Shown here one piece after another: positions 1 through 64,000 of a stretch of DNA of 64,000 nt. The notes below the pieces were generated by a model. That model ran no database searches. It saw only the letters and a list, made by a program, of their open reading frames with translations, and had not been told where the DNA came from. Position numbers and translations under genes: made by a program. Origin of the DNA: a candidate division KSB1 bacterium (GTDB lineage: Bacteria > Zhuqueibacterota > JdFR-76 > DREG01); NCBI GenBank assembly GCA_022566355.1, contig JADFJB010000002.1, positions 60,320 through 124,319 of the forward strand, read 5' to 3'. Each line of letters opens with the position of its first letter. Position 1 is the stretch's first letter.

Positions 1-1
1 A

Positions 2-2905
2 TCTGGCAGTTTGCAAAGTCAAAGGATTGTTTTGGAAACAAGTCAGGAATATGAACTTGAATTTCTAGTAGAGGAATTGGTCGAATTCGGATATGAACGA
101 ACCGATCTGGTTAGCAGTGTTGGTGAATTTAGTGTAAGGGGGGGATTGATTGATGTGTTTGCTTTTGAATCTGTTTGTCCGGTTCGTATTGAATTCTTTG
201 GCGATGTTGTAGACACCATCCGAATTTTCGATGTCACTACGCAAAGATCAAAAGAGAAAATCCAACGGTTTTCAATTTTACCGCCGCCGGGCAAGAACAA
301 TGGACAATATGCTGAAGCACAAAATGATCTTTTGGATTTGTTGCCGGAAAAAACCATTTTACTTTTAGATCAACCGGAATTATTCGAACGGGTGTTCATA
401 GGGTTGAAAAAGCCGATGGACAGGGATGAGAGTATTCAAGAATGGCAGGAAGAAGAAGTAGACAAACAATGGGAAAAAATTCAAGAGAAGTTTGAAAAAT
501 TCAAGACAATTCTTCATCCTCACCTTGGTTCACAAGACGGAGTTGATATCCATTTTCGAATGCTCGGCATGAATGATTATCGCGGTAATATTCGGGAGTT
601 GCGAAAAGATATTAACCAATTCTATGGAGGGAAGCCGGCACACGTTTTTGTTTTGCTAGAAGAAAAATTTGAAGTAGAACGCATGCACGATCTTCTTCAA
701 GAATTTGAACAAAACATTCATATTGGTCAGGCGGTTCTTCATAGCGGATTCCAATATGCAAACGAAGGCATATTTGTTATAACGGAAAAAGATTTATTTG
801 GTCGTATACCACGCAAGCGGAACTGGGGTAAATACCGGGGCGGGACGCCGATCTCGAAGTTGAATACATTATCTCCGTCTGATTTAGTAGTTCATGTTGA
901 TCATGGGATCGGCAGATATACCGGACTGGAAAAAATAACAGTGGCTAATGCGGAAAGGGAATGTTTAAAAATTCGTTATAGAGATGGCGACTTACTTTTT
1001 GTTCACATAGATCAATTATGGCGGATTAGTAAATATTCCGGGGCGGAAGGAATGGTGCCTAAATTGAGCCAGTTAGGCGGCAAGGATTGGGAAAAGATAA
1101 AAGAGAGGACACGGAAATCGGTTGAAAAAATGGCCAAGGATTTGCTTCAATTGTATGCAACCCGAAAAACCAAAGAGGGGTTTGCCTTTTCTACTGATTC
1201 TTTATGGCAAAAGGAATTGGAAGCATCCTTTTTATACGAAGAGACACCAGATCAACTGAGCACCATTGAAGAAGTTAAAAAAGACATGGAATCCAGAGCT
1301 CCAATGGATCGATTGATCTGTGGTGATGTTGGGTTCGGTAAAACCGAAGTTGCTTTACGAGCCGCGTTTAAGGCGGTTTTGGATGGAAAACAAGTTGCCA
1401 TTCTGGTTCCGACAACTGTTCTTGCTCAACAACATTATAGTACTTTTTGTGAGCGGCTTTCTCGATATCCTGTAGAAGTTGGTTTGCTATCCAGGTTTAA
1501 AACGACCAAAGAACAGAAAAAAGAAATAGAAAAATTAAAATCCGGCAAATTAGATATTGTTATCGGAACCCACCGTCTTCTCTCAAAAGACGTTGAATTT
1601 AAAAATCTAGGATTATTTATCATCGATGAAGAACATCGATTTGGTGTCAAGCAAAAGGAAAAATTAAAATCAATTCATAAGCTTGTGGATGTTTTATCAT
1701 TGTCCGCAACCCCAATCCCGCGAACTTTGTATTTTTCTATGGCGGGCAGCCGCGACATGTCTGTCATTAATACGCCACCCGATGAAAGATTGCCTGTGAT
1801 TTCCCAGGTTTTACCGTTTGACAAAAAAATTATTAAGAGCGCTATTTTGGAGGAAATTTATCGTGGCGGACAAGTCTTTCTGGTTCACAATGCTGTGCGG
1901 TCAATATATTCAATGGAAAACCTGATATTAAAATTAATTCCGGATATTCGAATCGCGGTCGCTCATGGGCAGATGTCACCTCATGAACTTGAGAAAGTGA
2001 TGACTGATTTTGTTGAAAAAAAATATGATTGCCTCATTTGTACAATGATAATTGAATCGGGACTGGATTTACCGAATGTGAATACTTTGATTGTAAATCG
2101 AGCCGACAAACTTGGTTTGGCCCAACTATATCAAATCAAAGGAAGAGTAGGAAGGTCAAACCGGCAAGCATTTGCCTACTTCTTAGTTCCTCCAATTAAG
2201 TACCTTACACCAAGCGCACTCAAACGGCTCCAAACGATTGAAGAACATTTTGAGCTGGGAGCGGGTTTGCAAATTGCTATGAAAGATTTGGAAATCCGAG
2301 GCGCGGGTAATCTATTGGGTTCGGATCAAAGCGGGTTTATCAATGTGATCGGATTTGATCTGTATTGTAAATTACTCGAAGAATCAATTTCGAATCTAAA
2401 GAATGAAAAAATAGAAGTTGCAGAAAACGGACATTTAAAAGATGTTGTTATCGACGTTGATTTTGATGCTTATATTCCTGACGATTATGTCTCAATTGAT
2501 TTTGAAAGAATAAACATCTATCAACGATTAAACATATCCAAATCAAAAGATGATTTGTTTGAATTGGACGAAGAACTAAGGGATCGTTTTGGTCAATTGC
2601 CTAAACCAGTTCGTACTCTTCTTGAGATAACTAGGCTTAGACAACTTTGCGCATCGTTGGGAATCGATAAGTTTAAAATTAGAAATCGCACCCTAACTGC
2701 TTATTTTTCAGATAGTTATTACACAAAAGCAAAGCAAAAATCATTACAGCAAATTCTTTCATTAATTCAAGCATCTTCACCGGAAAAGCTACAATTTTTG
2801 CATGGGAAGAAATTTGGTTTTAAATTTCAATTAAGAAGCACTGACGAAACGTCACTAAACGATACAAAAGAATTTTTTAAGAGGTTAGAACAAAATACTG
2901 TATAA
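2..2905 (+). CDS. mfd: Transcription-repair coupling factor Mfd (5'-truncated by window edge)
   Basis: Mfd removes RNA polymerase stalled at DNA lesions and recruits UvrA for nucleotide-excision repair. The reading frame is open from base 2, so the gene starts outside the window; about 967 residues are present where full proteins have about 1100-1200, so roughly 150-200 N-terminal residues are missing. Visible in order: the end of the UvrB-like N-terminal region (EFSVRGG near residue 45), the RNA-polymerase-interacting CarD-like domain (DHGIGRYTGLE, about 290-370), Walker A (GDVGFGKTE, about 441), the DEEH box with RFGVKQKEKLK (about 541), motif III (SATPIPRTL), motif VI (KGRVGRSNR, about 711) and the C-terminal TRCF domain (about 810-915). 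The TTG at base 11 is internal, not a start. Three periplasmic folding factors follow with 20 bases between the first two genes. Confidence 0.97.
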   Translation, partial: SGSLQSQRIVLETSQEYELEFLVEELVEFGYERTDLVSSVGEFSVRGGLIDVFAFESVCPVRIEFFGDVVDTIRIFDVTTQRSKEKIQRFSILPPPGKNNGQYAEAQNDLLDLLPEKTILLLDQPELFERVFIGLKKPMDRDESIQEWQEEEVDKQWEKIQEKFEKFKTILHPHLGSQDGVDIHFRMLGMNDYRGNIRELRKDINQFYGGKPAHVFVLLEEKFEVERMHDLLQEFEQNIHIGQAVLHSGFQYANEGIFVITEKDLFGRIPRKRNWGKYRGGTPISKLNTLSPSDLVVHVDHGIGRYTGLEKITVANAERECLKIRYRDGDLLFVHIDQLWRISKYSGAEGMVPKLSQLGGKDWEKIKERTRKSVEKMAKDLLQLYATRKTKEGFAFSTDSLWQKELEASFLYEETPDQLSTIEEVKKDMESRAPMDRLICGDVGFGKTEVALRAAFKAVLDGKQVAILVPTTVLAQQHYSTFCERLSRYPVEVGLLSRFKTTKEQKKEIEKLKSGKLDIVIGTHRLLSKDVEFKNLGLFIIDEEHRFGVKQKEKLKSIHKLVDVLSLSATPIPRTLYFSMAGSRDMSVINTPPDERLPVISQVLPFDKKIIKSAILEEIYRGGQVFLVHNAVRSIYSMENLILKLIPDIRIAVAHGQMSPHELEKVMTDFVEKKYDCLICTMIIESGLDLPNVNTLIVNRADKLGLAQLYQIKGRVGRSNRQAFAYFLVPPIKYLTPSALKRLQTIEEHFELGAGLQIAMKDLEIRGAGNLLGSDQSGFINVIGFDLYCKLLEESISNLKNEKIEVAENGHLKDVVIDVDFDAYIPDDYVSIDFERINIYQRLNISKSKDDLFELDEELRDRFGQLPKPVRTLLEITRLRQLCASLGIDKFKIRNRTLTAYFSDSYYTKAKQKSLQQILSLIQASSPEKLQFLHGKKFGFKFQLRSTDETSLNDTKEFFKRLEQNTV

Positions 2906-2925
2906 ATTTTATAAAGGGTAGGTGT

Positions 2926-4665
2926 ATGAAAAAGAACTGGATTTTGTTGGTCATTTTAAGTGTGTTCATCGGAATGTTTTCCGGATGCAATTCTAAAAAA
3001 ACACAAATCGTAGCCAGGGCTGGGAATAGTTTGATAAGCCTTGAACAATTTGAAAGAGAATATCTAGAGTCAAATTCAATTCGATCTCTTCAAAATGCTT
3101 CAGGGGATGACAAGCAAAAATTTCTTGATAAAATGATCGACAAAGAAATGAAACTAATGTTTGCCAAACAAATGAATATAGATAAAATTCCGGAAGTGAA
3201 GGATCAGATCGAGCAAGCGAGACTGCAGGCGGCATACATAGCGGCATTGGAGCAGCTTGTTATGTTCAAAATCATAAAAGAAAAAGAGATTCGGGAATTT
3301 TATGATCGTTCTGATAAAGAAATAAGAGTGCGACATATTCTTTTGGATCTACCCTCAAAGGATGACGCGGACTCTCTCACAAAAGTTGTCGAAAAAGCAG
3401 CTGGAATTATCCGGGAGCTTCGATCTGGTGGTGATTTCACTGAACTTGCCGGGAACTATTCAAAGGATGAATTTAGTTCGAAAAAAGGGGGAGATCTTGG
3501 TTTCTTAAAATGGGGAAGCATGGACAATAAATTTATGACCGCGGTGCTAAAATCCGGGAAATATCAAATCTATCCCCAACCAATTATTACCTCCAAAGGC
3601 GTTCATATTATTCAGGTTACCGAAAAGCGACCTGTTTTACAAAGGCCATATGAGATTGAAAGAACTGTTATCGTGCGAAATCTGTTTAATCGAAAAAGAA
3701 AAAGCGTAACGGCAGAATTCGAAAAGTTCAATCAAGAATTGGACAAAAAATATAACGTTGTTATTTTTGAAGAGAATATTCAAAAAATGCTCACTTTTAT
3801 TTCAACGTCACCCAATGATTCTTTATTGCTAGAAAATTATGGAGTGAAAAATCCGGATTATTCATGGGTGTCATATGAATTGCGTTTCTTGCCACTTGCT
3901 CAATATGACAAGGAAACAAAAACAATGATCGGATTTTTTGAATTAATGTTCAATCAACAACGCGCACTAAGGCCCCAAGAGATCCGCACCGTCGAAATTG
4001 CAACAAAATTTTTACAGGACAAAATAAGATTTGATTTAACTTCGGAGATTGGTATCCGTCATGGCTACCTGGAAATACCAAATTACCGAAGACAATTAGA
4101 TAGCCAGGTTTCTCAAATTATAACCAGATATTTACAGAATAGTTATATTAATAAAATTAAAAAGATTACGGATGAAATGGCGGAAGAATATTACAATAAT
4201 CAGCCGGAAAAATATAAAATTCCCGCAAAAGCGGAAGTTCAAGAAATATTTGTTAAGGATTCTACCGAAGCCCAATTGATTTATCAATTGGCAACGGCCG
4301 GAAATGATTTTGACGTATTGGCAGAAAAATATAATACCCGGGCCAGGTCTAAAAATAAAAAAGGCAATCTTGGCTATCTTACTGAAAATAGTTTTGGAGA
4401 ATTGGGTAAAACTGCTATAGAATTAAAACCCGGGAAAATTGCCGGTCCGTTAAAGTTGGATAATGGATATTCAATTTTTAGGGTTTTAAGTCATGAAAAA
4501 GAACAGATGCAATCATTTTCAAAAATAAAAACAAAGGTTCGTTCCGACCTGGTAAGAAATCTGCGAAAAATCAACCAGGAAGAATGGGAAAAAAAGATAA
4601 AAGGTATGGTTCGTGTGCGGGTTTATGAAAAAGTACTAGAACGTGCGCTAAAGCAGCATACTTAA
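2926..4665 (+). CDS. Lipoprotein with two parvulin-type peptidyl-prolyl isomerase domains
   Basis: Probably a membrane-anchored periplasmic folding factor of the PrsA/PpiD/SurA kind that isomerises prolyl bonds in exported proteins. The N-terminus is a lipoprotein signal with lipobox FSGC and lipidated Cys21. A SurA-like helical region follows, then a parvulin domain at about residues 134-232 (VRHILLDL, GGDFTELA, KKGGDLGFL) and a second, more divergent one at about 435-523 (AEVQEIFV, KKGNLGYL, GKIAGPL). ATG 2926 follows a GGGTAGG ribosome-binding site. It lies directly downstream of mfd and ahead of two related genes, and is probably co-transcribed with them. Residues 235-430 match no family I recognise and are probably a second helical chaperone region. 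Confidence 0.88.
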   Translation: MKKNWILLVILSVFIGMFSGCNSKKTQIVARAGNSLISLEQFEREYLESNSIRSLQNASGDDKQKFLDKMIDKEMKLMFAKQMNIDKIPEVKDQIEQARLQAAYIAALEQLVMFKIIKEKEIREFYDRSDKEIRVRHILLDLPSKDDADSLTKVVEKAAGIIRELRSGGDFTELAGNYSKDEFSSKKGGDLGFLKWGSMDNKFMTAVLKSGKYQIYPQPIITSKGVHIIQVTEKRPVLQRPYEIERTVIVRNLFNRKRKSVTAEFEKFNQELDKKYNVVIFEENIQKMLTFISTSPNDSLLLENYGVKNPDYSWVSYELRFLPLAQYDKETKTMIGFFELMFNQQRALRPQEIRTVEIATKFLQDKIRFDLTSEIGIRHGYLEIPNYRRQLDSQVSQIITRYLQNSYINKIKKITDEMAEEYYNNQPEKYKIPAKAEVQEIFVKDSTEAQLIYQLATAGNDFDVLAEKYNTRARSKNKKGNLGYLTENSFGELGKTAIELKPGKIAGPLKLDNGYSIFRVLSHEKEQMQSFSKIKTKVRSDLVRNLRKINQEEWEKKIKGMVRVRVYEKVLERALKQHT

Positions 4666-4679
4666 GTACAAAGAAGAAA

Positions 4680-5567
4680 ATGAATAAAAGTATTATTAAT
4701 AAGCTCAAATCAATTTTATTAATTTCAACAATTTTGTTGTTCTTGAAATGCAATAAACCTGTCGATACCAGCCCGATGGTAGCTCAAGTTGGAAACACAC
4801 CTTTGACACTCATTGAGATACAGAATCAACTGGGAAATAATGGTTCGGAATTGATAAGCACAGATTATTTGCAATCTTATGTTTATCGCTGGATTGACAA
4901 TGAATTGATTTACCAGTCAGCTATATCTAAAGGATTTGACAAACTTCCCTTTATTCAAGAGGGATTGCAAAAATTGAAGCGAGACTTGGTTATCAGTTAC
5001 TATATCGAAGACAAGATGTCGAATTTACCGCCGATTTCCGAAGAAGACATAGCTGAATACTATCAAGAAAATCAAGCGAGTTTTCAAAGAGATTATGTAG
5101 AATTTAGATATTACTATTTGATTTGCAAAGACAGGCAGACGGCACAGACTGTTAAAGCGGCATTAACCAAAGGAGAAGCGATTGAAAATGTTGTCCAGAA
5201 AAACTATCCGGAAAACATTTTCAACAATCAATGGGACAGCGGTTATATTCCAATTGAAAATGTAATTTTATCTTTACAAAGAAGCATTGCTCGCCAACAA
5301 ACAGGGAGTTATATTGGACCGGTTGCAGGAGAGGGCGGGCATATTTTATATCAATTGGTTGAGAAACACGAAAGGGGTAGTTTCCGTGATATTGAACTTG
5401 TTAAAAATCAGATTATTCAGCGTTTGCGGGAAAGAAGGTATCGTGAAAGATTTAAGGAACTAATGGTTTCGCTTAAGAGTAATAAGAAAATTGAATTAAA
5501 TCTGGCAACACTAGAAAAAGAAGTAGTGCCTGATACAACCGTAAAAAAGCTTGAAGGATCTTTATGA
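4680..5567 (+). CDS. SurA/PrsA-like lipoprotein with degenerate parvulin domain
   Basis: A 295-residue exported protein, most likely a periplasmic chaperone. The signal peptide ends FLKC (Cys24); the Lys just before the cysteine is unusual for a lipobox, so lipidation is likely but not certain. The N-terminal part (VAQVGNTPLTLIEIQNQL, then ELIYQSAISKG) resembles the SurA_N helical region. The C-terminal part has the outline of a parvulin domain (EFRYYYLICKDR to GHILYQLVEKHERG) but lacks the usual HIL and GGDLG signatures, so isomerase activity is doubtful. Its stop overlaps the start of the next gene (ATGA), which points to translational coupling and joint work with the SurA-like protein. Confidence 0.8.
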   Translation: MNKSIINKLKSILLISTILLFLKCNKPVDTSPMVAQVGNTPLTLIEIQNQLGNNGSELISTDYLQSYVYRWIDNELIYQSAISKGFDKLPFIQEGLQKLKRDLVISYYIEDKMSNLPPISEEDIAEYYQENQASFQRDYVEFRYYYLICKDRQTAQTVKAALTKGEAIENVVQKNYPENIFNNQWDSGYIPIENVILSLQRSIARQQTGSYIGPVAGEGGHILYQLVEKHERGSFRDIELVKNQIIQRLRERRYRERFKELMVSLKSNKKIELNLATLEKEVVPDTTVKKLEGSL

Positions 5568-6853
5568 AACGAATAACTTTATTTTTTTATTTGTTTTTGT
5601 TTTTCGCAAACCATTCAATTGCCCAGGACAAACTTTTAGATGGCATTGCAGCGATTGTTGACGAAGAAATTATTTTACATTCGGAACTTACCCAATTTAC
5701 CATTCAATTGGCCTTACAATTAAAAATTGACCTTCAAAAAGAACCTGAAAAAATTGACGAACTTAGAAGAGCCACTTTGGAAAATTTGATAACACAGAAA
5801 GTATTATTATCCAAAGCGAAAGAAGACACGGTTATTGTCGAAGAACAGCAGGTGGAGGAAATCCTAAATAACCAGATTCAACAATGGACACAACAACTGG
5901 GTTCCATATCAAAGGTAGAAGAATATTTTGATATGCCCATTGGAAAAATCAAGAGGCAATTCCAGGAAGATGTTAGGAATCGCCTCATGGTTGAAAGGAC
6001 GCAGCAAATGTTTGTTCAAACAATCACAATAACCAGACAGGAGGTTGAGAGGTTTTTTAGGACCATGCAAGACAGCTTGCCGGAAACAAATGAAATGGTA
6101 CATATTCGAGTTCTGTTGCGAGAAGTTCGCGCCGGTGGCAAGGGCAAAGAAGAGGCCTTTAAGAAAATCTCAGAGATACGTGATAGAATAGTAAACGGGG
6201 AAGACTTTGCTACATTGGCTAAGGAGAATTCTGAAGACCCGGGTTCGGTTTCTGCTGGTGGAGAATTGGGTTTGATTCAACGAGGTGATTTTGTTCATGA
6301 ATTTGAAGAAACGGCCTTTAAGTTAAAACCGGGAGATATTTCAGAGATAATTGAAACAAAATTCGGACTTCATATCATTAAGCTAATTGAGAAAAGAGGA
6401 GAAAGGATAAATGTTCGTCATATACTCATTCAATTAAAGGCAGGCAGTAGCGACGCTGAGAAGACGAGAGCTTTTCTAGCTGCAATCAAGGATAGCATTC
6501 AAACAGAAGACGATTTCATTAAAATGGCCGAGAAATATTCTCATGATGCAACTTCTAATGATAATGGCGGCGACCTTGGATGGTTTGAGGTCGAAGGCTT
6601 ACAAATACCTGAATTTAAAAAGGCACTCGAAGGCCTTGAAATAGGAGAAGTAAGCCAACCCTTTTTGACTGAATTTGGATATTTTATTATTCGTTTAGAT
6701 GAAAAACGTGAGGGAGGCAAATTAAATTTAGAAGATGATTGGCAGCAACTGGAGCAATTTGCACTTAACCAGAAAAGCAGTAAAAAAATGCAAGAATGGG
6801 TGGAGGATCTAAAAACTAAAATTTATATTGAACTTAAAGAGCGGGTAAATTAA
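5564..6853 (+). CDS. surA: SurA-like periplasmic chaperone/peptidyl-prolyl isomerase
   Basis: SurA escorts outer-membrane beta-barrel precursors through the periplasm. The protein has a cleavable signal peptide (residues 1-21, ending HSIAQ), a SurA-type N-terminal domain (DGIAAIVDEEIILHSEL is the typical opening, kept here in full), and two parvulin domains: about 179-280 (VHIRVLLREV, GEDFATLAKENSEDPGS, GGELGLI, GLHIIKLIEKR) and about 283-383 (VRHILIQLKAG, GGDLGWF, GYFIIRLDEKR). Its length of 429 is that of canonical SurA. It is the last gene of the mfd-linked run and is followed by a strong hairpin terminator. Partners plausibly include the outer-membrane proteins coded elsewhere in the window (PorV-like and Omp85-like). 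Confidence 0.9.
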   Translation: MKRITLFFYLFLFFANHSIAQDKLLDGIAAIVDEEIILHSELTQFTIQLALQLKIDLQKEPEKIDELRRATLENLITQKVLLSKAKEDTVIVEEQQVEEILNNQIQQWTQQLGSISKVEEYFDMPIGKIKRQFQEDVRNRLMVERTQQMFVQTITITRQEVERFFRTMQDSLPETNEMVHIRVLLREVRAGGKGKEEAFKKISEIRDRIVNGEDFATLAKENSEDPGSVSAGGELGLIQRGDFVHEFEETAFKLKPGDISEIIETKFGLHIIKLIEKRGERINVRHILIQLKAGSSDAEKTRAFLAAIKDSIQTEDDFIKMAEKYSHDATSNDNGGDLGWFEVEGLQIPEFKKALEGLEIGEVSQPFLTEFGYFIIRLDEKREGGKLNLEDDWQQLEQFALNQKSSKKMQEWVEDLKTKIYIELKERVN

Positions 6854-6897
6854 GAAAGGATTCTTATTTGATAACTTTAAGGGTTTATCGCTTTCAC

Positions 6898-6937
6898 AAG
6901 GCTCCTCTAACACGTGGGGAGCCTTTTTTGTTTTTTT
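6898..6937 (+). terminator. Rho-independent terminator after surA
   Basis: A perfect 8-bp stem, AAGGCTCC pairing with GGAGCCTT, encloses a 12-base loop and is followed at once by a T-rich run. It lies 45 bases after the surA stop and should end the transcript carrying the three folding factors. Confidence 0.9.
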
Positions 6938-7029
6938 AAAAAATGAATATCTGTTGCGTGTTTTAGGAAAAAGAGGCAATTTAATAAAAGTATAAAATCA
7001 AATTTAAATCTAAAATCAAAAAGCGATAA

Positions 7030-7530
7030 ATGGAAATCATTGGTTGGGTATTTTTTGTGTTAGGAATGTTGATCGGTTTGGTTGTGATCCCATTTGGATT
7101 TGCCGGAACGTTCATAATCGTTGTAGGCGCGTTGATATTGGGGCTGGTCACCCAGTTTAGTGAAATCACAGGTAAATTTCTTGGATTACTCCTTGGCATA
7201 TCCATTGTAGTAGAATTATTAGAATTTTTTCTGGGTGCGGCAACTGCTAAAAAATATGGTTCTTCAGCATGGGGAATTTGGGGTTCTATAATCGGTGGAA
7301 TTTTTGGCGCACTTTGGGGAACAGCGATTTCCCCAATACTTGGCACTATTTTTGGTGCTTTTGTTGGAGTTTACCTGGGTGCATTCCTTTTTGAGTACTT
7401 CCGTTTTAAGGATGCTAATAAAGCGAAGAAGGCTGGTTGGGGAGCATTCCTAGGTGCGCTAACAGGAAGATTTCTGAAATTCATAGCTGCAATTGTAATG
7501 ATTGTAATGGTTGGGTACAAAGTCATTTAG
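7030..7530 (+). CDS. DUF456 family inner-membrane protein
   Basis: A 166-residue, very hydrophobic, glycine-rich protein with about four to five membrane segments. The pattern of alternating Gly-rich helices (residues 1-50, then GIWGSIIGGIFGALWG and GTIFGAFVGVYLGAFLFEY) is typical of the DUF456 family, whose function is unknown. The start ATG 7030 has only a weak purine-rich stretch upstream. It is the first gene after the terminator, so a promoter probably lies in 6938-7029, though I cannot pick out clear boxes. The reading frame of the next gene overlaps its end if an upstream start is used. Confidence 0.8.
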   Translation: MEIIGWVFFVLGMLIGLVVIPFGFAGTFIIVVGALILGLVTQFSEITGKFLGLLLGISIVVELLEFFLGAATAKKYGSSAWGIWGSIIGGIFGALWGTAISPILGTIFGAFVGVYLGAFLFEYFRFKDANKAKKAGWGAFLGALTGRFLKFIAAIVMIVMVGYKVI

Positions 7531-7552
7531 TCCAAACATTTATAAAATAATA

Positions 7553-8248
7553 ATGTATAATCCTATTAATTTACAATATTTTAGAACTGTTTTTATGTTA
7601 AGTCTAATTTTAATTGTTCATACAGAATTAAGCTTTGCACAAAACATCAACGAGGGTAGATTAACCATCGCCAGAGTCAAATACAGTGGCGGCGGTGATT
7701 GGTATAATGATCCGTCGGCTGTCCCGAATTTATTGTCATTCATAGAAAAAGAGACAGGAATTTTTGTCCGGAAGGATGAGGTAAAAATTTCATTGTCAGA
7801 CGAGAAACTCTTTTCTTTCCCCATACTTTTTATAACAGGCCATGGAAGAATTCGATTAACTGAGGTTGAAGTAAGAAGGCTGCGGGAATACCTTACTCAT
7901 GGTGGATTTTTATATGCAGATGATGATTATGGCATGGATAAATTCTTTCGTAGAGAGATGAAAAAAGTTTTCAAGGGTTATGAATTTGTTGAGTTGCCGT
8001 TTAACCATGAAATTTACAGTGCTCATTTTAATTTTACTAATGGTCCACCCAAAATTCATGAGCATGATGGCGGACCTCCCAAGGGATATGGACTTTTTTA
8101 TGATGGACAAATGGTTGTGTATTACACTGTAAACACCAACATTTCGGATGGTTGGGTAGATCCAGCCGTCCATAAGGATCCTCCGCAAATTCGTGAGGCT
8201 GCTCTGAAAATGGGAACCAATATCATCTTGTGGGTTTTAATGCATTAA
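7553..8248 (+). CDS. DUF4159 domain secreted protein
   Basis: A protein of about 230 residues with an N-terminal signal peptide (hydrophobic stretch ending ELSFAQ) followed by a DUF4159 domain: RLTIARVKYSGGGDWYNDP opens it, then ILFITGHGRIRLTEVEVRRLREYL and GGFLYADDDYG. The family has a Rossmann/flavodoxin-like look and no established activity; it is often found with MoxR/DUF58/DUF4175-type envelope genes. An in-frame ATG at 7511 lies inside the preceding gene; I prefer ATG 7553, and ATG 7595 would leave a minimal signal peptide. None has a strong ribosome-binding site. It stands just ahead of the DUF4175 gene, and the two plus the following TPR and 421-residue genes look like one unit. Confidence 0.8.
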   Translation: MYNPINLQYFRTVFMLSLILIVHTELSFAQNINEGRLTIARVKYSGGGDWYNDPSAVPNLLSFIEKETGIFVRKDEVKISLSDEKLFSFPILFITGHGRIRLTEVEVRRLREYLTHGGFLYADDDYGMDKFFRREMKKVFKGYEFVELPFNHEIYSAHFNFTNGPPKIHEHDGGPPKGYGLFYDGQMVVYYTVNTNISDGWVDPAVHKDPPQIREAALKMGTNIILWVLMH

Positions 8249-8275
8249 CAGTTAAATTTAAAGAAAGGGTTGATC

Positions 8276-11200
8276 ATGACGGATCACGATAAAAGTTATG
8301 AGTCAATTCTCCAATTTGTCTCGAAACAACGACGAAAAAAGGTCTTCATTCAAACACTGCAGGGGATATTCTATCTTGTTGGCTTTCTGGTTTTAACTTT
8401 AGCCATTGCCTCTTTCCTGGAAATTGTTTTTCATCTAAATGAAACAGTTCGACTCGGAATCGTTTCCGGGCTAGCATTCGTTGGAGGACTCATTTTTTTA
8501 ACCCGATTTGTTTGGCCGCTTGTCAACTATATCTCCAAAACCAAAGCATATAGTTATGATGAATTAGCGAAGGAATTGGGAGCTCACCATGAAAGGTTGC
8601 ATGACGAGCTTTTAAACAGCCTACAGATTTACCGAGATGTGAATGATAATCGCGCTCATTATTCCGTAGACCTTATTGCATCAGCTCTGAAGAAAACGTT
8701 AAAGCGATTAACACGGATTGACTTTTCTCATTTATATTCTTTCCGGAATATAAAAAAAGCTTTGCATGTTTTTACTGCCCCGTTGTTGTTATCCGGTGCG
8801 GCTTTAATCATCTTTCCGGATTCCTTTTCAAATGGATTAAATCATATACTTCATCCCACAACTCGCTTTCGAGCCCGTCCTGTAGAAGTTTTAACCGTAT
8901 GGCCTGGTGACACAACAAAAGTTGAAGGTGACGATGTTAAAATCTCCGTGAAAATCCAGGGCACATATACAGAAGCGGTTAATATATCTTTGCGACAAGA
9001 AAACAGGACGACCACGGAAAACAAAAAGGTTTTCCCAGATTCATCCGGCATGTATCGGTTTGAAATCAAAGGCATTCGAAACACAACTTATTATTCCGTA
9101 AAAGCTGGCGAAGAAATTTCCCCCGTTTATAAAATTAATGTTCAAAAAAGACCGTTTGTAAAAAACTTAAAACTACAATTGATTTTTCCATCCTATACTA
9201 AAATGCCAGCCAGGTACCTGGAAGATAATGTCGGTGACGTTATTGCCTTGGCCGGCACACAAGTTAAAATTCATGCGTCGATTAATAAAGCTGTTCAATC
9301 CGGGCAATTAGTTATGAATCGCAAACAGCCAAGTCCTTTGAAAATAAATGGGAATGAAGTTCGTTCAGCGTTTGTCGTTCGTAATGAGGACACATATAAA
9401 TTGGAAATATTGGACAACTTTGGCTATAGCAATTTAAGTCCGATTGAATATAGTATTCGTCCGATAACTGACCAGTTCCCGGTTGTAGAAATTCTAATAC
9501 CTGGAAGGGACGTGGATTTAAGTGAAGAGCTTAAACTTCCAATTTCTATTGAAGCAGAAGACGATTTTGGATTCAGCAAATTGAGACTTTCTTACCGGGT
9601 TGAGTCCGGTATCCCAATGCCCGTCTCGAATGATACCTCATTTCAATATCTTGATTTAAGTACCGACAATCAACAAGACACAAGACTTAATGTAGATTAT
9701 CTATGGGATCTATCGGATATAAATTTACTTCCTGAAGATATTGTCTATTACTACGCAGAAGTTTGGGATAATGACCGGGTTAGCGGACCCAAACGAAGCA
9801 TATCCAGAATTTTCACCGCCAGGTTTCCATCCGTCTACGAAATATATCAAGAAGTAGCCAGCACACAGGAGGAAGATTTAGAAAAAATGGAAGATATTTT
9901 GGCCGATAGCAAGGAGCTGAAAGAGAAGCTTGATGAAATCGTACGCGAGCTACTGCAGCAGAAGCAGATTGATTGGCTTAAAAAACAGGACCTTGAAGAG
10001 ATAGCCACAAAACAAGCTAAGTTACAGTCGGAAGTTGAAGACATTCAGGAAAATCTTCAAGAAATGATCGACAGAATGGAAAGCAATCAGATGTTGAGTA
10101 TAGAAACTCTTCAGATGTACCAGGAGTTGCAGGAGCTTTTCCAAGAAATAATGACGCCAGAACTTCAACGAGCGTTGGAGAAATTACGGGAGGCATTTGA
10201 GCAGTTGGATGAGAACAAGCTGAGACAAGCCATAAATCAAATGCAACTTTCGCAAGAGAGAATACAAAAAAGTTTAGAGCGTACAATAAACCTGTTAAAA
10301 CAAATGCAGCTTGAACAAAATCTGGATCAAGCTGCCAAGCTGACTGAAAACCTGGCCGAAAGACAGGAAGCATTAAATGAACAGCTGGAAAAAGGGCAAG
10401 AAAACGAATTGGCAAATATGCTTCATCAGCAGCAGAACTTGGAAAAAGATTCCCAAACTTTGGATCAAATGCTCTCCACCCTAAAGCAAGACTTAAAAGA
10501 ACAAGCTCAATTTCAGTCGGAGATAATGGATTCCTTAATGCAAGAGATGCAAAAAGTAATGCAGGAAATGAATCAATCAAGGCAACAATTGCAGAAGGGC
10601 AATATGCAGCAGGCTTCAAAATCCGGGAAAATGTCAGAACAAGAATTACGTGATATGTTAAAACAACTTCAGAAATTGAAACGGGACTTTACGCAATCTC
10701 GAAAGCAGGAATTCATGCAAGAATTTACAAAAGCGACAGAAGACCTCCTTCGGCTCTCAAAAGCACAGGAGGATTTAATGAACCAGACAAAAGAGCTATC
10801 ACCGTCGAGCCCACAGCTTGGCCAGGTTGCCGAAAGCCAACAACAAATGATGCAGCAAATGGGTCGTATTGCGAATCAAATGTATGAGTTATCTCAAAAG
10901 ACATTTTTTGTGACCCCCGAAATTGGGCGCGCAATGGGAAAATCTATGGCCGGTATGCAGAGCGCTTTAAAAAATTTGGAGGATAGAAATACCGGCGGAG
11001 CACCAGGGCAGCAGGCACAGGCAATGGGAGGAATTAACGAAACCATCATACAGGTTCAGGGCGCTATGCAATCACTTCAGAACGCTTCCTCGGCAAGCGG
11101 TATTGATGAATTTATGCAACGCTTGCAGCAAATGTCGGGCACACAACAAGGAATCAACGAGGAAACCATGATGTTGGGACAAGGGAAAATGTCAGCGCAG

Positions 11201-11641
11201 CAACAGGCAGCAATGGCACGTCTTGCGGCTGAACAGTTCGCGCTTAGAAAATCTTTACAGCAACTTCAGCAAGAATTTGGCAATAAATCCGAAATATTAG
11301 GACGTATGGATGGTGTTGCCAATGAAATGGAAGAAGTAATTAAAGAGTTGCAACGCAAACAAGTAGCGCCAAGAACCATTGATCGACAAAGAAGAATTCT
11401 ATCCAGGATGTTGGATGCACAGAAGTCTTTGAAAGAAAGAGAGTATAGTAAAAAGAGAAGATCCAGGTCAGGAAAAACCTATTTTGTTCGTAGTCCGTCC
11501 CAAATTGATGAAAAGATCAAACAACAAAAGGATCGGTTTTTAGAAGATCTATTGCGGGCACGGAAAGCAGGATATAATGATGATTACCTAGAGCTCATTA
11601 GAAATTATTTTCAGGCATTAATGGAAAAAGCGGAGAGATGA
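8276..11641 (+). CDS. DUF4175-like membrane protein with long Gln-rich coiled coil
   Basis: A protein of about 1120 residues. Two membrane segments lie near residues 23-55 and 62-95 and a third near 163-182. A beta-rich, Ig-like extracytoplasmic region follows to about 520, then a very long helical region rich in Gln, Met, Glu and Leu (about 522-1120) with heptad-like spacing. This architecture fits the DUF4175 family of putative envelope proteins. The ATG at 8276 is preceded by AAAGAAAGGG at good spacing; the in-frame TTG at 8270 sits too close to that site. The GTG of the next gene follows its stop by one base, implying coupling. The low-complexity coil could span the periplasm or assemble as a filament; its function is unknown. 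Confidence 0.82.
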   Translation: MTDHDKSYESILQFVSKQRRKKVFIQTLQGIFYLVGFLVLTLAIASFLEIVFHLNETVRLGIVSGLAFVGGLIFLTRFVWPLVNYISKTKAYSYDELAKELGAHHERLHDELLNSLQIYRDVNDNRAHYSVDLIASALKKTLKRLTRIDFSHLYSFRNIKKALHVFTAPLLLSGAALIIFPDSFSNGLNHILHPTTRFRARPVEVLTVWPGDTTKVEGDDVKISVKIQGTYTEAVNISLRQENRTTTENKKVFPDSSGMYRFEIKGIRNTTYYSVKAGEEISPVYKINVQKRPFVKNLKLQLIFPSYTKMPARYLEDNVGDVIALAGTQVKIHASINKAVQSGQLVMNRKQPSPLKINGNEVRSAFVVRNEDTYKLEILDNFGYSNLSPIEYSIRPITDQFPVVEILIPGRDVDLSEELKLPISIEAEDDFGFSKLRLSYRVESGIPMPVSNDTSFQYLDLSTDNQQDTRLNVDYLWDLSDINLLPEDIVYYYAEVWDNDRVSGPKRSISRIFTARFPSVYEIYQEVASTQEEDLEKMEDILADSKELKEKLDEIVRELLQQKQIDWLKKQDLEEIATKQAKLQSEVEDIQENLQEMIDRMESNQMLSIETLQMYQELQELFQEIMTPELQRALEKLREAFEQLDENKLRQAINQMQLSQERIQKSLERTINLLKQMQLEQNLDQAAKLTENLAERQEALNEQLEKGQENELANMLHQQQNLEKDSQTLDQMLSTLKQDLKEQAQFQSEIMDSLMQEMQKVMQEMNQSRQQLQKGNMQQASKSGKMSEQELRDMLKQLQKLKRDFTQSRKQEFMQEFTKATEDLLRLSKAQEDLMNQTKELSPSSPQLGQVAESQQQMMQQMGRIANQMYELSQKTFFVTPEIGRAMGKSMAGMQSALKNLEDRNTGGAPGQQAQAMGGINETIIQVQGAMQSLQNASSASGIDEFMQRLQQMSGTQQGINEETMMLGQGKMSAQQQAAMARLAAEQFALRKSLQQLQQEFGNKSEILGRMDGVANEMEEVIKELQRKQVAPRTIDRQRRILSRMLDAQKSLKEREYSKKRRSRSGKTYFVRSPSQIDEKIKQQKDRFLEDLLRARKAGYNDDYLELIRNYFQALMEKAER

Positions 11642-11642
11642 C

Positions 11643-13505
11643 GTGGAGGGTCGTTTTTTAAATGGAATTTGCCAGGCGGCATTTATGGTTTGTTTGGTTT
11701 TAATTTTTAATAGTGCCGGCATGGCGCAAAACACAAATCAATCAGACCGCGGACAATACAGTCTCGGTCAACAATATGAAGCTATCGGTGATTTTGATCA
11801 AGCTCTTAAAATATATTTAGCGCTCCTGGAAAAGTATCCAAGGAATTTTACCTATTTCGATGCTGCAAGAAAATGCTATGTTAGCCTGAAGAAATATGAC
11901 GAATTGATACAACTAATCGAAACAAGAATCGAATTGGAACCGCACAATTTTCAATATCAAATTCGTTTGGGAGAGACATATCTGCAAAAAGAAGACAAAG
12001 AAAAAGCTTTTTCAATTTGGAATCAAATGATCAACAAGAATAATAAGAATGCATCGGTTTATCGTATGGTTGCCAATACGTTAATACAAAACCGGTTATT
12101 TGATGATGGTATTGAAATTTACCAAAATGGACGCAACACGATTGGAAAACAAGGCTTGTTTTCACTTGAGCTTGCCCAGTTGCACGCCTATCGTTTTAAT
12201 TACGATAAAGCGACAGGGGAATACATGAGATATTTGCGGTCGAATCCCCGTCAATTATCCTATGTGAAGGCGAGAATCGTATCTTTTAAAGGGAACAATG
12301 AAACCTACGAACAGGTAACCTCAACCCTGAAAAGATGGATTTCATCAGAGTCTGAAAACCAGGATTACCAAAGACTCATGATCTCTTTTCTTTTAAGTTA
12401 TGAAAATTATAACGATGCTTTTTCGGCTGTGAAAAAACTAGAACAATTACAAAACAAATCGAAAGAAAAAGGCAAAACCGGCTCAGAGTTATTCAAGTTT
12501 AGCCAAATTGTTTTAGCAGAGAATCAATATAACCTGGCCGAGAAAGCTCTGAATCGAATATTGGAAGAATATTCTAATTACCCGGACAAAGCTAGAATCG
12601 AATATGAGCTAGCTCGAACCTTATATCTGCAAGGAAAATATAAACCGGCATTGACTGCCTATGATCGCGTGGCTATGAATTATCCCAAATCGATTTGGGC
12701 CATTGAAGCCATATTAACCAGCGGAGATATTTATTTAGATGTTTTGTTTTTGCCGGACAGCGCGGTTCATAACTTTAAAAAAGTTTTAGACAATTATGCG
12801 AAGTATCAGAATCGTATCCATACATTTATTAGACTCGGTGATGTTGAAATTGCGAGGGGGAATTTATCGGAAGCGGAAACTTTTTATTTACAAGCGGTTA
12901 ACACTCCGTCTGGAAAAAATCAAAGAGTTAAAGAGAAAAACAATTCAAAAATTGAAGGACAGCTAAAGCTGGCGGAACTGGCTTTCTACCAGGGAGATTT
13001 CAAAAAGACACGAAAACATATTGAGAATATTTTAAAAAGGCCCGTAAGCAGCAGCAATGCATTTGTGAATGACGCCTTAGAATTATCCATTCGGTTGGAC
13101 AACAATGAACAAAATGCTTCAGAAGCTCTAAAGTTATACGCCGAGGCTATTCTTTTTAAAAAACAAAACAAACTCGATGAAGCCAGCCAAAACTTTTCGA
13201 ATGTTGCAGATTCATATCCTCAAGCCAAAATTGCCCCCCAAGCCAGGTTTCAACATTCTAATTTAATTAGAAAAACCGGGGATTTTCTTTCTGCTATCAT
13301 GGGGTTTCAAGCATTGATCAGTAAATACCCAGATAATTCGCTTTGTGATCTGGCGCTTTTTGAGATCGGAACAATTTATGAAAACGATCTCAAAGACACT
13401 TCAAAAGCGATTGAGAATTATGAGACCATTTTGGTGAATTATCCGATGAGTATGCTTGTAGAAAACGTTCGGAAAAAAATCAGAAGTTTGGAAGGAAACC
13501 CGTGA
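11643..13505 (+). CDS. Secreted tetratricopeptide-repeat protein
   Basis: A 620-residue protein with a signal peptide (ending GMAQN) followed by many TPR-type helical hairpins across its length (for example GDFDQALKIYLALLEKYPRN and GKYKPALTAYDRVAMNYPKS). This is a scaffold for protein-protein contacts in the periplasm. It starts with GTG 11643, one base after the stop of the DUF4175 gene, and its own stop overlaps the next start (GTGA). No enzymatic domain is visible. The tight packing suggests it acts with its neighbours, perhaps as an assembly platform for the coiled-coil protein. Confidence 0.85.
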   Translation: MEGRFLNGICQAAFMVCLVLIFNSAGMAQNTNQSDRGQYSLGQQYEAIGDFDQALKIYLALLEKYPRNFTYFDAARKCYVSLKKYDELIQLIETRIELEPHNFQYQIRLGETYLQKEDKEKAFSIWNQMINKNNKNASVYRMVANTLIQNRLFDDGIEIYQNGRNTIGKQGLFSLELAQLHAYRFNYDKATGEYMRYLRSNPRQLSYVKARIVSFKGNNETYEQVTSTLKRWISSESENQDYQRLMISFLLSYENYNDAFSAVKKLEQLQNKSKEKGKTGSELFKFSQIVLAENQYNLAEKALNRILEEYSNYPDKARIEYELARTLYLQGKYKPALTAYDRVAMNYPKSIWAIEAILTSGDIYLDVLFLPDSAVHNFKKVLDNYAKYQNRIHTFIRLGDVEIARGNLSEAETFYLQAVNTPSGKNQRVKEKNNSKIEGQLKLAELAFYQGDFKKTRKHIENILKRPVSSSNAFVNDALELSIRLDNNEQNASEALKLYAEAILFKKQNKLDEASQNFSNVADSYPQAKIAPQARFQHSNLIRKTGDFLSAIMGFQALISKYPDNSLCDLALFEIGTIYENDLKDTSKAIENYETILVNYPMSMLVENVRKKIRSLEGNP

Positions 13506-14767
13506 AAAAACAGTTAGCCATATTACTATTTATACTGGTTCTAGACCCCAGCCATGTCTCAGCTCAAAAGATATTAATCCACATGGATTTACAGCAATCC
13601 GATCATCTTAAAGCTTATGGGATTGCATTTTGGACCCTTGAAAAAGGAATTAATGTTGAGTGGCTGTTAAACTATCGGGGGGGATCTTTTTTGATCGACC
13701 ATTATCCTGAAATAGAAAGAGAGTTAAGACTTAGAGGAGTAGCAAGCGTATCTGTGACTGGAAGTGATGTGGCAAGGATTTATGATGCAATTGAAAAAGG
13801 AAACATGGAAGTTGTGCTGTTAGAAAAAGTACCCCGGATAGCTGTTTATTCGCCGCCAAGCAAACAGCCATGGGATGATGCGGTAACATTGGCACTGGCC
13901 TATGCTGAAGTACCATATGATCAAATCTGGGACAAGGAAGTTCTTCAAGGGGAGCTTGAAAATTATGACTGGCTTCATTTGCACCATGAAGATTTTACCG
14001 GGCAATACGGAAAGTTTTACGCAAGCTTTCGCAACACACCCTGGTATATTGAAGAAGTTCGAATGAATGAAACCATGGCGGCAAGCCTTGGTTTTAAAAA
14101 AGTTAGCACATTAAAAAATGCTGTTGCACAAACCATAAGAGAATCTGTGGCGCGGGGAGGATTTCTTTTTGCAATGTGTTCCGCAACAGATTCCTATGAT
14201 ATTTCATTGGCTGCTTCGGATACGGATATTGTATCTGAAGTGTTTGATGGAGACCCAATCGCACCTAATAGCCAATCGAAACTGAATTATGCCCAAACAT
14301 TAGCTTTTGAGAATTTTAAACTTGAGATGAATCCTTTTGTCTATGAGTATTCTGATATCGATATTCCCTCAAGTGTTAATGCTTCCTTGCGTGGTGCCGA
14401 TGCGGATGCGTTTACACTTTTTGAATTTTCCGCAAAATATGATCCTGTTCCGGTTATGTTAACACAGAACCATGTAAATGTAATAAAAGGATTTATGGGT
14501 CAAACTACCGGCTTTCGCAGGTCCCGAATCAAGAGTTCGGTGGTGATTTTGGGGGAGATTCCGGAGACAGAAAACATCAAATATATTCACGGCAATTTTG
14601 GGCGGGGGACATTTACTTTTTTAGGCGGCCACGATCCGGAAGATTATCAACATGCTGTGGGCGACCCCCCAACCCAACTTTCCTTGCATAGGAACTCTCC
14701 CGGGTATAGACTGATTCTGAACAATGTACTTTTCCCGGCGGCAAAAAAGAAGAAACGAAAAACCTGA
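13502..14767 (+). CDS. Conserved secreted protein of unknown function, linked to DUF4159/DUF4175
   Basis: A 421-residue exported protein (signal peptide ending HVSAQ) that begins with GTG overlapping the previous stop. The mature N-terminus (HMDLQQSDHLKAYGIAFW) and the segments RGGSFLIDHYPEIE, RIAVYSPPSKQPWDDAV, RGGFLFAMCSATDSYDI and TFTFLGGHDPEDYQHAVGD look like a conserved family with an amidotransferase- or flavodoxin-like alpha/beta fold. Relatives are sometimes labelled asparagine synthetase B, but I see none of that enzyme's motifs and would not adopt the name. The C-terminus is a basic tail (KKKKRKT). Histidines and acidic residues in GGHDPEDYQH could form an active site, but this is a guess. 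Confidence 0.72.
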   Translation: MKKQLAILLFILVLDPSHVSAQKILIHMDLQQSDHLKAYGIAFWTLEKGINVEWLLNYRGGSFLIDHYPEIERELRLRGVASVSVTGSDVARIYDAIEKGNMEVVLLEKVPRIAVYSPPSKQPWDDAVTLALAYAEVPYDQIWDKEVLQGELENYDWLHLHHEDFTGQYGKFYASFRNTPWYIEEVRMNETMAASLGFKKVSTLKNAVAQTIRESVARGGFLFAMCSATDSYDISLAASDTDIVSEVFDGDPIAPNSQSKLNYAQTLAFENFKLEMNPFVYEYSDIDIPSSVNASLRGADADAFTLFEFSAKYDPVPVMLTQNHVNVIKGFMGQTTGFRRSRIKSSVVILGEIPETENIKYIHGNFGRGTFTFLGGHDPEDYQHAVGDPPTQLSLHRNSPGYRLILNNVLFPAAKKKKRKT

Positions 14768-14955
14768 TCCTTTCTGTTTTACTTTCATATTATTAAATAA
14801 CCGTTTTATTTTTTCACATTCTGATTTTTATAGATTGATTCGATGAAATTATAGGTTTTGGTGTAATCAATTACCTCCAGGTTGCAATTAGAAATGAATC
14901 CAAGTATATTTGATTTTTGAAAAGGAATTAAACAGAACTGATTGTTACGGATTAT

Positions 14956-15930
14956 ATGGCAACTCAAATTTATATAACAATGGGGGACCTTAACGGAATC
15001 GGACCGGAGGTAACTATTAAGGCCATTTCGGAACTATTTCCAAGCCAGAATGTGGTTTTTACGATTGTAGGTTCCGGAAAAGCTCTTGAGTTTTATTCAA
15101 GAACATTAAGCGCAAAACTAACAATAGAAGAGGGCCAACCAGGGAGCGATCCTTTGAAACTACATTTTTTAGAAGTGGATTCGGAAGATATGAATACCAT
15201 TGAGCCGGGTCTTGTAAAAGCTGAAGCGGGAAAAGCAAGTGTTCAATTTATTCAAAAAGCACTCACGTTGATTGAAAACAACGACAAAGCAGCCTTGGTT
15301 ACTGCGCCAATCAGCAAGCAAGCAATCTGGGCAGCGGGAATCGATTTTCCCGGCCATACGGAATTACTGGCAGACTGGTTTAACACTGAGAATTACACAA
15401 TGATGCTTATTTCGAATGAATTGAAGGTTGGCCTGGTTACTACACATCATCCTATTCGGGATGTTTCCGATTTATTATCTTCCGATTTGATAATGAAGAA
15501 ATGCATGACAATAAACCGCGATTTACAAAATCGATTTCAAATTAGAAACCCCCGCATTGCTTTGGCTGGTTTAAATCCCCACGCAGGTGAGAACGGTCAG
15601 CTCGGAACGGAAGAGGAAAAAATTATCAAGCCGGCCATCGAAAAATTAAAGCAGCAAAATGTATTTGTTGAGGGCCCGTTTTCATCAGACACTTTGTTTA
15701 TCCCCCAAAAATTGCAGCAATATCACGCGATTTTGGCTATGTATCATGATCAAGGTATGATTCCGGTAAAAATGCAGGGATTCGGAAAGGCCGTTAATTA
15801 TACGGCAGGACTCCCAATTGTAAGGACTTCCCCGGATCACGGAACAGCGTTTGATATCGCAGGAAAGGGGCTTGCGAACCCATCAAGTATGATAGAGGCG
15901 ATAAAACTTGCGATCACATTGGCCGGATAA
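14956..15930 (+). CDS. pdxA: 4-hydroxythreonine-4-phosphate dehydrogenase PdxA
   Basis: PdxA is a cytosolic, metal- and NAD-dependent enzyme that oxidises 4-phosphohydroxy-L-threonine in the DXP-dependent pathway to pyridoxal phosphate. The length of 324 residues is normal. Family landmarks are intact: GDLNGIGPEV near the N-terminus, PGHTELLADW (metal-ligand His), GLNPHAGENG (about 206-215), MYHDQGMIPVK (about 261-271), and RTSPDHGTAFDIAG near the C-terminus. The product cofactor serves aminotransferases such as the one at 25665. The 188 bases upstream hold no clear promoter, and the start lacks a good ribosome-binding site. The methyltransferase gene follows after four bases. Confidence 0.95.
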   Translation: MATQIYITMGDLNGIGPEVTIKAISELFPSQNVVFTIVGSGKALEFYSRTLSAKLTIEEGQPGSDPLKLHFLEVDSEDMNTIEPGLVKAEAGKASVQFIQKALTLIENNDKAALVTAPISKQAIWAAGIDFPGHTELLADWFNTENYTMMLISNELKVGLVTTHHPIRDVSDLLSSDLIMKKCMTINRDLQNRFQIRNPRIALAGLNPHAGENGQLGTEEEKIIKPAIEKLKQQNVFVEGPFSSDTLFIPQKLQQYHAILAMYHDQGMIPVKMQGFGKAVNYTAGLPIVRTSPDHGTAFDIAGKGLANPSSMIEAIKLAITLAG

Positions 15931-15934
15931 AAAA

Positions 15935-16681
15935 ATGACTGGGGTTGCACCCTATGAAAAACTAGCCCTTATTTACGACCAACTGATGAAACATGTTGAT
16001 TATCGGAGCTGGGCTAATTATATAAATAAATTAATCACGAAATATCATCCTAAGACAAAAACGATTTTAGATGCAAGTTGTGGAACGGGAAATTTATTGG
16101 CGATGTTGAGAAGGTATCCTTATGATTTTTTGGGATGTGATTTTTCCCTGCCAATGCTAAAACAGGCCAAAGTAAAAGGAAAGATAGAATCAATTCCAAT
16201 ATGGCGTTGTTCAATGGTTGATCTGGCCGTTCAAAAAAAAGTTGATGTAATTCTGAGCTTATATGATAGCGTAAATTATATCATGGAAATTGAAAATATT
16301 ATAAAGTTTATTTCTAACGCTGAAGTTGCTTTACAAAACGGAGGATTGTTAATTTTTGATATTTGTACAGAACGAAATGCAATTAAGTATTTCTATAATT
16401 ATTATGATCACGATTCCCAGAGAACCTTTAAATATGATCGCTGGAGCCATTACGATCAGAAAACCCATATTCAGCATACAGAGTTTAAAGTGCATTTTTA
16501 CTCTGAGAAGAAAACATATTTAGAGAAACATAAACAAAAAATATACTCTATACGAGCCATTCTTGATGCAATTAATTCGACTTCTATGAAGCTCATAGAT
16601 ATTTACGATGGTTATACATTTCAACCGGCTAATTCAAAATCGAACAGGATACATTTTGTTTTAAGGCTCGATTATTCATAA
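15935..16681 (+). CDS. Class I SAM-dependent methyltransferase
   Basis: A protein of about 248 residues with a Rossmann-type methyltransferase core: TILDASCGTGNLLAML is motif I, which binds S-adenosylmethionine, and LGCDFSLPMLKQA is motif II. VDVILSLYDSVNYI corresponds to motif IV. The substrate cannot be told from sequence; similar proteins methylate small molecules. ATG 15935 is preferred over an in-frame TTG at 15908, which lies within pdxA. Its stop shares one base with the ftsE start, so it is translated in series with ftsE and ftsX. Confidence 0.85.
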   Translation: MTGVAPYEKLALIYDQLMKHVDYRSWANYINKLITKYHPKTKTILDASCGTGNLLAMLRRYPYDFLGCDFSLPMLKQAKVKGKIESIPIWRCSMVDLAVQKKVDVILSLYDSVNYIMEIENIIKFISNAEVALQNGGLLIFDICTERNAIKYFYNYYDHDSQRTFKYDRWSHYDQKTHIQHTEFKVHFYSEKKTYLEKHKQKIYSIRAILDAINSTSMKLIDIYDGYTFQPANSKSNRIHFVLRLDYS

Positions 16682-17331
16682 TGCTACATTTATATAATGT
16701 AACATATCAATACACGGGTGGTTACGGAGTAAAAGGAATCACCTTTTCGATTCAGAAGGGTGAATTCGCTTTTTTGGTTGGGCCATCCGGGGCTGGCAAA
16801 TCGACGATTTTGAAATTGATAAATCTTGAGTGTCCGCTACAAACGGGACATATCATTTTGGATTTGGTGAATGCTACGAATGTGAGTCGAAAGCAAATTC
16901 CGTTTTTTCGACGTAAAATCGGAGTGGTTTTTCAAGACTTTAAGCTATTGCAAGATAGAAATGTATTTGAAAATGTGGCTTTTGCCATGCATGCTATTGG
17001 AACTAGACGAAAGAAAATAAAAAGCAGGGTTCTTGAAGTTCTAAAAGATGTCGGTCTTACACATAAACGACTGAAGTTTCCCCAGGAACTCTCCGGTGGT
17101 GAACAACAAAGGATAGCAATAGCACGGGCGATTGTGAATGAGCCATTTATCTTGTTGGCCGACGAACCAACCGGAAATCTTGATCATGATATCACAATGG
17201 AAATTCTTAATTTACTTAAACGGATAAACACCATGGGAACAGCAGTTCTAATGGCAACACACAACCAGGAATTGGCGGACCAGTTACGGAAAAGATCAAT
17301 ATTTATTAGAAACGGAAGACTTGAACTGTGA
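16681..17331 (+). CDS. ftsE: Cell-division ABC-type ATPase FtsE
   Basis: FtsE is the cytoplasmic ATPase of the FtsEX complex, which controls peptidoglycan hydrolases at the septum. The 216-residue protein has Walker A (GPSGAGKST, residues 34-42), a Q-loop (GVVFQDFKLL), the ABC signature (LSGGEQQRIAIARA), Walker B with the downstream D-loop (LLADEPTGNLD) and the switch His (ATHNQE). Length and the short N-terminus (MLHLYNVTYQY) are typical. Its stop overlaps the GTG start of ftsX, the classical ftsEX arrangement. Confidence 0.96.
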   Translation: MLHLYNVTYQYTGGYGVKGITFSIQKGEFAFLVGPSGAGKSTILKLINLECPLQTGHIILDLVNATNVSRKQIPFFRRKIGVVFQDFKLLQDRNVFENVAFAMHAIGTRRKKIKSRVLEVLKDVGLTHKRLKFPQELSGGEQQRIAIARAIVNEPFILLADEPTGNLDHDITMEILNLLKRINTMGTAVLMATHNQELADQLRKRSIFIRNGRLEL

Positions 17332-18179
17332 GTTGGTTTTATTCCTTAAAAGAAGGCGCTTCTGCACTACGAACTTCCAAGCAATCGAGTGTATTGCCAA
17401 TTATTACCGTGGGGGTTTCGTTGTTTTTTGTAGGTTTTTTCGCATTTGCGATTGTGAAAGGCTCTCTTCTTATTGGATATTTTAAGAGTCTACTTACCAT
17501 GGAACTCTTTCTTAGAGATGGAATAACAGAAGAAACGACAGCTGAAATTCAATCTCAACTAGTCAAATACCCGGAAATAGCCCAATTGCGATTTATATCC
17601 AAAGAGCAAGCATTAGAAGAATTTAACCAAGATTTTGGAAGTAATATTGAATCTGTATTAGGTGAAAATCCACTGCCCTCTTCTTTTAGAATATTAATAA
17701 AGTCGGAGTACCAGGAAGAAGAAATAATAGAAAAAGTTAAATCGCAAATTGAAACCATAAGCGGCATCGACGAAGTCGTTTATCGTTTTGATTTGCAGAA
17801 ATTGATCTCAAAGTATATTCGGGCAGCTATTTTGTTCGTTTTAATTATCGGTAGCATTTTAGTTGTCAGTTCAATTATACTAATTTCCAATACAGTTAAG
17901 CTTTCAATTCTTACTCGAAAAGATTCCATTGAAATCATGAGCCTTATTGGTGCAAAGCAATCATTTATTCGTGGGCCATTTTTGATTGAGGGAGCATTGC
18001 AGGGTTTAATTGGTGCGATTTTAGCGATTTTAGGAAACATAATTCTTGTCAATATCATAAGAATATATTTCCCCCAATTGATGATGGATATTAAATACAT
18101 AGCACTTTCAATTTTATTTTTTGGGGTACTATTTGGCAGTTTGGGAAGTTGGCTTGCTATTCGAAAAACTTTAAGGTGA
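17328..18179 (+). CDS. ftsX: Cell-division membrane protein FtsX
   Basis: FtsX is the membrane partner of FtsE and passes ATP-driven changes to periplasmic amidase activators. The 283-residue protein has one N-terminal membrane segment (about 24-48), a periplasmic loop with the FtsX pattern (SKEQALEEF, NPLPSSFRILIKS, GIDEVVYRFDL) and three C-terminal membrane segments. It starts with GTG overlapping the ftsE stop. No terminator is evident between it and the hrcA promoter. Confidence 0.95.
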   Translation: MSWFYSLKEGASALRTSKQSSVLPIITVGVSLFFVGFFAFAIVKGSLLIGYFKSLLTMELFLRDGITEETTAEIQSQLVKYPEIAQLRFISKEQALEEFNQDFGSNIESVLGENPLPSSFRILIKSEYQEEEIIEKVKSQIETISGIDEVVYRFDLQKLISKYIRAAILFVLIIGSILVVSSIILISNTVKLSILTRKDSIEIMSLIGAKQSFIRGPFLIEGALQGLIGAILAILGNIILVNIIRIYFPQLMMDIKYIALSILFFGVLFGSLGSWLAIRKTLR

Positions 18180-18238
18180 AACCGAGATGATAAATTTTCG
18201 TAACTTGCTTGTTTTCTACTGAATAGGAGGTTTTAATC

Positions 18239-18267
18239 TTGACAACCCTGTTAAAAATTAGTAATAT
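18239..18267 (+). promoter_or_regulatory. Sigma-70-type promoter upstream of hrcA
   Basis: TTGACA at 18239-18244, a 17-base spacer and TAATAT at 18262-18267 give a perfect -35 box, ideal spacing and a near-perfect -10. It lies 44 bases before the hrcA start and should drive hrcA-grpE-dnaJ. No CIRCE inverted repeat is seen around it. Confidence 0.78.
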
Positions 18268-18311
18268 TTCCATTTGGATTTATTGAATAAATAAAAAGGT
18301 AGATATTAACC

Positions 18312-19355
18312 GTGGTTACTTTTACAAATCGAGAAGAAAACGTGCTCAAATATATCGTCGAAGATTTTGTAGCGACCGGTATTCCTGTTGGTTCAAAATA
18401 TTTATGTAAACAACACGATCTTTCATTTAGTTCTGCTACAATTCGCAATATTATGGTGAAGTTGGAAGATCTAGGTCTTGTATTCCAACCGCATGTTTCC
18501 GCCGGGCGAATTCCTACGGATTCCGGATATAGAGTTTATGTTGATTGTTTGATGTCTATAGAGCAAATATCTCAAATTGAAAGGCAAAGAGTCTTAAAAG
18601 ATCTGCGCAAAGTAGCTAAGGATTTTCATCAAATGCTTGAAAAATCATCGAAGATTCTTGGTGAAATCTCTAATCAATTGGGGATTGTATTGATGCCGAA
18701 AATGTTTAATGGAGTTTTTATAAAACTTGAATTAGTACCTATTTCTGAAAGAAGGATTTTGCTGGTAATATCCATTAAATCCGGATTACTGAAAACAGCC
18801 ACATTGGAATTGGATTTTGATGTGACTCGTGAAATCCTGGAACTAACCACTCAAATCTTAAACGAAAGGTTATCCGGTTTAACACTAGATGAAATTAGGA
18901 AAACAATTAATAAGCGTCTGAAGAGTGTAACGACGGGTCATCTAGGTTTATTAAGTTATTTTAAAAAATCGGCAAACAAAATATTCGATTTTGATGATAT
19001 GCAAGAATATTATTTTGGTGGAGCCAGAAACATTCTCAGGCAAAACGAATTTGCCACTACTGAAAAGTTTGATAATCTTATGGAATTTCTGGAAAGCAAG
19101 AAAAACACAATTCATTTCTTTACCAACCTAAATAAATCAAAATCATGTTGTGTTTCAATTGGTTCAGAAAACAGTTATGCCAAATTAGAAAACTTTAGCT
19201 TTGTTGCGTCGGACTATAATTATGGAAATGTAAAAGGTGTTCTAGGCATCATTGGTCCAACAAGAATGGACTACCCAAGAATGATTTCAATTGTAAATTA
19301 TATGTCGGATGCAATCTCAAAATTTGCATCTAACAGAGTGCTAAGGATTAACTAG
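18312..19355 (+). CDS. hrcA: Heat-inducible transcription repressor HrcA
   Basis: HrcA represses class I heat-shock genes by binding CIRCE operators, with its activity set by GroE. The 347-residue protein has an N-terminal winged helix (NREENVLKYIVEDFVATGIPVGSK, SSATIRNIMVKLEDLGLV), the hallmark SAGRIPTDSGYRVYVD near residues 70-86, a GAF-like middle region and the C-terminal GVLGIIGPTRMDYPRMISIV. It starts with GTG 18312 and has no strong ribosome-binding site. It leads an hrcA-grpE-dnaJ operon; dnaK is not in the window. See the promoter entry for the absence of a local CIRCE. Confidence 0.96.
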   Translation: MVTFTNREENVLKYIVEDFVATGIPVGSKYLCKQHDLSFSSATIRNIMVKLEDLGLVFQPHVSAGRIPTDSGYRVYVDCLMSIEQISQIERQRVLKDLRKVAKDFHQMLEKSSKILGEISNQLGIVLMPKMFNGVFIKLELVPISERRILLVISIKSGLLKTATLELDFDVTREILELTTQILNERLSGLTLDEIRKTINKRLKSVTTGHLGLLSYFKKSANKIFDFDDMQEYYFGGARNILRQNEFATTEKFDNLMEFLESKKNTIHFFTNLNKSKSCCVSIGSENSYAKLENFSFVASDYNYGNVKGVLGIIGPTRMDYPRMISIVNYMSDAISKFASNRVLRIN

Positions 19356-19370
19356 GAGTATTATCGTTTT

Positions 19371-19952
19371 ATGAAAAAACACGAAGTACCCGAACAGGAA
19401 ACCGATAACAATTCTAAGAAAAGTACGGTTTCCGGGAAAGCTGCAGGCAACATAAAGAAAAAGCGGCGAGAAAGCACAGACAAACAATTGGTTGAACAGC
19501 AAAAAAAAATACAGCAGCTTGATGATGAAAATGCAGAATATAAGGAGAAATATCTACGCTTGGCAGCTGAATTTGATAATTTCAGAAAAATGACACTTCG
19601 TGAAACAGAAAAAAGAACTCAGAATGTAAAGGATTCTGTAATTTTAGACGTATTATCTATCATTGATAATTTAGATCGCACAATCGATGCAATGAGCAAT
19701 AAAAAGAAAAACGACCCTGTATATAAAGGGGTTCAACTGATTTATTCCCAGGCAAAGAAATTGCTGGAAAAGTATAGTGTCGAGGAAATAGGTTCGGTTG
19801 GAGAAGAATTTGACCTGGATCTGCATGAAGCAATGATGATGGTGGAAAATAAGAATTACCCTGCCAATGTGGTTGTTGAAGAACATCTGAAAGGCTATAA
19901 GATAAACGGACGGGTTTTACGTCATGCAAAGGTTGCTGTTAACAATGGTTGA
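19371..19952 (+). CDS. grpE: Nucleotide exchange factor GrpE
   Basis: GrpE speeds ADP release from DnaK. The 193-residue protein has a charged, Lys-rich and probably disordered N-terminus (1-45), a long coiled coil (about 48-90) containing the conserved YLRLAAEFDNFRK, and a C-terminal beta domain (DLHEAMMMVE, VVEEHLKGYKINGRVLRHAKVAV). ATG 19371 lies downstream of an AGGAG site at the end of hrcA. DnaJ follows after 46 bases. Confidence 0.95.
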   Translation: MKKHEVPEQETDNNSKKSTVSGKAAGNIKKKRRESTDKQLVEQQKKIQQLDDENAEYKEKYLRLAAEFDNFRKMTLRETEKRTQNVKDSVILDVLSIIDNLDRTIDAMSNKKKNDPVYKGVQLIYSQAKKLLEKYSVEEIGSVGEEFDLDLHEAMMMVENKNYPANVVVEEHLKGYKINGRVLRHAKVAVNNG

Positions 19953-19998
19953 CACTCGTTAAGTATTAAAGATTCACAAAAACATGAAGTTTCATTAG

Positions 19999-21135
19999 AT
20001 GACAAATAAAGATTATTATGACATTCTTGGTGTACGACGAGAAGCAACCGAAGATGAGCTAAAAAAGGCATATCGAAAATTAGCAATGGAATATCATCCC
20101 GACCGGAATCCTGGTGATTCCAGGGCAGAAGCTAATTTTAAAGAAGCAGCTGAAGCTTATGAAGTTCTCGGTAATTCTGATAAACGCCGGATCTATGATC
20201 AATATGGTCGTGCAGGATTAAAAGGAGGTATGGGTTCTGGCGGCGGGATTGATTTTGATTTGTCCGATGCTCTTCGAACGTTCATGGATGGTTTTGGCGG
20301 TTTTGGAGATATTTTCGGTATGGGTCAAGGACGATCAGGCAGAGGAAGTCCTGCAAGTGGAAGCGATCTTCAAATTCGTCTTAAATTGTCACTCGAAGAA
20401 ATATACGAGGGTGTTGAAAAAAATCTACGGGTAAAAAAATTAGTCACATGTGATAACTGTTCCGGAGCTGGTGCGGAACAAGGCAATGGCGCAAAAACAT
20501 GTTCAACCTGTCATGGAAACGGTAAAGTCCGACAAGTGTCGAGATCTATATTCGGTCAATTCGTAAATATAACAACTTGTCCCACTTGCCATGGTGAAGG
20601 GGAAATCATTTCGACTCCTTGCCGTAAATGTAAAGGTGATGGTAGAATTCGAGAAGATTCTACAGTTAAGATCAGAGTTCCGGCAGGAGTGTCGACAGGC
20701 AATTACATTACAATGAGAGGCGATGGAAACATTGGTCCCAGAAATGGCCCGACCGGAGATTTGATTGTCATATTTGAAGAAAAGGACCATGAGCTTTTTG
20801 ATAGACATGAAGATGATGTTTTATTTAATTTACCCGTTGGATATTCACAGTTAGTTTTAGGTGATGATATTGAGGTACCTACTTTGAATGGTAAGGTAAA
20901 ACTAAAAATACCGTCTGGCACTCATTCCGGTAAAATATTTCGATTGCGAGGCAAAGGCATCCCCAAATTAAACAATTACGGTCAAGGAGATCAACTGGTT
21001 CAGGTTTCATTAATTACACCAAACAAAATATCCACAAAAGAAAAACAATTGATAGAAGAGTTGTCTAAATTTGAAGAAGACTATATAAAAAAAGTATCTA
21101 AATCCGAACCGAAAAAGAAAAAAAGGTTTTTTTAG
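19999..21135 (+). CDS. dnaJ: Chaperone DnaJ (type I Hsp40)
   Basis: DnaJ delivers substrates to DnaK and stimulates its ATPase. The 378-residue protein is complete: J domain with HPD (residues 1-70), Gly/Phe-rich linker (about 75-115), four zinc-binding CxxCxGxG repeats (CDNCSGAG, CSTCHGNG, CPTCHGEG, CRKCKGDG, about 150-215) and the C-terminal substrate-binding domains ending in a basic tail. It is the last gene of the heat-shock operon. A possible ComEA-like gene follows within about 60 bases. Confidence 0.97.
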   Translation: MTNKDYYDILGVRREATEDELKKAYRKLAMEYHPDRNPGDSRAEANFKEAAEAYEVLGNSDKRRIYDQYGRAGLKGGMGSGGGIDFDLSDALRTFMDGFGGFGDIFGMGQGRSGRGSPASGSDLQIRLKLSLEEIYEGVEKNLRVKKLVTCDNCSGAGAEQGNGAKTCSTCHGNGKVRQVSRSIFGQFVNITTCPTCHGEGEIISTPCRKCKGDGRIREDSTVKIRVPAGVSTGNYITMRGDGNIGPRNGPTGDLIVIFEEKDHELFDRHEDDVLFNLPVGYSQLVLGDDIEVPTLNGKVKLKIPSGTHSGKIFRLRGKGIPKLNNYGQGDQLVQVSLITPNKISTKEKQLIEELSKFEEDYIKKVSKSEPKKKKRFF

Positions 21136-21194
21136 TAAAATTTAAATAAAAATGTTGTTCATTTAAGTAAAAAGTAATTGTATTTTAAAGGAAT

Positions 21195-21662
21195 ATTGTT
21201 TTTAATAATAAGATTAAATTTAGATTCAAACACTTACTTGAGAATTTTGGCATATCGCGGTTACAACTTCAAATTACTATAGTCCTCCTATTTGGACTTG
21301 CTTTTGGAATTCTCATACCCAACTTACCCGATTCTCAAGAAAAAGATCAATCCCTTCAAAACTGGACAGAAGAGGCAAATTTATTAAAGCTGAAAGTTAC
21401 TGAAATTGAAAGTTTATGGTATGAACAAAGGAATGGGCCCACATCAAAGCCTACCGAGTTGTTTAAGGATAAAATCAATATCAATACGGCAAGTTCGGAA
21501 GAATTTGCCAGGTTACCTGGAATCGGTCCGATTTTAGCCCAACGGATTGTAAATCACCGTAATGAAAACGGCAAATTTGCTTCACTCGAAGATTTAACTT
21601 ATGTTAAAGGCATTGGCAGTAAAAAGTTAGAAAAAATAAAGTCCTTCCTTGTGTTTAAATGA
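21195..21662 (+). CDS. ComEA-like membrane-anchored helix-hairpin-helix protein (start unusual)
   Basis: The C-terminal 65 residues are a ComEA-type helix-hairpin-helix domain (INTASSEEFARLPGIGPILAQRIV, then LTYVKGIGSKKLEKIK), which binds DNA non-specifically during uptake. The same frame runs open far upstream, to a stop at 21186, and codes for a basic N-terminus (NNKIKFRFKHLLENFG), a membrane segment (LQITIVLLFGLAFGILI) and a charged spacer. That is the expected layout of a full ComEA-like protein of about 155 residues. No ATG, GTG or TTG lies in frame before the membrane segment; an ATT at 21195 just after AAAGGA, or one at 21213, is the nearest candidate. The only standard start, TTG 21459, would leave just the DNA-binding domain. 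The 5' end is therefore provisional. Confidence 0.7.
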   Translation: MVFNNKIKFRFKHLLENFGISRLQLQITIVLLFGLAFGILIPNLPDSQEKDQSLQNWTEEANLLKLKVTEIESLWYEQRNGPTSKPTELFKDKININTASSEEFARLPGIGPILAQRIVNHRNENGKFASLEDLTYVKGIGSKKLEKIKSFLVFK

Positions 21663-21728
21663 GATTACTACTTTGATGAACTTTAATTTTACTATTTTGA
21701 GAAACGGAAACTTACCTGAGGAGGAAAG

Positions 21729-22385
21729 ATGATCCATCAAAAAAGAAAGGGCTCACTCATATACGAAATCTTGATCGTTATCCTGTTATCGTTGCTTGTG
21801 GGTACAATTTTGTACCCAAAATCTGTTTGGGAGACAGTAGAACAGGAAACAGATTTGTGTAGAGAGAATATGAAAAAAGTCCAAAATGCAGAAATTTTAT
21901 ATCTTCAACTTCATGTTTCACAGAAATTTGATTCTTCAATTGTGAATGTGATAGAATATTTAAAGAACGATTCCGCATGGGTAGCAGACACTACGATGTA
22001 TGCACTGAGAGATTCATTTTTCGTTTCCACAATTAAAGATTATCTGACCACGTACGAAGAAGTAACTGATTCTACTGCAGCAGATTCTGCATTAAAATTG
22101 ATACTTTCCAGATCTGACACATTATCTAACCCGGAAACAGTTGATGCTCTGATTGAAAAATCATTGGAGTTATTACATCTATGCCCATCTATTGGAAAAC
22201 CGTATCATATTGGATCTGTGGATACTTCAATAATTAAAGTGTTGAAGGTTTATTGTCCATTGGATTCAACAAACATCGACAGCTTGAATGAGCGATTTAC
22301 GTTTAGTTTTCTCGGAGGTGGAAAAATTGGAAATCATGGTTATATTGACAATGGTGAGACTTCCTGGAAGGAAAAAAAGAAGTGA
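21729..22385 (+). CDS. Prepilin-like (pseudopilin) protein
   Basis: A 218-residue protein that opens like a type IV prepilin or type II pseudopilin: a short basic leader ending in RKG, then SLIYE with Glu at +5, then a hydrophobic helix (ILIVILLSLLVGTILY). Cleavage by a prepilin peptidase after the Gly is expected. The rest is a mixed globular domain with two cysteines (CPSIGKPYHIG, YCPLDST) resembling the C-terminal part of minor pseudopilins. GAGGAAAG precedes ATG 21729. Neighbours are ComEA-like and PilM/PilN-like genes, supporting a role in a pilus or secretion filament. Confidence 0.65.
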   Translation: MIHQKRKGSLIYEILIVILLSLLVGTILYPKSVWETVEQETDLCRENMKKVQNAEILYLQLHVSQKFDSSIVNVIEYLKNDSAWVADTTMYALRDSFFVSTIKDYLTTYEEVTDSTAADSALKLILSRSDTLSNPETVDALIEKSLELLHLCPSIGKPYHIGSVDTSIIKVLKVYCPLDSTNIDSLNERFTFSFLGGGKIGNHGYIDNGETSWKEKKK

Positions 22386-22430
22386 AAATATTAATCAAGT
22401 CTTTTAATTAAAAGGTAGGTGTAAAGTATT

Positions 22431-23384
22431 ATGCTAGGATTTTCTTTGCTTAAAAATTCTTTTCAGTTTGTTGAAATCGAAAATACCAACGGAAAACCAG
22501 TCATTAAACGGTTTGCTAAGCGACCGGCTGCTATCCCTTTTACTAATGAGAGCTTAATAAATAATGCTGCTCATAAAACTTATAAAGAATTGATTGATGA
22601 AGCTATTAAACAGTACGAGTTAAAAGGGCCAGTCATGGTGGCTCTTGATAATCAATTGGCATTTGTCAAAAAATTTTTAATAGATCGCGAATTGCGCCAT
22701 GATCAAATAGAAGAGTTTATTTTATGGGAATATCGACAAATATTCCCGGATCAATCTTTAAAAGAGTATCAATTTGTTTATGAAAAAATTTCAAATGAAT
22801 TTTTTGGTGATAAAGATGCTGTCGTTTCCGTAGTGTTTCGAAAGGATATTACTCAAGCCGTAATTAATTTATTTGAAAATCCCCAAATTGAATTAAAACA
22901 TCTGGATTTAGATTTGTTTTCTGCGTTGAATGGTATTAAGCATATCTATAAGATTGATGAAAAGGATTTTGTGGTTTTAGCCGATATTCGTAAGGATACA
23001 TTAAAATTACAGTTTGTCCGTAAAGGGCAATTCTTTGATTTTTATAAGATTACATTTAATTCTGAAGACAATGAACAATCAATCGCATCATTCGAATCCG
23101 ATGAAACCTTATCCCGGCTGTTAAACAAAGAAATTCGCAGGAAATTGCTGGAATATCATTTGGATGAAGAAAAAGCGGTTGATTCTCTCTACCTTTTTGG
23201 TGAAAAGGCCTCACCAGATTTAGCAGATTATATGACAATAAGTCCATCTCGGGAAGTCGTTTTGGTAGAACCCTTCAAAATGCTGGAATTGGATCCGGAA
23301 ATTAGTGATTTATCAACCAATGTTCCTCTTTCAAGTGAATATGCTATTAGTATTGGTTCTGCATTGCGATCCATCCCTGAATAA
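22431..23384 (+). CDS. PilM-like actin-fold pilus assembly protein
   Basis: A 317-residue cytoplasmic protein with the outline of PilM/GspL: an N-terminal MLGFSLLKNSFQFVEIE strand pair, HDQIEEFILWEYRQIFP (a recurrent PilM segment), a second actin-like subdomain (FVVLADIRKDTLKLQFVRKGQF), and a C-terminal end SEYAISIGSALRSI that matches the usual PilM finish. PilM binds the cytoplasmic tail of PilN; the next gene codes for a PilN-like protein whose N-terminus carries the short LNLL motif. The phosphate-binding loops are weak, so nucleotide binding is uncertain. AGGTAGGTG lies upstream of the start. Confidence 0.7.
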   Translation: MLGFSLLKNSFQFVEIENTNGKPVIKRFAKRPAAIPFTNESLINNAAHKTYKELIDEAIKQYELKGPVMVALDNQLAFVKKFLIDRELRHDQIEEFILWEYRQIFPDQSLKEYQFVYEKISNEFFGDKDAVVSVVFRKDITQAVINLFENPQIELKHLDLDLFSALNGIKHIYKIDEKDFVVLADIRKDTLKLQFVRKGQFFDFYKITFNSEDNEQSIASFESDETLSRLLNKEIRRKLLEYHLDEEKAVDSLYLFGEKASPDLADYMTISPSREVVLVEPFKMLELDPEISDLSTNVPLSSEYAISIGSALRSIPE

Positions 23385-23398
23385 ATACTGAGGTATTT

Positions 23399-24454
23399 AT
23401 GTCTACATTAAATCTTTTGGAAGGAAAAGATCTTTCCAAAGAAGTAAGTCTGGAACCTGCTCCTGAATCTGTTTTGGAGGATCAACAAATTCAGCCACAG
23501 GAGGTTAAAGAGCAACCTGTGATAGCTGTAGAGAAAATCGAAGAACGTCCTGAATCTGAAACATCACATGAAAAAAAACAGCATGAATTTAGAAGATCTT
23601 CTCCATGGCCGATAGTTATGGGGGTTGTCGGAGGTTTGATTATTTTGTTGACAATTATTTTTTATCCCCGCGGATCGAGTGATGAAAAAACAAAAGATCA
23701 AACCCAACAAGAATCCTCTCAACAAGTGACATCACAACCACCAGGGATGGAGGAACCTGAGGGTCAACGGGTTGGAGATCCAGTGGATGAAAGTAGTACA
23801 CCTGTTAGCATGTCTGAAGAGGACACAAAAACTGTAAGCACCAGAACGCCTGTTGCTGTTGCTCTTGATAATAAACGTCAACAAACTTTTGCGGGAATGA
23901 TATTTTTGGATAATGTTCTTTCCTCAATGCCATCTGGAGTCAAATTGTCTTTTTTCCGGTATGCTAATGAAGATTATTTAGCTGAACTGGTATCAGAATC
24001 TGAATCACTTTTTTCGGATTTGGAGAACAGCCTGGATAGGTCTTCGGCAGAAACTTTATCAAAAGCATTATCCCAGGAAAAACAATTTGGTGCCTCCACG
24101 GTCTTAGTTCGACAAATACAGGGTTCGATACCTTCGAGTAGTACTTCTATAACAGCAACAGGATTACTTGAAGAAAGCCAAATTCAGTCAGGCTTAACCG
24201 CTAAAGCAAATCAAAGTAATTTGCAAATTCGGCAAATTGATATTTCTTCGGAAATATCAATCGGTAATACGATACGAAGACCCGTAACGGTTAAATTAGC
24301 CGGACAGCAAATCGCCGTGGTTTTATTTATCCGGGATTTATTAAGAAGTTACCAGAATATTGGTTTGAATAAAATCACGATTACCCAGGCTACCAGAGAT
24401 TTATCCGATTCCCAGGTCAACTCTGTCCTTGATCTCGATGTTTTTTCGAAATAA
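23399..24454 (+). CDS. PilN/PilO-like single-pass membrane protein
   Basis: A 351-residue protein. Residues 1-7 (MSTLNLL) resemble the PilN peptide that docks on PilM. A long Glu/Gln/Ser-rich cytoplasmic stretch leads to one membrane segment (WPIVMGVVGGLIILLTIIFY, about 75-95) and another low-complexity linker. The C-terminal half (FLDNVLSSMPSGVKLSFFRY, then RRPVTVKLAGQQIAVVLFIRDLL) has the ferredoxin-like arrangement seen in PilN and PilO periplasmic domains. The expected separate PilO gene is not present, so this protein may do both jobs. It follows the PilM-like gene by 14 bases; rsmD starts 16 bases later. Confidence 0.6.
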   Translation: MSTLNLLEGKDLSKEVSLEPAPESVLEDQQIQPQEVKEQPVIAVEKIEERPESETSHEKKQHEFRRSSPWPIVMGVVGGLIILLTIIFYPRGSSDEKTKDQTQQESSQQVTSQPPGMEEPEGQRVGDPVDESSTPVSMSEEDTKTVSTRTPVAVALDNKRQQTFAGMIFLDNVLSSMPSGVKLSFFRYANEDYLAELVSESESLFSDLENSLDRSSAETLSKALSQEKQFGASTVLVRQIQGSIPSSSTSITATGLLEESQIQSGLTAKANQSNLQIRQIDISSEISIGNTIRRPVTVKLAGQQIAVVLFIRDLLRSYQNIGLNKITITQATRDLSDSQVNSVLDLDVFSK

Positions 24455-24470
24455 TCCTTAATTACCATAA

Positions 24471-25028
24471 ATGAGAGTAGTTGCCGGAAAATGGAAAGGC
24501 GTTCATTTAAAAGCAGGTAAATTCGAAGATTTACGTCCAATTACTAACCGGATAAAAGAATCTTTATTTGGGATTCTCGGAGATCAAATCATTTCAACTA
24601 AAATATTAGATTTATATGCTGGTTCCGGGTCTATTGGAATAGAAGCACTCAGTCGTGGCGCCAGTCATTGTATATTTATTGAACGGTCACATAAAGTTGC
24701 TGATTTACTACTCAGAAATCTTCAGAAAATAAATATTGAACATAACAATTATGAAGTAGTCACTGCGGATGTATATAAATCCATTCAAACATTGGTTAAA
24801 AGGCAAGCTGAGTTTAACACAATTTTTTCAGATCCTCCATTTCGAACTCCAATTGCAAATCGTCTGTTGCATGCTTTATCTAAGACTAATTTGTTGAAGA
24901 CAGACGGAACTTTGATTTTACGCCATCATAAAACAGAATTGATTTCAGACAGAATATACAATTTTGAATCAGTGAGAGTAAAAGCATTCGGAGATTCAAT
25001 TGTGAGGTTTTTGAGACAGGTACTATGA
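24471..25028 (+). CDS. rsmD: 16S rRNA m2G966 methyltransferase RsmD
   Basis: RsmD methylates G966 in the small-subunit rRNA during assembly. The 185-residue protein begins MRVVAGKWKG, contains the RPITNRIKESLFGIL segment, SAM-binding motif I (ILDLYAGSGSIGIEALSRGA), and the catalytic DPPF at residues 121-124. Its stop overlaps the start of coaD, the rsmD-coaD pairing found in many bacteria. Confidence 0.95.
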   Translation: MRVVAGKWKGVHLKAGKFEDLRPITNRIKESLFGILGDQIISTKILDLYAGSGSIGIEALSRGASHCIFIERSHKVADLLLRNLQKINIEHNNYEVVTADVYKSIQTLVKRQAEFNTIFSDPPFRTPIANRLLHALSKTNLLKTDGTLILRHHKTELISDRIYNFESVRVKAFGDSIVRFLRQVL

Positions 25029-25534
25029 AAAAGAAAATTGCCATTTATCCCGGAACTTTTGATCCAATTACAAATGGGCATATTGATATTGTGGATAGAG
25101 CAAGAAAAATGTTTGATGAAGTCATCATTTCGATTGCTCAAAACCCTAAAAAAACGCCTTTGTTTTCTGTGGAAGAGCGAAAAGGAATGATTCGGGAATC
25201 GATTGTTTCTTTGGAAAACATCGAGGTTGATGCTTTTGAGGGATTATTGGTCCAATATGCCAGCATGAGAAATGCTGTCGCAATTATCCGTGGATTAAGA
25301 GCTATTTCAGATTTCGAGTATGAGTTCCAGATGGCTATGATGAATCGTAAGTTGCGGGAAAATATTGCAACTGTATTTCTCATGCCACACGAAAATTATA
25401 TTTACTTAAATTCATCAATTGTTAAAGAGGTGGCCTACTTCGGAGAAGATGTTTCACATCTTGTTCCTGAAATTGTTGTAAAGAGATTAAAGGAGAAATT
25501 TTCAAATAATTCAAATTCAGTACGTAAAATTTAA
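25025..25534 (+). CDS. coaD: Phosphopantetheine adenylyltransferase CoaD
   Basis: CoaD transfers AMP from ATP to 4'-phosphopantetheine, the next-to-last step of coenzyme A synthesis. The 169-residue protein has the nucleotidyltransferase motif GTFDPITNGHIDI near residues 9-21, RGLRAISDFEYEFQMAMMNR, and the C-terminal SSIVKEVAYFGEDVSHLVP, close to the canonical SSSIVKEVA. ATG overlaps the rsmD stop (ATGA). Confidence 0.96.
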   Translation: MKKKIAIYPGTFDPITNGHIDIVDRARKMFDEVIISIAQNPKKTPLFSVEERKGMIRESIVSLENIEVDAFEGLLVQYASMRNAVAIIRGLRAISDFEYEFQMAMMNRKLRENIATVFLMPHENYIYLNSSIVKEVAYFGEDVSHLVPEIVVKRLKEKFSNNSNSVRKI

Positions 25535-25664
25535 TTCTTATCGAAATATAGCGAACAAGAAAAATTATTTTGAATACTTTTGAATACTATAGAAAAAAGT
25601 TGTTAATAGGGGTTTTTCTTAAATTAATGTAAAAACAAATCAAAAAATTAACTGAATAAAAAAT

Positions 25665-26870
25665 GTGAATTTATCTAAAAGACTTTCAAAAATAGAACCT
25701 TCTGAGACATTGGCAATCACGAACCGAGTTCTCGAAATGAAGACGAATGGAGAAGATGTTATTGGACTTGGAGCAGGAGAACCGGACTTTGATACACCGG
25801 TGCATATCAGGCAGGCAGCTATTGAAGCAATCAATGCTGGCCACACTCGTTATACCCAGGCAACGGGGATTCCGCAATTGCGGGAAGCGATTTCATATCG
25901 TTTTAAGCAGGATAATGGAATAGATTATGGGCCTGATGAAATCATTGTTTCCTGTGGCGGGAAGCATGTATTGGCAACGGCTATTCTGGCAATTTGTAAT
26001 GAAGGGGATGAAGTTTTAATTCCCTCTCCATATTGGGTCAGTTATCCGGCTATGGTATGGCTCTCCGGTGCAGAACCTGTTTTTGTTCCCACCAAGCCTG
26101 ACAAAGAATTTTCTTTTGATGTGGAATTATTAAAAAGATCAATAACAGAAAAAACAAAAGTCTTTATGTTTTGTAACCCAGTAAATCCAACAGGTGCTGT
26201 TTATGGTGTAGATCAAACTGATCAAATTGCCGAAGTTTTAAAGGATACAAACATCATCATTATAACCGATGAGTTATATCATTCGATGATATTTGATGAC
26301 ATTAAGATCCGGTCTTTGGCCACCTATCCTGAATTGGAGGGAAGAGTTATTTCAGTAAACGGAGTTTCAAAAGCTTATGCTATGACCGGATGGCGAATTG
26401 GATATGCCGCGGGGCCACACAAATATATCTCACAAATGGGAAAAATTCAAAGCCATATGACATCGAACCCGACATCCATAGCCCAATGGGCGGCACTCGC
26501 TGCATTGACCGGCCCCCAGGATTGTGTTCGAGAAATGACAGCAATCTTTAAACAAAGAAGAGACTTTGTTTATAAAAGTCTTATGAAAATAAAGGGAATC
26601 GGATGTCATCGCAGCCAGGGAACCTTTTACATATTTCCTGATGTATCTAAGTTTTTTCCGGCACATGTAAATGATTACAATATTGAAAATGTGGTAGATT
26701 TGTGTAATTACATTCTTGAAACCCAAAAGGTAGCATTAGTACCGGGCAGCGCATTTGGTAGTCCAAAACATTTAAGAATTTCTTTTGCAACTTCTATGAC
26801 AAGCTTACAACAGGCAATGGAAAGAGTTCATTCAGGATTACAAGATTTGTATGAACATAAAGAAAACTAA
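25665..26870 (+). CDS. Class I/II aminotransferase, aspartate aminotransferase type
   Basis: A PLP-dependent enzyme, probably transferring the amino group of aspartate to 2-oxoglutarate; the related prephenate activity cannot be excluded. The 401 residues include GAGEPDFDTP, HTRYTQATGIPQLREAI, NPVNPTGAVY, DELYHSMIFDD, the PLP-binding Lys in VSKAYAMTGWRIG (about residue 236) and the substrate-binding Arg in LRISFATS. The start is GTG 25665; no good ribosome-binding site precedes it. It is separated from coaD by 130 bases with two copies of TTTTGAATAC and no clear promoter. Confidence 0.9.
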   Translation: MNLSKRLSKIEPSETLAITNRVLEMKTNGEDVIGLGAGEPDFDTPVHIRQAAIEAINAGHTRYTQATGIPQLREAISYRFKQDNGIDYGPDEIIVSCGGKHVLATAILAICNEGDEVLIPSPYWVSYPAMVWLSGAEPVFVPTKPDKEFSFDVELLKRSITEKTKVFMFCNPVNPTGAVYGVDQTDQIAEVLKDTNIIIITDELYHSMIFDDIKIRSLATYPELEGRVISVNGVSKAYAMTGWRIGYAAGPHKYISQMGKIQSHMTSNPTSIAQWAALAALTGPQDCVREMTAIFKQRRDFVYKSLMKIKGIGCHRSQGTFYIFPDVSKFFPAHVNDYNIENVVDLCNYILETQKVALVPGSAFGSPKHLRISFATSMTSLQQAMERVHSGLQDLYEHKEN

Positions 26871-27047
26871 TGGATTCCTTCGTTAAGTCGATATAAAATA
26901 AGGGAAAAGCCACTTTTTGGAACAGTTTTTGTGATATTATAGTTTGCAGTTAACGAGGAACCTCAAATAAGCAGTTTTAATGGTCCAATATTATTCAATG
27001 CATCAAAATGAAACAAGCCAAAGGTATGTAGCCCTGGGAGAGTAAAT

Positions 27048-28175
27048 ATGCAACAAACAAAACATTCCAATTCAATACGTTTTGAAGATAGAGAATTTCT
27101 TGTCGAAACGTGGTATGATTCGGAAGAACTAGATGTAGTAACTCAGATAACGGAAAATGGCCATATTCTGGATACCTATAAGTTACGAGTGAATGAAAAC
27201 ACTACGGAAGAAGAGACTCAATCACTGACTGAGGAAACTCATAAGAATATTTCTGTGGATTGGGAACTATTGTTTTATATGTACAAGAAAGTGAAAGGTT
27301 CTAACCACGTACAATCACTAAACAAGCTCGGATTGGTTTTCGAAATAAGAAACCTACTGACCGAAGCGATTGATTGTTTTCAAGATGCATTATCGATAGA
27401 CGAAGATTATATAGAGGCCAATATTAATCTTGGCAATGTTTATACGAAGGCTGGATTATTTGACCAAGCAATCGAGTTGTTTAACAAAACCATCGAAAAA
27501 ACTCCCAATTACCCCGATCTGCATTATTCACTTGGCGTCGCCTATCTTAAAAAAGAAGATTTTATTAATTCGATTAATTCTTTAGAACGTGCAATCGAAA
27601 TAAATCCGTCTTATGATATCGCTCACTTCATGCTAAGTAAGGTATATTTATCGAGTATGAATGGTGAGCAACACACTTCTGATATGATACCCAGTCCTCT
27701 AAGGCAAAAGAAAATATTAGCTCATTTACAAAAGGCGGTAGATTTAAATCCGACTTTCGATCAATTCGAAATCCGAAAATCCATTGAAGAAATCCAAAAT
27801 GGAAATTTTGAAGAAGCGATTCAATTAGTTGAGGAAATAGATTTCTTAAACCAGGATCAACAAAGCAATCATTTTGATGAAGAGTTTTATATCCGATTTA
27901 TGTTTGGCGGTAAAGGCAAAGACGTCCAACTTCTCTCTGATTATATTGATGTACTTAAAGAGAAAATAGAAGAAAATCCGGGGTTTCCGGACCTTCGCAA
28001 TAATTTGGGTGTTGCCTATCTAATTCAGTGTAGAAATATTTTTTTGAAAGCGATGGATCAATTTCGAACAGCGTTAAAAATCAATCCTTCTTATGTTGTT
28101 GCTAAAAAGAACTTGAAATTAGCGGAGAATGAGGGAAAGGGGTTTATTATCTTATTACGAGCACTGTTAAAATAA
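27048..28175 (+). CDS. Tetratricopeptide-repeat protein
   Basis: A 375-residue protein without a signal peptide, so probably cytoplasmic. Residues 1-75 are an acidic, beta-rich N-terminal domain I do not recognise. At least three clear TPR units follow at about 100-200 (EAIDCFQDALSIDEDYIEAN, QAIELFNKTIEKTPNYPDLH, NSINSLERAIEINPSYDIAH), and another TPR pair lies at the C-terminus (AMDQFRTALKINPSYVVA). GGGAGAG precedes ATG 27048. It lies between housekeeping genes and the large secretion module; a role in that module is possible but unproven. Confidence 0.8.
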   Translation: MQQTKHSNSIRFEDREFLVETWYDSEELDVVTQITENGHILDTYKLRVNENTTEEETQSLTEETHKNISVDWELLFYMYKKVKGSNHVQSLNKLGLVFEIRNLLTEAIDCFQDALSIDEDYIEANINLGNVYTKAGLFDQAIELFNKTIEKTPNYPDLHYSLGVAYLKKEDFINSINSLERAIEINPSYDIAHFMLSKVYLSSMNGEQHTSDMIPSPLRQKKILAHLQKAVDLNPTFDQFEIRKSIEEIQNGNFEEAIQLVEEIDFLNQDQQSNHFDEEFYIRFMFGGKGKDVQLLSDYIDVLKEKIEENPGFPDLRNNLGVAYLIQCRNIFLKAMDQFRTALKINPSYVVAKKNLKLAENEGKGFIILLRALLK

Positions 28176-28190
28176 ACCCGGAAGTGAATT

Positions 28191-28649
28191 ATGAAAAAAT
28201 GGATTTTTTTTATTTTTGTCATTGTTTTAGCCTTTGTACTAAAAGTTGCAGCACAAGAAATAGATAGCGTTTGGGTTACTCCTTTAAATTCAAAAATAGG
28301 GACGTACACACTTTACGAATTAACATTTACTTCTCCCGATACCATAGGTCAAAACGCCAGATTTTCTCTTACTTTCCCTCCGGAGTTTGATTTATCTATG
28401 GTTTCTTTGGCTGGTTCAAATACAATGAATGGTGGGTTTAGTGTGACGGTCAAAGACTCTATTATAGAAATAGGTAGAAAAGGTGAAGGTAAACCGGTGA
28501 ATCCCGGCAATAAATTAAACCTTTTATTTAGTGTTGTAAAAAACCCGGATAAAGCAGATAACAATTATTTAGTGTTGTTTCGCATTTTAGACATCTTTGG
28601 GAATGCGGTTTCATCAACACAAAGCAAACCGGTTGTAATTGTAAATTAG
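28191..28649 (+). CDS. Small secreted protein related to the N-terminus of the giant repeat protein
   Basis: A 152-residue exported protein: signal peptide, cleaved probably after KVAAQ, and one beta-sandwich-like domain. Its body (FPPEFDLSMVSLAGSNTMNG, then NLLFSVVKNPDKADN) lines up with the first domain of the next gene's product (FPSGFDASNVIIATSSTMDG, then IGVVKNPTATG). So it is a stand-alone copy of that domain, with no sorting domain of its own. It sits 37 bases ahead of the giant gene and 15 after the TPR gene. It could cap, chaperone or compete with the giant protein. Confidence 0.75.
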   Translation: MKKWIFFIFVIVLAFVLKVAAQEIDSVWVTPLNSKIGTYTLYELTFTSPDTIGQNARFSLTFPPEFDLSMVSLAGSNTMNGGFSVTVKDSIIEIGRKGEGKPVNPGNKLNLLFSVVKNPDKADNNYLVLFRILDIFGNAVSSTQSKPVVIVN

Positions 28650-28686
28650 ATCTCTGAATTTAAAAGAAATTTCGGATTGGACACAA

Positions 28687-31600
28687 ATGTACGCAAATTC
28701 ATGGAAGAAGTTTAAAACCTTCTTTTTTGTAGCATCAATTGTTTTTGGCTTTTCATCGAATGTTTTTGCCCAGGATGTAACGGCTCAGAGTACTGAAGCG
28801 GGGATTATGACAAATTATACATTTGATCTTACTATTGCCGGTACGTTAGATTCTGCGGCAACTTTTACTGCTGTATTTCCTTCCGGATTTGATGCGTCAA
28901 ACGTAATCATCGCTACTAGTTCTACCATGGATGGTGGATTCGATGTTACATTTGCATCAACCACCACGGTGAATTTTAAACGGGATGAAACAGGAACAGA
29001 TGCAACCGGTGCTGGGCATAACGTGATCATTGGTGTTGTTAAAAATCCTACTGCAACAGGTGTAACTGGAACTATTGTTTTGAGTGGCAGTGCGAGTGCG
29101 AATGGTACTGTAACTATAACAGCAGGAAGTTTAACAAAACTGGAAATTCGGGATACAGCAGGTGGTGGTGGAAGTGTCCTTACATCTTGGAGCATGACTG
29201 CTGATGACAGTAAGACCTATCATGCTCATGGTTATGACCAGTTTAACAATGATCTGGGTGATCAATCTGCAACGTGGAGTTCAACGGGGACTTTAGCGCC
29301 GACAGTTTCAGAAACAGCAACCAGTACAACTTTTAGTCCAACTACGGCACCGGCAGAGGGCGGTATAATTGCAACTTCTGGAAGTGTAACTGCTTCAGTT
29401 GCTGTTACCGTAAGTGTTGGAGCAGTAAATACTATTGAAATTGTAGATGATGGCGGGACAGCCTTAGGAACTCAAAATATTACGACAGATGATGATCTTG
29501 CTTTATATGCCAAAGCACAGGACATAGATTCTAATGACATTGGATTTGTCAGTGTTACCTGGAGCTCTTCAGGATTGACCCCTTCCGTAAGCGGCAGTGG
29601 AACGAGCACAACTTTTAGTCCTACAGATGATTCAAATGGTACGATAACAGCTACTCATCCCAATGATACCGATCAAATTACAGTGAATGTTTCTGTAGGA
29701 GCACTAGCGAAACTCAGGTTACGTAGTGCGGCAAATAATGGCGGCAGTGAGTTATCAGCCCAGGCGATGGTTATCGGTAGCAGTTTACAGATGTTTGCGG
29801 CGGGTTATGATTTAGATGACAATTATATAGCAGATCAGGCTTCATCGAGTTGGAGTACGACAGGCACGTTGACTCCCACGGTAACCGGCACGGGGACAGA
29901 CAAGACCTTTACCCCGACGACGGCACCGGCAAGCGGGACGATAACAGCGACAGCGAGTGGAAACTCAGCGAGTGTAGGCATAACAGTAAGCCAGGGCACA
30001 GTAGCGTCTATATTGATTCGTGATCAGTCCGGTGGACTAGGGAATGAAGTCGGAGCAGTGGCCATGACGTCAGATGAATCACGGACGTTTTATGCAGCGG
30101 GTTATGATGCCCAGAGTAACTTTGTATCGGATGTGACGGTGACCTGGAGTTCGGGTGGAACATTGGCTCCAGCGGCGAGTGGCAGCAGTTCGAGTTTTAC
30201 GTTTAGCCCGACGACAGCGCCGGCGAGTGGTACACTCTCAGCAGATGATGGCAGCGGCCATACCGATGATACCGGCACGATCACAGTGACAGTTGGGGAT
30301 CCAACGAGAATAAAAATATTGTCCGAATCAAGTGGTGAAAAACTTGAAGTTACTTCAGTTGTAATGACACCAGAAGAAACCTTACCAGTTCATGCATCGA
30401 GTTTTGATGCTGAAAATAATTATATAGAGGATGTGAATGTAAACTGGAGTGTAAGCGGAGATATCGGAACATTAAGCAACTCTTCTGGTTCTTCAACAGT
30501 ATTGACAGCAACGACTAAAGGTTTTGGCCTGATTGCAGCAGTTCATGCGAGTTTGATAGGTGATGTGACTGGAACCATTGAGGTACAGGCAGGCAATCTT
30601 AACCACGTCCTAATCATGACTAAATCCGGTGGTCCACCTGCCGGAGCTTTGGAGTTTGGCAATATCACAATTACAGCGGATGATTCCATAACCCTTTATG
30701 CAGCAGGCTTTGATGCCGGAGATACATATTTGGGGGATGCAAATGTGAATTGGTCTTCTACTGACCTTGATCCCGTAGTCAATGCTTCGGACAAATCCAG
30801 TGTGGTTTTCTCACCAGTACAAGCGCCTAAATTCGGTTTAATTTCCGTAACCGTGGTTGGTGCACAAGGTGATCAGACCGGGACTATTAGTGTAAAACCA
30901 GGAAACCCTACCGGTACTATCGAATTAACCGCAACCCCACCCGTGTTACCGGCGGATAATACAAGCAAATCAATTATTCAATCCAATGTAATCAGGGACA
31001 ATGATCTGAATCCGATTGAAGCAGGTACGTTGGTTACAGTTGCCACGGACCTTGGCACAATCACAAACCCACAAGATTTAGATCCACTACAGCCGGATAT
31101 TCAAATTGCGGCAAATTCTTCAGGCATTATTTCTTTTGAACTTCAAGCTGGAATTCAGGGAGGGACAGCATTTATAAGAGCAAACAGTTTTAACGCTGCG
31201 GGAGACACAAAGGTACAAATCACCAATTTACGAATTCTTAAAATATCAGCTCGAAATTTGGTCAGCCAGGGTCAACAGGATGTAATAGTAACAATGACGG
31301 TAGAAAACATTGGCAGTGAGCAGGTTATCAATAGTACGGCCTCACTGTTTTTTATAGGTCCGGCGCCTGATTTTACAAGCTATGATGGAGATTATACAGG
31401 ACGTACTCGAAGTAATTTAGTAATACCTGCAAACACTACAACAACCATCGATTTTACCATTGGTGTTAATAATGATGCTACAATCAATTCAGATATTACC
31501 ATCGATGGAAATGTAAGCGGCTCTGTAAATTCGGTTACAGTTTCAACTCAAGGTGCAGACACTACTGATATTTGGCGTGTGGAAACCCCTGCCGATCTAA

Positions 31601-34600
31601 GAATTCTCAGTGTCTCAACAAATCCCGACACTATTTCCCAGGGCCAACAAAAAATGCAAGTGGAAATGAAAGTGCAAAACCAGGGGCAAGCGACTGCAGA
31701 TATTTCAAATGCTACCTTAGCTTTTCGAAGTGGAGCGACAAATGTGGATAACCAGTATACTGTCAATGCAGACGGAGGGAATCCGATATCCATTATAGGT
31801 GGGGAAATAGGAACTTTCGAGTTTGAAGTGGATGCTACCGGAAGCGCTGACCTGGGTTCTATTACAATAGACGGATCCATTTCGGGTGTTGACCGAAATT
31901 CTAATGTTGAGATTAATGATACAGATGCAGACACATCGGATAGTTGGGTCGTTGTTAAGGCATCGGTTATACAAATTGTTTCGCTTCAACCATCACAATC
32001 CGAAGTTACTCAAAATCAGACTCGTGATTGGGATGTTTGGATGCATGTGAGAAATAATAATAATACCGGTGGTTCTACCGTACGGTTTGATAGCGCGCGA
32101 ATCACAATTTTTCTTGGCACTGAAGTTACACATGAATATTCAATAAGTACTCCAACAAGCTTTTTTAGCGGTGGACAAAATTTAACAACATTAAGCCCGG
32201 CAATCATTGATTCTGTTCGATTCATAATTCAAAACACCGGTTTTACCCGAGGGATTGCGACAATACAAGGGGAACTGTATGTGACGGATTTAACAAGCAA
32301 TGAAACAATACCTGCCAATACAAATGGGAACTCTGCGAGTTTGACAATTCAATCTCCGGCTATTTTAAGTGTCTTTTTTCTTCAATTAACACAAACGTCC
32401 GTAACGGTAGGTCAGGAAACAAATTGGGATGTAATTGCAAATATCCAAAATGACGGTGAGAGCACAATAAGAATAGACACCTTGGTGGCTAAAACTTTTT
32501 TGGAGTTTAAATTCCAATCCAATCCCATTAATGATTTTGTTATTATCCAACCGCCGGGTTTGGATTCGGGTGGATTTGATTTAATCGGTGGACAATCATC
32601 AAGCTTAGTTTTTACAATCGATAAAACCAGTAGTGACACTACCGGTTTATTTACGGTCAAAGCTAAAGTTTCAGGAACTGAGGTGAATAGCGGCCGTGAA
32701 ATTAATGATGAATCTGATCCAAAATTCTTTATTATAGAAGAGCCGCCTGAAATTCTAATCAGTTCCACAACAGTAATTGCTCCAAATACTCCGGACATTA
32801 ATACCGGTCAGGTATTTCAAGTAAAAGTTACGATAGTAAATGATGGTGGAGACGCAGTTAAATCGGTATTTGTTGGTTTAGAGCGCGATAGTCTTGGCCA
32901 ATCAATTTTTAGTTCACCTTTTCTAATAGGAACCATTCCGGGAGATGGGCAATCAAGAGTCGCCACCTTTTCAATAACAGCCTCACAAGCTGTGGGTATG
33001 TCCGAAACATTTACAAGCGCCATTTTAAGCGCCAAGGAAGAAAATACCGGGAATCTGGCAACCATATTACCTTCTGTGGATTCAACAGCAACCATCAACA
33101 TTGAAAAACCGGCAGGTCTGGATATTGTATCGGTAACCCCATCTCAGGATACAGTGCTAGCTGGACAAGGGATTCCTAATTTTTGGGATGTTATTGTCGT
33201 GGTGCAAGATACCGGCGGAGCCAGCATTACTTTTGATGAATTCAATAAGGACGATCTCGTCTTTCGGTTAAACGGTGAAATTCAGGATGATTATACTATA
33301 GATTCCCCTGAAAATTTAAAGGGTGGAGATCGAATATTAGAAACGGGTGAGCGGGATACATTGATTTATGTCGTCAGAAGCACAGGCGGTTTAAGCGGAA
33401 CGGTAGATATTTCTGTTTCATTATCAGCAAAAGATGACAATGATGAATCTGTGCTGGGAGTTACTAAATCAGGTTCAGTTGTAGTTAAATCCGCTGCGAT
33501 TGTTCAACTGATAAAAACAGAAATAGAAGCCCCTCACCTGTTAGACCAGAACAATGCTGAAGTAAACCGAGGCGCCATCTTCAAAGTAATAGCCACTGTT
33601 GAAAATAAAGCGAGCGAAAATGTAAAAGATGTTTGGATGAGTATCATCAGCACCGGTGGATCAGAATTAATCGATACGTCTGTATCTATTCCATTTATTC
33701 CTGCTCGCGAAAGCCGATCAGCTGAATTTGAGATTAGAGCAGATTCCCAAGTAAACCCTGGAGAGACGTTTACGGTCAGGATTGATAGTGCAAGATCACA
33801 ATTAAGTAATCAGCCCGCTTCTATTCAAGAACCCTTTGATGCAACCGCAATTGCGGTCATTGAAAATCCGGCAGTGGCAACGGTTGATTTATCGATTAAC
33901 GATCAGGATGGATTACTTTCAGTTGAGCAAGCAGTAGAAGTCAGTGTATCCCTTGTCAATAATGGTGGCTCTCGCCTCGTTGGCACAGGACGCGTTGAGT
34001 TGATTATTCCGCAGAATTATGAACTTATTTTTGGAAATGACACAAGTTATGTGGCAAAAGATACGGTAGATATAGTATTTGGCACACAGGTACATTGGAA
34101 CCTGGTTACACCGAAATTTAGCCAGGGTCCAGACATATTGATTGCCAATCTTCTTGTAGCGCCTAAAGATGAAAACACGGATCAAGACGCAATTATAACA
34201 CCTGGATTTGACGAAACAATTATTGAAACCATCTCTGGCCAATTATTAACAGAAGAAGAGATTATAGACCCGGAAGGAGCCAAAGATGGTATTGTTTCTA
34301 CCGAACAAGAATTTGAATTAAGATCAATAATCCAGGCTCCTGGCAACTTTAATAAACGTAAAGCTACGTTAATTTTGCCATCCCCATATGAAGTTATCAC
34401 TACTAATTTAACTCAGGACTATGATGATCAGGATGAAATAATTTGGCATATTAAAGCTCCTGCAAGTATCGATCAGCAAAAACGGTATCTAATCATACAA
34501 GCACAAGCCACTGATGAATTCGGCACAACAGTATTTGCTGTTCCCGATAGTGTTGAGGTTGAAACTGTTAAACGCGCCAATTTACGTGTTACTGGTTTCA

Positions 34601-36465
34601 TTTCTGAACCTCAGGGTGCGTTGGACGGGACACTCTCAGCAAATCAACCTTTCACAATAAGAGCCAGAATTGAGAACTTGGGAAAAGCAAGGACCGAAGG
34701 GGCTGCTTCGGTTAGTTTAAACCTGGGATTCTCAGGAGTTACTGTTCAGGAACCACTTGATCGGCCGTTTGTTTTTGATCCCGACAAAGTTGAATCTGTG
34801 GTTGATTGGCATGCAACAGCGCCAAATCAAGTGACTCCGACATCATGGATAACAGTGTCTATCGATACAATTCCGGATGATGAAAATACGAACCAATTAG
34901 CCCAGGTTAGTCAAGATCAATTTCAAATCCAGGTTCAAACGGTAAAAGCAGGTGATTTGTCAGATAGTCTTTGGATTAGTTTTCCAGAAGGTGCAACAGA
35001 CAGTGTTTTATCAACAGACCAACAATTTAAAGTACGAGCATTAGTGACTTTCTTAAATGCCGAAGAGGTCACTACTATATTAACTCTACCACCGGGCTTT
35101 GATACTGAAAACAACTCCAGACTTGTGTTCGTATCAGGAGCCATTGTTTCGTGGGATGTAACGGCTTCTTCGACAGGTGTACAAAATCAAGTACTTGTAG
35201 TTCAAAGCCACGCTAGAGATGAAAATGATAGCAACCGTGAGATTTTCAGCGTAGCTGACAGTATCGCTTTAACGGTTGTTCAAAAAGCAAGAGTGCAGGT
35301 AGTCGCAAGAGTCACGGATCCTTTTGATGCTAAAGAAGGAATTGTATCAACGGAACAAGAATTTACTATTAGTGCGACTGTGGAAAATGCGGGTGCAGCA
35401 GACCTGAAAGGAGAATCCCAGCTTAGACTGGTATTGCCGGCTGGGTTTTCAACTGTGAATGATACCGTCACTATCAAAGAAACTTCAAACCAAATGGCAA
35501 GTTGGAGAGTAAAGGCACCTGTCTTACCTTCAGCAATTCCACAAAATATCACAGTATTTCTTGCCAGAGCACCCAATGACGAAAACACGAACGATCACGC
35601 AACTGTTGATATTTCAGTGGATAATGTCACATTAACAGTTGAACAGAAAAAATTAGAGATTGAATTAAATTCATCAATTGCCCCAGGTGCGTTTTTAAAA
35701 GGCGCAAAAAATGTTGGAGTATTGGGTCTCAATTTGAGAAACAGCGGTGGGCAAGGTTCGAGTTCAATTATTATTTCAAGAATTAATTTATATGTACGGG
35801 ATGAGAATAATGAAAACCTTCCACCGAATTCTATTTTTTCATATATTTCGGTAAGGAATAGCAGAGACACAACGGATATTTTTGGGGCAATAATACCTGG
35901 TTCCGACAATCCAATGACTATACCGTTAGATCTGTTAAAGCTTAAATTAGAACCTGGTATTCTTAAGTTTATTGGGATTTATGTTGATATCTTACCTACT
36001 GCGAATACGACTAATTTTTATGTTACGTTTCTATTCGATGACGACATCGATGCTATTGACGAAAACACCCAAAAACACGTTTTCCTGGTAAATCAAAGTG
36101 GCGAAGACCTTGATATTCTGACGCTTAGATCAGACAATACCGGGATCGTTGAACCCAGTTTTTCTACTTTTGGAAATTATCCTAATCCATTTGGCAGGTC
36201 TGGATCATTCACCAAGTTCTTTTATGTTTTAGAAGAAAAAACAGGTGGAGAGCTGCGAATTTACACTCTTGTGGGAGATTTAGTTAGGGTGTATTCCTTT
36301 AGTGAAGCCGACGATGAATTTAGTTCTAAGGGACCTCATGACGGCTCAATTTCATGGGATGGGAAAAATGGCAATGGAGATTTAGTATTGAACGGCGTTT
36401 ATATTGCCATTTTAACCACAAATAGTGGAAAACAAGCAATGACAAAAGTTGCCGTAGTTAAATAG
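28687..36465 (+). CDS. Giant secreted repeat protein with type IX-like C-terminal sorting domain
   Basis: A 2592-residue surface or secreted protein, probably an adhesin or matrix component. In order: signal peptide (1-29); an N-terminal beta domain shared with the preceding small protein (30-140); six tandem Ig/BIG-like repeats of about 98 residues starting near 149, 247, 340, 439, 539 and 638 (each opens with an IxI/LRD-type strand and carries a WSS core and often FSPTTAPASG); an invasin-like domain (740-845); about twelve CARDB-like repeats of 110-130 residues (850-2320), the later ones sharing AKDGIVSTEQEF-type openings; and a FlgD-like C-terminal domain from about 2489 (NYPNPFGRSGSFTKF, SWDGKNGNGDLVLNGVYIAIL), the usual shape of a type IX sorting signal. 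The PorV-like gene follows by 9 bases. Confidence 0.88.
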   Translation: MYANSWKKFKTFFFVASIVFGFSSNVFAQDVTAQSTEAGIMTNYTFDLTIAGTLDSAATFTAVFPSGFDASNVIIATSSTMDGGFDVTFASTTTVNFKRDETGTDATGAGHNVIIGVVKNPTATGVTGTIVLSGSASANGTVTITAGSLTKLEIRDTAGGGGSVLTSWSMTADDSKTYHAHGYDQFNNDLGDQSATWSSTGTLAPTVSETATSTTFSPTTAPAEGGIIATSGSVTASVAVTVSVGAVNTIEIVDDGGTALGTQNITTDDDLALYAKAQDIDSNDIGFVSVTWSSSGLTPSVSGSGTSTTFSPTDDSNGTITATHPNDTDQITVNVSVGALAKLRLRSAANNGGSELSAQAMVIGSSLQMFAAGYDLDDNYIADQASSSWSTTGTLTPTVTGTGTDKTFTPTTAPASGTITATASGNSASVGITVSQGTVASILIRDQSGGLGNEVGAVAMTSDESRTFYAAGYDAQSNFVSDVTVTWSSGGTLAPAASGSSSSFTFSPTTAPASGTLSADDGSGHTDDTGTITVTVGDPTRIKILSESSGEKLEVTSVVMTPEETLPVHASSFDAENNYIEDVNVNWSVSGDIGTLSNSSGSSTVLTATTKGFGLIAAVHASLIGDVTGTIEVQAGNLNHVLIMTKSGGPPAGALEFGNITITADDSITLYAAGFDAGDTYLGDANVNWSSTDLDPVVNASDKSSVVFSPVQAPKFGLISVTVVGAQGDQTGTISVKPGNPTGTIELTATPPVLPADNTSKSIIQSNVIRDNDLNPIEAGTLVTVATDLGTITNPQDLDPLQPDIQIAANSSGIISFELQAGIQGGTAFIRANSFNAAGDTKVQITNLRILKISARNLVSQGQQDVIVTMTVENIGSEQVINSTASLFFIGPAPDFTSYDGDYTGRTRSNLVIPANTTTTIDFTIGVNNDATINSDITIDGNVSGSVNSVTVSTQGADTTDIWRVETPADLRILSVSTNPDTISQGQQKMQVEMKVQNQGQATADISNATLAFRSGATNVDNQYTVNADGGNPISIIGGEIGTFEFEVDATGSADLGSITIDGSISGVDRNSNVEINDTDADTSDSWVVVKASVIQIVSLQPSQSEVTQNQTRDWDVWMHVRNNNNTGGSTVRFDSARITIFLGTEVTHEYSISTPTSFFSGGQNLTTLSPAIIDSVRFIIQNTGFTRGIATIQGELYVTDLTSNETIPANTNGNSASLTIQSPAILSVFFLQLTQTSVTVGQETNWDVIANIQNDGESTIRIDTLVAKTFLEFKFQSNPINDFVIIQPPGLDSGGFDLIGGQSSSLVFTIDKTSSDTTGLFTVKAKVSGTEVNSGREINDESDPKFFIIEEPPEILISSTTVIAPNTPDINTGQVFQVKVTIVNDGGDAVKSVFVGLERDSLGQSIFSSPFLIGTIPGDGQSRVATFSITASQAVGMSETFTSAILSAKEENTGNLATILPSVDSTATINIEKPAGLDIVSVTPSQDTVLAGQGIPNFWDVIVVVQDTGGASITFDEFNKDDLVFRLNGEIQDDYTIDSPENLKGGDRILETGERDTLIYVVRSTGGLSGTVDISVSLSAKDDNDESVLGVTKSGSVVVKSAAIVQLIKTEIEAPHLLDQNNAEVNRGAIFKVIATVENKASENVKDVWMSIISTGGSELIDTSVSIPFIPARESRSAEFEIRADSQVNPGETFTVRIDSARSQLSNQPASIQEPFDATAIAVIENPAVATVDLSINDQDGLLSVEQAVEVSVSLVNNGGSRLVGTGRVELIIPQNYELIFGNDTSYVAKDTVDIVFGTQVHWNLVTPKFSQGPDILIANLLVAPKDENTDQDAIITPGFDETIIETISGQLLTEEEIIDPEGAKDGIVSTEQEFELRSIIQAPGNFNKRKATLILPSPYEVITTNLTQDYDDQDEIIWHIKAPASIDQQKRYLIIQAQATDEFGTTVFAVPDSVEVETVKRANLRVTGFISEPQGALDGTLSANQPFTIRARIENLGKARTEGAASVSLNLGFSGVTVQEPLDRPFVFDPDKVESVVDWHATAPNQVTPTSWITVSIDTIPDDENTNQLAQVSQDQFQIQVQTVKAGDLSDSLWISFPEGATDSVLSTDQQFKVRALVTFLNAEEVTTILTLPPGFDTENNSRLVFVSGAIVSWDVTASSTGVQNQVLVVQSHARDENDSNREIFSVADSIALTVVQKARVQVVARVTDPFDAKEGIVSTEQEFTISATVENAGAADLKGESQLRLVLPAGFSTVNDTVTIKETSNQMASWRVKAPVLPSAIPQNITVFLARAPNDENTNDHATVDISVDNVTLTVEQKKLEIELNSSIAPGAFLKGAKNVGVLGLNLRNSGGQGSSSIIISRINLYVRDENNENLPPNSIFSYISVRNSRDTTDIFGAIIPGSDNPMTIPLDLLKLKLEPGILKFIGIYVDILPTANTTNFYVTFLFDDDIDAIDENTQKHVFLVNQSGEDLDILTLRSDNTGIVEPSFSTFGNYPNPFGRSGSFTKFFYVLEEKTGGELRIYTLVGDLVRVYSFSEADDEFSSKGPHDGSISWDGKNGNGDLVLNGVYIAILTTNSGKQAMTKVAVVK
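29128..30900 (+). repeat. Six tandem ~295-bp coding repeats (BIG-like units)
   Basis: Six consecutive units of about 295-300 bases code for the BIG-like domains. Their cores are alike at DNA level, for instance the stretch coding for TTAPASG near 29340, 29920 and 30210. Units 3 and 4 (about 29840-30300) are visibly richer in G and C than the rest, as if exchanged among themselves or with an outside copy. Confidence 0.7.
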
Positions 36466-36474
36466 AAGGTTGCT

Positions 36475-38400
36475 ATGAGAATAAAGGTTAGTTTCTTATT
36501 ATTTGGTGGTATATTGGTCTGTTTACAAAGTGCTGCAATAGCTCAAAATGGTGGAGTGAATAGCATTTTTCACCAAGGAGTCGGCGCCCGTCAATCAGCT
36601 TTGGGTGGTGCGGTGGTTGCATATCCGCAAGATCCAACGACGATTTACTGGAACCCGGCTGGTTTGGAATACCTTCCGGAAAAAAGTATTTCTTTATATT
36701 ATACCACATTTTTAGGAGGCACTTCCTATCAATTTGTTGGATTTGCCTTTCCAACGTTGTATAATGGTACCTTCGGTGCAGGTGTTACTCGAATATCGGC
36801 AGATGGAATTATTGAACAAGGATCAACTTATTTGCAAAATGGACTTGGCGAATTTAGCTCTAACCAATCGGAATTCTATTTGTCTGGTGCTAAAATCATT
36901 CGTAACCTAATTTCAGTTGGAGTAAATATAAAACTACAGCATCATTCAATAAATGGGTTGTCCGATACCGGCATAGGTGGAGATTTATCGTTCATGTACC
37001 TTCCAGAGTTTGACAATTCACTATTGAGAAATATTCGCTTGGGATTAAATGTGCAAAATTTAGTATCTCCGATACTAAATCCCGGTGATGCGTCGGATAA
37101 GATTCCTACTCGATTGTTATTTGGCTTTGCCAAGCCTTTTTATTTAGGATTTGATCGAAATCCGCTGGTACTTTTGTTTAGTCTTGACCAAAACAAACAA
37201 CAAAGTATGGGATATCATACAGGCTTAGAATATACATATTTGGACAAAGGAATGGTTAGGTTTGGGCTTGATCAGAATGGTTTCGCATTTGGTGCAGGTA
37301 CTCTTTATAAACGAATCCAAATCGATTATACTTATGGTAAATTGACCGAATCCGCCTTTGGTGATAGCCATAAACTTTCCTTCTCAATTAATTTTGGTAA
37401 ATCTCGCGAAGAATTATTGCAAATTGCAGAACGGAAGCGCAATTTAGAAATTGCCAGTCAGGTTGAATTGGGTTTAGACCAGGAGCGGCAAAATACAATA
37501 GATAGGTTGCTGATTGAAGGAAGGCAAATATATAGCAATGCATCAACCGTTCTTGAATACATGGATGCGATCATTAAATTTAGCCAGGTTTTGGACCTTG
37601 ACAGCAACAATGCCGAAGCAGAGGAAAGATTGGCAGAATCCGACAAAAGAACTAGTGAACTTCGGCTAGCAGAACAACAAAAGATACTAAGTGCAATTGA
37701 GGACTCAAGAGTACAAAAAGAAACAATGAGAACACAAGCAAGAATTGATTCACTTACAAACCTTGGCCAATCCTTATTCAAGTCAGGCGGATATAATGCT
37801 GCAATTGAGCAATGGGATAAAGTGCTAGCAGAACGACCTGACGACCAGTTGGTTAAAGATATGATTGCAAGTGCACAGTCGGAATTAACGAAAAATGTGG
37901 ACAATCTTATTCGACGAGCAGATAACATGGCGAAGAACCAGGATTATGCCGGCGCAATAACGGTATTGGCTGGTGTTCAACTTTTAAGCCTGGGAAACGA
38001 AGAAGCGCTGAGACAACTTTCAATAAAGATCAACGGGTTAGAAAGACTCCTCAATGTCTCCAGTTATTATCAATCGGGATTAATTGCTTATACTGAGGAA
38101 AAATGGGTCGAAGCATTGAATAACTTTACGAAAGCAAATAGAATTAATAGTAACTACATGAATCTAAAACACTATTATACAGAGGCGGAGCGTAGAGTAA
38201 ATGCAAAGGATATGGCGATGACGCCTGAAATGGTAACGAAATACAAACAAGGATACGATCTCTATTTGGAAGTTCGACTTCAAGAGGCTATAGATATCTG
38301 GGAAGAATTGCTGATAGAACAACATTATAATAAACTGATAATCGAATTGATTGACAATGCTAATAAGCAATTGGAAAAACAAAAAAATATTAACAGGTAA
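36475..38400 (+). CDS. PorV/PorQ-like outer-membrane protein with C-terminal TPR region
   Basis: A 641-residue protein with signal peptide (1-24, ending AAIAQ). Residues 25-310 form a beta-barrel of the PorV/PorQ (UPF0164-like) type: GVGARQSALGGAVVA and DPTTIYWNPAGL are family hallmarks, and HKLSFSINFG closes the barrel. In type IX secretion PorV shuttles cargo bearing C-terminal sorting domains. The remaining half is helical with TPR-like repeats (AIEQWDKVLAERPDDQ, WVEALNNFTKANRINSNYM), an extension not found in standard PorV. AGAAGGTT precedes the ATG. Its position right after a gene with a sorting domain supports a dedicated export partner. Confidence 0.8.
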   Translation: MRIKVSFLLFGGILVCLQSAAIAQNGGVNSIFHQGVGARQSALGGAVVAYPQDPTTIYWNPAGLEYLPEKSISLYYTTFLGGTSYQFVGFAFPTLYNGTFGAGVTRISADGIIEQGSTYLQNGLGEFSSNQSEFYLSGAKIIRNLISVGVNIKLQHHSINGLSDTGIGGDLSFMYLPEFDNSLLRNIRLGLNVQNLVSPILNPGDASDKIPTRLLFGFAKPFYLGFDRNPLVLLFSLDQNKQQSMGYHTGLEYTYLDKGMVRFGLDQNGFAFGAGTLYKRIQIDYTYGKLTESAFGDSHKLSFSINFGKSREELLQIAERKRNLEIASQVELGLDQERQNTIDRLLIEGRQIYSNASTVLEYMDAIIKFSQVLDLDSNNAEAEERLAESDKRTSELRLAEQQKILSAIEDSRVQKETMRTQARIDSLTNLGQSLFKSGGYNAAIEQWDKVLAERPDDQLVKDMIASAQSELTKNVDNLIRRADNMAKNQDYAGAITVLAGVQLLSLGNEEALRQLSIKINGLERLLNVSSYYQSGLIAYTEEKWVEALNNFTKANRINSNYMNLKHYYTEAERRVNAKDMAMTPEMVTKYKQGYDLYLEVRLQEAIDIWEELLIEQHYNKLIIELIDNANKQLEKQKNINR

Positions 38401-38412
38401 TGTACTAGTCTT

Positions 38413-41400
38413 GTGTTTAAATCAGTTGCTACAGAAGAAATTCAATTCCCTGCTGAGATAAATTCTCTCAAAAAGCTTCGAGATTTTGTAACGCGTATTG
38501 GTAAAAAATATAAACTTACCGATAAGATCATAAATTCTTTTAAACTCGCCGTTGACGAAGCCAGCACGAATATAATTCGGCATGCCTATCGCGATAAAAA
38601 AGGCCAAATAACCCTTCGAATCATCGTTCGTAAATATGATGTCACGGTCAGCCTCATTGACCAGGGGCGATATTTTGATCCTAAAAATGTAAAAGACCCG
38701 GACCTAAAGCGCTATGTTAACATAGGTAAAAAAGGCGGCTTAGGAATTTTCATGATCAGAAAATTAGTCGATGATGTTGATTACAGGCGCATTGAAAGAG
38801 GTAATGAACTCAGGTTAACCAATAGAAGAGAACGAAAAAAATCCAAGTTTTCATTACCTTCCTTTACCGGGTCGTTACGGGCCAAATATTTTTCCTTTGC
38901 AGCGGTTATTGTAAGTGCGATAATTGTAATTTATTACGTTTTCAATTTTATTACAATCAAAGGTCAAATCCTGGATGATGCTTATATTCGAATGCGTGAT
39001 AGATCAATTCCGTTTGCTGCGAATATATTGGATGAATATGTAAATCGTAGCGAATTTAATCCTGAGCTCTCAGCAAAAGCACAAGAGTATTGGAATCAGA
39101 ATCAAAACTTTATAAGATATGTGATTATAACAAATTTGAAGCATAAAATTGTAGGGTCTTCTAATCCCGGGTTGTTCACACCTGAATTAGATAATTTTAA
39201 TCCGCAAAATCCCAGGTTCAACGTTGATGAGTATATTCAAGTAGCAATGATAACCACGAATCAAGACTCTGTCCAGTCAGAGTATTTTATTGTTCGGCGG
39301 CCCATAATACCAAGGCGCTCAACAGACAATAAAGCCATAGGTAATACCTACATCCTTATTCCAACTGAGCCGATTTTTGCAGAGGTAAAAGAAGAGCAAG
39401 CCCTGGTTGTGCAATTTTTCTTTTTGGTTTTAGTAATCGCCAATGCAAGTGTTGGTGTATTAATTTTGCTTGTATTTATTCCATTGCAAAAGCTTTCTAC
39501 TTGGGTAAAAAGTATGGGAGAGGGGGATATCAAAGATCAGGTGGAAATTGATTCTTCCGATGAAATTGGTAAAATCGCACAGGCCTTCAGCGAAATTACA
39601 GATAAATTTCGAGAATCTCAAAAATCCCTTGTAGATCAGGAAAAAATTCAGCAAGAAATGCATTTGGCTAAAGAAATTCAGCAAACTCTTTTGCCTGCCG
39701 AGTTTCCGGAAATGGAAGGCTATGAAATCGCATCTTACTATGAATCAGCAAAAGAAGTAGGTGGAGATTATTACGATTTTGTTCAAATAGATCGTCATAG
39801 AATGGGTGTTGTGGTTGCTGATGTGTCTGGCAAAGGCGTTCCCGGCTCCCTGGTTATGACGATGATAAGAACAGCTCTCAGAACCGAAGCAAAAGGAAGA
39901 GGCTCTTCTGCAGATGTGCTTTCAAGGGTTAACCAATTCGTAATGGATGATATTCGCAAAGGAATGTTTGTTACACTTTTCTATATTATCCTGGATTCCA
40001 GAAGGAGAAGAATAACATTTGCGAGCGCCGGCCACAATCCCATGATCTTGCATCGGGAGTCTACAAAAAAAACCTATTATCTTAATCCTAAGGGATTCCC
40101 GGTTGGAATTTCATTGGGTGAAAATGATCTGTTTAAAAAATCCATAGTGGATGATACCATCCAATTAAGTAAGGGTGATATTATTTTATGCTATACGGAT
40201 GGTATTACCGAAGCAATGAATTCTAACCGAGAATTATTTGGAGAAGAAAGACTCCTGTCGGTAGTGAGAGAATATGGTCGTTTGAGTGCTAAACAGTTTG
40301 TTGAAAAATTGAATGAAGAAATTCTGTCCTTCACAGAAGGTCATATACAAAATGACGACATTTCGCTTGTAGTGATCAAAGAAAACATGAATCCGGATGA
40401 AGCGGAATTGGAGCGTGCTAAACAGGCCTACTATAAAACATTGGATGGAACATCCATTAAGGATGCCAGCCAGGAAGTAGGAATCGCGCTCACCACCTTT
40501 AATAATAAGTATAAAAAGCAGTTTGAAAAAATGGGGATTGATCGATTCAAGCATGAATTTGAAACGACTTCGGTTGAGGCAAAACATTTAAGTATCGAAG
40601 AGCAAACCAAAATCTATGATATTATAAGGAAAACGCCTGTTTGGGGTCCGAAGCGAATTAGTGAGCAATTAGAAACAGAAGAATATGGATTTACAAAAAT
40701 GTTACCTTGGCGAATCTATGATGAACTGGTTCGAAAACGATTGAATACGAAGCAGCTTCGAGAAGCCTATGTGGCTAGAGGTGATAATAAAAAGCGAATG
40801 AAACCGCCAGGAACACCGATGTTAACCCTAGATGGTCGGATTTTAGTCGAAGAATATATGGAACCCCCAATAACTTCTCCTGTTACACCGGTAGAAGTAA
40901 AACCAAAAGAACCAGAGAAAGAAGTTGTTGAACAAAAGCCAACTAAAGAAGAAATTGATAAAAAGAAACCGAAGAGTAAAAAAAGAATTCCTCTCGAAGA
41001 TGCCGAGGTTTCTGATTATGTCCTCAAAGATATTGTAGAATTATTAGATAAAAACATAGAAGACGACTATAGCAAGGAAGTTAAGGAAGCATCGGAAGAG
41101 CAAACTGAAATAGAGACAACCAATGAACCGATGTCCATTTCTGCGATAGATGAAAGTAATAGTGAAGAGAATCCATCTGAAGTCGGTACCGATGTAAAAG
41201 ATTTACTTGATAATTTGGAATATGACGAACCAAAAAATGAGCCGGATGAAGATATAGATTTTTCCGATTTGTCGACGGAGGAATATACAAAAGAATTATT
41301 TGATGATCGGTCAAACGGTGACGAACAGGATGACCTGGAGCCAGAAGAATCGATAGCAGAAGTTTCAGAATTAACTGATTTACAAGATGAGGAGTCTTCG

Positions 41401-42306
41401 GAACATACGCAACGCGTAGAAGAAACAGAAGAAACTGCAAAACAGGTTCTGGAAACCTTATCTGCTAAAATTGAAGGTGATGCAGACATTGATGATTCAA
41501 TAAGCGCGAGTGAAGATGAAGAATTTATAGAATTAATTTCTGCAGATGCAGACATTGAACAAGTAGATGTAATTGAGCAATCAAGTGAAGAGTCGACCAA
41601 GGAATTAACAAAAAATACAATTAATGAGCCAATTGAAGAATCTATTGTTGATAGCAGCGATTCAGAACTTCAGCAAGAAAATAAAAGTGATATTGTCAAG
41701 GTTTCAAAAAGTCCCGAAGAAATATTTGATGAATTATCTGTGAAAGTTGACGAGGAAGAAAATAAATTAGAGGAAGTAATTTCGTTAAATGAAACCCCCA
41801 AATTGGACGAAAACAAGATAGATGATATATTTAACATGGTTTCGGAAGACGAAGAAATTAGTCTTGATAGCAAAGAGTTTGCTTCAGAATTCCCAAAAGA
41901 AGAAAATACAGAGGTAGTCAAAAAGGAAGCTGATTCAGTTGAAGAAAAAAAGCAAAAAATGATTATTGTTGGTGGTCATTATTATATGCAAAAAAAATAT
42001 GAAAAAGCTATTTCCGTATTCCAAAGAATTATCGATAAGTATCCAAATACCATTGAAGCCTATTACAATTTGGGGAATTCCTATTTTCGGATCAACAAGT
42101 GGAATGAGGCGCGGGATGCATATGAAGCAGCCTGTGAGCTTGACCCGACCTTTCTGGATGCAATGGAAAATTTGGGTGTGATATATGCAAATCAAAAGGA
42201 ATTTCATAGGGCTATCGATATTTGGGGCAAAATTTTGGAATACGACCCCAAACGTGTAGACTTGAAAAAAAACATTGAAAAAGCAGTAAAACTAAATGCG
42301 GGATAA
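38413..42306 (+). CDS. Multidomain partner-switching phosphatase (HATPase-sensor-HAMP-PP2C-HTH-TPR)
   Basis: A 1297-residue membrane signalling protein. Domains: RsbW-type anti-sigma kinase fold (1-135; DEASTNIIRHAY, DQGRYFDP, GGLGIFMI); membrane helix (about 160-185); extracytoplasmic sensor (186-330); second helix; HAMP (about 350-402); PP2C/SpoIIE phosphatase (about 435-656; KEVGGDYYDF, DVSGKGVPGSL, FASAGHNP, YTDGITEAMN, NDDISLVV); a Fis-like helix-turn-helix (about 670-712; IKDASQEVGIALTTF); a small winged-helix-like module (727-795) shared with the next gene; an acidic low-complexity linker (about 816-1176); and C-terminal TPRs (1180-1297). It starts with GTG, 12 bases after the PorV-like gene. 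Inferred role: dephosphorylating an anti-sigma-factor antagonist, probably the STAS protein that follows. Kinase and phosphatase in one chain is unusual. Confidence 0.87.
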   Translation: MFKSVATEEIQFPAEINSLKKLRDFVTRIGKKYKLTDKIINSFKLAVDEASTNIIRHAYRDKKGQITLRIIVRKYDVTVSLIDQGRYFDPKNVKDPDLKRYVNIGKKGGLGIFMIRKLVDDVDYRRIERGNELRLTNRRERKKSKFSLPSFTGSLRAKYFSFAAVIVSAIIVIYYVFNFITIKGQILDDAYIRMRDRSIPFAANILDEYVNRSEFNPELSAKAQEYWNQNQNFIRYVIITNLKHKIVGSSNPGLFTPELDNFNPQNPRFNVDEYIQVAMITTNQDSVQSEYFIVRRPIIPRRSTDNKAIGNTYILIPTEPIFAEVKEEQALVVQFFFLVLVIANASVGVLILLVFIPLQKLSTWVKSMGEGDIKDQVEIDSSDEIGKIAQAFSEITDKFRESQKSLVDQEKIQQEMHLAKEIQQTLLPAEFPEMEGYEIASYYESAKEVGGDYYDFVQIDRHRMGVVVADVSGKGVPGSLVMTMIRTALRTEAKGRGSSADVLSRVNQFVMDDIRKGMFVTLFYIILDSRRRRITFASAGHNPMILHRESTKKTYYLNPKGFPVGISLGENDLFKKSIVDDTIQLSKGDIILCYTDGITEAMNSNRELFGEERLLSVVREYGRLSAKQFVEKLNEEILSFTEGHIQNDDISLVVIKENMNPDEAELERAKQAYYKTLDGTSIKDASQEVGIALTTFNNKYKKQFEKMGIDRFKHEFETTSVEAKHLSIEEQTKIYDIIRKTPVWGPKRISEQLETEEYGFTKMLPWRIYDELVRKRLNTKQLREAYVARGDNKKRMKPPGTPMLTLDGRILVEEYMEPPITSPVTPVEVKPKEPEKEVVEQKPTKEEIDKKKPKSKKRIPLEDAEVSDYVLKDIVELLDKNIEDDYSKEVKEASEEQTEIETTNEPMSISAIDESNSEENPSEVGTDVKDLLDNLEYDEPKNEPDEDIDFSDLSTEEYTKELFDDRSNGDEQDDLEPEESIAEVSELTDLQDEESSEHTQRVEETEETAKQVLETLSAKIEGDADIDDSISASEDEEFIELISADADIEQVDVIEQSSEESTKELTKNTINEPIEESIVDSSDSELQQENKSDIVKVSKSPEEIFDELSVKVDEEENKLEEVISLNETPKLDENKIDDIFNMVSEDEEISLDSKEFASEFPKEENTEVVKKEADSVEEKKQKMIIVGGHYYMQKKYEKAISVFQRIIDKYPNTIEAYYNLGNSYFRINKWNEARDAYEAACELDPTFLDAMENLGVIYANQKEFHRAIDIWGKILEYDPKRVDLKKNIEKAVKLNAG

Positions 42307-42354
42307 AAATAAATTATGATGAAATTATGATACATTATTCAGCTTTAAAATTAA

Positions 42355-42383
42355 TTGATATTTGGCCTTAAATCGGCTATATT
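42355..42383 (+). promoter_or_regulatory. Sigma-70-type promoter upstream of the STAS gene
   Basis: TTGATA at 42355-42360, a 17-base spacer and TATATT at 42378-42383 lie 33 bases before the STAS start. The antagonist can therefore be made independently of the large phosphatase gene upstream. Confidence 0.72.
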
Positions 42384-42416
42384 TGCGCATTAAATATTAG
42401 GATAAAGGAGAGTTAT

Positions 42417-43097
42417 ATGGAAGGAATCCAAGTATCCGTTTCAAAGGTTGGCCCTCAAGACAAGATCTCCCAAATAAAAGTCGGAGGGTATATTGATACC
42501 ACAACATCGGCTGAAGTGGAGCGTGCTCTGGATGGACTAGTGAGAAAAGGTGACTATAATATTATCATAGAACTGGGCAACGTAGATTATATTAGTAGCG
42601 CGGGCTGGGGAATTTTTATTAGTGAAATCAAAGGAATTCGAGAGCGGGGCGGCGATCTTAAGCTTGCAAACATGATCCCCGATGTTTATGAAGTTTTTGA
42701 ACTGCTTGAATTCCATTATATTCTCAGGGCTTACGACACTATTGAAGAAGCCTCCAGAGATTTCAATTTGAATTCTGATAAATCATTACAGGATCCAGAC
42801 ACAATTGATCAAGTAGATGATGCTAACTATGACGATTTAGAAAAACAAGCAAAGCAAGAACCTGCTGCCAAAAGTGTTTCTGCTCCCTCCATAAATTCAA
42901 CTGAGGATAAGATCAAGAAAATCATTATCGACAATCCCGATTTAGGTTTTCTTGAGATTAAAAAAACATTAAATTCCGAGATTTATAATTTCACGAAAAT
43001 TGGTGTAATAGATACTTGGAAATACTTAAAAAAAATGGGGCTCACGTCCAAAAAGAAAAGAATGGAATTCTTTAAGAGCAAGGCGTTTCAAACCTAG
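42417..43097 (+). CDS. STAS anti-sigma-factor antagonist with C-terminal winged-helix-like module
   Basis: A 226-residue cytoplasmic protein. Residues 1-115 are a STAS domain with the phosphorylatable Ser in VDYISSAGWGIF (about 58-65) and the family pattern GGDLKLANMIPDVYEVFELLEF. A linker (about 120-155) leads to a basic C-terminal module (160-226) that aligns with residues 727-795 of the upstream phosphatase: both read S-E-K, P-G, I, L-E, Y-FTK, then L and basic residues. Standard antagonists stop after the STAS domain. AAAGGAGAG gives a strong ribosome-binding site. Phosphorylation by a HATPase kinase and reversal by the PP2C domain is the expected switch. Confidence 0.88.
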   Translation: MEGIQVSVSKVGPQDKISQIKVGGYIDTTTSAEVERALDGLVRKGDYNIIIELGNVDYISSAGWGIFISEIKGIRERGGDLKLANMIPDVYEVFELLEFHYILRAYDTIEEASRDFNLNSDKSLQDPDTIDQVDDANYDDLEKQAKQEPAAKSVSAPSINSTEDKIKKIIIDNPDLGFLEIKKTLNSEIYNFTKIGVIDTWKYLKKMGLTSKKKRMEFFKSKAFQT

Positions 43098-43136
43098 ATA
43101 CCACTTCTTTTATAGTATTTTTCCCGCGAATCTTAA

Positions 43137-43180
43137 AAAGTGACAAACCTGGATTTATAGTATCTGGAATTTGTCGCTTT
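43137..43180 (+). terminator. Hairpin downstream of the STAS gene, possible terminator
   Basis: AAAGTGACAAA pairs with TTTGTCGCTTT (11 pairs, one G-U) around a 22-base loop that itself can pair (CCTGG, CTGG). Only a short T-run follows, so it may be a weak terminator or an mRNA-end structure. Confidence 0.45.
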
Positions 43181-43202
43181 CTCCAGAACCTTGCTAATAG
43201 GT

Positions 43203-43230
43203 TTGAATTTAAGGTGAAAATTTTTATTAT
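43203..43230 (+). promoter_or_regulatory. Possible promoter upstream of icd
   Basis: TTGAAT, 16 bases, then TATTAT. Two direct copies of CCGGCTACTTTT (43249-43260 and 43271-43282) follow between it and the gene and could be an operator. Confidence 0.35.
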
Positions 43231-43248
43231 TCTGTTAATTTCGTTAGG

Positions 43249-43282
43249 CCGGCTACTTTTTCCTTAATTACCGGCTACTTTT
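43249..43282 (+). repeat. Direct repeat CCGGCTACTTTT x2 upstream of icd
   Basis: Two identical 12-base copies spaced 22 bases start to start, about two helical turns, directly before the icd ribosome-binding site. The spacing would suit a dimeric regulator, but this is inference; it could also be a small slippage duplication. Confidence 0.6.
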
Positions 43283-43300
43283 ATTTCAGGAGTGATTGTT

Positions 43301-44551
43301 GTGAATAATTATCAAAAAATTCAAATACCTGATTATGGTGAGAAAATAACTTATAGTAACGGTAGCCTGCATGTACCCTCAAATCCATGTATTCCATTTA
43401 TCGAAGGAGATGGCATTGGCCCCGATATTAGGGCAGCTTCAAAAAGAGTTTTTGATTCTGCTATAAAAAAAGCCTATGCAGGTGAGCGATCCATAGTCTG
43501 GATAGAGATTTATGCCGGGGAAAAGGCACAGCAGCTTTACAATGAATGGCTTCCGAAGGAGACTATTCAGGCGATAAGGGATTTTGTCGTAGCTATTAAG
43601 GGCCCGCTTACTACACCGGTGGGTGGTGGTTTCAGAAGTCTTAACGTATCTCTCAGGCAAATTCTAGATCTTTATGCATGTGTGCGACCCGTTAAATATT
43701 ACCCGGGTGTCCCAAGTCCCGTTAAGCATCCAGAGAACATGGATATGGTAATCTATAGAGAAAACACGGAAGATGTGTATGCCGGAATTGAATGGCGCGA
43801 AGGAACGGATGACGCAAAGAAAGTCATTGATTTCTTGAATAATGAGATGAATTGTTCTGTCAGGGAAGATTCGGGAGTTGGAGTAAAACCGGTCAGTATT
43901 ACGGGCTCCAAGCGGTTAATTCGTAAAGCGATTCGCCATGCCATCGACTTCAGGCGTGATAATGTCACATTAATGCATAAGGGGAATATCATGAAATTTA
44001 CAGAAGGAGCTTTTCGTGATTGGGGCTATGAGTTGGCAAAAGATGAATTTCTGGATGAGGTAATCAGCGAAGATGAATTATGGACTAAATATAATGGTAA
44101 ACCACCGGAAGGTAAAATTGTAATAAAAGATCGCATTGCCGACAGTATGTTTCAACAAATCTTAACCAGAACGAAAGAGTATGATATCATAGCAACAACG
44201 AATTTGAATGGAGATTATTTATCCGATGCTTGCGCTGCTCAGGTCGGTGGATTGGGTATGGCACCAGGAGCAAATTTAGGTGATTCGATTGGACTCTTCG
44301 AGGCTACGCATGGAACTGCACCCAAATATGCCGGTCAAGACAAGGTTAATCCGGGCTCTATAATTTTATCCGGTGTTATGATGTTACAGTATTTGGGTTG
44401 GGTCGAAGCTGCTGAACTCATTGAAAAAGCATTATCGTTAAGCATACAGCAAAAACGTGTTACTTATGATCTGGAAAGACAAATTGAGGGAGCCACCTTG
44501 TTAAGTTGTTCCGAATATGGAACCGCTATTATAGAAAACATGGATGTTTGA
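43301..44551 (+). CDS. icd: NADP-dependent isocitrate dehydrogenase
   Basis: The enzyme oxidatively decarboxylates isocitrate to 2-oxoglutarate in the citric-acid cycle. The protein of about 416 residues is close to the E. coli type: [24 protein letters not shown] with the substrate-binding, phosphorylatable Ser, [45 protein letters not shown], and [19 protein letters not shown]. The cofactor loop [15 protein letters not shown] keeps the Lys-Tyr pair that marks NADP use. GTG 43301 has AGGAG eight bases upstream, so I prefer it to the in-frame GTG at 43292. Its stop shares a base with the RDD gene start. Confidence 0.95.
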
Positions 44552-44958
44552 TGAATGCAAATCCATCCCTAAGGATGATTGCTTTTTTAGTTGATTTACT
44601 GATTTACGTAGCCATTTGGGTGTTTTTGTTTTTCAATTTACACCTGGGCGACTATCTCTCCTGGTTATTGGCGAGTGGTTATTTACTTGTAAAAGATGGA
44701 TTATTACATGGTCAGTCCCTCGGTAAAGTACTTGTTAGATTACGCGTGGTTAATGTAAAGAAAGAGCCGATATCCTTGATGGATTCCCTAAAAAGGAATG
44801 GAATTTTAGTGATACCCAATTTCGTTCGTTTCCTGCCTTTTTGGGGCAGCTTTCTTTTGATTGTCCTTTATTTGCTTGAGTGCTATTTAATGTACACACA
44901 ACCGGATGGTAAAAGATGGGGTGACCAATTTTCTCAAACAACAGTAGTCCAGGTATAA
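44551..44958 (+). CDS. RDD family membrane protein
   Basis: A 135-residue membrane protein: RMIAFLVDLLIY is the RDD-type opening (Arg and Asp in the first helix), GQSLGKVLVRLRVVN the conserved middle loop, and RWGDQFSQTTVV the usual end. Two to three membrane segments are visible. RDD proteins are suspected transporters or channels of unknown substrate. ATG 44551 overlaps the icd stop by one base; longer in-frame starts lie inside icd. The 289 bases to obg hold no gene or clear promoter. Confidence 0.82.
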   Translation: MNANPSLRMIAFLVDLLIYVAIWVFLFFNLHLGDYLSWLLASGYLLVKDGLLHGQSLGKVLVRLRVVNVKKEPISLMDSLKRNGILVIPNFVRFLPFWGSFLLIVLYLLECYLMYTQPDGKRWGDQFSQTTVVQV

Positions 44959-45205
44959 TAAGAAGATTTATGAAAACCGGATGGACTACTGAATAGTTCG
45001 ATTTTACTAGGGAATCCCCCAATATGTTGTCAACCGTGAAGAATCTTGTTAAATTACGGAATGTTACATGATGTTGAAATAAATCCCCTTCGACGGATTC
45101 AGGACGCAGTCTCTTGAATAATATTTAATTCGCATAAAAATATGTGAAAACAATTTGATTTTTCCACAGTCTTGGTTAACTGGGGTTACAATCGGATAAC
45201 ATTAA

Positions 45206-47334
<2,129 letters not shown>

Positions 47335-47461
47335 GAGGATAAACCGCATAGACGTTAAAAGCGCGAAGATGAAGCAAAATGTGTCAGTTAACCCGAAAAT
47401 GAATGATAACTTATTCCCCAATATTACAATAAGTTCTAGCCTCAGTTAGATCAGAAACGTA

Positions 47462-47490
47462 TTGAAATCGAAAAAAAAAACACTTATATT
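47462..47490 (+). promoter_or_regulatory. Promoter of the tRNA-Ser cluster
   Basis: TTGAAA, a 17-base spacer containing a run of ten A, and TATATT. It lies 32 bases before the first tRNA-Ser and probably drives all three tRNAs. Confidence 0.7.
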
Positions 47491-47522
47491 TAATCCCGCT
47501 CTTTTTAAAAAGGATCTAAAAA

Positions 47523-47612
<90 letters not shown>

Positions 47613-47655
47613 TTTTAATTTGACATTGTTTATTGAAATAGGCTTTGAAAGCTTC

Positions 47656-47739
47656 GGAGGGCTAGTCCTAATTGGTAAGGCGGCGGTCTTGAAAATCGCT
47701 GGGCGCAAGCCCTTGGGGGTTCGAGTCCCTCGCCCTCCG
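47656..47739 (+). tRNA. tRNA-Ser (anticodon TGA)
   Basis: Acceptor GGAGGGC pairs with GCCCTCC. The loop is CTTGAAA, giving anticodon TGA. The variable arm is long (GGGCGCAAGCCC). The discriminator is G and no CCA is encoded. Confidence 0.92.
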
Positions 47740-47755
47740 CAAAGAACCAAAAACT

Positions 47756-47842
47756 GGAGAGGTGGCCGAGTGGCTTAAGGTGGCGGCCTGCTAAGTCGTT
47801 GTAGGCGAAAGTCTACCGTGGGTTCGAATCCCACCCTCTCCG
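47756..47842 (+). tRNA. tRNA-Ser (anticodon GCT)
   Basis: Acceptor GGAGAGG pairs with CCTCTCC. The loop is CTGCTAA, giving anticodon GCT for AGC/AGU codons. Its 3' half is almost identical to that of the CGA tRNA 230 bases upstream, suggesting duplication or gene conversion. No CCA is encoded. Confidence 0.95.
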
Positions 47843-47868
47843 CTTATCCAAATCCCAATATTATCGGC

Positions 47869-48213
47869 ATGTATGAATTAAAACAAATTGATGTGTGGTC
47901 TTTGGTAAAAATCGTTTCAATCCTGTCTTTTGCCCTGGGGCTCGTTATAGGTTTTATTTATTTATTGATGATTTTATTTATTTCACAGATCTCATCATCA
48001 TTGATGGGTGATTTTGATCCTGAGATGATGCAAATTGGTGGATTTGTTGGATTTTTTATGGTGTTTTTTATTGCAATTTTAACCTCCCTTTTTTATACAG
48101 TTGTTACGGCTATTTTAGCTGTCCTTTATAACGGCATTTCCGGATTTACCGGAGGCATCCGGATTCGAATGACGGTAGCGGAAGTGGAACAGAGCTCACA
48201 ACCCAATGTCTGA
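47869..48213 (+). CDS. Small DUF3566-like membrane protein
   Basis: A 114-residue membrane protein that starts YELKQIDVWSLVKI, followed by two long membrane segments and the ending AVLYNGISGFTGGIRIRM. This pattern (an amphipathic start, two helices and a GGI-type tail) resembles DUF3566-like proteins of unknown function. ATG 47869 is 27 bases after tRNA-Ser(GCT); an upstream in-frame start would lie in the tRNA and is rejected. It overlaps gltX by eight bases, so both are probably co-transcribed with the tRNAs. Confidence 0.68.
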   Translation: MYELKQIDVWSLVKIVSILSFALGLVIGFIYLLMILFISQISSSLMGDFDPEMMQIGGFVGFFMVFFIAILTSLFYTVVTAILAVLYNGISGFTGGIRIRMTVAEVEQSSQPNV

Positions 48214-49642
48214 ACTTTCAGATAATAAATCGATTCGAGTAAGATTTGCACCCAGCCCGACCGGTAGTTTGCATATTGGTGGAGCCCGGACAGCTCTTTT
48301 TAACTGGTTGTTTGCCAGAAATAACAAGGGTGAATTTTTCCTGCGAATTGAAGATACGGATAAAAAGCGTTCATCCGGGGAAATGGTTGATGAGATTATA
48401 GGAGGGTTACGGTGGTTAGGGTTAAATTTTAACGGAAACATCGTTTACCAATCTTCACGACTTGATATATACCGGAAATTTGCTCAGGAATTGTTGGATA
48501 ATAACAAAGCTTACCAGTGTTATTGCGAAAAACCTGAAGCAGAATCGGTGCAGCCCGGTGATGAATCTTCCGAACCGAGCATATGTGAGTGCTATTTATT
48601 CACATCAAAAGAAAGAGAGGAGCACTTAAACCAGGGCATAAAGCCCGCAATCCGCTTTTGGGTTCCGGAAGGATCTGTTTGTTTCGATGATCTAGTTTAC
48701 GGTTCCTTGGAATTTGAAAATGCTGAGATGGAAAATTTTGTGATCTTACGCGCTGATGGGACACCTACTTATCATCTTGCAGTTGTGGTAGATGATCATG
48801 ATATGGCCATCTCGCATGTCATTCGCGGAGAAGATCATTTAACCAACACACCGAAGCAGATTTTGTTATATTATGCTCTTGATTGGCATTTGCCGGAATT
48901 TGCACATTTGCCTCTCATCCTGGGGCCAGATAAAAAAAGATTAAGCAAAAGACACGGTGCGTCTTCGATTGAGCAATACTCTAAATCAGGCATATTGCCT
49001 GAAGCTTTGGTAAATTATATTGCACTTCTGGGTTGGTCTCCTGGAGAGGATAAGGAAATTATGAGCGAAAATGAATTAATAAATTTGTTTTCCTTGGAAA
49101 GGATTTCAAAAAAAAGTGCGGTTTTTGATTCGGTGAAGCTTGAATGGGTGAATAGTGAGTATATTAAAAAACATAAAACAGATGAATTGGTTAAGTTAGT
49201 AATTCCTTATTTGATTGATGCTGAATTGATAACCGAAGAAGAAATTCCGGCAAAATTAGGTTATCTTAAAACCGTGGTTGATATTTTTAAATCGCGGATG
49301 AAGACCATGAAAGACTTATCCAGGTTGGGCAAGTATTTTTTTAAAGATCCGGAAAACTATGACGGCAATGCCTTGAAAAAATACTGGACCCAGGAAACCA
49401 AAAACTATCTTGATGAATTCAACAAAGAACTTGCTCAAGTTGTTGACTTTTCAGCCGAAAACATTGAAACCGTTTTACGTGAGTTTTGTACAAAAATCGG
49501 AATTCCAGCTGCAAAATTAATACATCCAATTAGAATTGTCATTACCGGTTTTGCCGTTAGCCCGGGTTTATTTGAGATGATAGAGGCGATCGGAAAAGAA
49601 ACTGTAATGCAAAGGATAGAAAAAGGCATAGAAACCATTTGA
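48206..49642 (+). CDS. gltX: Glutamyl-tRNA synthetase GltX
   Basis: GltX charges tRNA-Glu with glutamate. In organisms without a glutaminyl enzyme it also mischarges tRNA-Gln. The 478-residue protein has RFAPSPTGSLHIGGARTAL with the HIGH-type motif, the KMSKS equivalent KKRLSKRHG (about 246-253) and RGEDHLTNTPKQ. Two Cys pairs (CYC near 105 and CEC near 126) form a likely zinc site. Length is standard. A tRNA-Gln begins seven bases after its stop. Confidence 0.96.
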   Translation: MSELSDNKSIRVRFAPSPTGSLHIGGARTALFNWLFARNNKGEFFLRIEDTDKKRSSGEMVDEIIGGLRWLGLNFNGNIVYQSSRLDIYRKFAQELLDNNKAYQCYCEKPEAESVQPGDESSEPSICECYLFTSKEREEHLNQGIKPAIRFWVPEGSVCFDDLVYGSLEFENAEMENFVILRADGTPTYHLAVVVDDHDMAISHVIRGEDHLTNTPKQILLYYALDWHLPEFAHLPLILGPDKKRLSKRHGASSIEQYSKSGILPEALVNYIALLGWSPGEDKEIMSENELINLFSLERISKKSAVFDSVKLEWVNSEYIKKHKTDELVKLVIPYLIDAELITEEEIPAKLGYLKTVVDIFKSRMKTMKDLSRLGKYFFKDPENYDGNALKKYWTQETKNYLDEFNKELAQVVDFSAENIETVLREFCTKIGIPAAKLIHPIRIVITGFAVSPGLFEMIEAIGKETVMQRIEKGIETI

Positions 49643-49648
49643 ATGTTT

Positions 49649-49719
49649 TGGGGAGTCGTCTAATGGCAGGACGATGGACTCTGGATCCATTGGTCGGGGT
49701 TCGAATCCCTGCTCCCCAG
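49649..49719 (+). tRNA. tRNA-Gln (anticodon CTG)
   Basis: Acceptor TGGGGAG pairs with CTCCCCA; the weak first pair is typical of tRNA-Gln. The anticodon arm is ATGGA-CTCTGGA-TCCAT, giving anticodon CTG. No CCA is encoded. It lies seven bases after gltX. Confidence 0.95.
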
Positions 49720-49733
49720 CTAAGACTTTAGAC

Positions 49734-49807
49734 GCGCCAGTGGCTCAATTGGATAGAGCATCTGACTTCGGATCAGAGGGTTGAGGGTTCGAGTCCTTCC
49801 TGGCGCG
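49734..49807 (+). tRNA. tRNA-Arg (anticodon TCG)
   Basis: Acceptor GCGCCAG pairs with CTGGCGC. The anticodon arm is TCTGA-CTTCGGA-TCAGA, giving anticodon TCG. No CCA is encoded. It marks the border between the housekeeping region and the accessory region. Confidence 0.95.
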
Positions 49808-49825
49808 CTAATAAAAACAGGACTT

Positions 49826-49855
49826 AAGCCTGATTTATTCAGGCTTTCGTTTTTG
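49826..49855 (+). terminator. Rho-independent terminator after tRNA-Arg
   Basis: AAGCCTGA pairs perfectly with TCAGGCTT around a five-base loop, followed by TCGTTTTTG. It ends the gltX-tRNA transcript. Confidence 0.88.
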
Positions 49856-49975
49856 TTGTAAAAAAATGTTACCACTTTTCATGAAAATCCTTTTAATAAT
49901 TGAATAATCTTCCATACAAATAATTCCGCTTCCGAGATCCCATTCACCCAAAAATTGAGGGTAGGGTAAGATATA

Positions 49976-50164
49976 TTAATTAACCCGGATAATTCATAGC
50001 CACCAAGACTCAAAGACACAAAGCTTCAAAAAATAAAGGTTAAGAAAGGTTGATTTTTTATATTGACCGAAAATTGGTTCATAGTAATCTTCTTTATAAC
50101 TTTCATATTCTTATTGACTTAGAGTCTTGGTGGCAAAAATTCATGAATAGTGCAGGTTAATTAA
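49976..50164. repeat. MITE-like imperfect inverted-repeat element (~189 bp)
   Basis: The two ends mirror each other: TTAATTAACC at 49976-49985 against GGTTAATTAA at 50155-50164, and, further in, GCCACCAAGACTC at 49999-50011 against GAGTCTTGGTGGC at 50122-50134. No coding frame lies inside. A partly similar stretch (TTTGAGTCTTAGAGACTTCGAGGC) occurs near 60229-60252. It could be a non-autonomous mobile element or a structured transcript. Confidence 0.55.
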
Positions 50165-50210
50165 GGAATTTTATAAAGCTGATATGTTACGCCGGAGTTA
50201 TTAATAACAC

Positions 50211-50275
50211 GTCATTTGTTGTATTTATAAAAATATTTCTCGTCGTAAACTCCTCGAAATGACAGCATCGAGGGG
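50211..50275. repeat. REP-like palindromic intergenic repeat
   Basis: GTCATTT at 50211-50217 faces AAATGAC at 50257-50263, and CCTCGA faces TCGAGG at 50252-50273. Read on the minus strand it contains TGTCATTTCGAGGAG and CGACGAGAAATA, wording that I know from intergenic repeats in Bacteroidota-like genomes. It lies just downstream of the esterase stop. The rest of 49857-50210 outside the MITE-like element shows nothing. Confidence 0.5.
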
Positions 50276-51919
50276 TCAATATCTCCACCAGGGTGTTGTC
50301 GCACCCTTTGGTTTTTTCCGCAGGATGTACTGGGCAATCTCTTTCAGTCGTTCGGCCTGTGTTACCGGTCCGCTCCAGCAATGAGGCTCACGGTCGCCAT
50401 ACATGAAAAATCCCGGGTATTGTGGATTCGTGGTTGTTTTCATCCATTCTTCCATGAGGACCACTGCTTTATCCAGGTAATACGTGTCCATATCACCGGT
50501 GTAAATGTGCAGCTTGTCAATCAATTTAGGCCCTACATCAGACCAGTTCTTTTGCAGGAAGTAAAGCAAATCGTAGTTTTCTTTCCAGTATAAAGCAACC
50601 TCTTTGTCGATCACACCGCTATACTTGTCGAAAAGTGGTTTGTAATAACCATCCTCACCTACCGGTCCATAAACCGCTGACCAAATGTCCATCTGCCTTC
50701 CCGATCTGCCTTTGGTACCGCAAACCAGTTCGAAATGATTTTTTTGTTCTGCTGTCAAACGCACCTGTCCGAAGATATCACGGATATTTGGAGTGGGAGT
50801 GCGATACCACTCGTATTGTTTATAAAACGCATTTTCATCCTCATAGATGTCGATGCCTTCATAGCTGGCAAATGTAACAGGGTCCGGGCAGTATGCCCAG
50901 GTGCCGCCAAAGAAATCCGTCTGGAAAAATTGTAGCGCCAACGCTTCCCAACCGCCGGTGGAGCCTCCGGTGAGGATTCGGGCATAGGGCTCCCGAATAA
51001 TTCGGAATCGCTGTTCAACTTCCGGGATCAACTCCTGCATGATAGCATCGCCATAAGGCCCCACGTTGACGGAATTGACCGCATAGGAATCATCATAATA
51101 AGGATTGGGATGCTGAAAAGTAACCACGATCATCCTGGGGAAATTGTCTTTGATCCACTCATCGTAAAGATCGCTTCCTTCCCTGAAACGTAGTGGAGCT
51201 GACAAAGAAAAATGACCCTGACGGTAGATCACGGGATAGTGAATTTTCTCCTTCTCGTAATCCCGCGGTAGAAGGACAGTGGCCCCGAGATAAATCGGAC
51301 GTCCCCAAAATTGAGTAAGCATAGAACTTTCAAAGCGAAACCGTTTAACCCACTTTGAGTCAGAAGGAATTTGAACAGGCGGAATGACCATGTCAGCTTG
51401 TATTTTTAGGTGATATCCTTTGTCGGGATCTAGGTAAAGTTGCTTAACTTCGCTGTATAAGTTTCCCGGTGAAGCATTCCAGCGCTGCCCTTCCCATTGG
51501 TCGTCATGCATCCAAACCACATGGCCATCCGCACGGCGAAATTCAGAATAGATGTTGACAAAAGCCTGGACATAATAATCACCCACGGGTATGTTGCTTA
51601 GACTGGCAACTGGTGATCCTAAATCGGTTTCGTCAATAAAAGCGGACTGTCCCGGGGATAGCTTTTCAACATCGCGGCCAAAGAAGGGGGTACCCCGAAC
51701 CTGATTAATCTGAAGCCTTGGCTCAGGATTATTTTTACGAGAGATCATAATATAAACTCGCCCGGTGATCGGTTTATCATAGACCGAGGTTGGAACTGAG
51801 ATTTCAAACAATAGCTTGGAATTCGTTTGAGCTATTGCTGATAAATTTAAAAACAGTACATTGATAAAAATCAAATAGAATATTGTAGAGAATAATTGGT
51901 TTGATTTAAAAATTCGCAT
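50276..51919 (-). CDS. Secreted esterase-like alpha/beta hydrolase
   Basis: A protein of about 547 residues, exported (signal peptide ending SAIAQ). The N-terminal half is a beta-rich domain of unknown type. The C-terminal half looks like the putative esterase family (esterase D/enterochelin esterase fold), with the nucleophile in TGGSTGGWEAL (Ser320) and a likely catalytic His in REPHCWSGP near the C-terminus. Trp- and Asp-rich segments (GDMDTYYLDKAV) would line the site. The ATG at 51919 has AAGGAG eight bases upstream; an in-frame TTG further out overlaps that site and is rejected. It lies downstream of, and on the same strand as, the Omp85-like gene. The substrate is unknown. Confidence 0.78.
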   Translation of the reverse strand: MRIFKSNQLFSTIFYLIFINVLFLNLSAIAQTNSKLLFEISVPTSVYDKPITGRVYIMISRKNNPEPRLQINQVRGTPFFGRDVEKLSPGQSAFIDETDLGSPVASLSNIPVGDYYVQAFVNIYSEFRRADGHVVWMHDDQWEGQRWNASPGNLYSEVKQLYLDPDKGYHLKIQADMVIPPVQIPSDSKWVKRFRFESSMLTQFWGRPIYLGATVLLPRDYEKEKIHYPVIYRQGHFSLSAPLRFREGSDLYDEWIKDNFPRMIVVTFQHPNPYYDDSYAVNSVNVGPYGDAIMQELIPEVEQRFRIIREPYARILTGGSTGGWEALALQFFQTDFFGGTWAYCPDPVTFASYEGIDIYEDENAFYKQYEWYRTPTPNIRDIFGQVRLTAEQKNHFELVCGTKGRSGRQMDIWSAVYGPVGEDGYYKPLFDKYSGVIDKEVALYWKENYDLLYFLQKNWSDVGPKLIDKLHIYTGDMDTYYLDKAVVLMEEWMKTTTNPQYPGFFMYGDREPHCWSGPVTQAERLKEIAQYILRKKPKGATTPWWRY

Positions 51920-52000
51920 GCAATTGACTCCTTTCAAATTCAGCCACAGATTTACACAGACTCAGCCACAGATTTTACATAGACCAAAAAAAACACGTCA

Positions 52001-53113
52001 CTAAAATGCTTCATTAATGGTGATATAAGGTCCTGGTGTTCCGCCTTTAAATCCAAAATCGATCCTGATATTGATGCCTTCCGAGCTGCTCCACAAATAG
52101 CGCAGTCCCAAACCAAACGAACTCTTTGCATCTTCCAAATCCAGGCCGGAAATTTCATCAGCCACCTTACCTAACCCTAAAAACCCCACTAAACCGAAAC
52201 GGCCAAAAACTCGTTGGCGAAATTCGGTTTGAAAAACCAGGGCATTTTTGTCCCGGTACCTGCCTTCGTAGTAGCCCCGCATGATATTTTTGCCGCCTAG
52301 CCTGGAAAGGAATTGAAATGGCGGGTTACCGGTGATAAAACTGGCAAATCCCTGGAACACCAAAACGCTTGAGGTGCCTAGAGAATAATATTTTCGCAAG
52401 TCTAAAATATAACGGTTAAAGTTAAAATTGCTGCCAATTCCACCACTAAAAAAAGCTGCAGAAAACTGGTGGAAAGTACCATGGGTCGGATAGAAAATAT
52501 TATCTCGCGTATCCCGGTTTACCAGGATACCGGCGCCTGACACGGTTCCACCGGCACTGCCGGGAATAATACCCAATGCCAACAGGCCGCCTGCATCTGT
52601 TTCGCTGATAGATTCGTCCCAGAATTCGTAAAGCAATCCTAAGTTTAATCCCGGACTAACTTTTTTGTAGAAATTCAGGAAAAAGGCAAATGTCTTTGGA
52701 GTGAAGTCTTCCTCCATAGAATCCGTAGTCTCAGGGCCAATGCCGTAGAATTTATCCGGAAATTTCTTATAGCTGACATCTCCATTCAAGCGATAGGTCT
52801 CCTGCTGCCAGTATAAATCGACAGCAACACTACCGATTATTTGGTTTTTCTGGGTAAAAATGAAAGTGGGTTGAATGGTGGATGGGCGAGACTTTGCCGA
52901 ATCGTTATCTCCGCGATAATAATAAATCATCGATGCACCGCCGGCAAATTTGGTTTCCGGGGTGTAGAAAATGGCCGGGATAAAAATGAATCCGCTTTTT
53001 TTACTGTCCTCCGGAGGATCGTCGTTGGTTCCGGAGATTACAAAAGAAGTATTAAAGATCATCGCTAATAGTACGAACAAAGAACAAGTTGATTTTTGGT
53101 TATTGAAATTCAT
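52001..53113 (-). CDS. Omp85/BamA-like outer-membrane beta-barrel (surface antigen D15 type)
   Basis: A 370-residue protein with signal peptide and a predicted 16-strand barrel made of alternating aromatic/polar strands. The Omp85 landmarks are VNRDTRDNIFYPTHGTF, then FLSRLGGKNIMRGYYEGRYRDKN, which carries the R-G-Y lid-type motif, and GFKGGTPGPYITINEAF at the C-terminus. No POTRA domains precede the barrel, so it is a short, single-domain member rather than BamA. GAGGAGA precedes the ATG. It may help export or anchor the neighbouring esterase, but that is a guess. Confidence 0.82.
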   Translation of the reverse strand: MNFNNQKSTCSLFVLLAMIFNTSFVISGTNDDPPEDSKKSGFIFIPAIFYTPETKFAGGASMIYYYRGDNDSAKSRPSTIQPTFIFTQKNQIIGSVAVDLYWQQETYRLNGDVSYKKFPDKFYGIGPETTDSMEEDFTPKTFAFFLNFYKKVSPGLNLGLLYEFWDESISETDAGGLLALGIIPGSAGGTVSGAGILVNRDTRDNIFYPTHGTFHQFSAAFFSGGIGSNFNFNRYILDLRKYYSLGTSSVLVFQGFASFITGNPPFQFLSRLGGKNIMRGYYEGRYRDKNALVFQTEFRQRVFGRFGLVGFLGLGKVADEISGLDLEDAKSSFGLGLRYLWSSSEGINIRIDFGFKGGTPGPYITINEAF

Positions 53114-53273
53114 GTGGTTCTCCTCAAACTATATTCAATTAGTAATTTAGTAACAGTCGCTGCATCATTGTTCCCTCCTAACGGAAGGTTTGCATCGACA
53201 ATATTGCAAAAATATCATTTTTTACTTAATAGAAGTTAGCAGAAAAATAGTATTAGATATTACTAGTGTTTAT

Positions 53274-53305
53274 CTCGTTCCTGGTTCGATTCTATTATGA
53301 ACGAG
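53274..53305. repeat. Inverted repeat at 3' end of the three-gene cassette
   Basis: CTCGTTC at 53274-53280 pairs with GAACGAG at 53299-53305 across 18 bases that include the stop of the last cassette gene. There is no T-run on either side, so it is a weak terminator candidate or a boundary mark. Confidence 0.4.
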
Positions 53306-53717
53306 CGGGGTAGGTTTCATGGACCGTTTCTAGAATTAACTCAGCAACCAACTCATCATCGTGCCTCAAATTATAAATTTCACTGTGAGATGGATGATCT
53401 GGTTCAGGTTCATGAAGAACTTCAAGATTTCGTCCATCTAGACTTTCTTTTATGACTATATCTCGGACTTCACCAACATTTAGGATCGCTATTTTTGCAC
53501 TTGCACCTATACTTAACTTTGCGGAGTAAATATTCCGAATTTCTGCTAGTACGCTCTCCCTGTTTGGACTGTTTAGAAATTCCAACCAATTTACAGATAA
53601 GTTTTCTTCATCGGATCTCAACATGAAAGCAGCAGGCTGAATTTGACCATCTTCTACTTGCATAGGTTTACAAAAGCGTGAAATATGATCACGGTCAGGT
53701 ATCTTATCACCTTTCAT
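53295..53717 (-). CDS. Conserved hypothetical protein, third gene of TIGR04255 cassette
   Basis: A 140-residue cytoplasmic protein, no signal peptide. DHISRFCKPMQVEDGQIQPAAF followed by LRSDEENLSVNWLEFL is a pattern I recognise from uncharacterised proteins that travel with similar small cassettes. The C-terminal part has EPDHPSHSEIYNLRHDD with two His and several acidic residues, possibly a metal site. Its start overlaps the end of the middle gene by 11 bases. Function unknown. Confidence 0.72.
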   Translation of the reverse strand: MKGDKIPDRDHISRFCKPMQVEDGQIQPAAFMLRSDEENLSVNWLEFLNSPNRESVLAEIRNIYSAKLSIGASAKIAILNVGEVRDIVIKESLDGRNLEVLHEPEPDHPSHSEIYNLRHDDELVAELILETVHETYPARS

Positions 53718-54384
53718 CTGAGATCAAATCCCATAAACAATGAGACTCTATCACCTCATCCAAAACATCATAGGTTGTTGTTCCAGAAAACCTATTTCGT
53801 CTTTGAGGATGCTTCTTATTCGGTTCGAATATTACAAAACGGACATCCTTATTGGGTAAAAAATGCACGCTGAATAACCTCCTCTTTTCATCCTTCCATG
53901 AAGCATATATGTTATAATCAGGCGTTAATGAAATAGCTGGTGGTTTTAGATTTGTATGTAAAAGAAGAAAACTGTAAAAGTAGCGAATAGAGCCAAGAGT
54001 AATACCAGTACAGTCTAAATCATCTTCCTTAGCATCCATAAACAATAAGAGAAGTCTATTTGCCAATTTCTCACGATTAAGAATAGATTTGGATGTTCTT
54101 ATAAGATAAATAACATTATTTACATCATTATCATTGCTATCTAATAATACTGACTGTGTATGTGGATGCCTTTCGTTACCAAACAACTCATTTATTAGGT
54201 TTTCCCGACCACCATGGGTTACGGCTGTCCAGCAGCGATATACATTAGATACTTTTTGTTGTTTATCTACTGGAACCCATGCTTCAGCAATTAACTCACT
54301 ACTCGGTTCGTATATAAGATCTACATCACTATATGCTTTAGATAAAAAACTTTTATATTTTTTTGGTGAATCAATTTTAGGCAT
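53707..54384 (-). CDS. Hypothetical protein, middle gene of TIGR04255 cassette
   Basis: A protein of about 225 residues with no signal peptide. The C-terminal third (PAISLTPDYNIYASWKD, FSVHFLPNKDVRFVIFEPN, RNRFSGTTTYDVLDEVIE) is a small beta-rich domain seen in uncharacterised proteins of similar cassettes. The N-terminal part is mixed alpha/beta with no motif I can name. ATG 54384 is preferred; a GTG at 54393 is also in frame. Both overlap the end of the TIGR04255 gene, so translation is coupled. Confidence 0.7.
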   Translation of the reverse strand: MPKIDSPKKYKSFLSKAYSDVDLIYEPSSELIAEAWVPVDKQQKVSNVYRCWTAVTHGGRENLINELFGNERHPHTQSVLLDSNDNDVNNVIYLIRTSKSILNREKLANRLLLLFMDAKEDDLDCTGITLGSIRYFYSFLLLHTNLKPPAISLTPDYNIYASWKDEKRRLFSVHFLPNKDVRFVIFEPNKKHPQRRNRFSGTTTYDVLDEVIESHCLWDLISDER

Positions 54385-55183
54385 TTTTTTCACGTTCCCA
54401 AATTTTTTGAATTTCAGAAGTTGTCAGGTCTGTAAAACCGCGAACTATCCATTCATGTGCTAAGTCGAACCATTCGCGAATAGACTCCTTACTTTTTGAT
54501 TTAGCGATCCCTTTCGTTTTCATTTCCAAAACAAACAAAGGAACTTTATCTTCAGTCCGTATAGCTTGTTTAAGATCAACAATCAGGTGTCCCTTTTGTT
54601 CCTGGAAAGGATACTCTGTATGCCAAGCAACTTTTTCGGGGTTCGGTAAAAAGCACTTCTTGTTTTGCTTCCAAATCAAATCTGAAAAGATTTTTGGCAG
54701 ATCATCAATCGTATCCCATCCTTGCCCTTTGGGAATATGGTTGATGTAGGTAAGCTCGTATTCGATTGGCTCTAGATCACCGAACTTAAATTCGCTAAAA
54801 AAATCTAAAATAATTTCCAGAACCTTCTCGAAACTTTTGATGACATGACTATATCGAGGATATTCGTTTTCTCTGCGGCGCCAATTAAAGTAAAACCGAT
54901 CAATTTGAAATTGAATCAATTGATCGTCTGATTTGCTTATAAACCATACTCTAGGTATCGGTACACCTGTTGCCTCATCAATTAAAATCTCACCTTTACT
55001 GGTAGCTATTTGTGAGACATGTTGAATCTTTGGATATTCATTGCGAAACTTTTCCCAAAGAGAACCAATATGGGGTATGTAGAACTCATCAGGAGGTTGA
55101 AATCGCAAGCCACAATAAACCTCGTTAACAGGAGGCTTTTTATAACTTGGAAGAGCGCCTAAGTCAGTACTTGAACGTACCAT
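54377..55183 (-). CDS. TIGR04255-family protein, first gene of a three-gene cassette
   Basis: A protein of about 268 residues that fits the sporadically distributed TIGR04255 family: KPPVNEVYCGLRFQP near the N-terminus, then HIGSLWEKFRNEYP, FYFNWRRRENEYPRYSHVI, a middle ELTYINHIPKG, and AHEWIVRGFTDLTTSEIQKIWER at the end. No enzymatic motif is visible. ATG 55183 has only a weak AGG upstream. A strong AAAGGAG site further up instead serves a 24-codon frame that overlaps this start (see findings). The family's patchy distribution and the compact overlap with two unknown genes suggest an accessory, defence- or toxin-like system; that is inference. Confidence 0.78.
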   Translation of the reverse strand: MVRSSTDLGALPSYKKPPVNEVYCGLRFQPPDEFYIPHIGSLWEKFRNEYPKIQHVSQIATSKGEILIDEATGVPIPRVWFISKSDDQLIQFQIDRFYFNWRRRENEYPRYSHVIKSFEKVLEIILDFFSEFKFGDLEPIEYELTYINHIPKGQGWDTIDDLPKIFSDLIWKQNKKCFLPNPEKVAWHTEYPFQEQKGHLIVDLKQAIRTEDKVPLFVLEMKTKGIAKSKSKESIREWFDLAHEWIVRGFTDLTTSEIQKIWEREKNA

Positions 55184-55238
55184 AAAAAAACCTATGTTTA
55201 TGTAAAAAAATTTTATAGCATACATAAAATAATAACAT
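55164..55238 (-). CDS. Possible 24-codon leader peptide ahead of the TIGR04255 gene
   Basis: On the minus strand AAAGGAG (55247-55253) lies eight bases before ATG 55238. The frame runs 24 codons and stops 20 bases inside the TIGR04255 gene, one base out of its frame. It may be a translated leader that couples to the main gene. Alternatively, an indel in the seven-base homopolymers at 55184-55190 or 55204-55210 broke an originally longer N-terminus. Confidence 0.35.
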   Translation of the reverse strand: MLLFYVCYKIFLHKHRFFYGTFKY

Positions 55239-55561
55239 AAATATAACTCCTTTGCATTAAATTTAATAGTTAAAAATAAAACATCAAGGGGATTACAACT
55301 AACTTACCATAACCCTCATTTTTTCTTTATCCAACAATCAAACAACATCCTGGTAATTTATGGTCGTTGACGAAAATAAGACCAGTGTCGAATTCTATTT
55401 TTTATCTCTGACATATTAACCAATTTGCAGGTTTGACCAGGTGGTGGAAAACCAATTTCAAAAAAAACTAATTGCCACTAACACATTAAGTAAAAAATGG
55501 ATTTGCAGTAAGCAGAAAATTGTATCTGGTTTCAACCGATTTAGCATTTTTTGAGTCTGAC
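55239..55561. other. Intergenic region between divergent genes, no gene seen
   Basis: About 320 AT-rich bases between the cassette on the minus strand and the hydrolase on the plus strand. I see no coding frame, hairpin or repeat apart from the ribosome-binding site of the leader at its left edge. Confidence 0.5.
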
Positions 55562-55590
55562 TTGACAAAAAGGTTATCATTCATTAATAT
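55562..55590 (+). promoter_or_regulatory. Sigma-70-type promoter of the metallo-hydrolase gene
   Basis: TTGACA, a 17-base spacer and TAATAT: the same boxes and spacing as the hrcA promoter. It lies 54 bases before the chosen start of the hydrolase. Confidence 0.75.
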
Positions 55591-55644
55591 TGGTTGAAAC
55601 AACACATCACCAAAAACACCGCCAATAATTCATGGAGAACTCTC

Positions 55645-56469
55645 ATGATACACAACCTGCTTACCATTCTTATCACACTCTATTTTTTACCATTTACCGG
55701 CACCGACTATAAAATCGAAGCGATTCGATATGCAACGATTCCTCAGTTTCCCTTATCCAGCCTGGTAATCGGTGCGCCTGGAGATGAAAAGATCGACATC
55801 GCCATGGTCATGTGGCTCATTCGCAGTAAGGATCGGAATATTCTTTTTGATTGCGGCTACTATCGCGAGAAGTGGAATGAGCGCTTTACCATCAACGATT
55901 ATCTTCGCCCGGATAAAGCTGTCCAGCTCGCTGGTCTGGAAGCAGATGAGGTTACTGATATAATTATCAGCCATGCACACTGGGATCATATGGGTGGAAT
56001 CGATCTATTTCCTAATGCCACAATTTGGATTCAAAAATCGGAGTTCGAATACTATACCGGCGCGGCCTGGCAGGAAGGCGGTCGTCACGGCGGTATCGAT
56101 CCGGAGGATATGTTAACCCTGGTGCGCCGCAATACCAACGGAAAGCTAAGATTGGTTAATGGCGATGATGTGGAAATCTTTCCCGGTATTCGGGTTTTCA
56201 CCGGTGCGCGCCATACCTATTCATCCCAATATATTTTGGTTGAAACAGATCCGCCTTACGTTTTGGCTTCCGACAACTGCTATCTTTACCGTAACCTGGA
56301 AACCAAATCTCCGGTTGCTACATTTACACCCGAAGACGGGGTGGCAAACGTCGAAGCACAAGCTCGTATGATTGCCCTTGCCGGATCATCGGAGCGCGTT
56401 ATCCCCGGCCACGATTTTCAACAGTTTAAACGATTTCCAGGCAAGGAGCGGGTTGCGTTTATAAAGTGA
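55645..56469 (+). CDS. Secreted metallo-beta-lactamase-fold hydrolase, lactonase-like
   Basis: A protein of about 274 residues with a hydrophobic N-terminal signal (MIHNLLTILITLYFLPFTG). The zinc-binding signature SHAHWDHMGGIDLF is intact. Further ligands are likely in GARHTYSSQY, ASDNCYLY (Asp) and IPGHDFQQF (His). This set resembles N-acyl-homoserine lactonases and related hydrolases; secretion and the WLIRSKDRNILFDCGYYREKW entry also fit that group. The true substrate may be another lactone or ester. ATG 55645 has GGAGA seven bases upstream; an in-frame TTG at 55594 is too close to the promoter. Confidence 0.82.
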   Translation: MIHNLLTILITLYFLPFTGTDYKIEAIRYATIPQFPLSSLVIGAPGDEKIDIAMVMWLIRSKDRNILFDCGYYREKWNERFTINDYLRPDKAVQLAGLEADEVTDIIISHAHWDHMGGIDLFPNATIWIQKSEFEYYTGAAWQEGGRHGGIDPEDMLTLVRRNTNGKLRLVNGDDVEIFPGIRVFTGARHTYSSQYILVETDPPYVLASDNCYLYRNLETKSPVATFTPEDGVANVEAQARMIALAGSSERVIPGHDFQQFKRFPGKERVAFIK

Positions 56470-56547
56470 GGATCCTGTGGCAATAATCCTTGAAATCCAA
56501 TTTCCATAAATGTAAATTTATGATTATACATTTTAAGGAGAACTTTC

Positions 56548-56790
56548 ATGAAAGCTACAGTAGTTGATTTGAGATATAAAATGAACGATGTACTGAAAGC
56601 GCTTGACCGGAATGAGAAAGTTACTGTTTTATATCATGGCAAAGTCAAAGGAATTATTGTTCCTGTAAACAGAAAAGAACAAGGCAAAATAATGGATCAT
56701 CCTTTTTTTGGAATGTTATCCGGGGAGAATGATAAAACCACACTGGATATTGTCAATGATTTAAGAGAACCCAGGTACAATGATATTTGA
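56548..56790 (+). CDS. Phd/YefM-like antitoxin
   Basis: An 80-residue protein with the layout of a small type II antitoxin: an N-terminal fold (MKATVVDLRYKMNDVLKAL, then KVTVLYHGKVKGIIVPV) that probably binds the operator, and a charged C-terminal tail (LDIVNDLREPRYNDI) that would wrap the toxin. AAGGAGA precedes the ATG. It overlaps the PIN-domain toxin gene by 11 bases. Because the toxin is frameshifted, the antitoxin may now be an orphan. Confidence 0.78.
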   Translation: MKATVVDLRYKMNDVLKALDRNEKVTVLYHGKVKGIIVPVNRKEQGKIMDHPFFGMLSGENDKTTLDIVNDLREPRYNDI

Positions 56791-57156
56791 CACAGATATT
56801 TTCATATGGGTACAAAGGGGAAACGAAAAAACTGCAGCCCTCATGGAAAAATCAAAAAGCAGGCGCCTATCCATTCAAACGTACATGGAACTTCTACAGG
56901 TTGCAAAGAGCAAAACCCAGCATAACTATGAAGAGATTTTATCACATCGTATGGTTTTGTTATTTTACCATTCACTGAAAATATTGGTCACAGGGCTTCA
57001 ATTTACATTGAAGAGTACACACTTTCTTCGGCTTTGAGGTCCGGAGACGCCATAATTGCAGCAACTGCAGTAGAAAACAATATGATTCTTGCATCAAGTA
57101 ACATAAAGCATTTCAAAATGATAAAAGACTTGAAGTTGAAGAAATTCGCACCATAA
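56780..57156 (+). pseudogene. Frameshifted PIN-domain (VapC-like) toxin
   Basis: The gene begins as a normal PIN ribonuclease: MIFDTDIFIWVQRGNE with the first acidic residues, then RRLSIQTYMELLQVAKSKTQHN. Near 56927-56935 the frame is lost, and the rest continues in another frame: FITSYGFVILPFTENIGHR, then LRSGDAIIAATAVENNMILASSNIKHFKMIKDLKLKKFAP and stop at 57156. Adding one base near 56930 would restore a protein of about 125 residues with all catalytic acids (D4, E in MELLQ, D in GDAIIA). It is either a dead toxin or a one-base sequencing deletion. Confidence 0.82.
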
Positions 57157-57271
57157 CAAACTTTAAATATTAACATAGAAACTTATTAATTAGATCTCGC
57201 GCTAATTAAAAATTGCAATCCCAATTTTGACTCTCGGTTGACAATCAAATTATGATTTTAGAGGATAAGGT

Positions 57272-60067
57272 ATGATGCCTACTTTTCGCCAAATGAAATT
57301 CATGTTTTTGATATCAACCATGCTCGTCAGTTTGACCGCCGCGAATGCCACAACCCGGCAAACCGAATCTGAGGATCGTAAACCGGTCACTCCAAAAGAT
57401 TATGGCAAATGGGAAACACTCTCCCGCGGTGCGTTGTCGCCGGATGGGAATTGGCTTATCTATTCGATCCGAAGAAATAATGACAAAAACGAATTGCGAC
57501 TTCATAATCTAAAGGACGAATCTCAAAAGGTATTAGCGCAAGGCACGAATCCCGAGTTTTCTAAAGACAGCCAGTGGCTCGGTTATTTGATTGAAGTGTC
57601 TGCCGAAGAAAGCAAGAAACTCAAGAAGAAAAAGAAGCCGGTTCACACCAAGTTCGGACTGCTCGGTCTCGCTAGTGAAGATAGCGCCGTAATAAAAGAT
57701 GTAGCATCTTTTGCCTTTAGCGGTAACAGCCAGTTTGTAGCTATGAAGCATTATGCACTGAAAGGAAAAAAGAGCAAGGGCGCCGACCTTGTAGTGCGCG
57801 ATTTGCAAACAGGGAGAGATTTCAACTTTGGTAATGTTTCTGAGTACCAATGGCGGGAAGAAGGCGCGCAGCTTGCCCTGATCATAGATGCCGAGGGCCA
57901 GGCTGGTAACGGGATTCAGCTTTTCAATGCGGCGACAGGCCAACTCAAAATCCTCGACAGTAAAGCGGCTGAATACAAAGGGCTAACCTGGCGCAAGAAA
58001 GGCGACGATCTGGCTGCCTTCCGTGTTGAAAAAAATGAAGATTATGAAGACTCGACCCATGTCATCATCGCCTGGCAGAAACTCGCCGGCAAAGCGCCGG
58101 TCGCGAATATCTTCGACCCCGAAAAAATAGAAGGTTTTCCTACAGCCACTCGAATCGTCAACACAAGACAACTTGAATGGACCAAAGATGGAAAATCTCT
58201 CTTTTTTGCTACAAAGGAATGGCAAAAAAAACCTCCGAAAGTGGATGAAGCAAAGGATGATTCTACCAAAACAGAAAATCCCGATAGTGTCAAAATCGAA
58301 GAACCACCCGACCTGCAGATCTGGCACAGCAAGGATGTTCGTATTATTCCCGAACAGCAGCAGCGGGCGGAGAAACGACGCGAGGATGCCCACCTGGCGG
58401 TCTGGCATATCAAAGAAAACAAATTTGTGCAACTTGGGGATGACCTCACGGAGCGCACCCGGGTTCAGGATGATATAGCCATCGTACTTGGGCTCGATTC
58501 GACGCCTTACGAATTCGAAGGCATGTTCGGACGGCCGAAATTTGATGCCTACGCCATCGATATTCATTCCGGTGAAAAACAGAAGTTCCTGATGCGGGTG
58601 AACCACCTTTATTCCATCAGCCCGGATGGGAAAAATATCGTCTATTTAAAAGACGATCACTACCACACCTACAATTTTAAATCAGCAAAAGATCGAAACC
58701 TCACGGCGGACATAGGAGTCTCCTTCGTCAATAAAGAAGACGATCACCCGGTAGAACAAAAGCCACCCTATCGGTTTGTTGCTTGGGCTAAAGACGGCAA
58801 GTCATTTTTTGCTAATGCTAAATATGATGTGTGGCAGCTCTGGGCGGATGGCTCCAAAAGCAGGAAAGTAACCGATGGCGAAGCTGAAAAAGTTATCCAC
58901 CGCTATGTACGGCTGGATCCGGAGGAAGAAACCATTGACGTCAAAAAGCCGATGTATTTGAGCCTGTATGGTGAATGGAGCAAGAAATATGGTTACGCCA
59001 GCGTGATTCCCGGCAAAGAGCCAAAAAACCTGGTTTGGCAGGAGGCCAATGTTGCTAATCTGATAAAGGCAAAAAAGGCCAAAACTTTTGCCTATGTGAT
59101 CCAGAACTTCGACGATTCTCCTGATTATTTTGTCGCTCCCAGAGACTTTGCCAAAAGCAAGCAGGTATCCAACACCAATCCGTTTCAAAAGGATTATGCC
59201 TGGGGAAAATCCGAGCTGATTGAATACACCAACGCCAACGGCCGCAAGTTGCAGGGCGCGCTGTTTTACCCGGCCGATTACCAGCCCGGGGAAAAATATC
59301 CCATGATCACCTACATCTATGAAATACGCTCTCACATGGTGCGCCGTTATGCTGTGCCCTCGCAGCGTAACTATTACAATCATAGCGTCTTTACCAGCGA
59401 GGGATATTTTGTGCTACAACCAGACATCGTCTTTGACAGTGGCGATCCCGGTATCTCATCGGTGCGAACCATAGAGATCGCGGTTAAAAAAGTGATTGAC
59501 ATGGGGCTGGTGGATGAAAAACGTATCGGTCTGGCCGGGCATTCCTGGGGCGGCTACCAGGCGGCTTTTGCGGTAACGCAAACGGACATTTTTGCGGCCG
59601 CTATTGCCGGCGCCGGGCTGACGGATTTCTTCAGCATGTACGGCATGGTGGGCTGGGCATTTGGTGGTACCCCGGAAAACCTTCATTTTGAGGTGAGCCA
59701 GGAGCGTATGATGAAACCGCCGTGGAAAGATATCGATGGTTATGTGCGCAACTCGCCGGTGATGAATGTGGAAAATCTCAACACGCCCCTGCTTTTCGAG
59801 GTCGGTGACAACGACCGCAATGTGGACTGGCGCCAGGGCATCGAGTATTACAACGCCGCCCGCCGGGAAGGAAAGCAAATGGTGCTGCTGGTCTATGCGA
59901 AAGAAGGCCATAGCCTGCGCCAGGACAAAAACCGCATCGACTACCACCGCCGTATTTTACACTGGTTTGGCCACTACCTAAAAGACGAGCCGGCTGAACA
60001 GTGGATCGAGAGCGGCATTCCGTACCTGGAGCAACAGAGGTTGTTGAAGAATTGGAAAAAGAATTAG
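57272..60067 (+). CDS. Secreted S9-family prolyl oligopeptidase-like peptidase
   Basis: A 931-residue exported serine peptidase (signal peptide ending ATTRQ or near). The N-terminal two thirds form a beta-propeller-like region with WD/TolB-style repeats (LSPDGNWLIYS, FSKDSQWLGYL, FAFSGNSQFVAM, ISPDGKNIVYL). The C-terminal alpha/beta-hydrolase domain carries Ser758 in GHSWGGYQAAF, Asp846 or Asp848 in VGDNDRNVDW and His880 in EGHSLRQ, all intact. This size matches the large acylaminoacyl/dipeptidyl-peptidase-like S9 group. AAGGT is the only upstream site. Lysine-rich insertions are seen near 105-130. Fragments of a second copy lie at 63029. Confidence 0.9.
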   Translation: MMPTFRQMKFMFLISTMLVSLTAANATTRQTESEDRKPVTPKDYGKWETLSRGALSPDGNWLIYSIRRNNDKNELRLHNLKDESQKVLAQGTNPEFSKDSQWLGYLIEVSAEESKKLKKKKKPVHTKFGLLGLASEDSAVIKDVASFAFSGNSQFVAMKHYALKGKKSKGADLVVRDLQTGRDFNFGNVSEYQWREEGAQLALIIDAEGQAGNGIQLFNAATGQLKILDSKAAEYKGLTWRKKGDDLAAFRVEKNEDYEDSTHVIIAWQKLAGKAPVANIFDPEKIEGFPTATRIVNTRQLEWTKDGKSLFFATKEWQKKPPKVDEAKDDSTKTENPDSVKIEEPPDLQIWHSKDVRIIPEQQQRAEKRREDAHLAVWHIKENKFVQLGDDLTERTRVQDDIAIVLGLDSTPYEFEGMFGRPKFDAYAIDIHSGEKQKFLMRVNHLYSISPDGKNIVYLKDDHYHTYNFKSAKDRNLTADIGVSFVNKEDDHPVEQKPPYRFVAWAKDGKSFFANAKYDVWQLWADGSKSRKVTDGEAEKVIHRYVRLDPEEETIDVKKPMYLSLYGEWSKKYGYASVIPGKEPKNLVWQEANVANLIKAKKAKTFAYVIQNFDDSPDYFVAPRDFAKSKQVSNTNPFQKDYAWGKSELIEYTNANGRKLQGALFYPADYQPGEKYPMITYIYEIRSHMVRRYAVPSQRNYYNHSVFTSEGYFVLQPDIVFDSGDPGISSVRTIEIAVKKVIDMGLVDEKRIGLAGHSWGGYQAAFAVTQTDIFAAAIAGAGLTDFFSMYGMVGWAFGGTPENLHFEVSQERMMKPPWKDIDGYVRNSPVMNVENLNTPLLFEVGDNDRNVDWRQGIEYYNAARREGKQMVLLVYAKEGHSLRQDKNRIDYHRRILHWFGHYLKDEPAEQWIESGIPYLEQQRLLKNWKKN

Positions 60068-60303
60068 ATCTGGCTATTTGCATTTGGCTGTAGGCTATTG
60101 ACAATTAATCCAACAAAAAATGATAAACAATCTCATCAGTAAGCTAAAAACAAACAGCTAAAGGCCAATGGCTGAATAGTAACAATTCTTCTTTATTGCT
60201 TAGAATTATATTCGTTCATAGTTTTATCCTTTGAGTCTTAGAGACTTCGAGGCTGAATAGATGAACCAAGACAAAATCATTTCAAAAGAAGAAAGACACC
60301 ATA

Positions 60304-61815
60304 ATGAAAAAGACCCTCGCTTTACTAAAAACTCCGTTAATTGCGGCTTTGCTTTCCGTTGTGATATTCATTGTGCCGGCTTTCGCCCAGCCAAATATTC
60401 CAAAGCCGGAAACGACACTTGGTTTTACAGTCGGGGCTGATTACAAGCTTGCAACTTACGATGAATCTATAAGCTATTTTCAACGATTGGATTCAGCCAG
60501 CGACTATTTAAAACTTATTGAAATCGGGCGTACAACAGAAGGCAAGCGCTGGTATTTAGCCTTAATCTCCACACCGGAAAATCTTGCTGATTTAGAAAAG
60601 TATCGCGAGATTGGACAACGCCTGGCGCACCCCAAAGATCTGACGGATACCGAAGCACGAGAACTTGCCGTAGAAGGCAAAGCATTCGTAGACATTAACG
60701 GCGGCCTCCACGCTACCGAAGTGGCCGGCGCTCAACACACCATTCAGCTTGCTTACGATTTGCTCAGCAACGTGGATGATGCAAAGATTCGAACAATCTT
60801 GGAGAATGTCGTTTTTTTATTGTGGCCGTCTCTCAACCCGGATGGTCAAGATATCGTGGTGGAATGGTATCGCTCAAACGTCGGCACGCCGTACGAAGTA
60901 GCGCCTTTAAAACAACTCTATCAAAAATATGTCGGCCATGACAATAACCGCGATGCTTACATGTTGAATATGATCGAGTCTCGCGTTATCGAACGCACCT
61001 GGCGGCATTGGGAGCCGCAGATTATCTATGTACACCATCAGACCGCACCGTTCCCCACGCGCATATGGCTGCCGCCCTTTGCCGAACCTATCGGGGCCGA
61101 AGCGCCGCCGCTGATGTCCAGAACGGTGAACAGCATCGGCATGGCTATAGCATACGGCCTTGAATCTAACGGCCAGCCGGGAGCAACACACATGGGGACT
61201 GGCTTCGACTCATGGTATCCGGGCTACATAGACTACATGCCGATGTTCAAGAACATTCCGGCTTTTTGGACTGAAACGGCTCTTTACCGCTATGCCACAC
61301 CACGATTCTATACCGTAAATGATTTTCGAGCCAACAGCCGCGAATTGCGCGTGGAATCGCTTTACTCCAGTCCCTGGCAAGGTGGTTGGTGGCGGTTACG
61401 CGATGCTGTGGACTATATGGTCACTGCATCAATCTCGACCCTGGATTTTGCCGCAAAGTATAAATACGACTTACTGTACAACCGTTACCAGGCCGGCCGC
61501 AATACCATCCGTAAGTACGAACAGGAGCCTCCTTACGCCTATTTTATCCCACAAAGTCAGCGGGATCCGGTCGCAGCGGTCGAAATGCTGCGGCGACTGG
61601 CCTTCGGCGGCATCGAGGTTTACCAGGTCTCAAGAGCGATCCGGCATGATGGTATCAACTATCCGAAAGGCACATGGGTCATTCCCATGAACCAGGAGTT
61701 TGCCGCCCTTGCACGTGAGGTGATGAGTATACAGACCTACCCTGATTTGCGCGAGTATCCTGAAGGCCCGCCTGAGCAACCCTACGATGCGGCGGGTGGA
61801 CTTTACCGTTTATGA
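60304..61815 (+). CDS. M14-type zinc peptidase, N-terminal part (gene split by a frameshift)
   Basis: A 503-residue frame with signal peptide (ending PAFAQ) and an M14 carboxypeptidase-like domain: LIEIGRTTEGKRWYLALIST, the zinc motif GGLHATEVAGAQ (His136, Glu139), LWPSLNPDGQD, DNNRDAYMLN, and YVHHQTAPFPTR which may give the third ligand. This is the secreted M14 group of about 900 residues. The frame ends at a TGA overlapping the ATG of the next frame. Inserting one base near 61794-61797 would join DAAGWTLPF to the following part. So the two entries are one broken gene. Confidence 0.85.
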   Translation: MKKTLALLKTPLIAALLSVVIFIVPAFAQPNIPKPETTLGFTVGADYKLATYDESISYFQRLDSASDYLKLIEIGRTTEGKRWYLALISTPENLADLEKYREIGQRLAHPKDLTDTEARELAVEGKAFVDINGGLHATEVAGAQHTIQLAYDLLSNVDDAKIRTILENVVFLLWPSLNPDGQDIVVEWYRSNVGTPYEVAPLKQLYQKYVGHDNNRDAYMLNMIESRVIERTWRHWEPQIIYVHHQTAPFPTRIWLPPFAEPIGAEAPPLMSRTVNSIGMAIAYGLESNGQPGATHMGTGFDSWYPGYIDYMPMFKNIPAFWTETALYRYATPRFYTVNDFRANSRELRVESLYSSPWQGGWWRLRDAVDYMVTASISTLDFAAKYKYDLLYNRYQAGRNTIRKYEQEPPYAYFIPQSQRDPVAAVEMLRRLAFGGIEVYQVSRAIRHDGINYPKGTWVIPMNQEFAALAREVMSIQTYPDLREYPEGPPEQPYDAAGGLYRL

Positions 61816-63023
61816 TGGGAGTGGATGTGACGGCCGCAGAAAACCCGCTCACTATGGAGGTCCGCGAAGCCATGTCTCTTCCGCTGGGAGATGCAGTTGA
61901 CTGGCAATCTGCCAACAACCAGGCAAAAGAAACTGATGCGAGTTCATTCGACAGCGTTCCCGGAATGGGATTTAATACGAATGCCAATGCCGCCGGGATA
62001 CTCCCACCCCCCGGAAAGATCACCGGTTCCGGCGGCAACTTGCTGGTCGATCCTGCTGAAAACAATTCCTTTCGGGCAATCAATAGAGCTTTACGTTCCG
62101 GAGGTAAGGTTCGATACGTGGCCCTTACTGACACAAATCCGGCAAAATATGCGATTTCAGGCATTTCAAAATCCGACCAAAATAATTGGGTTCGTGATCT
62201 CGCAATTCGTGCGGTACGCACAGGCGGGTCAAGCGGAGCCGAGGTGCAACCTCGACTTGCGCTTTACAAGCCCTGGCAGCCAAGCATGGATGAAGGTTGG
62301 ACCAGATGGCTGCTGGAATCTTATGGCTTCTCCTTCACCAGTATTGGCAATACGGATTTTCACCATGGTTCCCTGCTCGACAGGTTTGACGTGATCATTC
62401 TGGCAGATATTCGCGCTCGAACGCTACTTAATGGATTTAGTAAGGGCACTGTTCCTCCGCGTTACCAGGGAGGGCTTGGTATTGTGGGGGTTCGTAACCT
62501 CGATGAGTTTGTCCGTAGCGGCGGTACGCTGGTTTGTTTAAACAACAGTAGCGTTTTCGCTATAGAGCAACTGCATTTGCCGGTGAAAAGCGTGATTGAC
62601 ACCTTAAAACGTAAAGATTATTTCGTTGGCGCATCCATTGTGCAAGTCGATGTCGATCAGACACATCCGGTGATGGCCGGTATGCCACCACGGACAAAAA
62701 TTTTCGTTAGCCGCAGTCCGGTTTTTACCACCCTGGAAGATTTCGAGGGTACGGCGCTGGCGGCTTTCCAAAAGAAGGGTTCACCCCTGGCTTCCGGCTA
62801 CATGCTCGGGCAAAAATATATTCAAGGATACGCCGCCGCCCTGGATGTCTACCATGGTGACGGTCATGTACTTCTTTTAGGCTTCCGGCCACAATGGCGC
62901 GGCCAGTCGTTCGGGACCTTTCGTGTGCTGTTTAATGCCGCGTTTTACGGGGGAGTGTTATCTGTGAATTCACGCGGTGATACTGAGTTTTGGACTGCTC
63001 CCGATATTGACAAAGACAATTAA
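61812..63023 (+). CDS. C-terminal part of the split M14-type peptidase
   Basis: A 403-residue frame that continues the M14 protein in another frame: it starts at GVDVTAAENPL and carries the family's C-terminal domain (LALYKPWQPSMDEGWTRWLLE, FDVIILADI, FVRSGGTLVCLNNS, THPVMAGMPPRTKIFVSRSPVF, HVLLLGFRPQWRGQSFGTFRVLFNA). That domain resembles the glutamine-amidotransferase-like tail of large secreted M14 peptidases. It has no signal of its own, so as a separate protein it would stay in the cytoplasm. The local GTG or ATG near 61812 is unlikely to be a true start. Confidence 0.8.
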   Translation: MMGVDVTAAENPLTMEVREAMSLPLGDAVDWQSANNQAKETDASSFDSVPGMGFNTNANAAGILPPPGKITGSGGNLLVDPAENNSFRAINRALRSGGKVRYVALTDTNPAKYAISGISKSDQNNWVRDLAIRAVRTGGSSGAEVQPRLALYKPWQPSMDEGWTRWLLESYGFSFTSIGNTDFHHGSLLDRFDVIILADIRARTLLNGFSKGTVPPRYQGGLGIVGVRNLDEFVRSGGTLVCLNNSSVFAIEQLHLPVKSVIDTLKRKDYFVGASIVQVDVDQTHPVMAGMPPRTKIFVSRSPVFTTLEDFEGTALAAFQKKGSPLASGYMLGQKYIQGYAAALDVYHGDGHVLLLGFRPQWRGQSFGTFRVLFNAAFYGGVLSVNSRGDTEFWTAPDIDKDN

Positions 63024-63028
63024 GGCTG

Positions 63029-63105
63029 GAAGACCACGGCCTGCGCCAGGACAAAAACCGCATCGATTACCATCGCTGCATTTTGTAGTGGTTTGGCCAT
63101 TATCT
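63029..63105 (+). pseudogene. Remnant of a second S9 peptidase C-terminus
   Basis: The stretch reads EDHGLRQDKNRIDYHRCIL, stop, WFGHYL. It matches the C-terminus of the S9 gene (59903-59979), including 28 identical bases at 63039-63066 against 59913-59940, but holds an in-frame TAG. Only the catalytic-His end survives. Confidence 0.85.
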
Positions 63106-63317
63106 GATGGTGAGTTTGCCCACCTCCGAAGAGTCCTTAAACCAAAAATCATACATCAGCTTGCACAAAGCCCGAATCGCGACGATCGTGGATTTTAGAA
63201 AAGAAGCGTTGAGCTTCTTCTTGAGTTAAGTATTTTACTGCCATAAAAAGAGATAATTCTAAATTATTTTTCTAATTATTCATTCATCTGTTTTGGTTAA
63301 TTAATGCAGAAGTAGCC

Positions 63318-63680
63318 TCATCGGAGACGGGTGATATCGGCGCCAAAGACAACGTATATGGCTCGATACTTCGAGGGCGGAAGGTCAGCCATTACGTTCT
63401 TTATCTGGTTCCTCAACCCGATCTTAATAAGGTAACTCCAGAACAGCGAGTCCTCTTGCATGAGTAGAACGTGTGTCCTGGGATTAAAATTCTGCTCCTT
63501 GTCCCGCACAGCATCCATGATACGCTTGAACCTGGTTTCGATGATCTCGTGAATGCCCTGGGAGGCCTCACTTACATAGTGACTCCCGTTTCGCAGCTGC
63601 TGTCGGCTCAAGTAGCTGGCGCTTATCCACAATATAGTGAGAAAACCCTTCAATTTAAAAATAGGTCGAAGGATCTTCAA
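63318..63680 (-). CDS. Hypothetical protein, possibly a decayed fragment
   Basis: A 120-residue frame on the minus strand. Its middle and end (IHEIIETRFKRIMDAV, HVLLMQEDSLFWSYLIKIGL, YRAIYVVFGADITRLR) look like real coding sequence with ordinary amino-acid use, but I do not recognise a family. The N-terminal third is less convincing and may be read-through beyond the true edge of a fragment. No ribosome-binding site is evident. Around it (63106-63317) I see only non-coding or decayed sequence. Confidence 0.35.
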   Translation of the reverse strand: MKILRPIFKLKGFLTILWISASYLSRQQLRNGSHYVSEASQGIHEIIETRFKRIMDAVRDKEQNFNPRTHVLLMQEDSLFWSYLIKIGLRNQIKNVMADLPPSKYRAIYVVFGADITRLR

Positions 63681-64000
63681 AAGGTCAATGATAACATATG
63701 TGCAAAGTTTTAAAGTAACTTTTCATGCCGTTTTCTACTTTTGATAAATTGGTTTACTGTTAACCGATGAACCTCAAGGATCTTATAGTATAATTATAAT
63801 TATGATTACTTCAATTAGTCCCCAAAAAGGTTATCTAATTTGTTTCGACCAATTGGTTATTAGATGAATGAACAGATCGGGATAATTGAGAAGGTTGGTA
63901 AACCGAAACTCTAAACTCTAGATCCTGCAGATGTAAAACATCCCTGAGTTTTAAGATATAATACTCGTTTAGTAATATACCTGTATTGAGAATGATCCGG
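63681..64000. other. Non-coding end of window
   Basis: No gene can be supported here. It holds a perfect 14-base AT palindrome (ATAATTATAATTAT at 63790-63803) and ATCTAAT facing ATTAGAT at about 63834-63866, both too AT-rich to interpret. Confidence 0.5.

Follow-up and report, generated by a model that had tools for sequence, protein, structure and literature searches.

What does it mean that a membrane-bound kinase-phosphatase and the STAS protein encoded beside it carry copies of the same small helical module? The question is raised by a gene pair on a 64,000-nucleotide stretch of DNA (the window) from a candidate division KSB1 bacterium, whose genome amounts to 4.6 Mb and is 98.5% complete. 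Among genomes with a name, the nearest are MAGs that bear the label candidate division KSB1, together with an 'uncultured Deferribacteres' MAG (66% identity over the HTH segment). A sequence-only reading of the window had described both proteins and proposed a signalling design that either acts directly at DNA or docks the pair through the common module. Here we follow up that proposal by profile comparison, structure prediction and analysis of homologous loci.

Domain organization of the sensor and STAS-A

The first gene encodes a bifunctional sensor in which, as initially described, a kinase, a sensor region, HAMP, PP2C, an acidic linker and TPRs all lie on one chain (Table 1). The HATPase_c_2 domain keeps its N-box and G-boxes in 53 homologues (DEAxTNIIRHxY, DQGxxFDP and GGLGIFxxRKL are conserved) and classifies by sequence as an RsbW/SpoIIAB-type kinase (PF13581). 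The SpoIIE domain, in which the motifs GGD, DxSGKG, TDGxTE and DD are invariant or nearly so and the metal-site aspartates invariant across the same homologues, is likewise predicted to be a partner-switching phosphatase (PF07228). From hydropathy and domain order, kinase and PP2C would both be cytosolic, on either side of a presumed periplasmic sensor. Pfam detected no REC domain in the sensor, the interval between kinase and PP2C being occupied by TM-sensor-TM-HAMP, no STAS domain within its 1297 residues, and no DDE (rve) catalytic domain in either the sensor or STAS-A. The linker holds 120 D/E and 36 K/R among 361 residues (33% D/E). The motif KPPGTPxLTLDG is almost invariant across 53 phosphatases.

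The second gene encodes STAS-A, composed of a STAS domain, a linker and the C-terminal module. With 61.1 bits against TIGR00377 (curated cut-off 53.45) and a putative phospho-acceptor serine, it is classed by sequence as an anti-sigma-factor antagonist; our own alignment with SpoIIAA and RsbV leads us to expect Ser61 as the acceptor. The window's STAS-A itself lies outside any polysaccharide locus.

Elsewhere in the window (28687-36465) there is a gene for a 2592-aa repeat protein with no Pfam match at E 0.001 and an NYPNPF.../GVYIAIL-type C-terminus that is T9SS/FlgD-like by eye. It lies upstream of the gene for a 641-aa protein with TPRs and, again by eye, a PorV-like N-terminus, and in several relatives, too, a similar gene lies ahead of the phosphatase.

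Table 1. Features of the sensor kinase-phosphatase and of STAS-A (window coordinates).
Feature	Residues	Position	Strand	Basis
Bifunctional sensor, GTG start: RsbW-like kinase-TM-sensor-TM-HAMP-PP2C-tandem HTH-acidic linker-TPR	1297 aa	38413..42306	+	ORF, Pfam, composition
Anti-sigma-factor-type serine kinase domain (HATPase_c_2)	12-136	38446..38820	+	Pfam, E 4e-27
TM1, presumed periplasmic sensor, TM2	TM1 ~160-182; TM2 ~331-356	38890..39480	+	Hydropathy peaks 160-162, 331-339
HAMP domain	357-392	39481..39588	+	Pfam
PP2C/SpoIIE phosphatase domain	461-656	39793..40380	+	Pfam, E 4.7e-50
HTH1, first half of transposase-like tandem HTH	~662-719	40396..40569	+	Profile matches, AlphaFold2
Shared module, second HTH of tandem	722-790	40576..40782	+	Profile-profile, shuffles, AlphaFold2
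Motif KPPGTPxLTLDG, right behind shared module	797-808	40801..40836	+	Alignment
Acidic low-complexity linker	815-1175	40855..41937	+	Composition
C-terminal TPR repeats	~1185-1290	41965..42282	+	Pfam
STAS-A, anti-sigma-antagonist-type, ends in shared module	226 aa	42417..43097	+	ORF, Pfam, TIGR00377
STAS domain of STAS-A	15-112	42459..42752	+	Pfam; RsbV and SpoIIAA are the top structural matches
Ser61 of STAS-A, putative phospho-acceptor	61	42597..42599	+	Invariant in 61 homologues
Shared HTH module of STAS-A, basic	160-226	42894..43094	+	Profile-profile, AlphaFold2, charge

The shared module is half of a transposase-type tandem HTH

As a single pair, the sensor and STAS-A modules share 42% identity over 31 aa by BLASTP (E 1e-4), and a search with the phosphatase segment alone reaches the C-termini of STAS proteins from many genomes (best 3e-7). 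Profiles were built from 24 phosphatase segments (A1), 19 STAS-A C-termini (A2) and 11 C-termini of a second STAS type, STAS-B (A3). Profile-profile comparison gave 98.1% (E 7.3e-14, score 73) for A1-A2, 97.2% (E 3e-11, score 59) for A1-A3 and 99.8% (E 8e-29) for A2-A3; 200 column shuffles of A2 or A3 scored at most 13.2, and at most 12 where the real score was 73. These shuffled-profile nulls and the cross-genome retrieval rule out chance likeness, and homology of the sensor module and the STAS C-terminal module is confirmed at the level of sequence, with the shared residues listed in the sequence-only reading recovered in the core of the joint alignment (SIEEKI..II..P..G...I...LNTE.YG.T.I.....Y..L...L.L.TK..R).

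AlphaFold2 models, mostly at pLDDT >90, predict the same four helices in both copies rather than unrelated folds (68-80/86-93/105-114/120-130 in phosphatase segment numbering; 162-172/178-185/197-206/212-223 in STAS-A), with equal loop lengths between them. No β-strand or β-wing is predicted in either copy, so the module's original label of 'winged-helix-like' is unsupported.

The suggested likeness to the HTH of IS481/IS3-type transposases is borne out: the IS481 model is matched by every one of the 24 phosphatase segments (best 1.1e-17) and the IS3 model by 18 of them, and Pfam HTH_32, HTH_21, HTH_28, HTH_23 and HTH_29 recur among them. The isolated module of a third STAS type, STAS-C, matches HTH_32 (5e-6) and HTH_21 (3e-4). 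Because the IS481 matches span both HTHs in every segment, the small module and the 'Fis-like HTH', listed separately at first and both present, are better described as one tandem HTH; by sequence, residues ~662-790 of the sensor form a single unit of the IS481/IS3 transposase N-terminus type, and the STAS proteins carry the second half of it and not the first. The core of the module begins at ~722 rather than at 727, with the conserved PGTPxLTLDG following. Pax paired domains, MuA, TnsB and IstA rank among the solved structures closest to the tandem unit, with Z values of only 4-6; Foldseek alone returned no significant match for the tandem HTH, the VIA-align rows were modest, and no convincing solved sequence relative of it was found.

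Conservation and distribution of the pair

A first scan of the genome contigs with the whole phosphatase as query gave no match. The segment profile retrieved 64 named loci, in six of which the phosphatase gene runs off the contig, leaving 58 assessable. In 55 of these a STAS gene lies directly downstream, so that the predicted recurrence of the pair in related genomes was found; nearly all of these STAS genes display the module, a few being clipped at the contig end. The pattern is broken at three loci: L158, and L159 and L161, which are second copies. Both candidate division KSB1 and Calditrichota appear among the names attached to pair-bearing loci. Those Calditrichota versions that were inspected, ~895 aa long, have neither acidic linker nor TPRs and retain the kinase-sensor-PP2C-tandem HTH-PGTPxLTLDG arrangement.

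Conservation, expressed as the mean frequency of the commonest residue in 53 phosphatase homologues, was 0.75 for the kinase, 0.68 for HAMP, 0.80 for PP2C, 0.77 for the module and 0.79 for the PGTP tail, against 0.32 for the sensor region, 0.56 for HTH1, 0.20 for the linker and 0.51 for the TPRs. The sensor's module is hence conserved on a par with kinase and PP2C, and HTH1 is the less conserved half of the tandem. The modules of the STAS proteins vary more than their STAS domains (mean distance 0.57 vs 0.23).

A profile of all module types gave exactly three matches (phosphatase, STAS-A and STAS-B) in 26 of 39 genomes, additional matches being second phosphatases, phosphatase paralogues of ~1850-1990 aa without HTH1, or STAS-C. 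Every module match at E<=0.01 across 38 genomes was a phosphatase or STAS protein of the same pathway, and in KSB1 the module was seen in this pathway only, i.e. on the phosphatase, STAS-A, STAS-B and, in some genomes, STAS-C. The source genome encodes ~20 SpoIIE domains, ~20 STAS regions and ~10 such kinases; the module is carried only by the window's phosphatase, STAS-A and a STAS-B on contig C21. The ~1850-1990-aa kinase-phosphatase paralogues (L098:5203-11175, L099:4758-10268 and L100:4930-10479) retain the second HTH together with a PGTP-like motif. Their linkers are very long, TPRs are present wherever the gene was read to its end, and metabolic genes adjoin them.

STAS-B and STAS-C lie in polysaccharide clusters

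STAS-B opens a polysaccharide-export operon, with Poly_export/SLBB and Wzz/tyrosine-kinase genes directly 3' in 11 of 11 loci and epimerase and sugar transferase genes following wherever the fetched stretch extends far enough. Its extreme C-terminus, R-F/Y-Y-R-S-R (RFYRSR), is basic and nearly invariant; R63, Y65, R66, S67 and R68 (A3 numbering) occur in 11/11, an unusually conserved protein end. STAS-C consists of a STAS domain, a long low-complexity linker and the module (L200-L205), and neighbours genes for Poly_export, Wzz, ParA-like, epimerase, polysaccharide deacetylase/DUF3473 and FemAB proteins. A cluster with DUF3473 deacetylase and FemAB is reminiscent of exosortase/PEP-CTERM polysaccharide clusters.

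Within the 400 bases upstream of STAS-B (loci L206-L238 and L089-L105), a sigma54-type element, TGGCA-N6-TTG (TGGCA-N6-TTGC), was detected in 30 of 42 genomes (shuffle mean 0.17, maximum 2), whereas it precedes none of the homologues of the window pair (0/53 and 0/55). Tandem TGT-N11-ACA dyads (TGTTTC-like) occur in 27 of the 30 element-bearing regions (null maximum 12), ~100-200 bases above the element and with copies mostly 18-21 bp apart. As sites for the STAS HTH these dyads were rejected: being tandem and placed above a sigma54-type promoter, they are better read as sites of an NtrC-family activator. RpoN and ~20 NtrC-family activators are encoded in the genome, and the KSB1 STAS-B polysaccharide operon is apparently driven by RpoN together with some NtrC-type activator. 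The search for DNA sites of the module thus yielded none, and near STAS-A no candidate turned up.

Comparison with known systems

CapS is a STAS-wHTH repressor that is released from DNA by phosphorylation of a STAS serine, and its partner CapK, an HTH-STAS-GHKL protein activated by ssDNA, guards immune operons with it (PMC13373217, EMBO J 2026). The KSB1 pair shares with CapK/CapS an anti-sigma-type kinase and a STAS protein with a C-terminal HTH, both partners being HTH-bearing, a conserved STAS serine (the acceptor in CapS; putative here) and side-by-side genes; CapK/CapS also sits beside the operon it regulates, as STAS-B may do here (PMC13373217). There are also differences. CapS has a MarR/ArsR-like winged HTH, in contrast to the IS481/IS3-like module with four helices and no predicted wing; the CapK architecture is absent, the KSB1 kinase standing at the N-terminus of a membrane-bound chain that also holds the sensor region, PP2C and tandem HTH; and the link is to polysaccharide clusters instead of immune operons.

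SypE and SypA of Vibrio fischeri, which govern polysaccharide biofilm, also combine an N-terminal serine kinase and a C-terminal PP2C on one chain with a STAS partner (PMC3610818, PMC4517449). A STAS partner in a polysaccharide locus, as SypA is, has its counterpart in STAS-B (all 11 loci) and STAS-C. SypE has a central REC and lacks membrane sensor, HTH and TPR, whereas the KSB1 sensor lacks REC, and SypA is STAS only whereas the KSB1 proteins add the HTH module. The arrangement of the STAS-B locus resembles the syp locus, where SypA stands under SypE. The syp locus is itself sigma54-driven. In HsbR/HsbA and CrsR/CrsA, PP2C and kinase again share a chain, with a STAS antagonist and control of lifestyle or biofilm, but the order is REC-PP2C-kinase, there is no HTH, and the outputs are FlgM, HsbD and RpoS (PMC6482189). 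The tandem HTH is N-terminal in IS481/IS3 transposases (NF033577, NF033516; 24/24 segments match NF033577), unlike which the present proteins are signalling proteins without the DDE catalytic domain, the STAS proteins having the second HTH only.

The kinase-phosphatase fusion on which the initial proposal rested is thus present, although its novelty was overstated, as SypE and HsbR precede it; a STAS-HTH protein with a kinase partner has likewise been known since CapK/CapS. What is new is the combination of a membrane kinase-phosphatase bearing a transposase-type tandem HTH with several STAS proteins bearing the matching half, conserved phylum-wide and linked to polysaccharide genes. We found no description of this combined architecture in the open-access literature.

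A proposed switch and its alternatives

With a mean net charge of +7 and +10 and a pI of ~10, the STAS modules are strongly basic, which is compatible with nucleic-acid binding. The phosphatase module is near-neutral (mean +1.5) and HTH1 is mostly acidic; DNA binding by the sensor itself is therefore doubted, and a pairing or structural role is favoured for its copy.

By analogy with the systems above, the reading we find most plausible, while holding it tentatively, is a SypE/SypA-like switch in which the STAS proteins bear a basic HTH with a nucleic-acid-binding output as in CapS. The state of the membrane sensor would tip the balance between kinase and PP2C on the Ser61-type serines of a small STAS family, comprising the adjacent STAS-A and the STAS-B and STAS-C of the polysaccharide-export clusters. 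The STAS proteins themselves would be the output: phosphorylation of the STAS domain, in whichever direction the switch may run, would toggle nucleic-acid binding by the C-terminal HTH as in CapS, or alternatively alter partner binding. The tandem HTH of the sensor would be a related, electrostatically neutral copy, for which pairing with STAS or a structural role is likelier than DNA binding. The physiological output would probably be exopolysaccharide production. Against this reading stand the lack of any DNA site in the searches above, the recognition-helix region, where the phosphatase module has an invariant acidic residue (YxEL) and STAS-A and STAS-B have aromatics, and the greater divergence of the STAS modules relative to their STAS domains.

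It is also possible, though we think it rather unlikely, that the module is an address tag, the HTH being re-used as a protein-protein interface through which the sensor and STAS copies contact one another or some shared third protein, allowing the sensor to pick STAS-A, STAS-B and STAS-C alone out of ~20 STAS paralogues. This would suit a module that, in the source genome, is present on a single phosphatase and on two STAS proteins among ~20 SpoIIE and ~20 STAS regions, and whose phosphatase copy equals the catalytic domains in conservation yet is near-neutral; docking is also known to set substrate specificity in the phosphatase family (PMC11418112). Co-evolution speaks in two ways. With the other domains controlled, phosphatase HTH1 and the STAS module still vary together (partial r 0.36, p 0.001), which is suggestive but may be explained by clade structure, and partial mirror-tree analysis gave no direct module-module signal (r 0.07, p 0.17). 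An address tag would moreover account neither for how basic the STAS modules are nor for the RFYRSR end of STAS-B.

Ordinary partner switching, with the fused kinase as anti-sigma factor for one of the sigma factors of the genome, STAS-A as plain antagonist and the HTH as a passive leftover, appears improbable. It would fit the Rsb-like domain set and the SigBFG matches, all below cut-off, of four sigma-70-family ORFs, but no SigB/F/G-type sigma factor scores above cut-off in the genome, and a passive leftover is disfavoured because the module is strongly conserved and retained phylum-wide on both partners. Quite improbable, finally, is joint action at DNA, in which the sensor's tandem HTH would bind from the membrane in the manner of ToxR/CadC, the STAS module would bind the same or a nearby site and phosphorylation would be read at the promoter: the entire tandem unit is transposase-like and structurally closest to paired and transposase DNA-binding domains, but the acidity of HTH1, its lower conservation, the near-neutral module and the failure to find conserved sites all stand against it.

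Implications

The KSB1 pair is a second and seemingly unrelated example in which the STAS protein expected to be the substrate of an anti-sigma-type kinase has an HTH of its own, suggesting a general route by which partner switching bypasses the sigma factor. In evolutionary terms, a transposase-derived tandem HTH may have been built into a membrane kinase-phosphatase and its second HTH spread to the STAS substrates, making these sigma-independent, phospho-switched, DNA-binding regulators of polysaccharide operons, a scenario that we regard as speculative and somewhat doubtful. The module suggests a testable way in which one phosphatase could single out its substrates from ~20 paralogues and, should it prove to be a docking tag, a transposase HTH would have been re-used as a specificity code in signalling. 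For the organisms themselves, these genes hint at how exopolysaccharide may be controlled in two barely cultured phyla.
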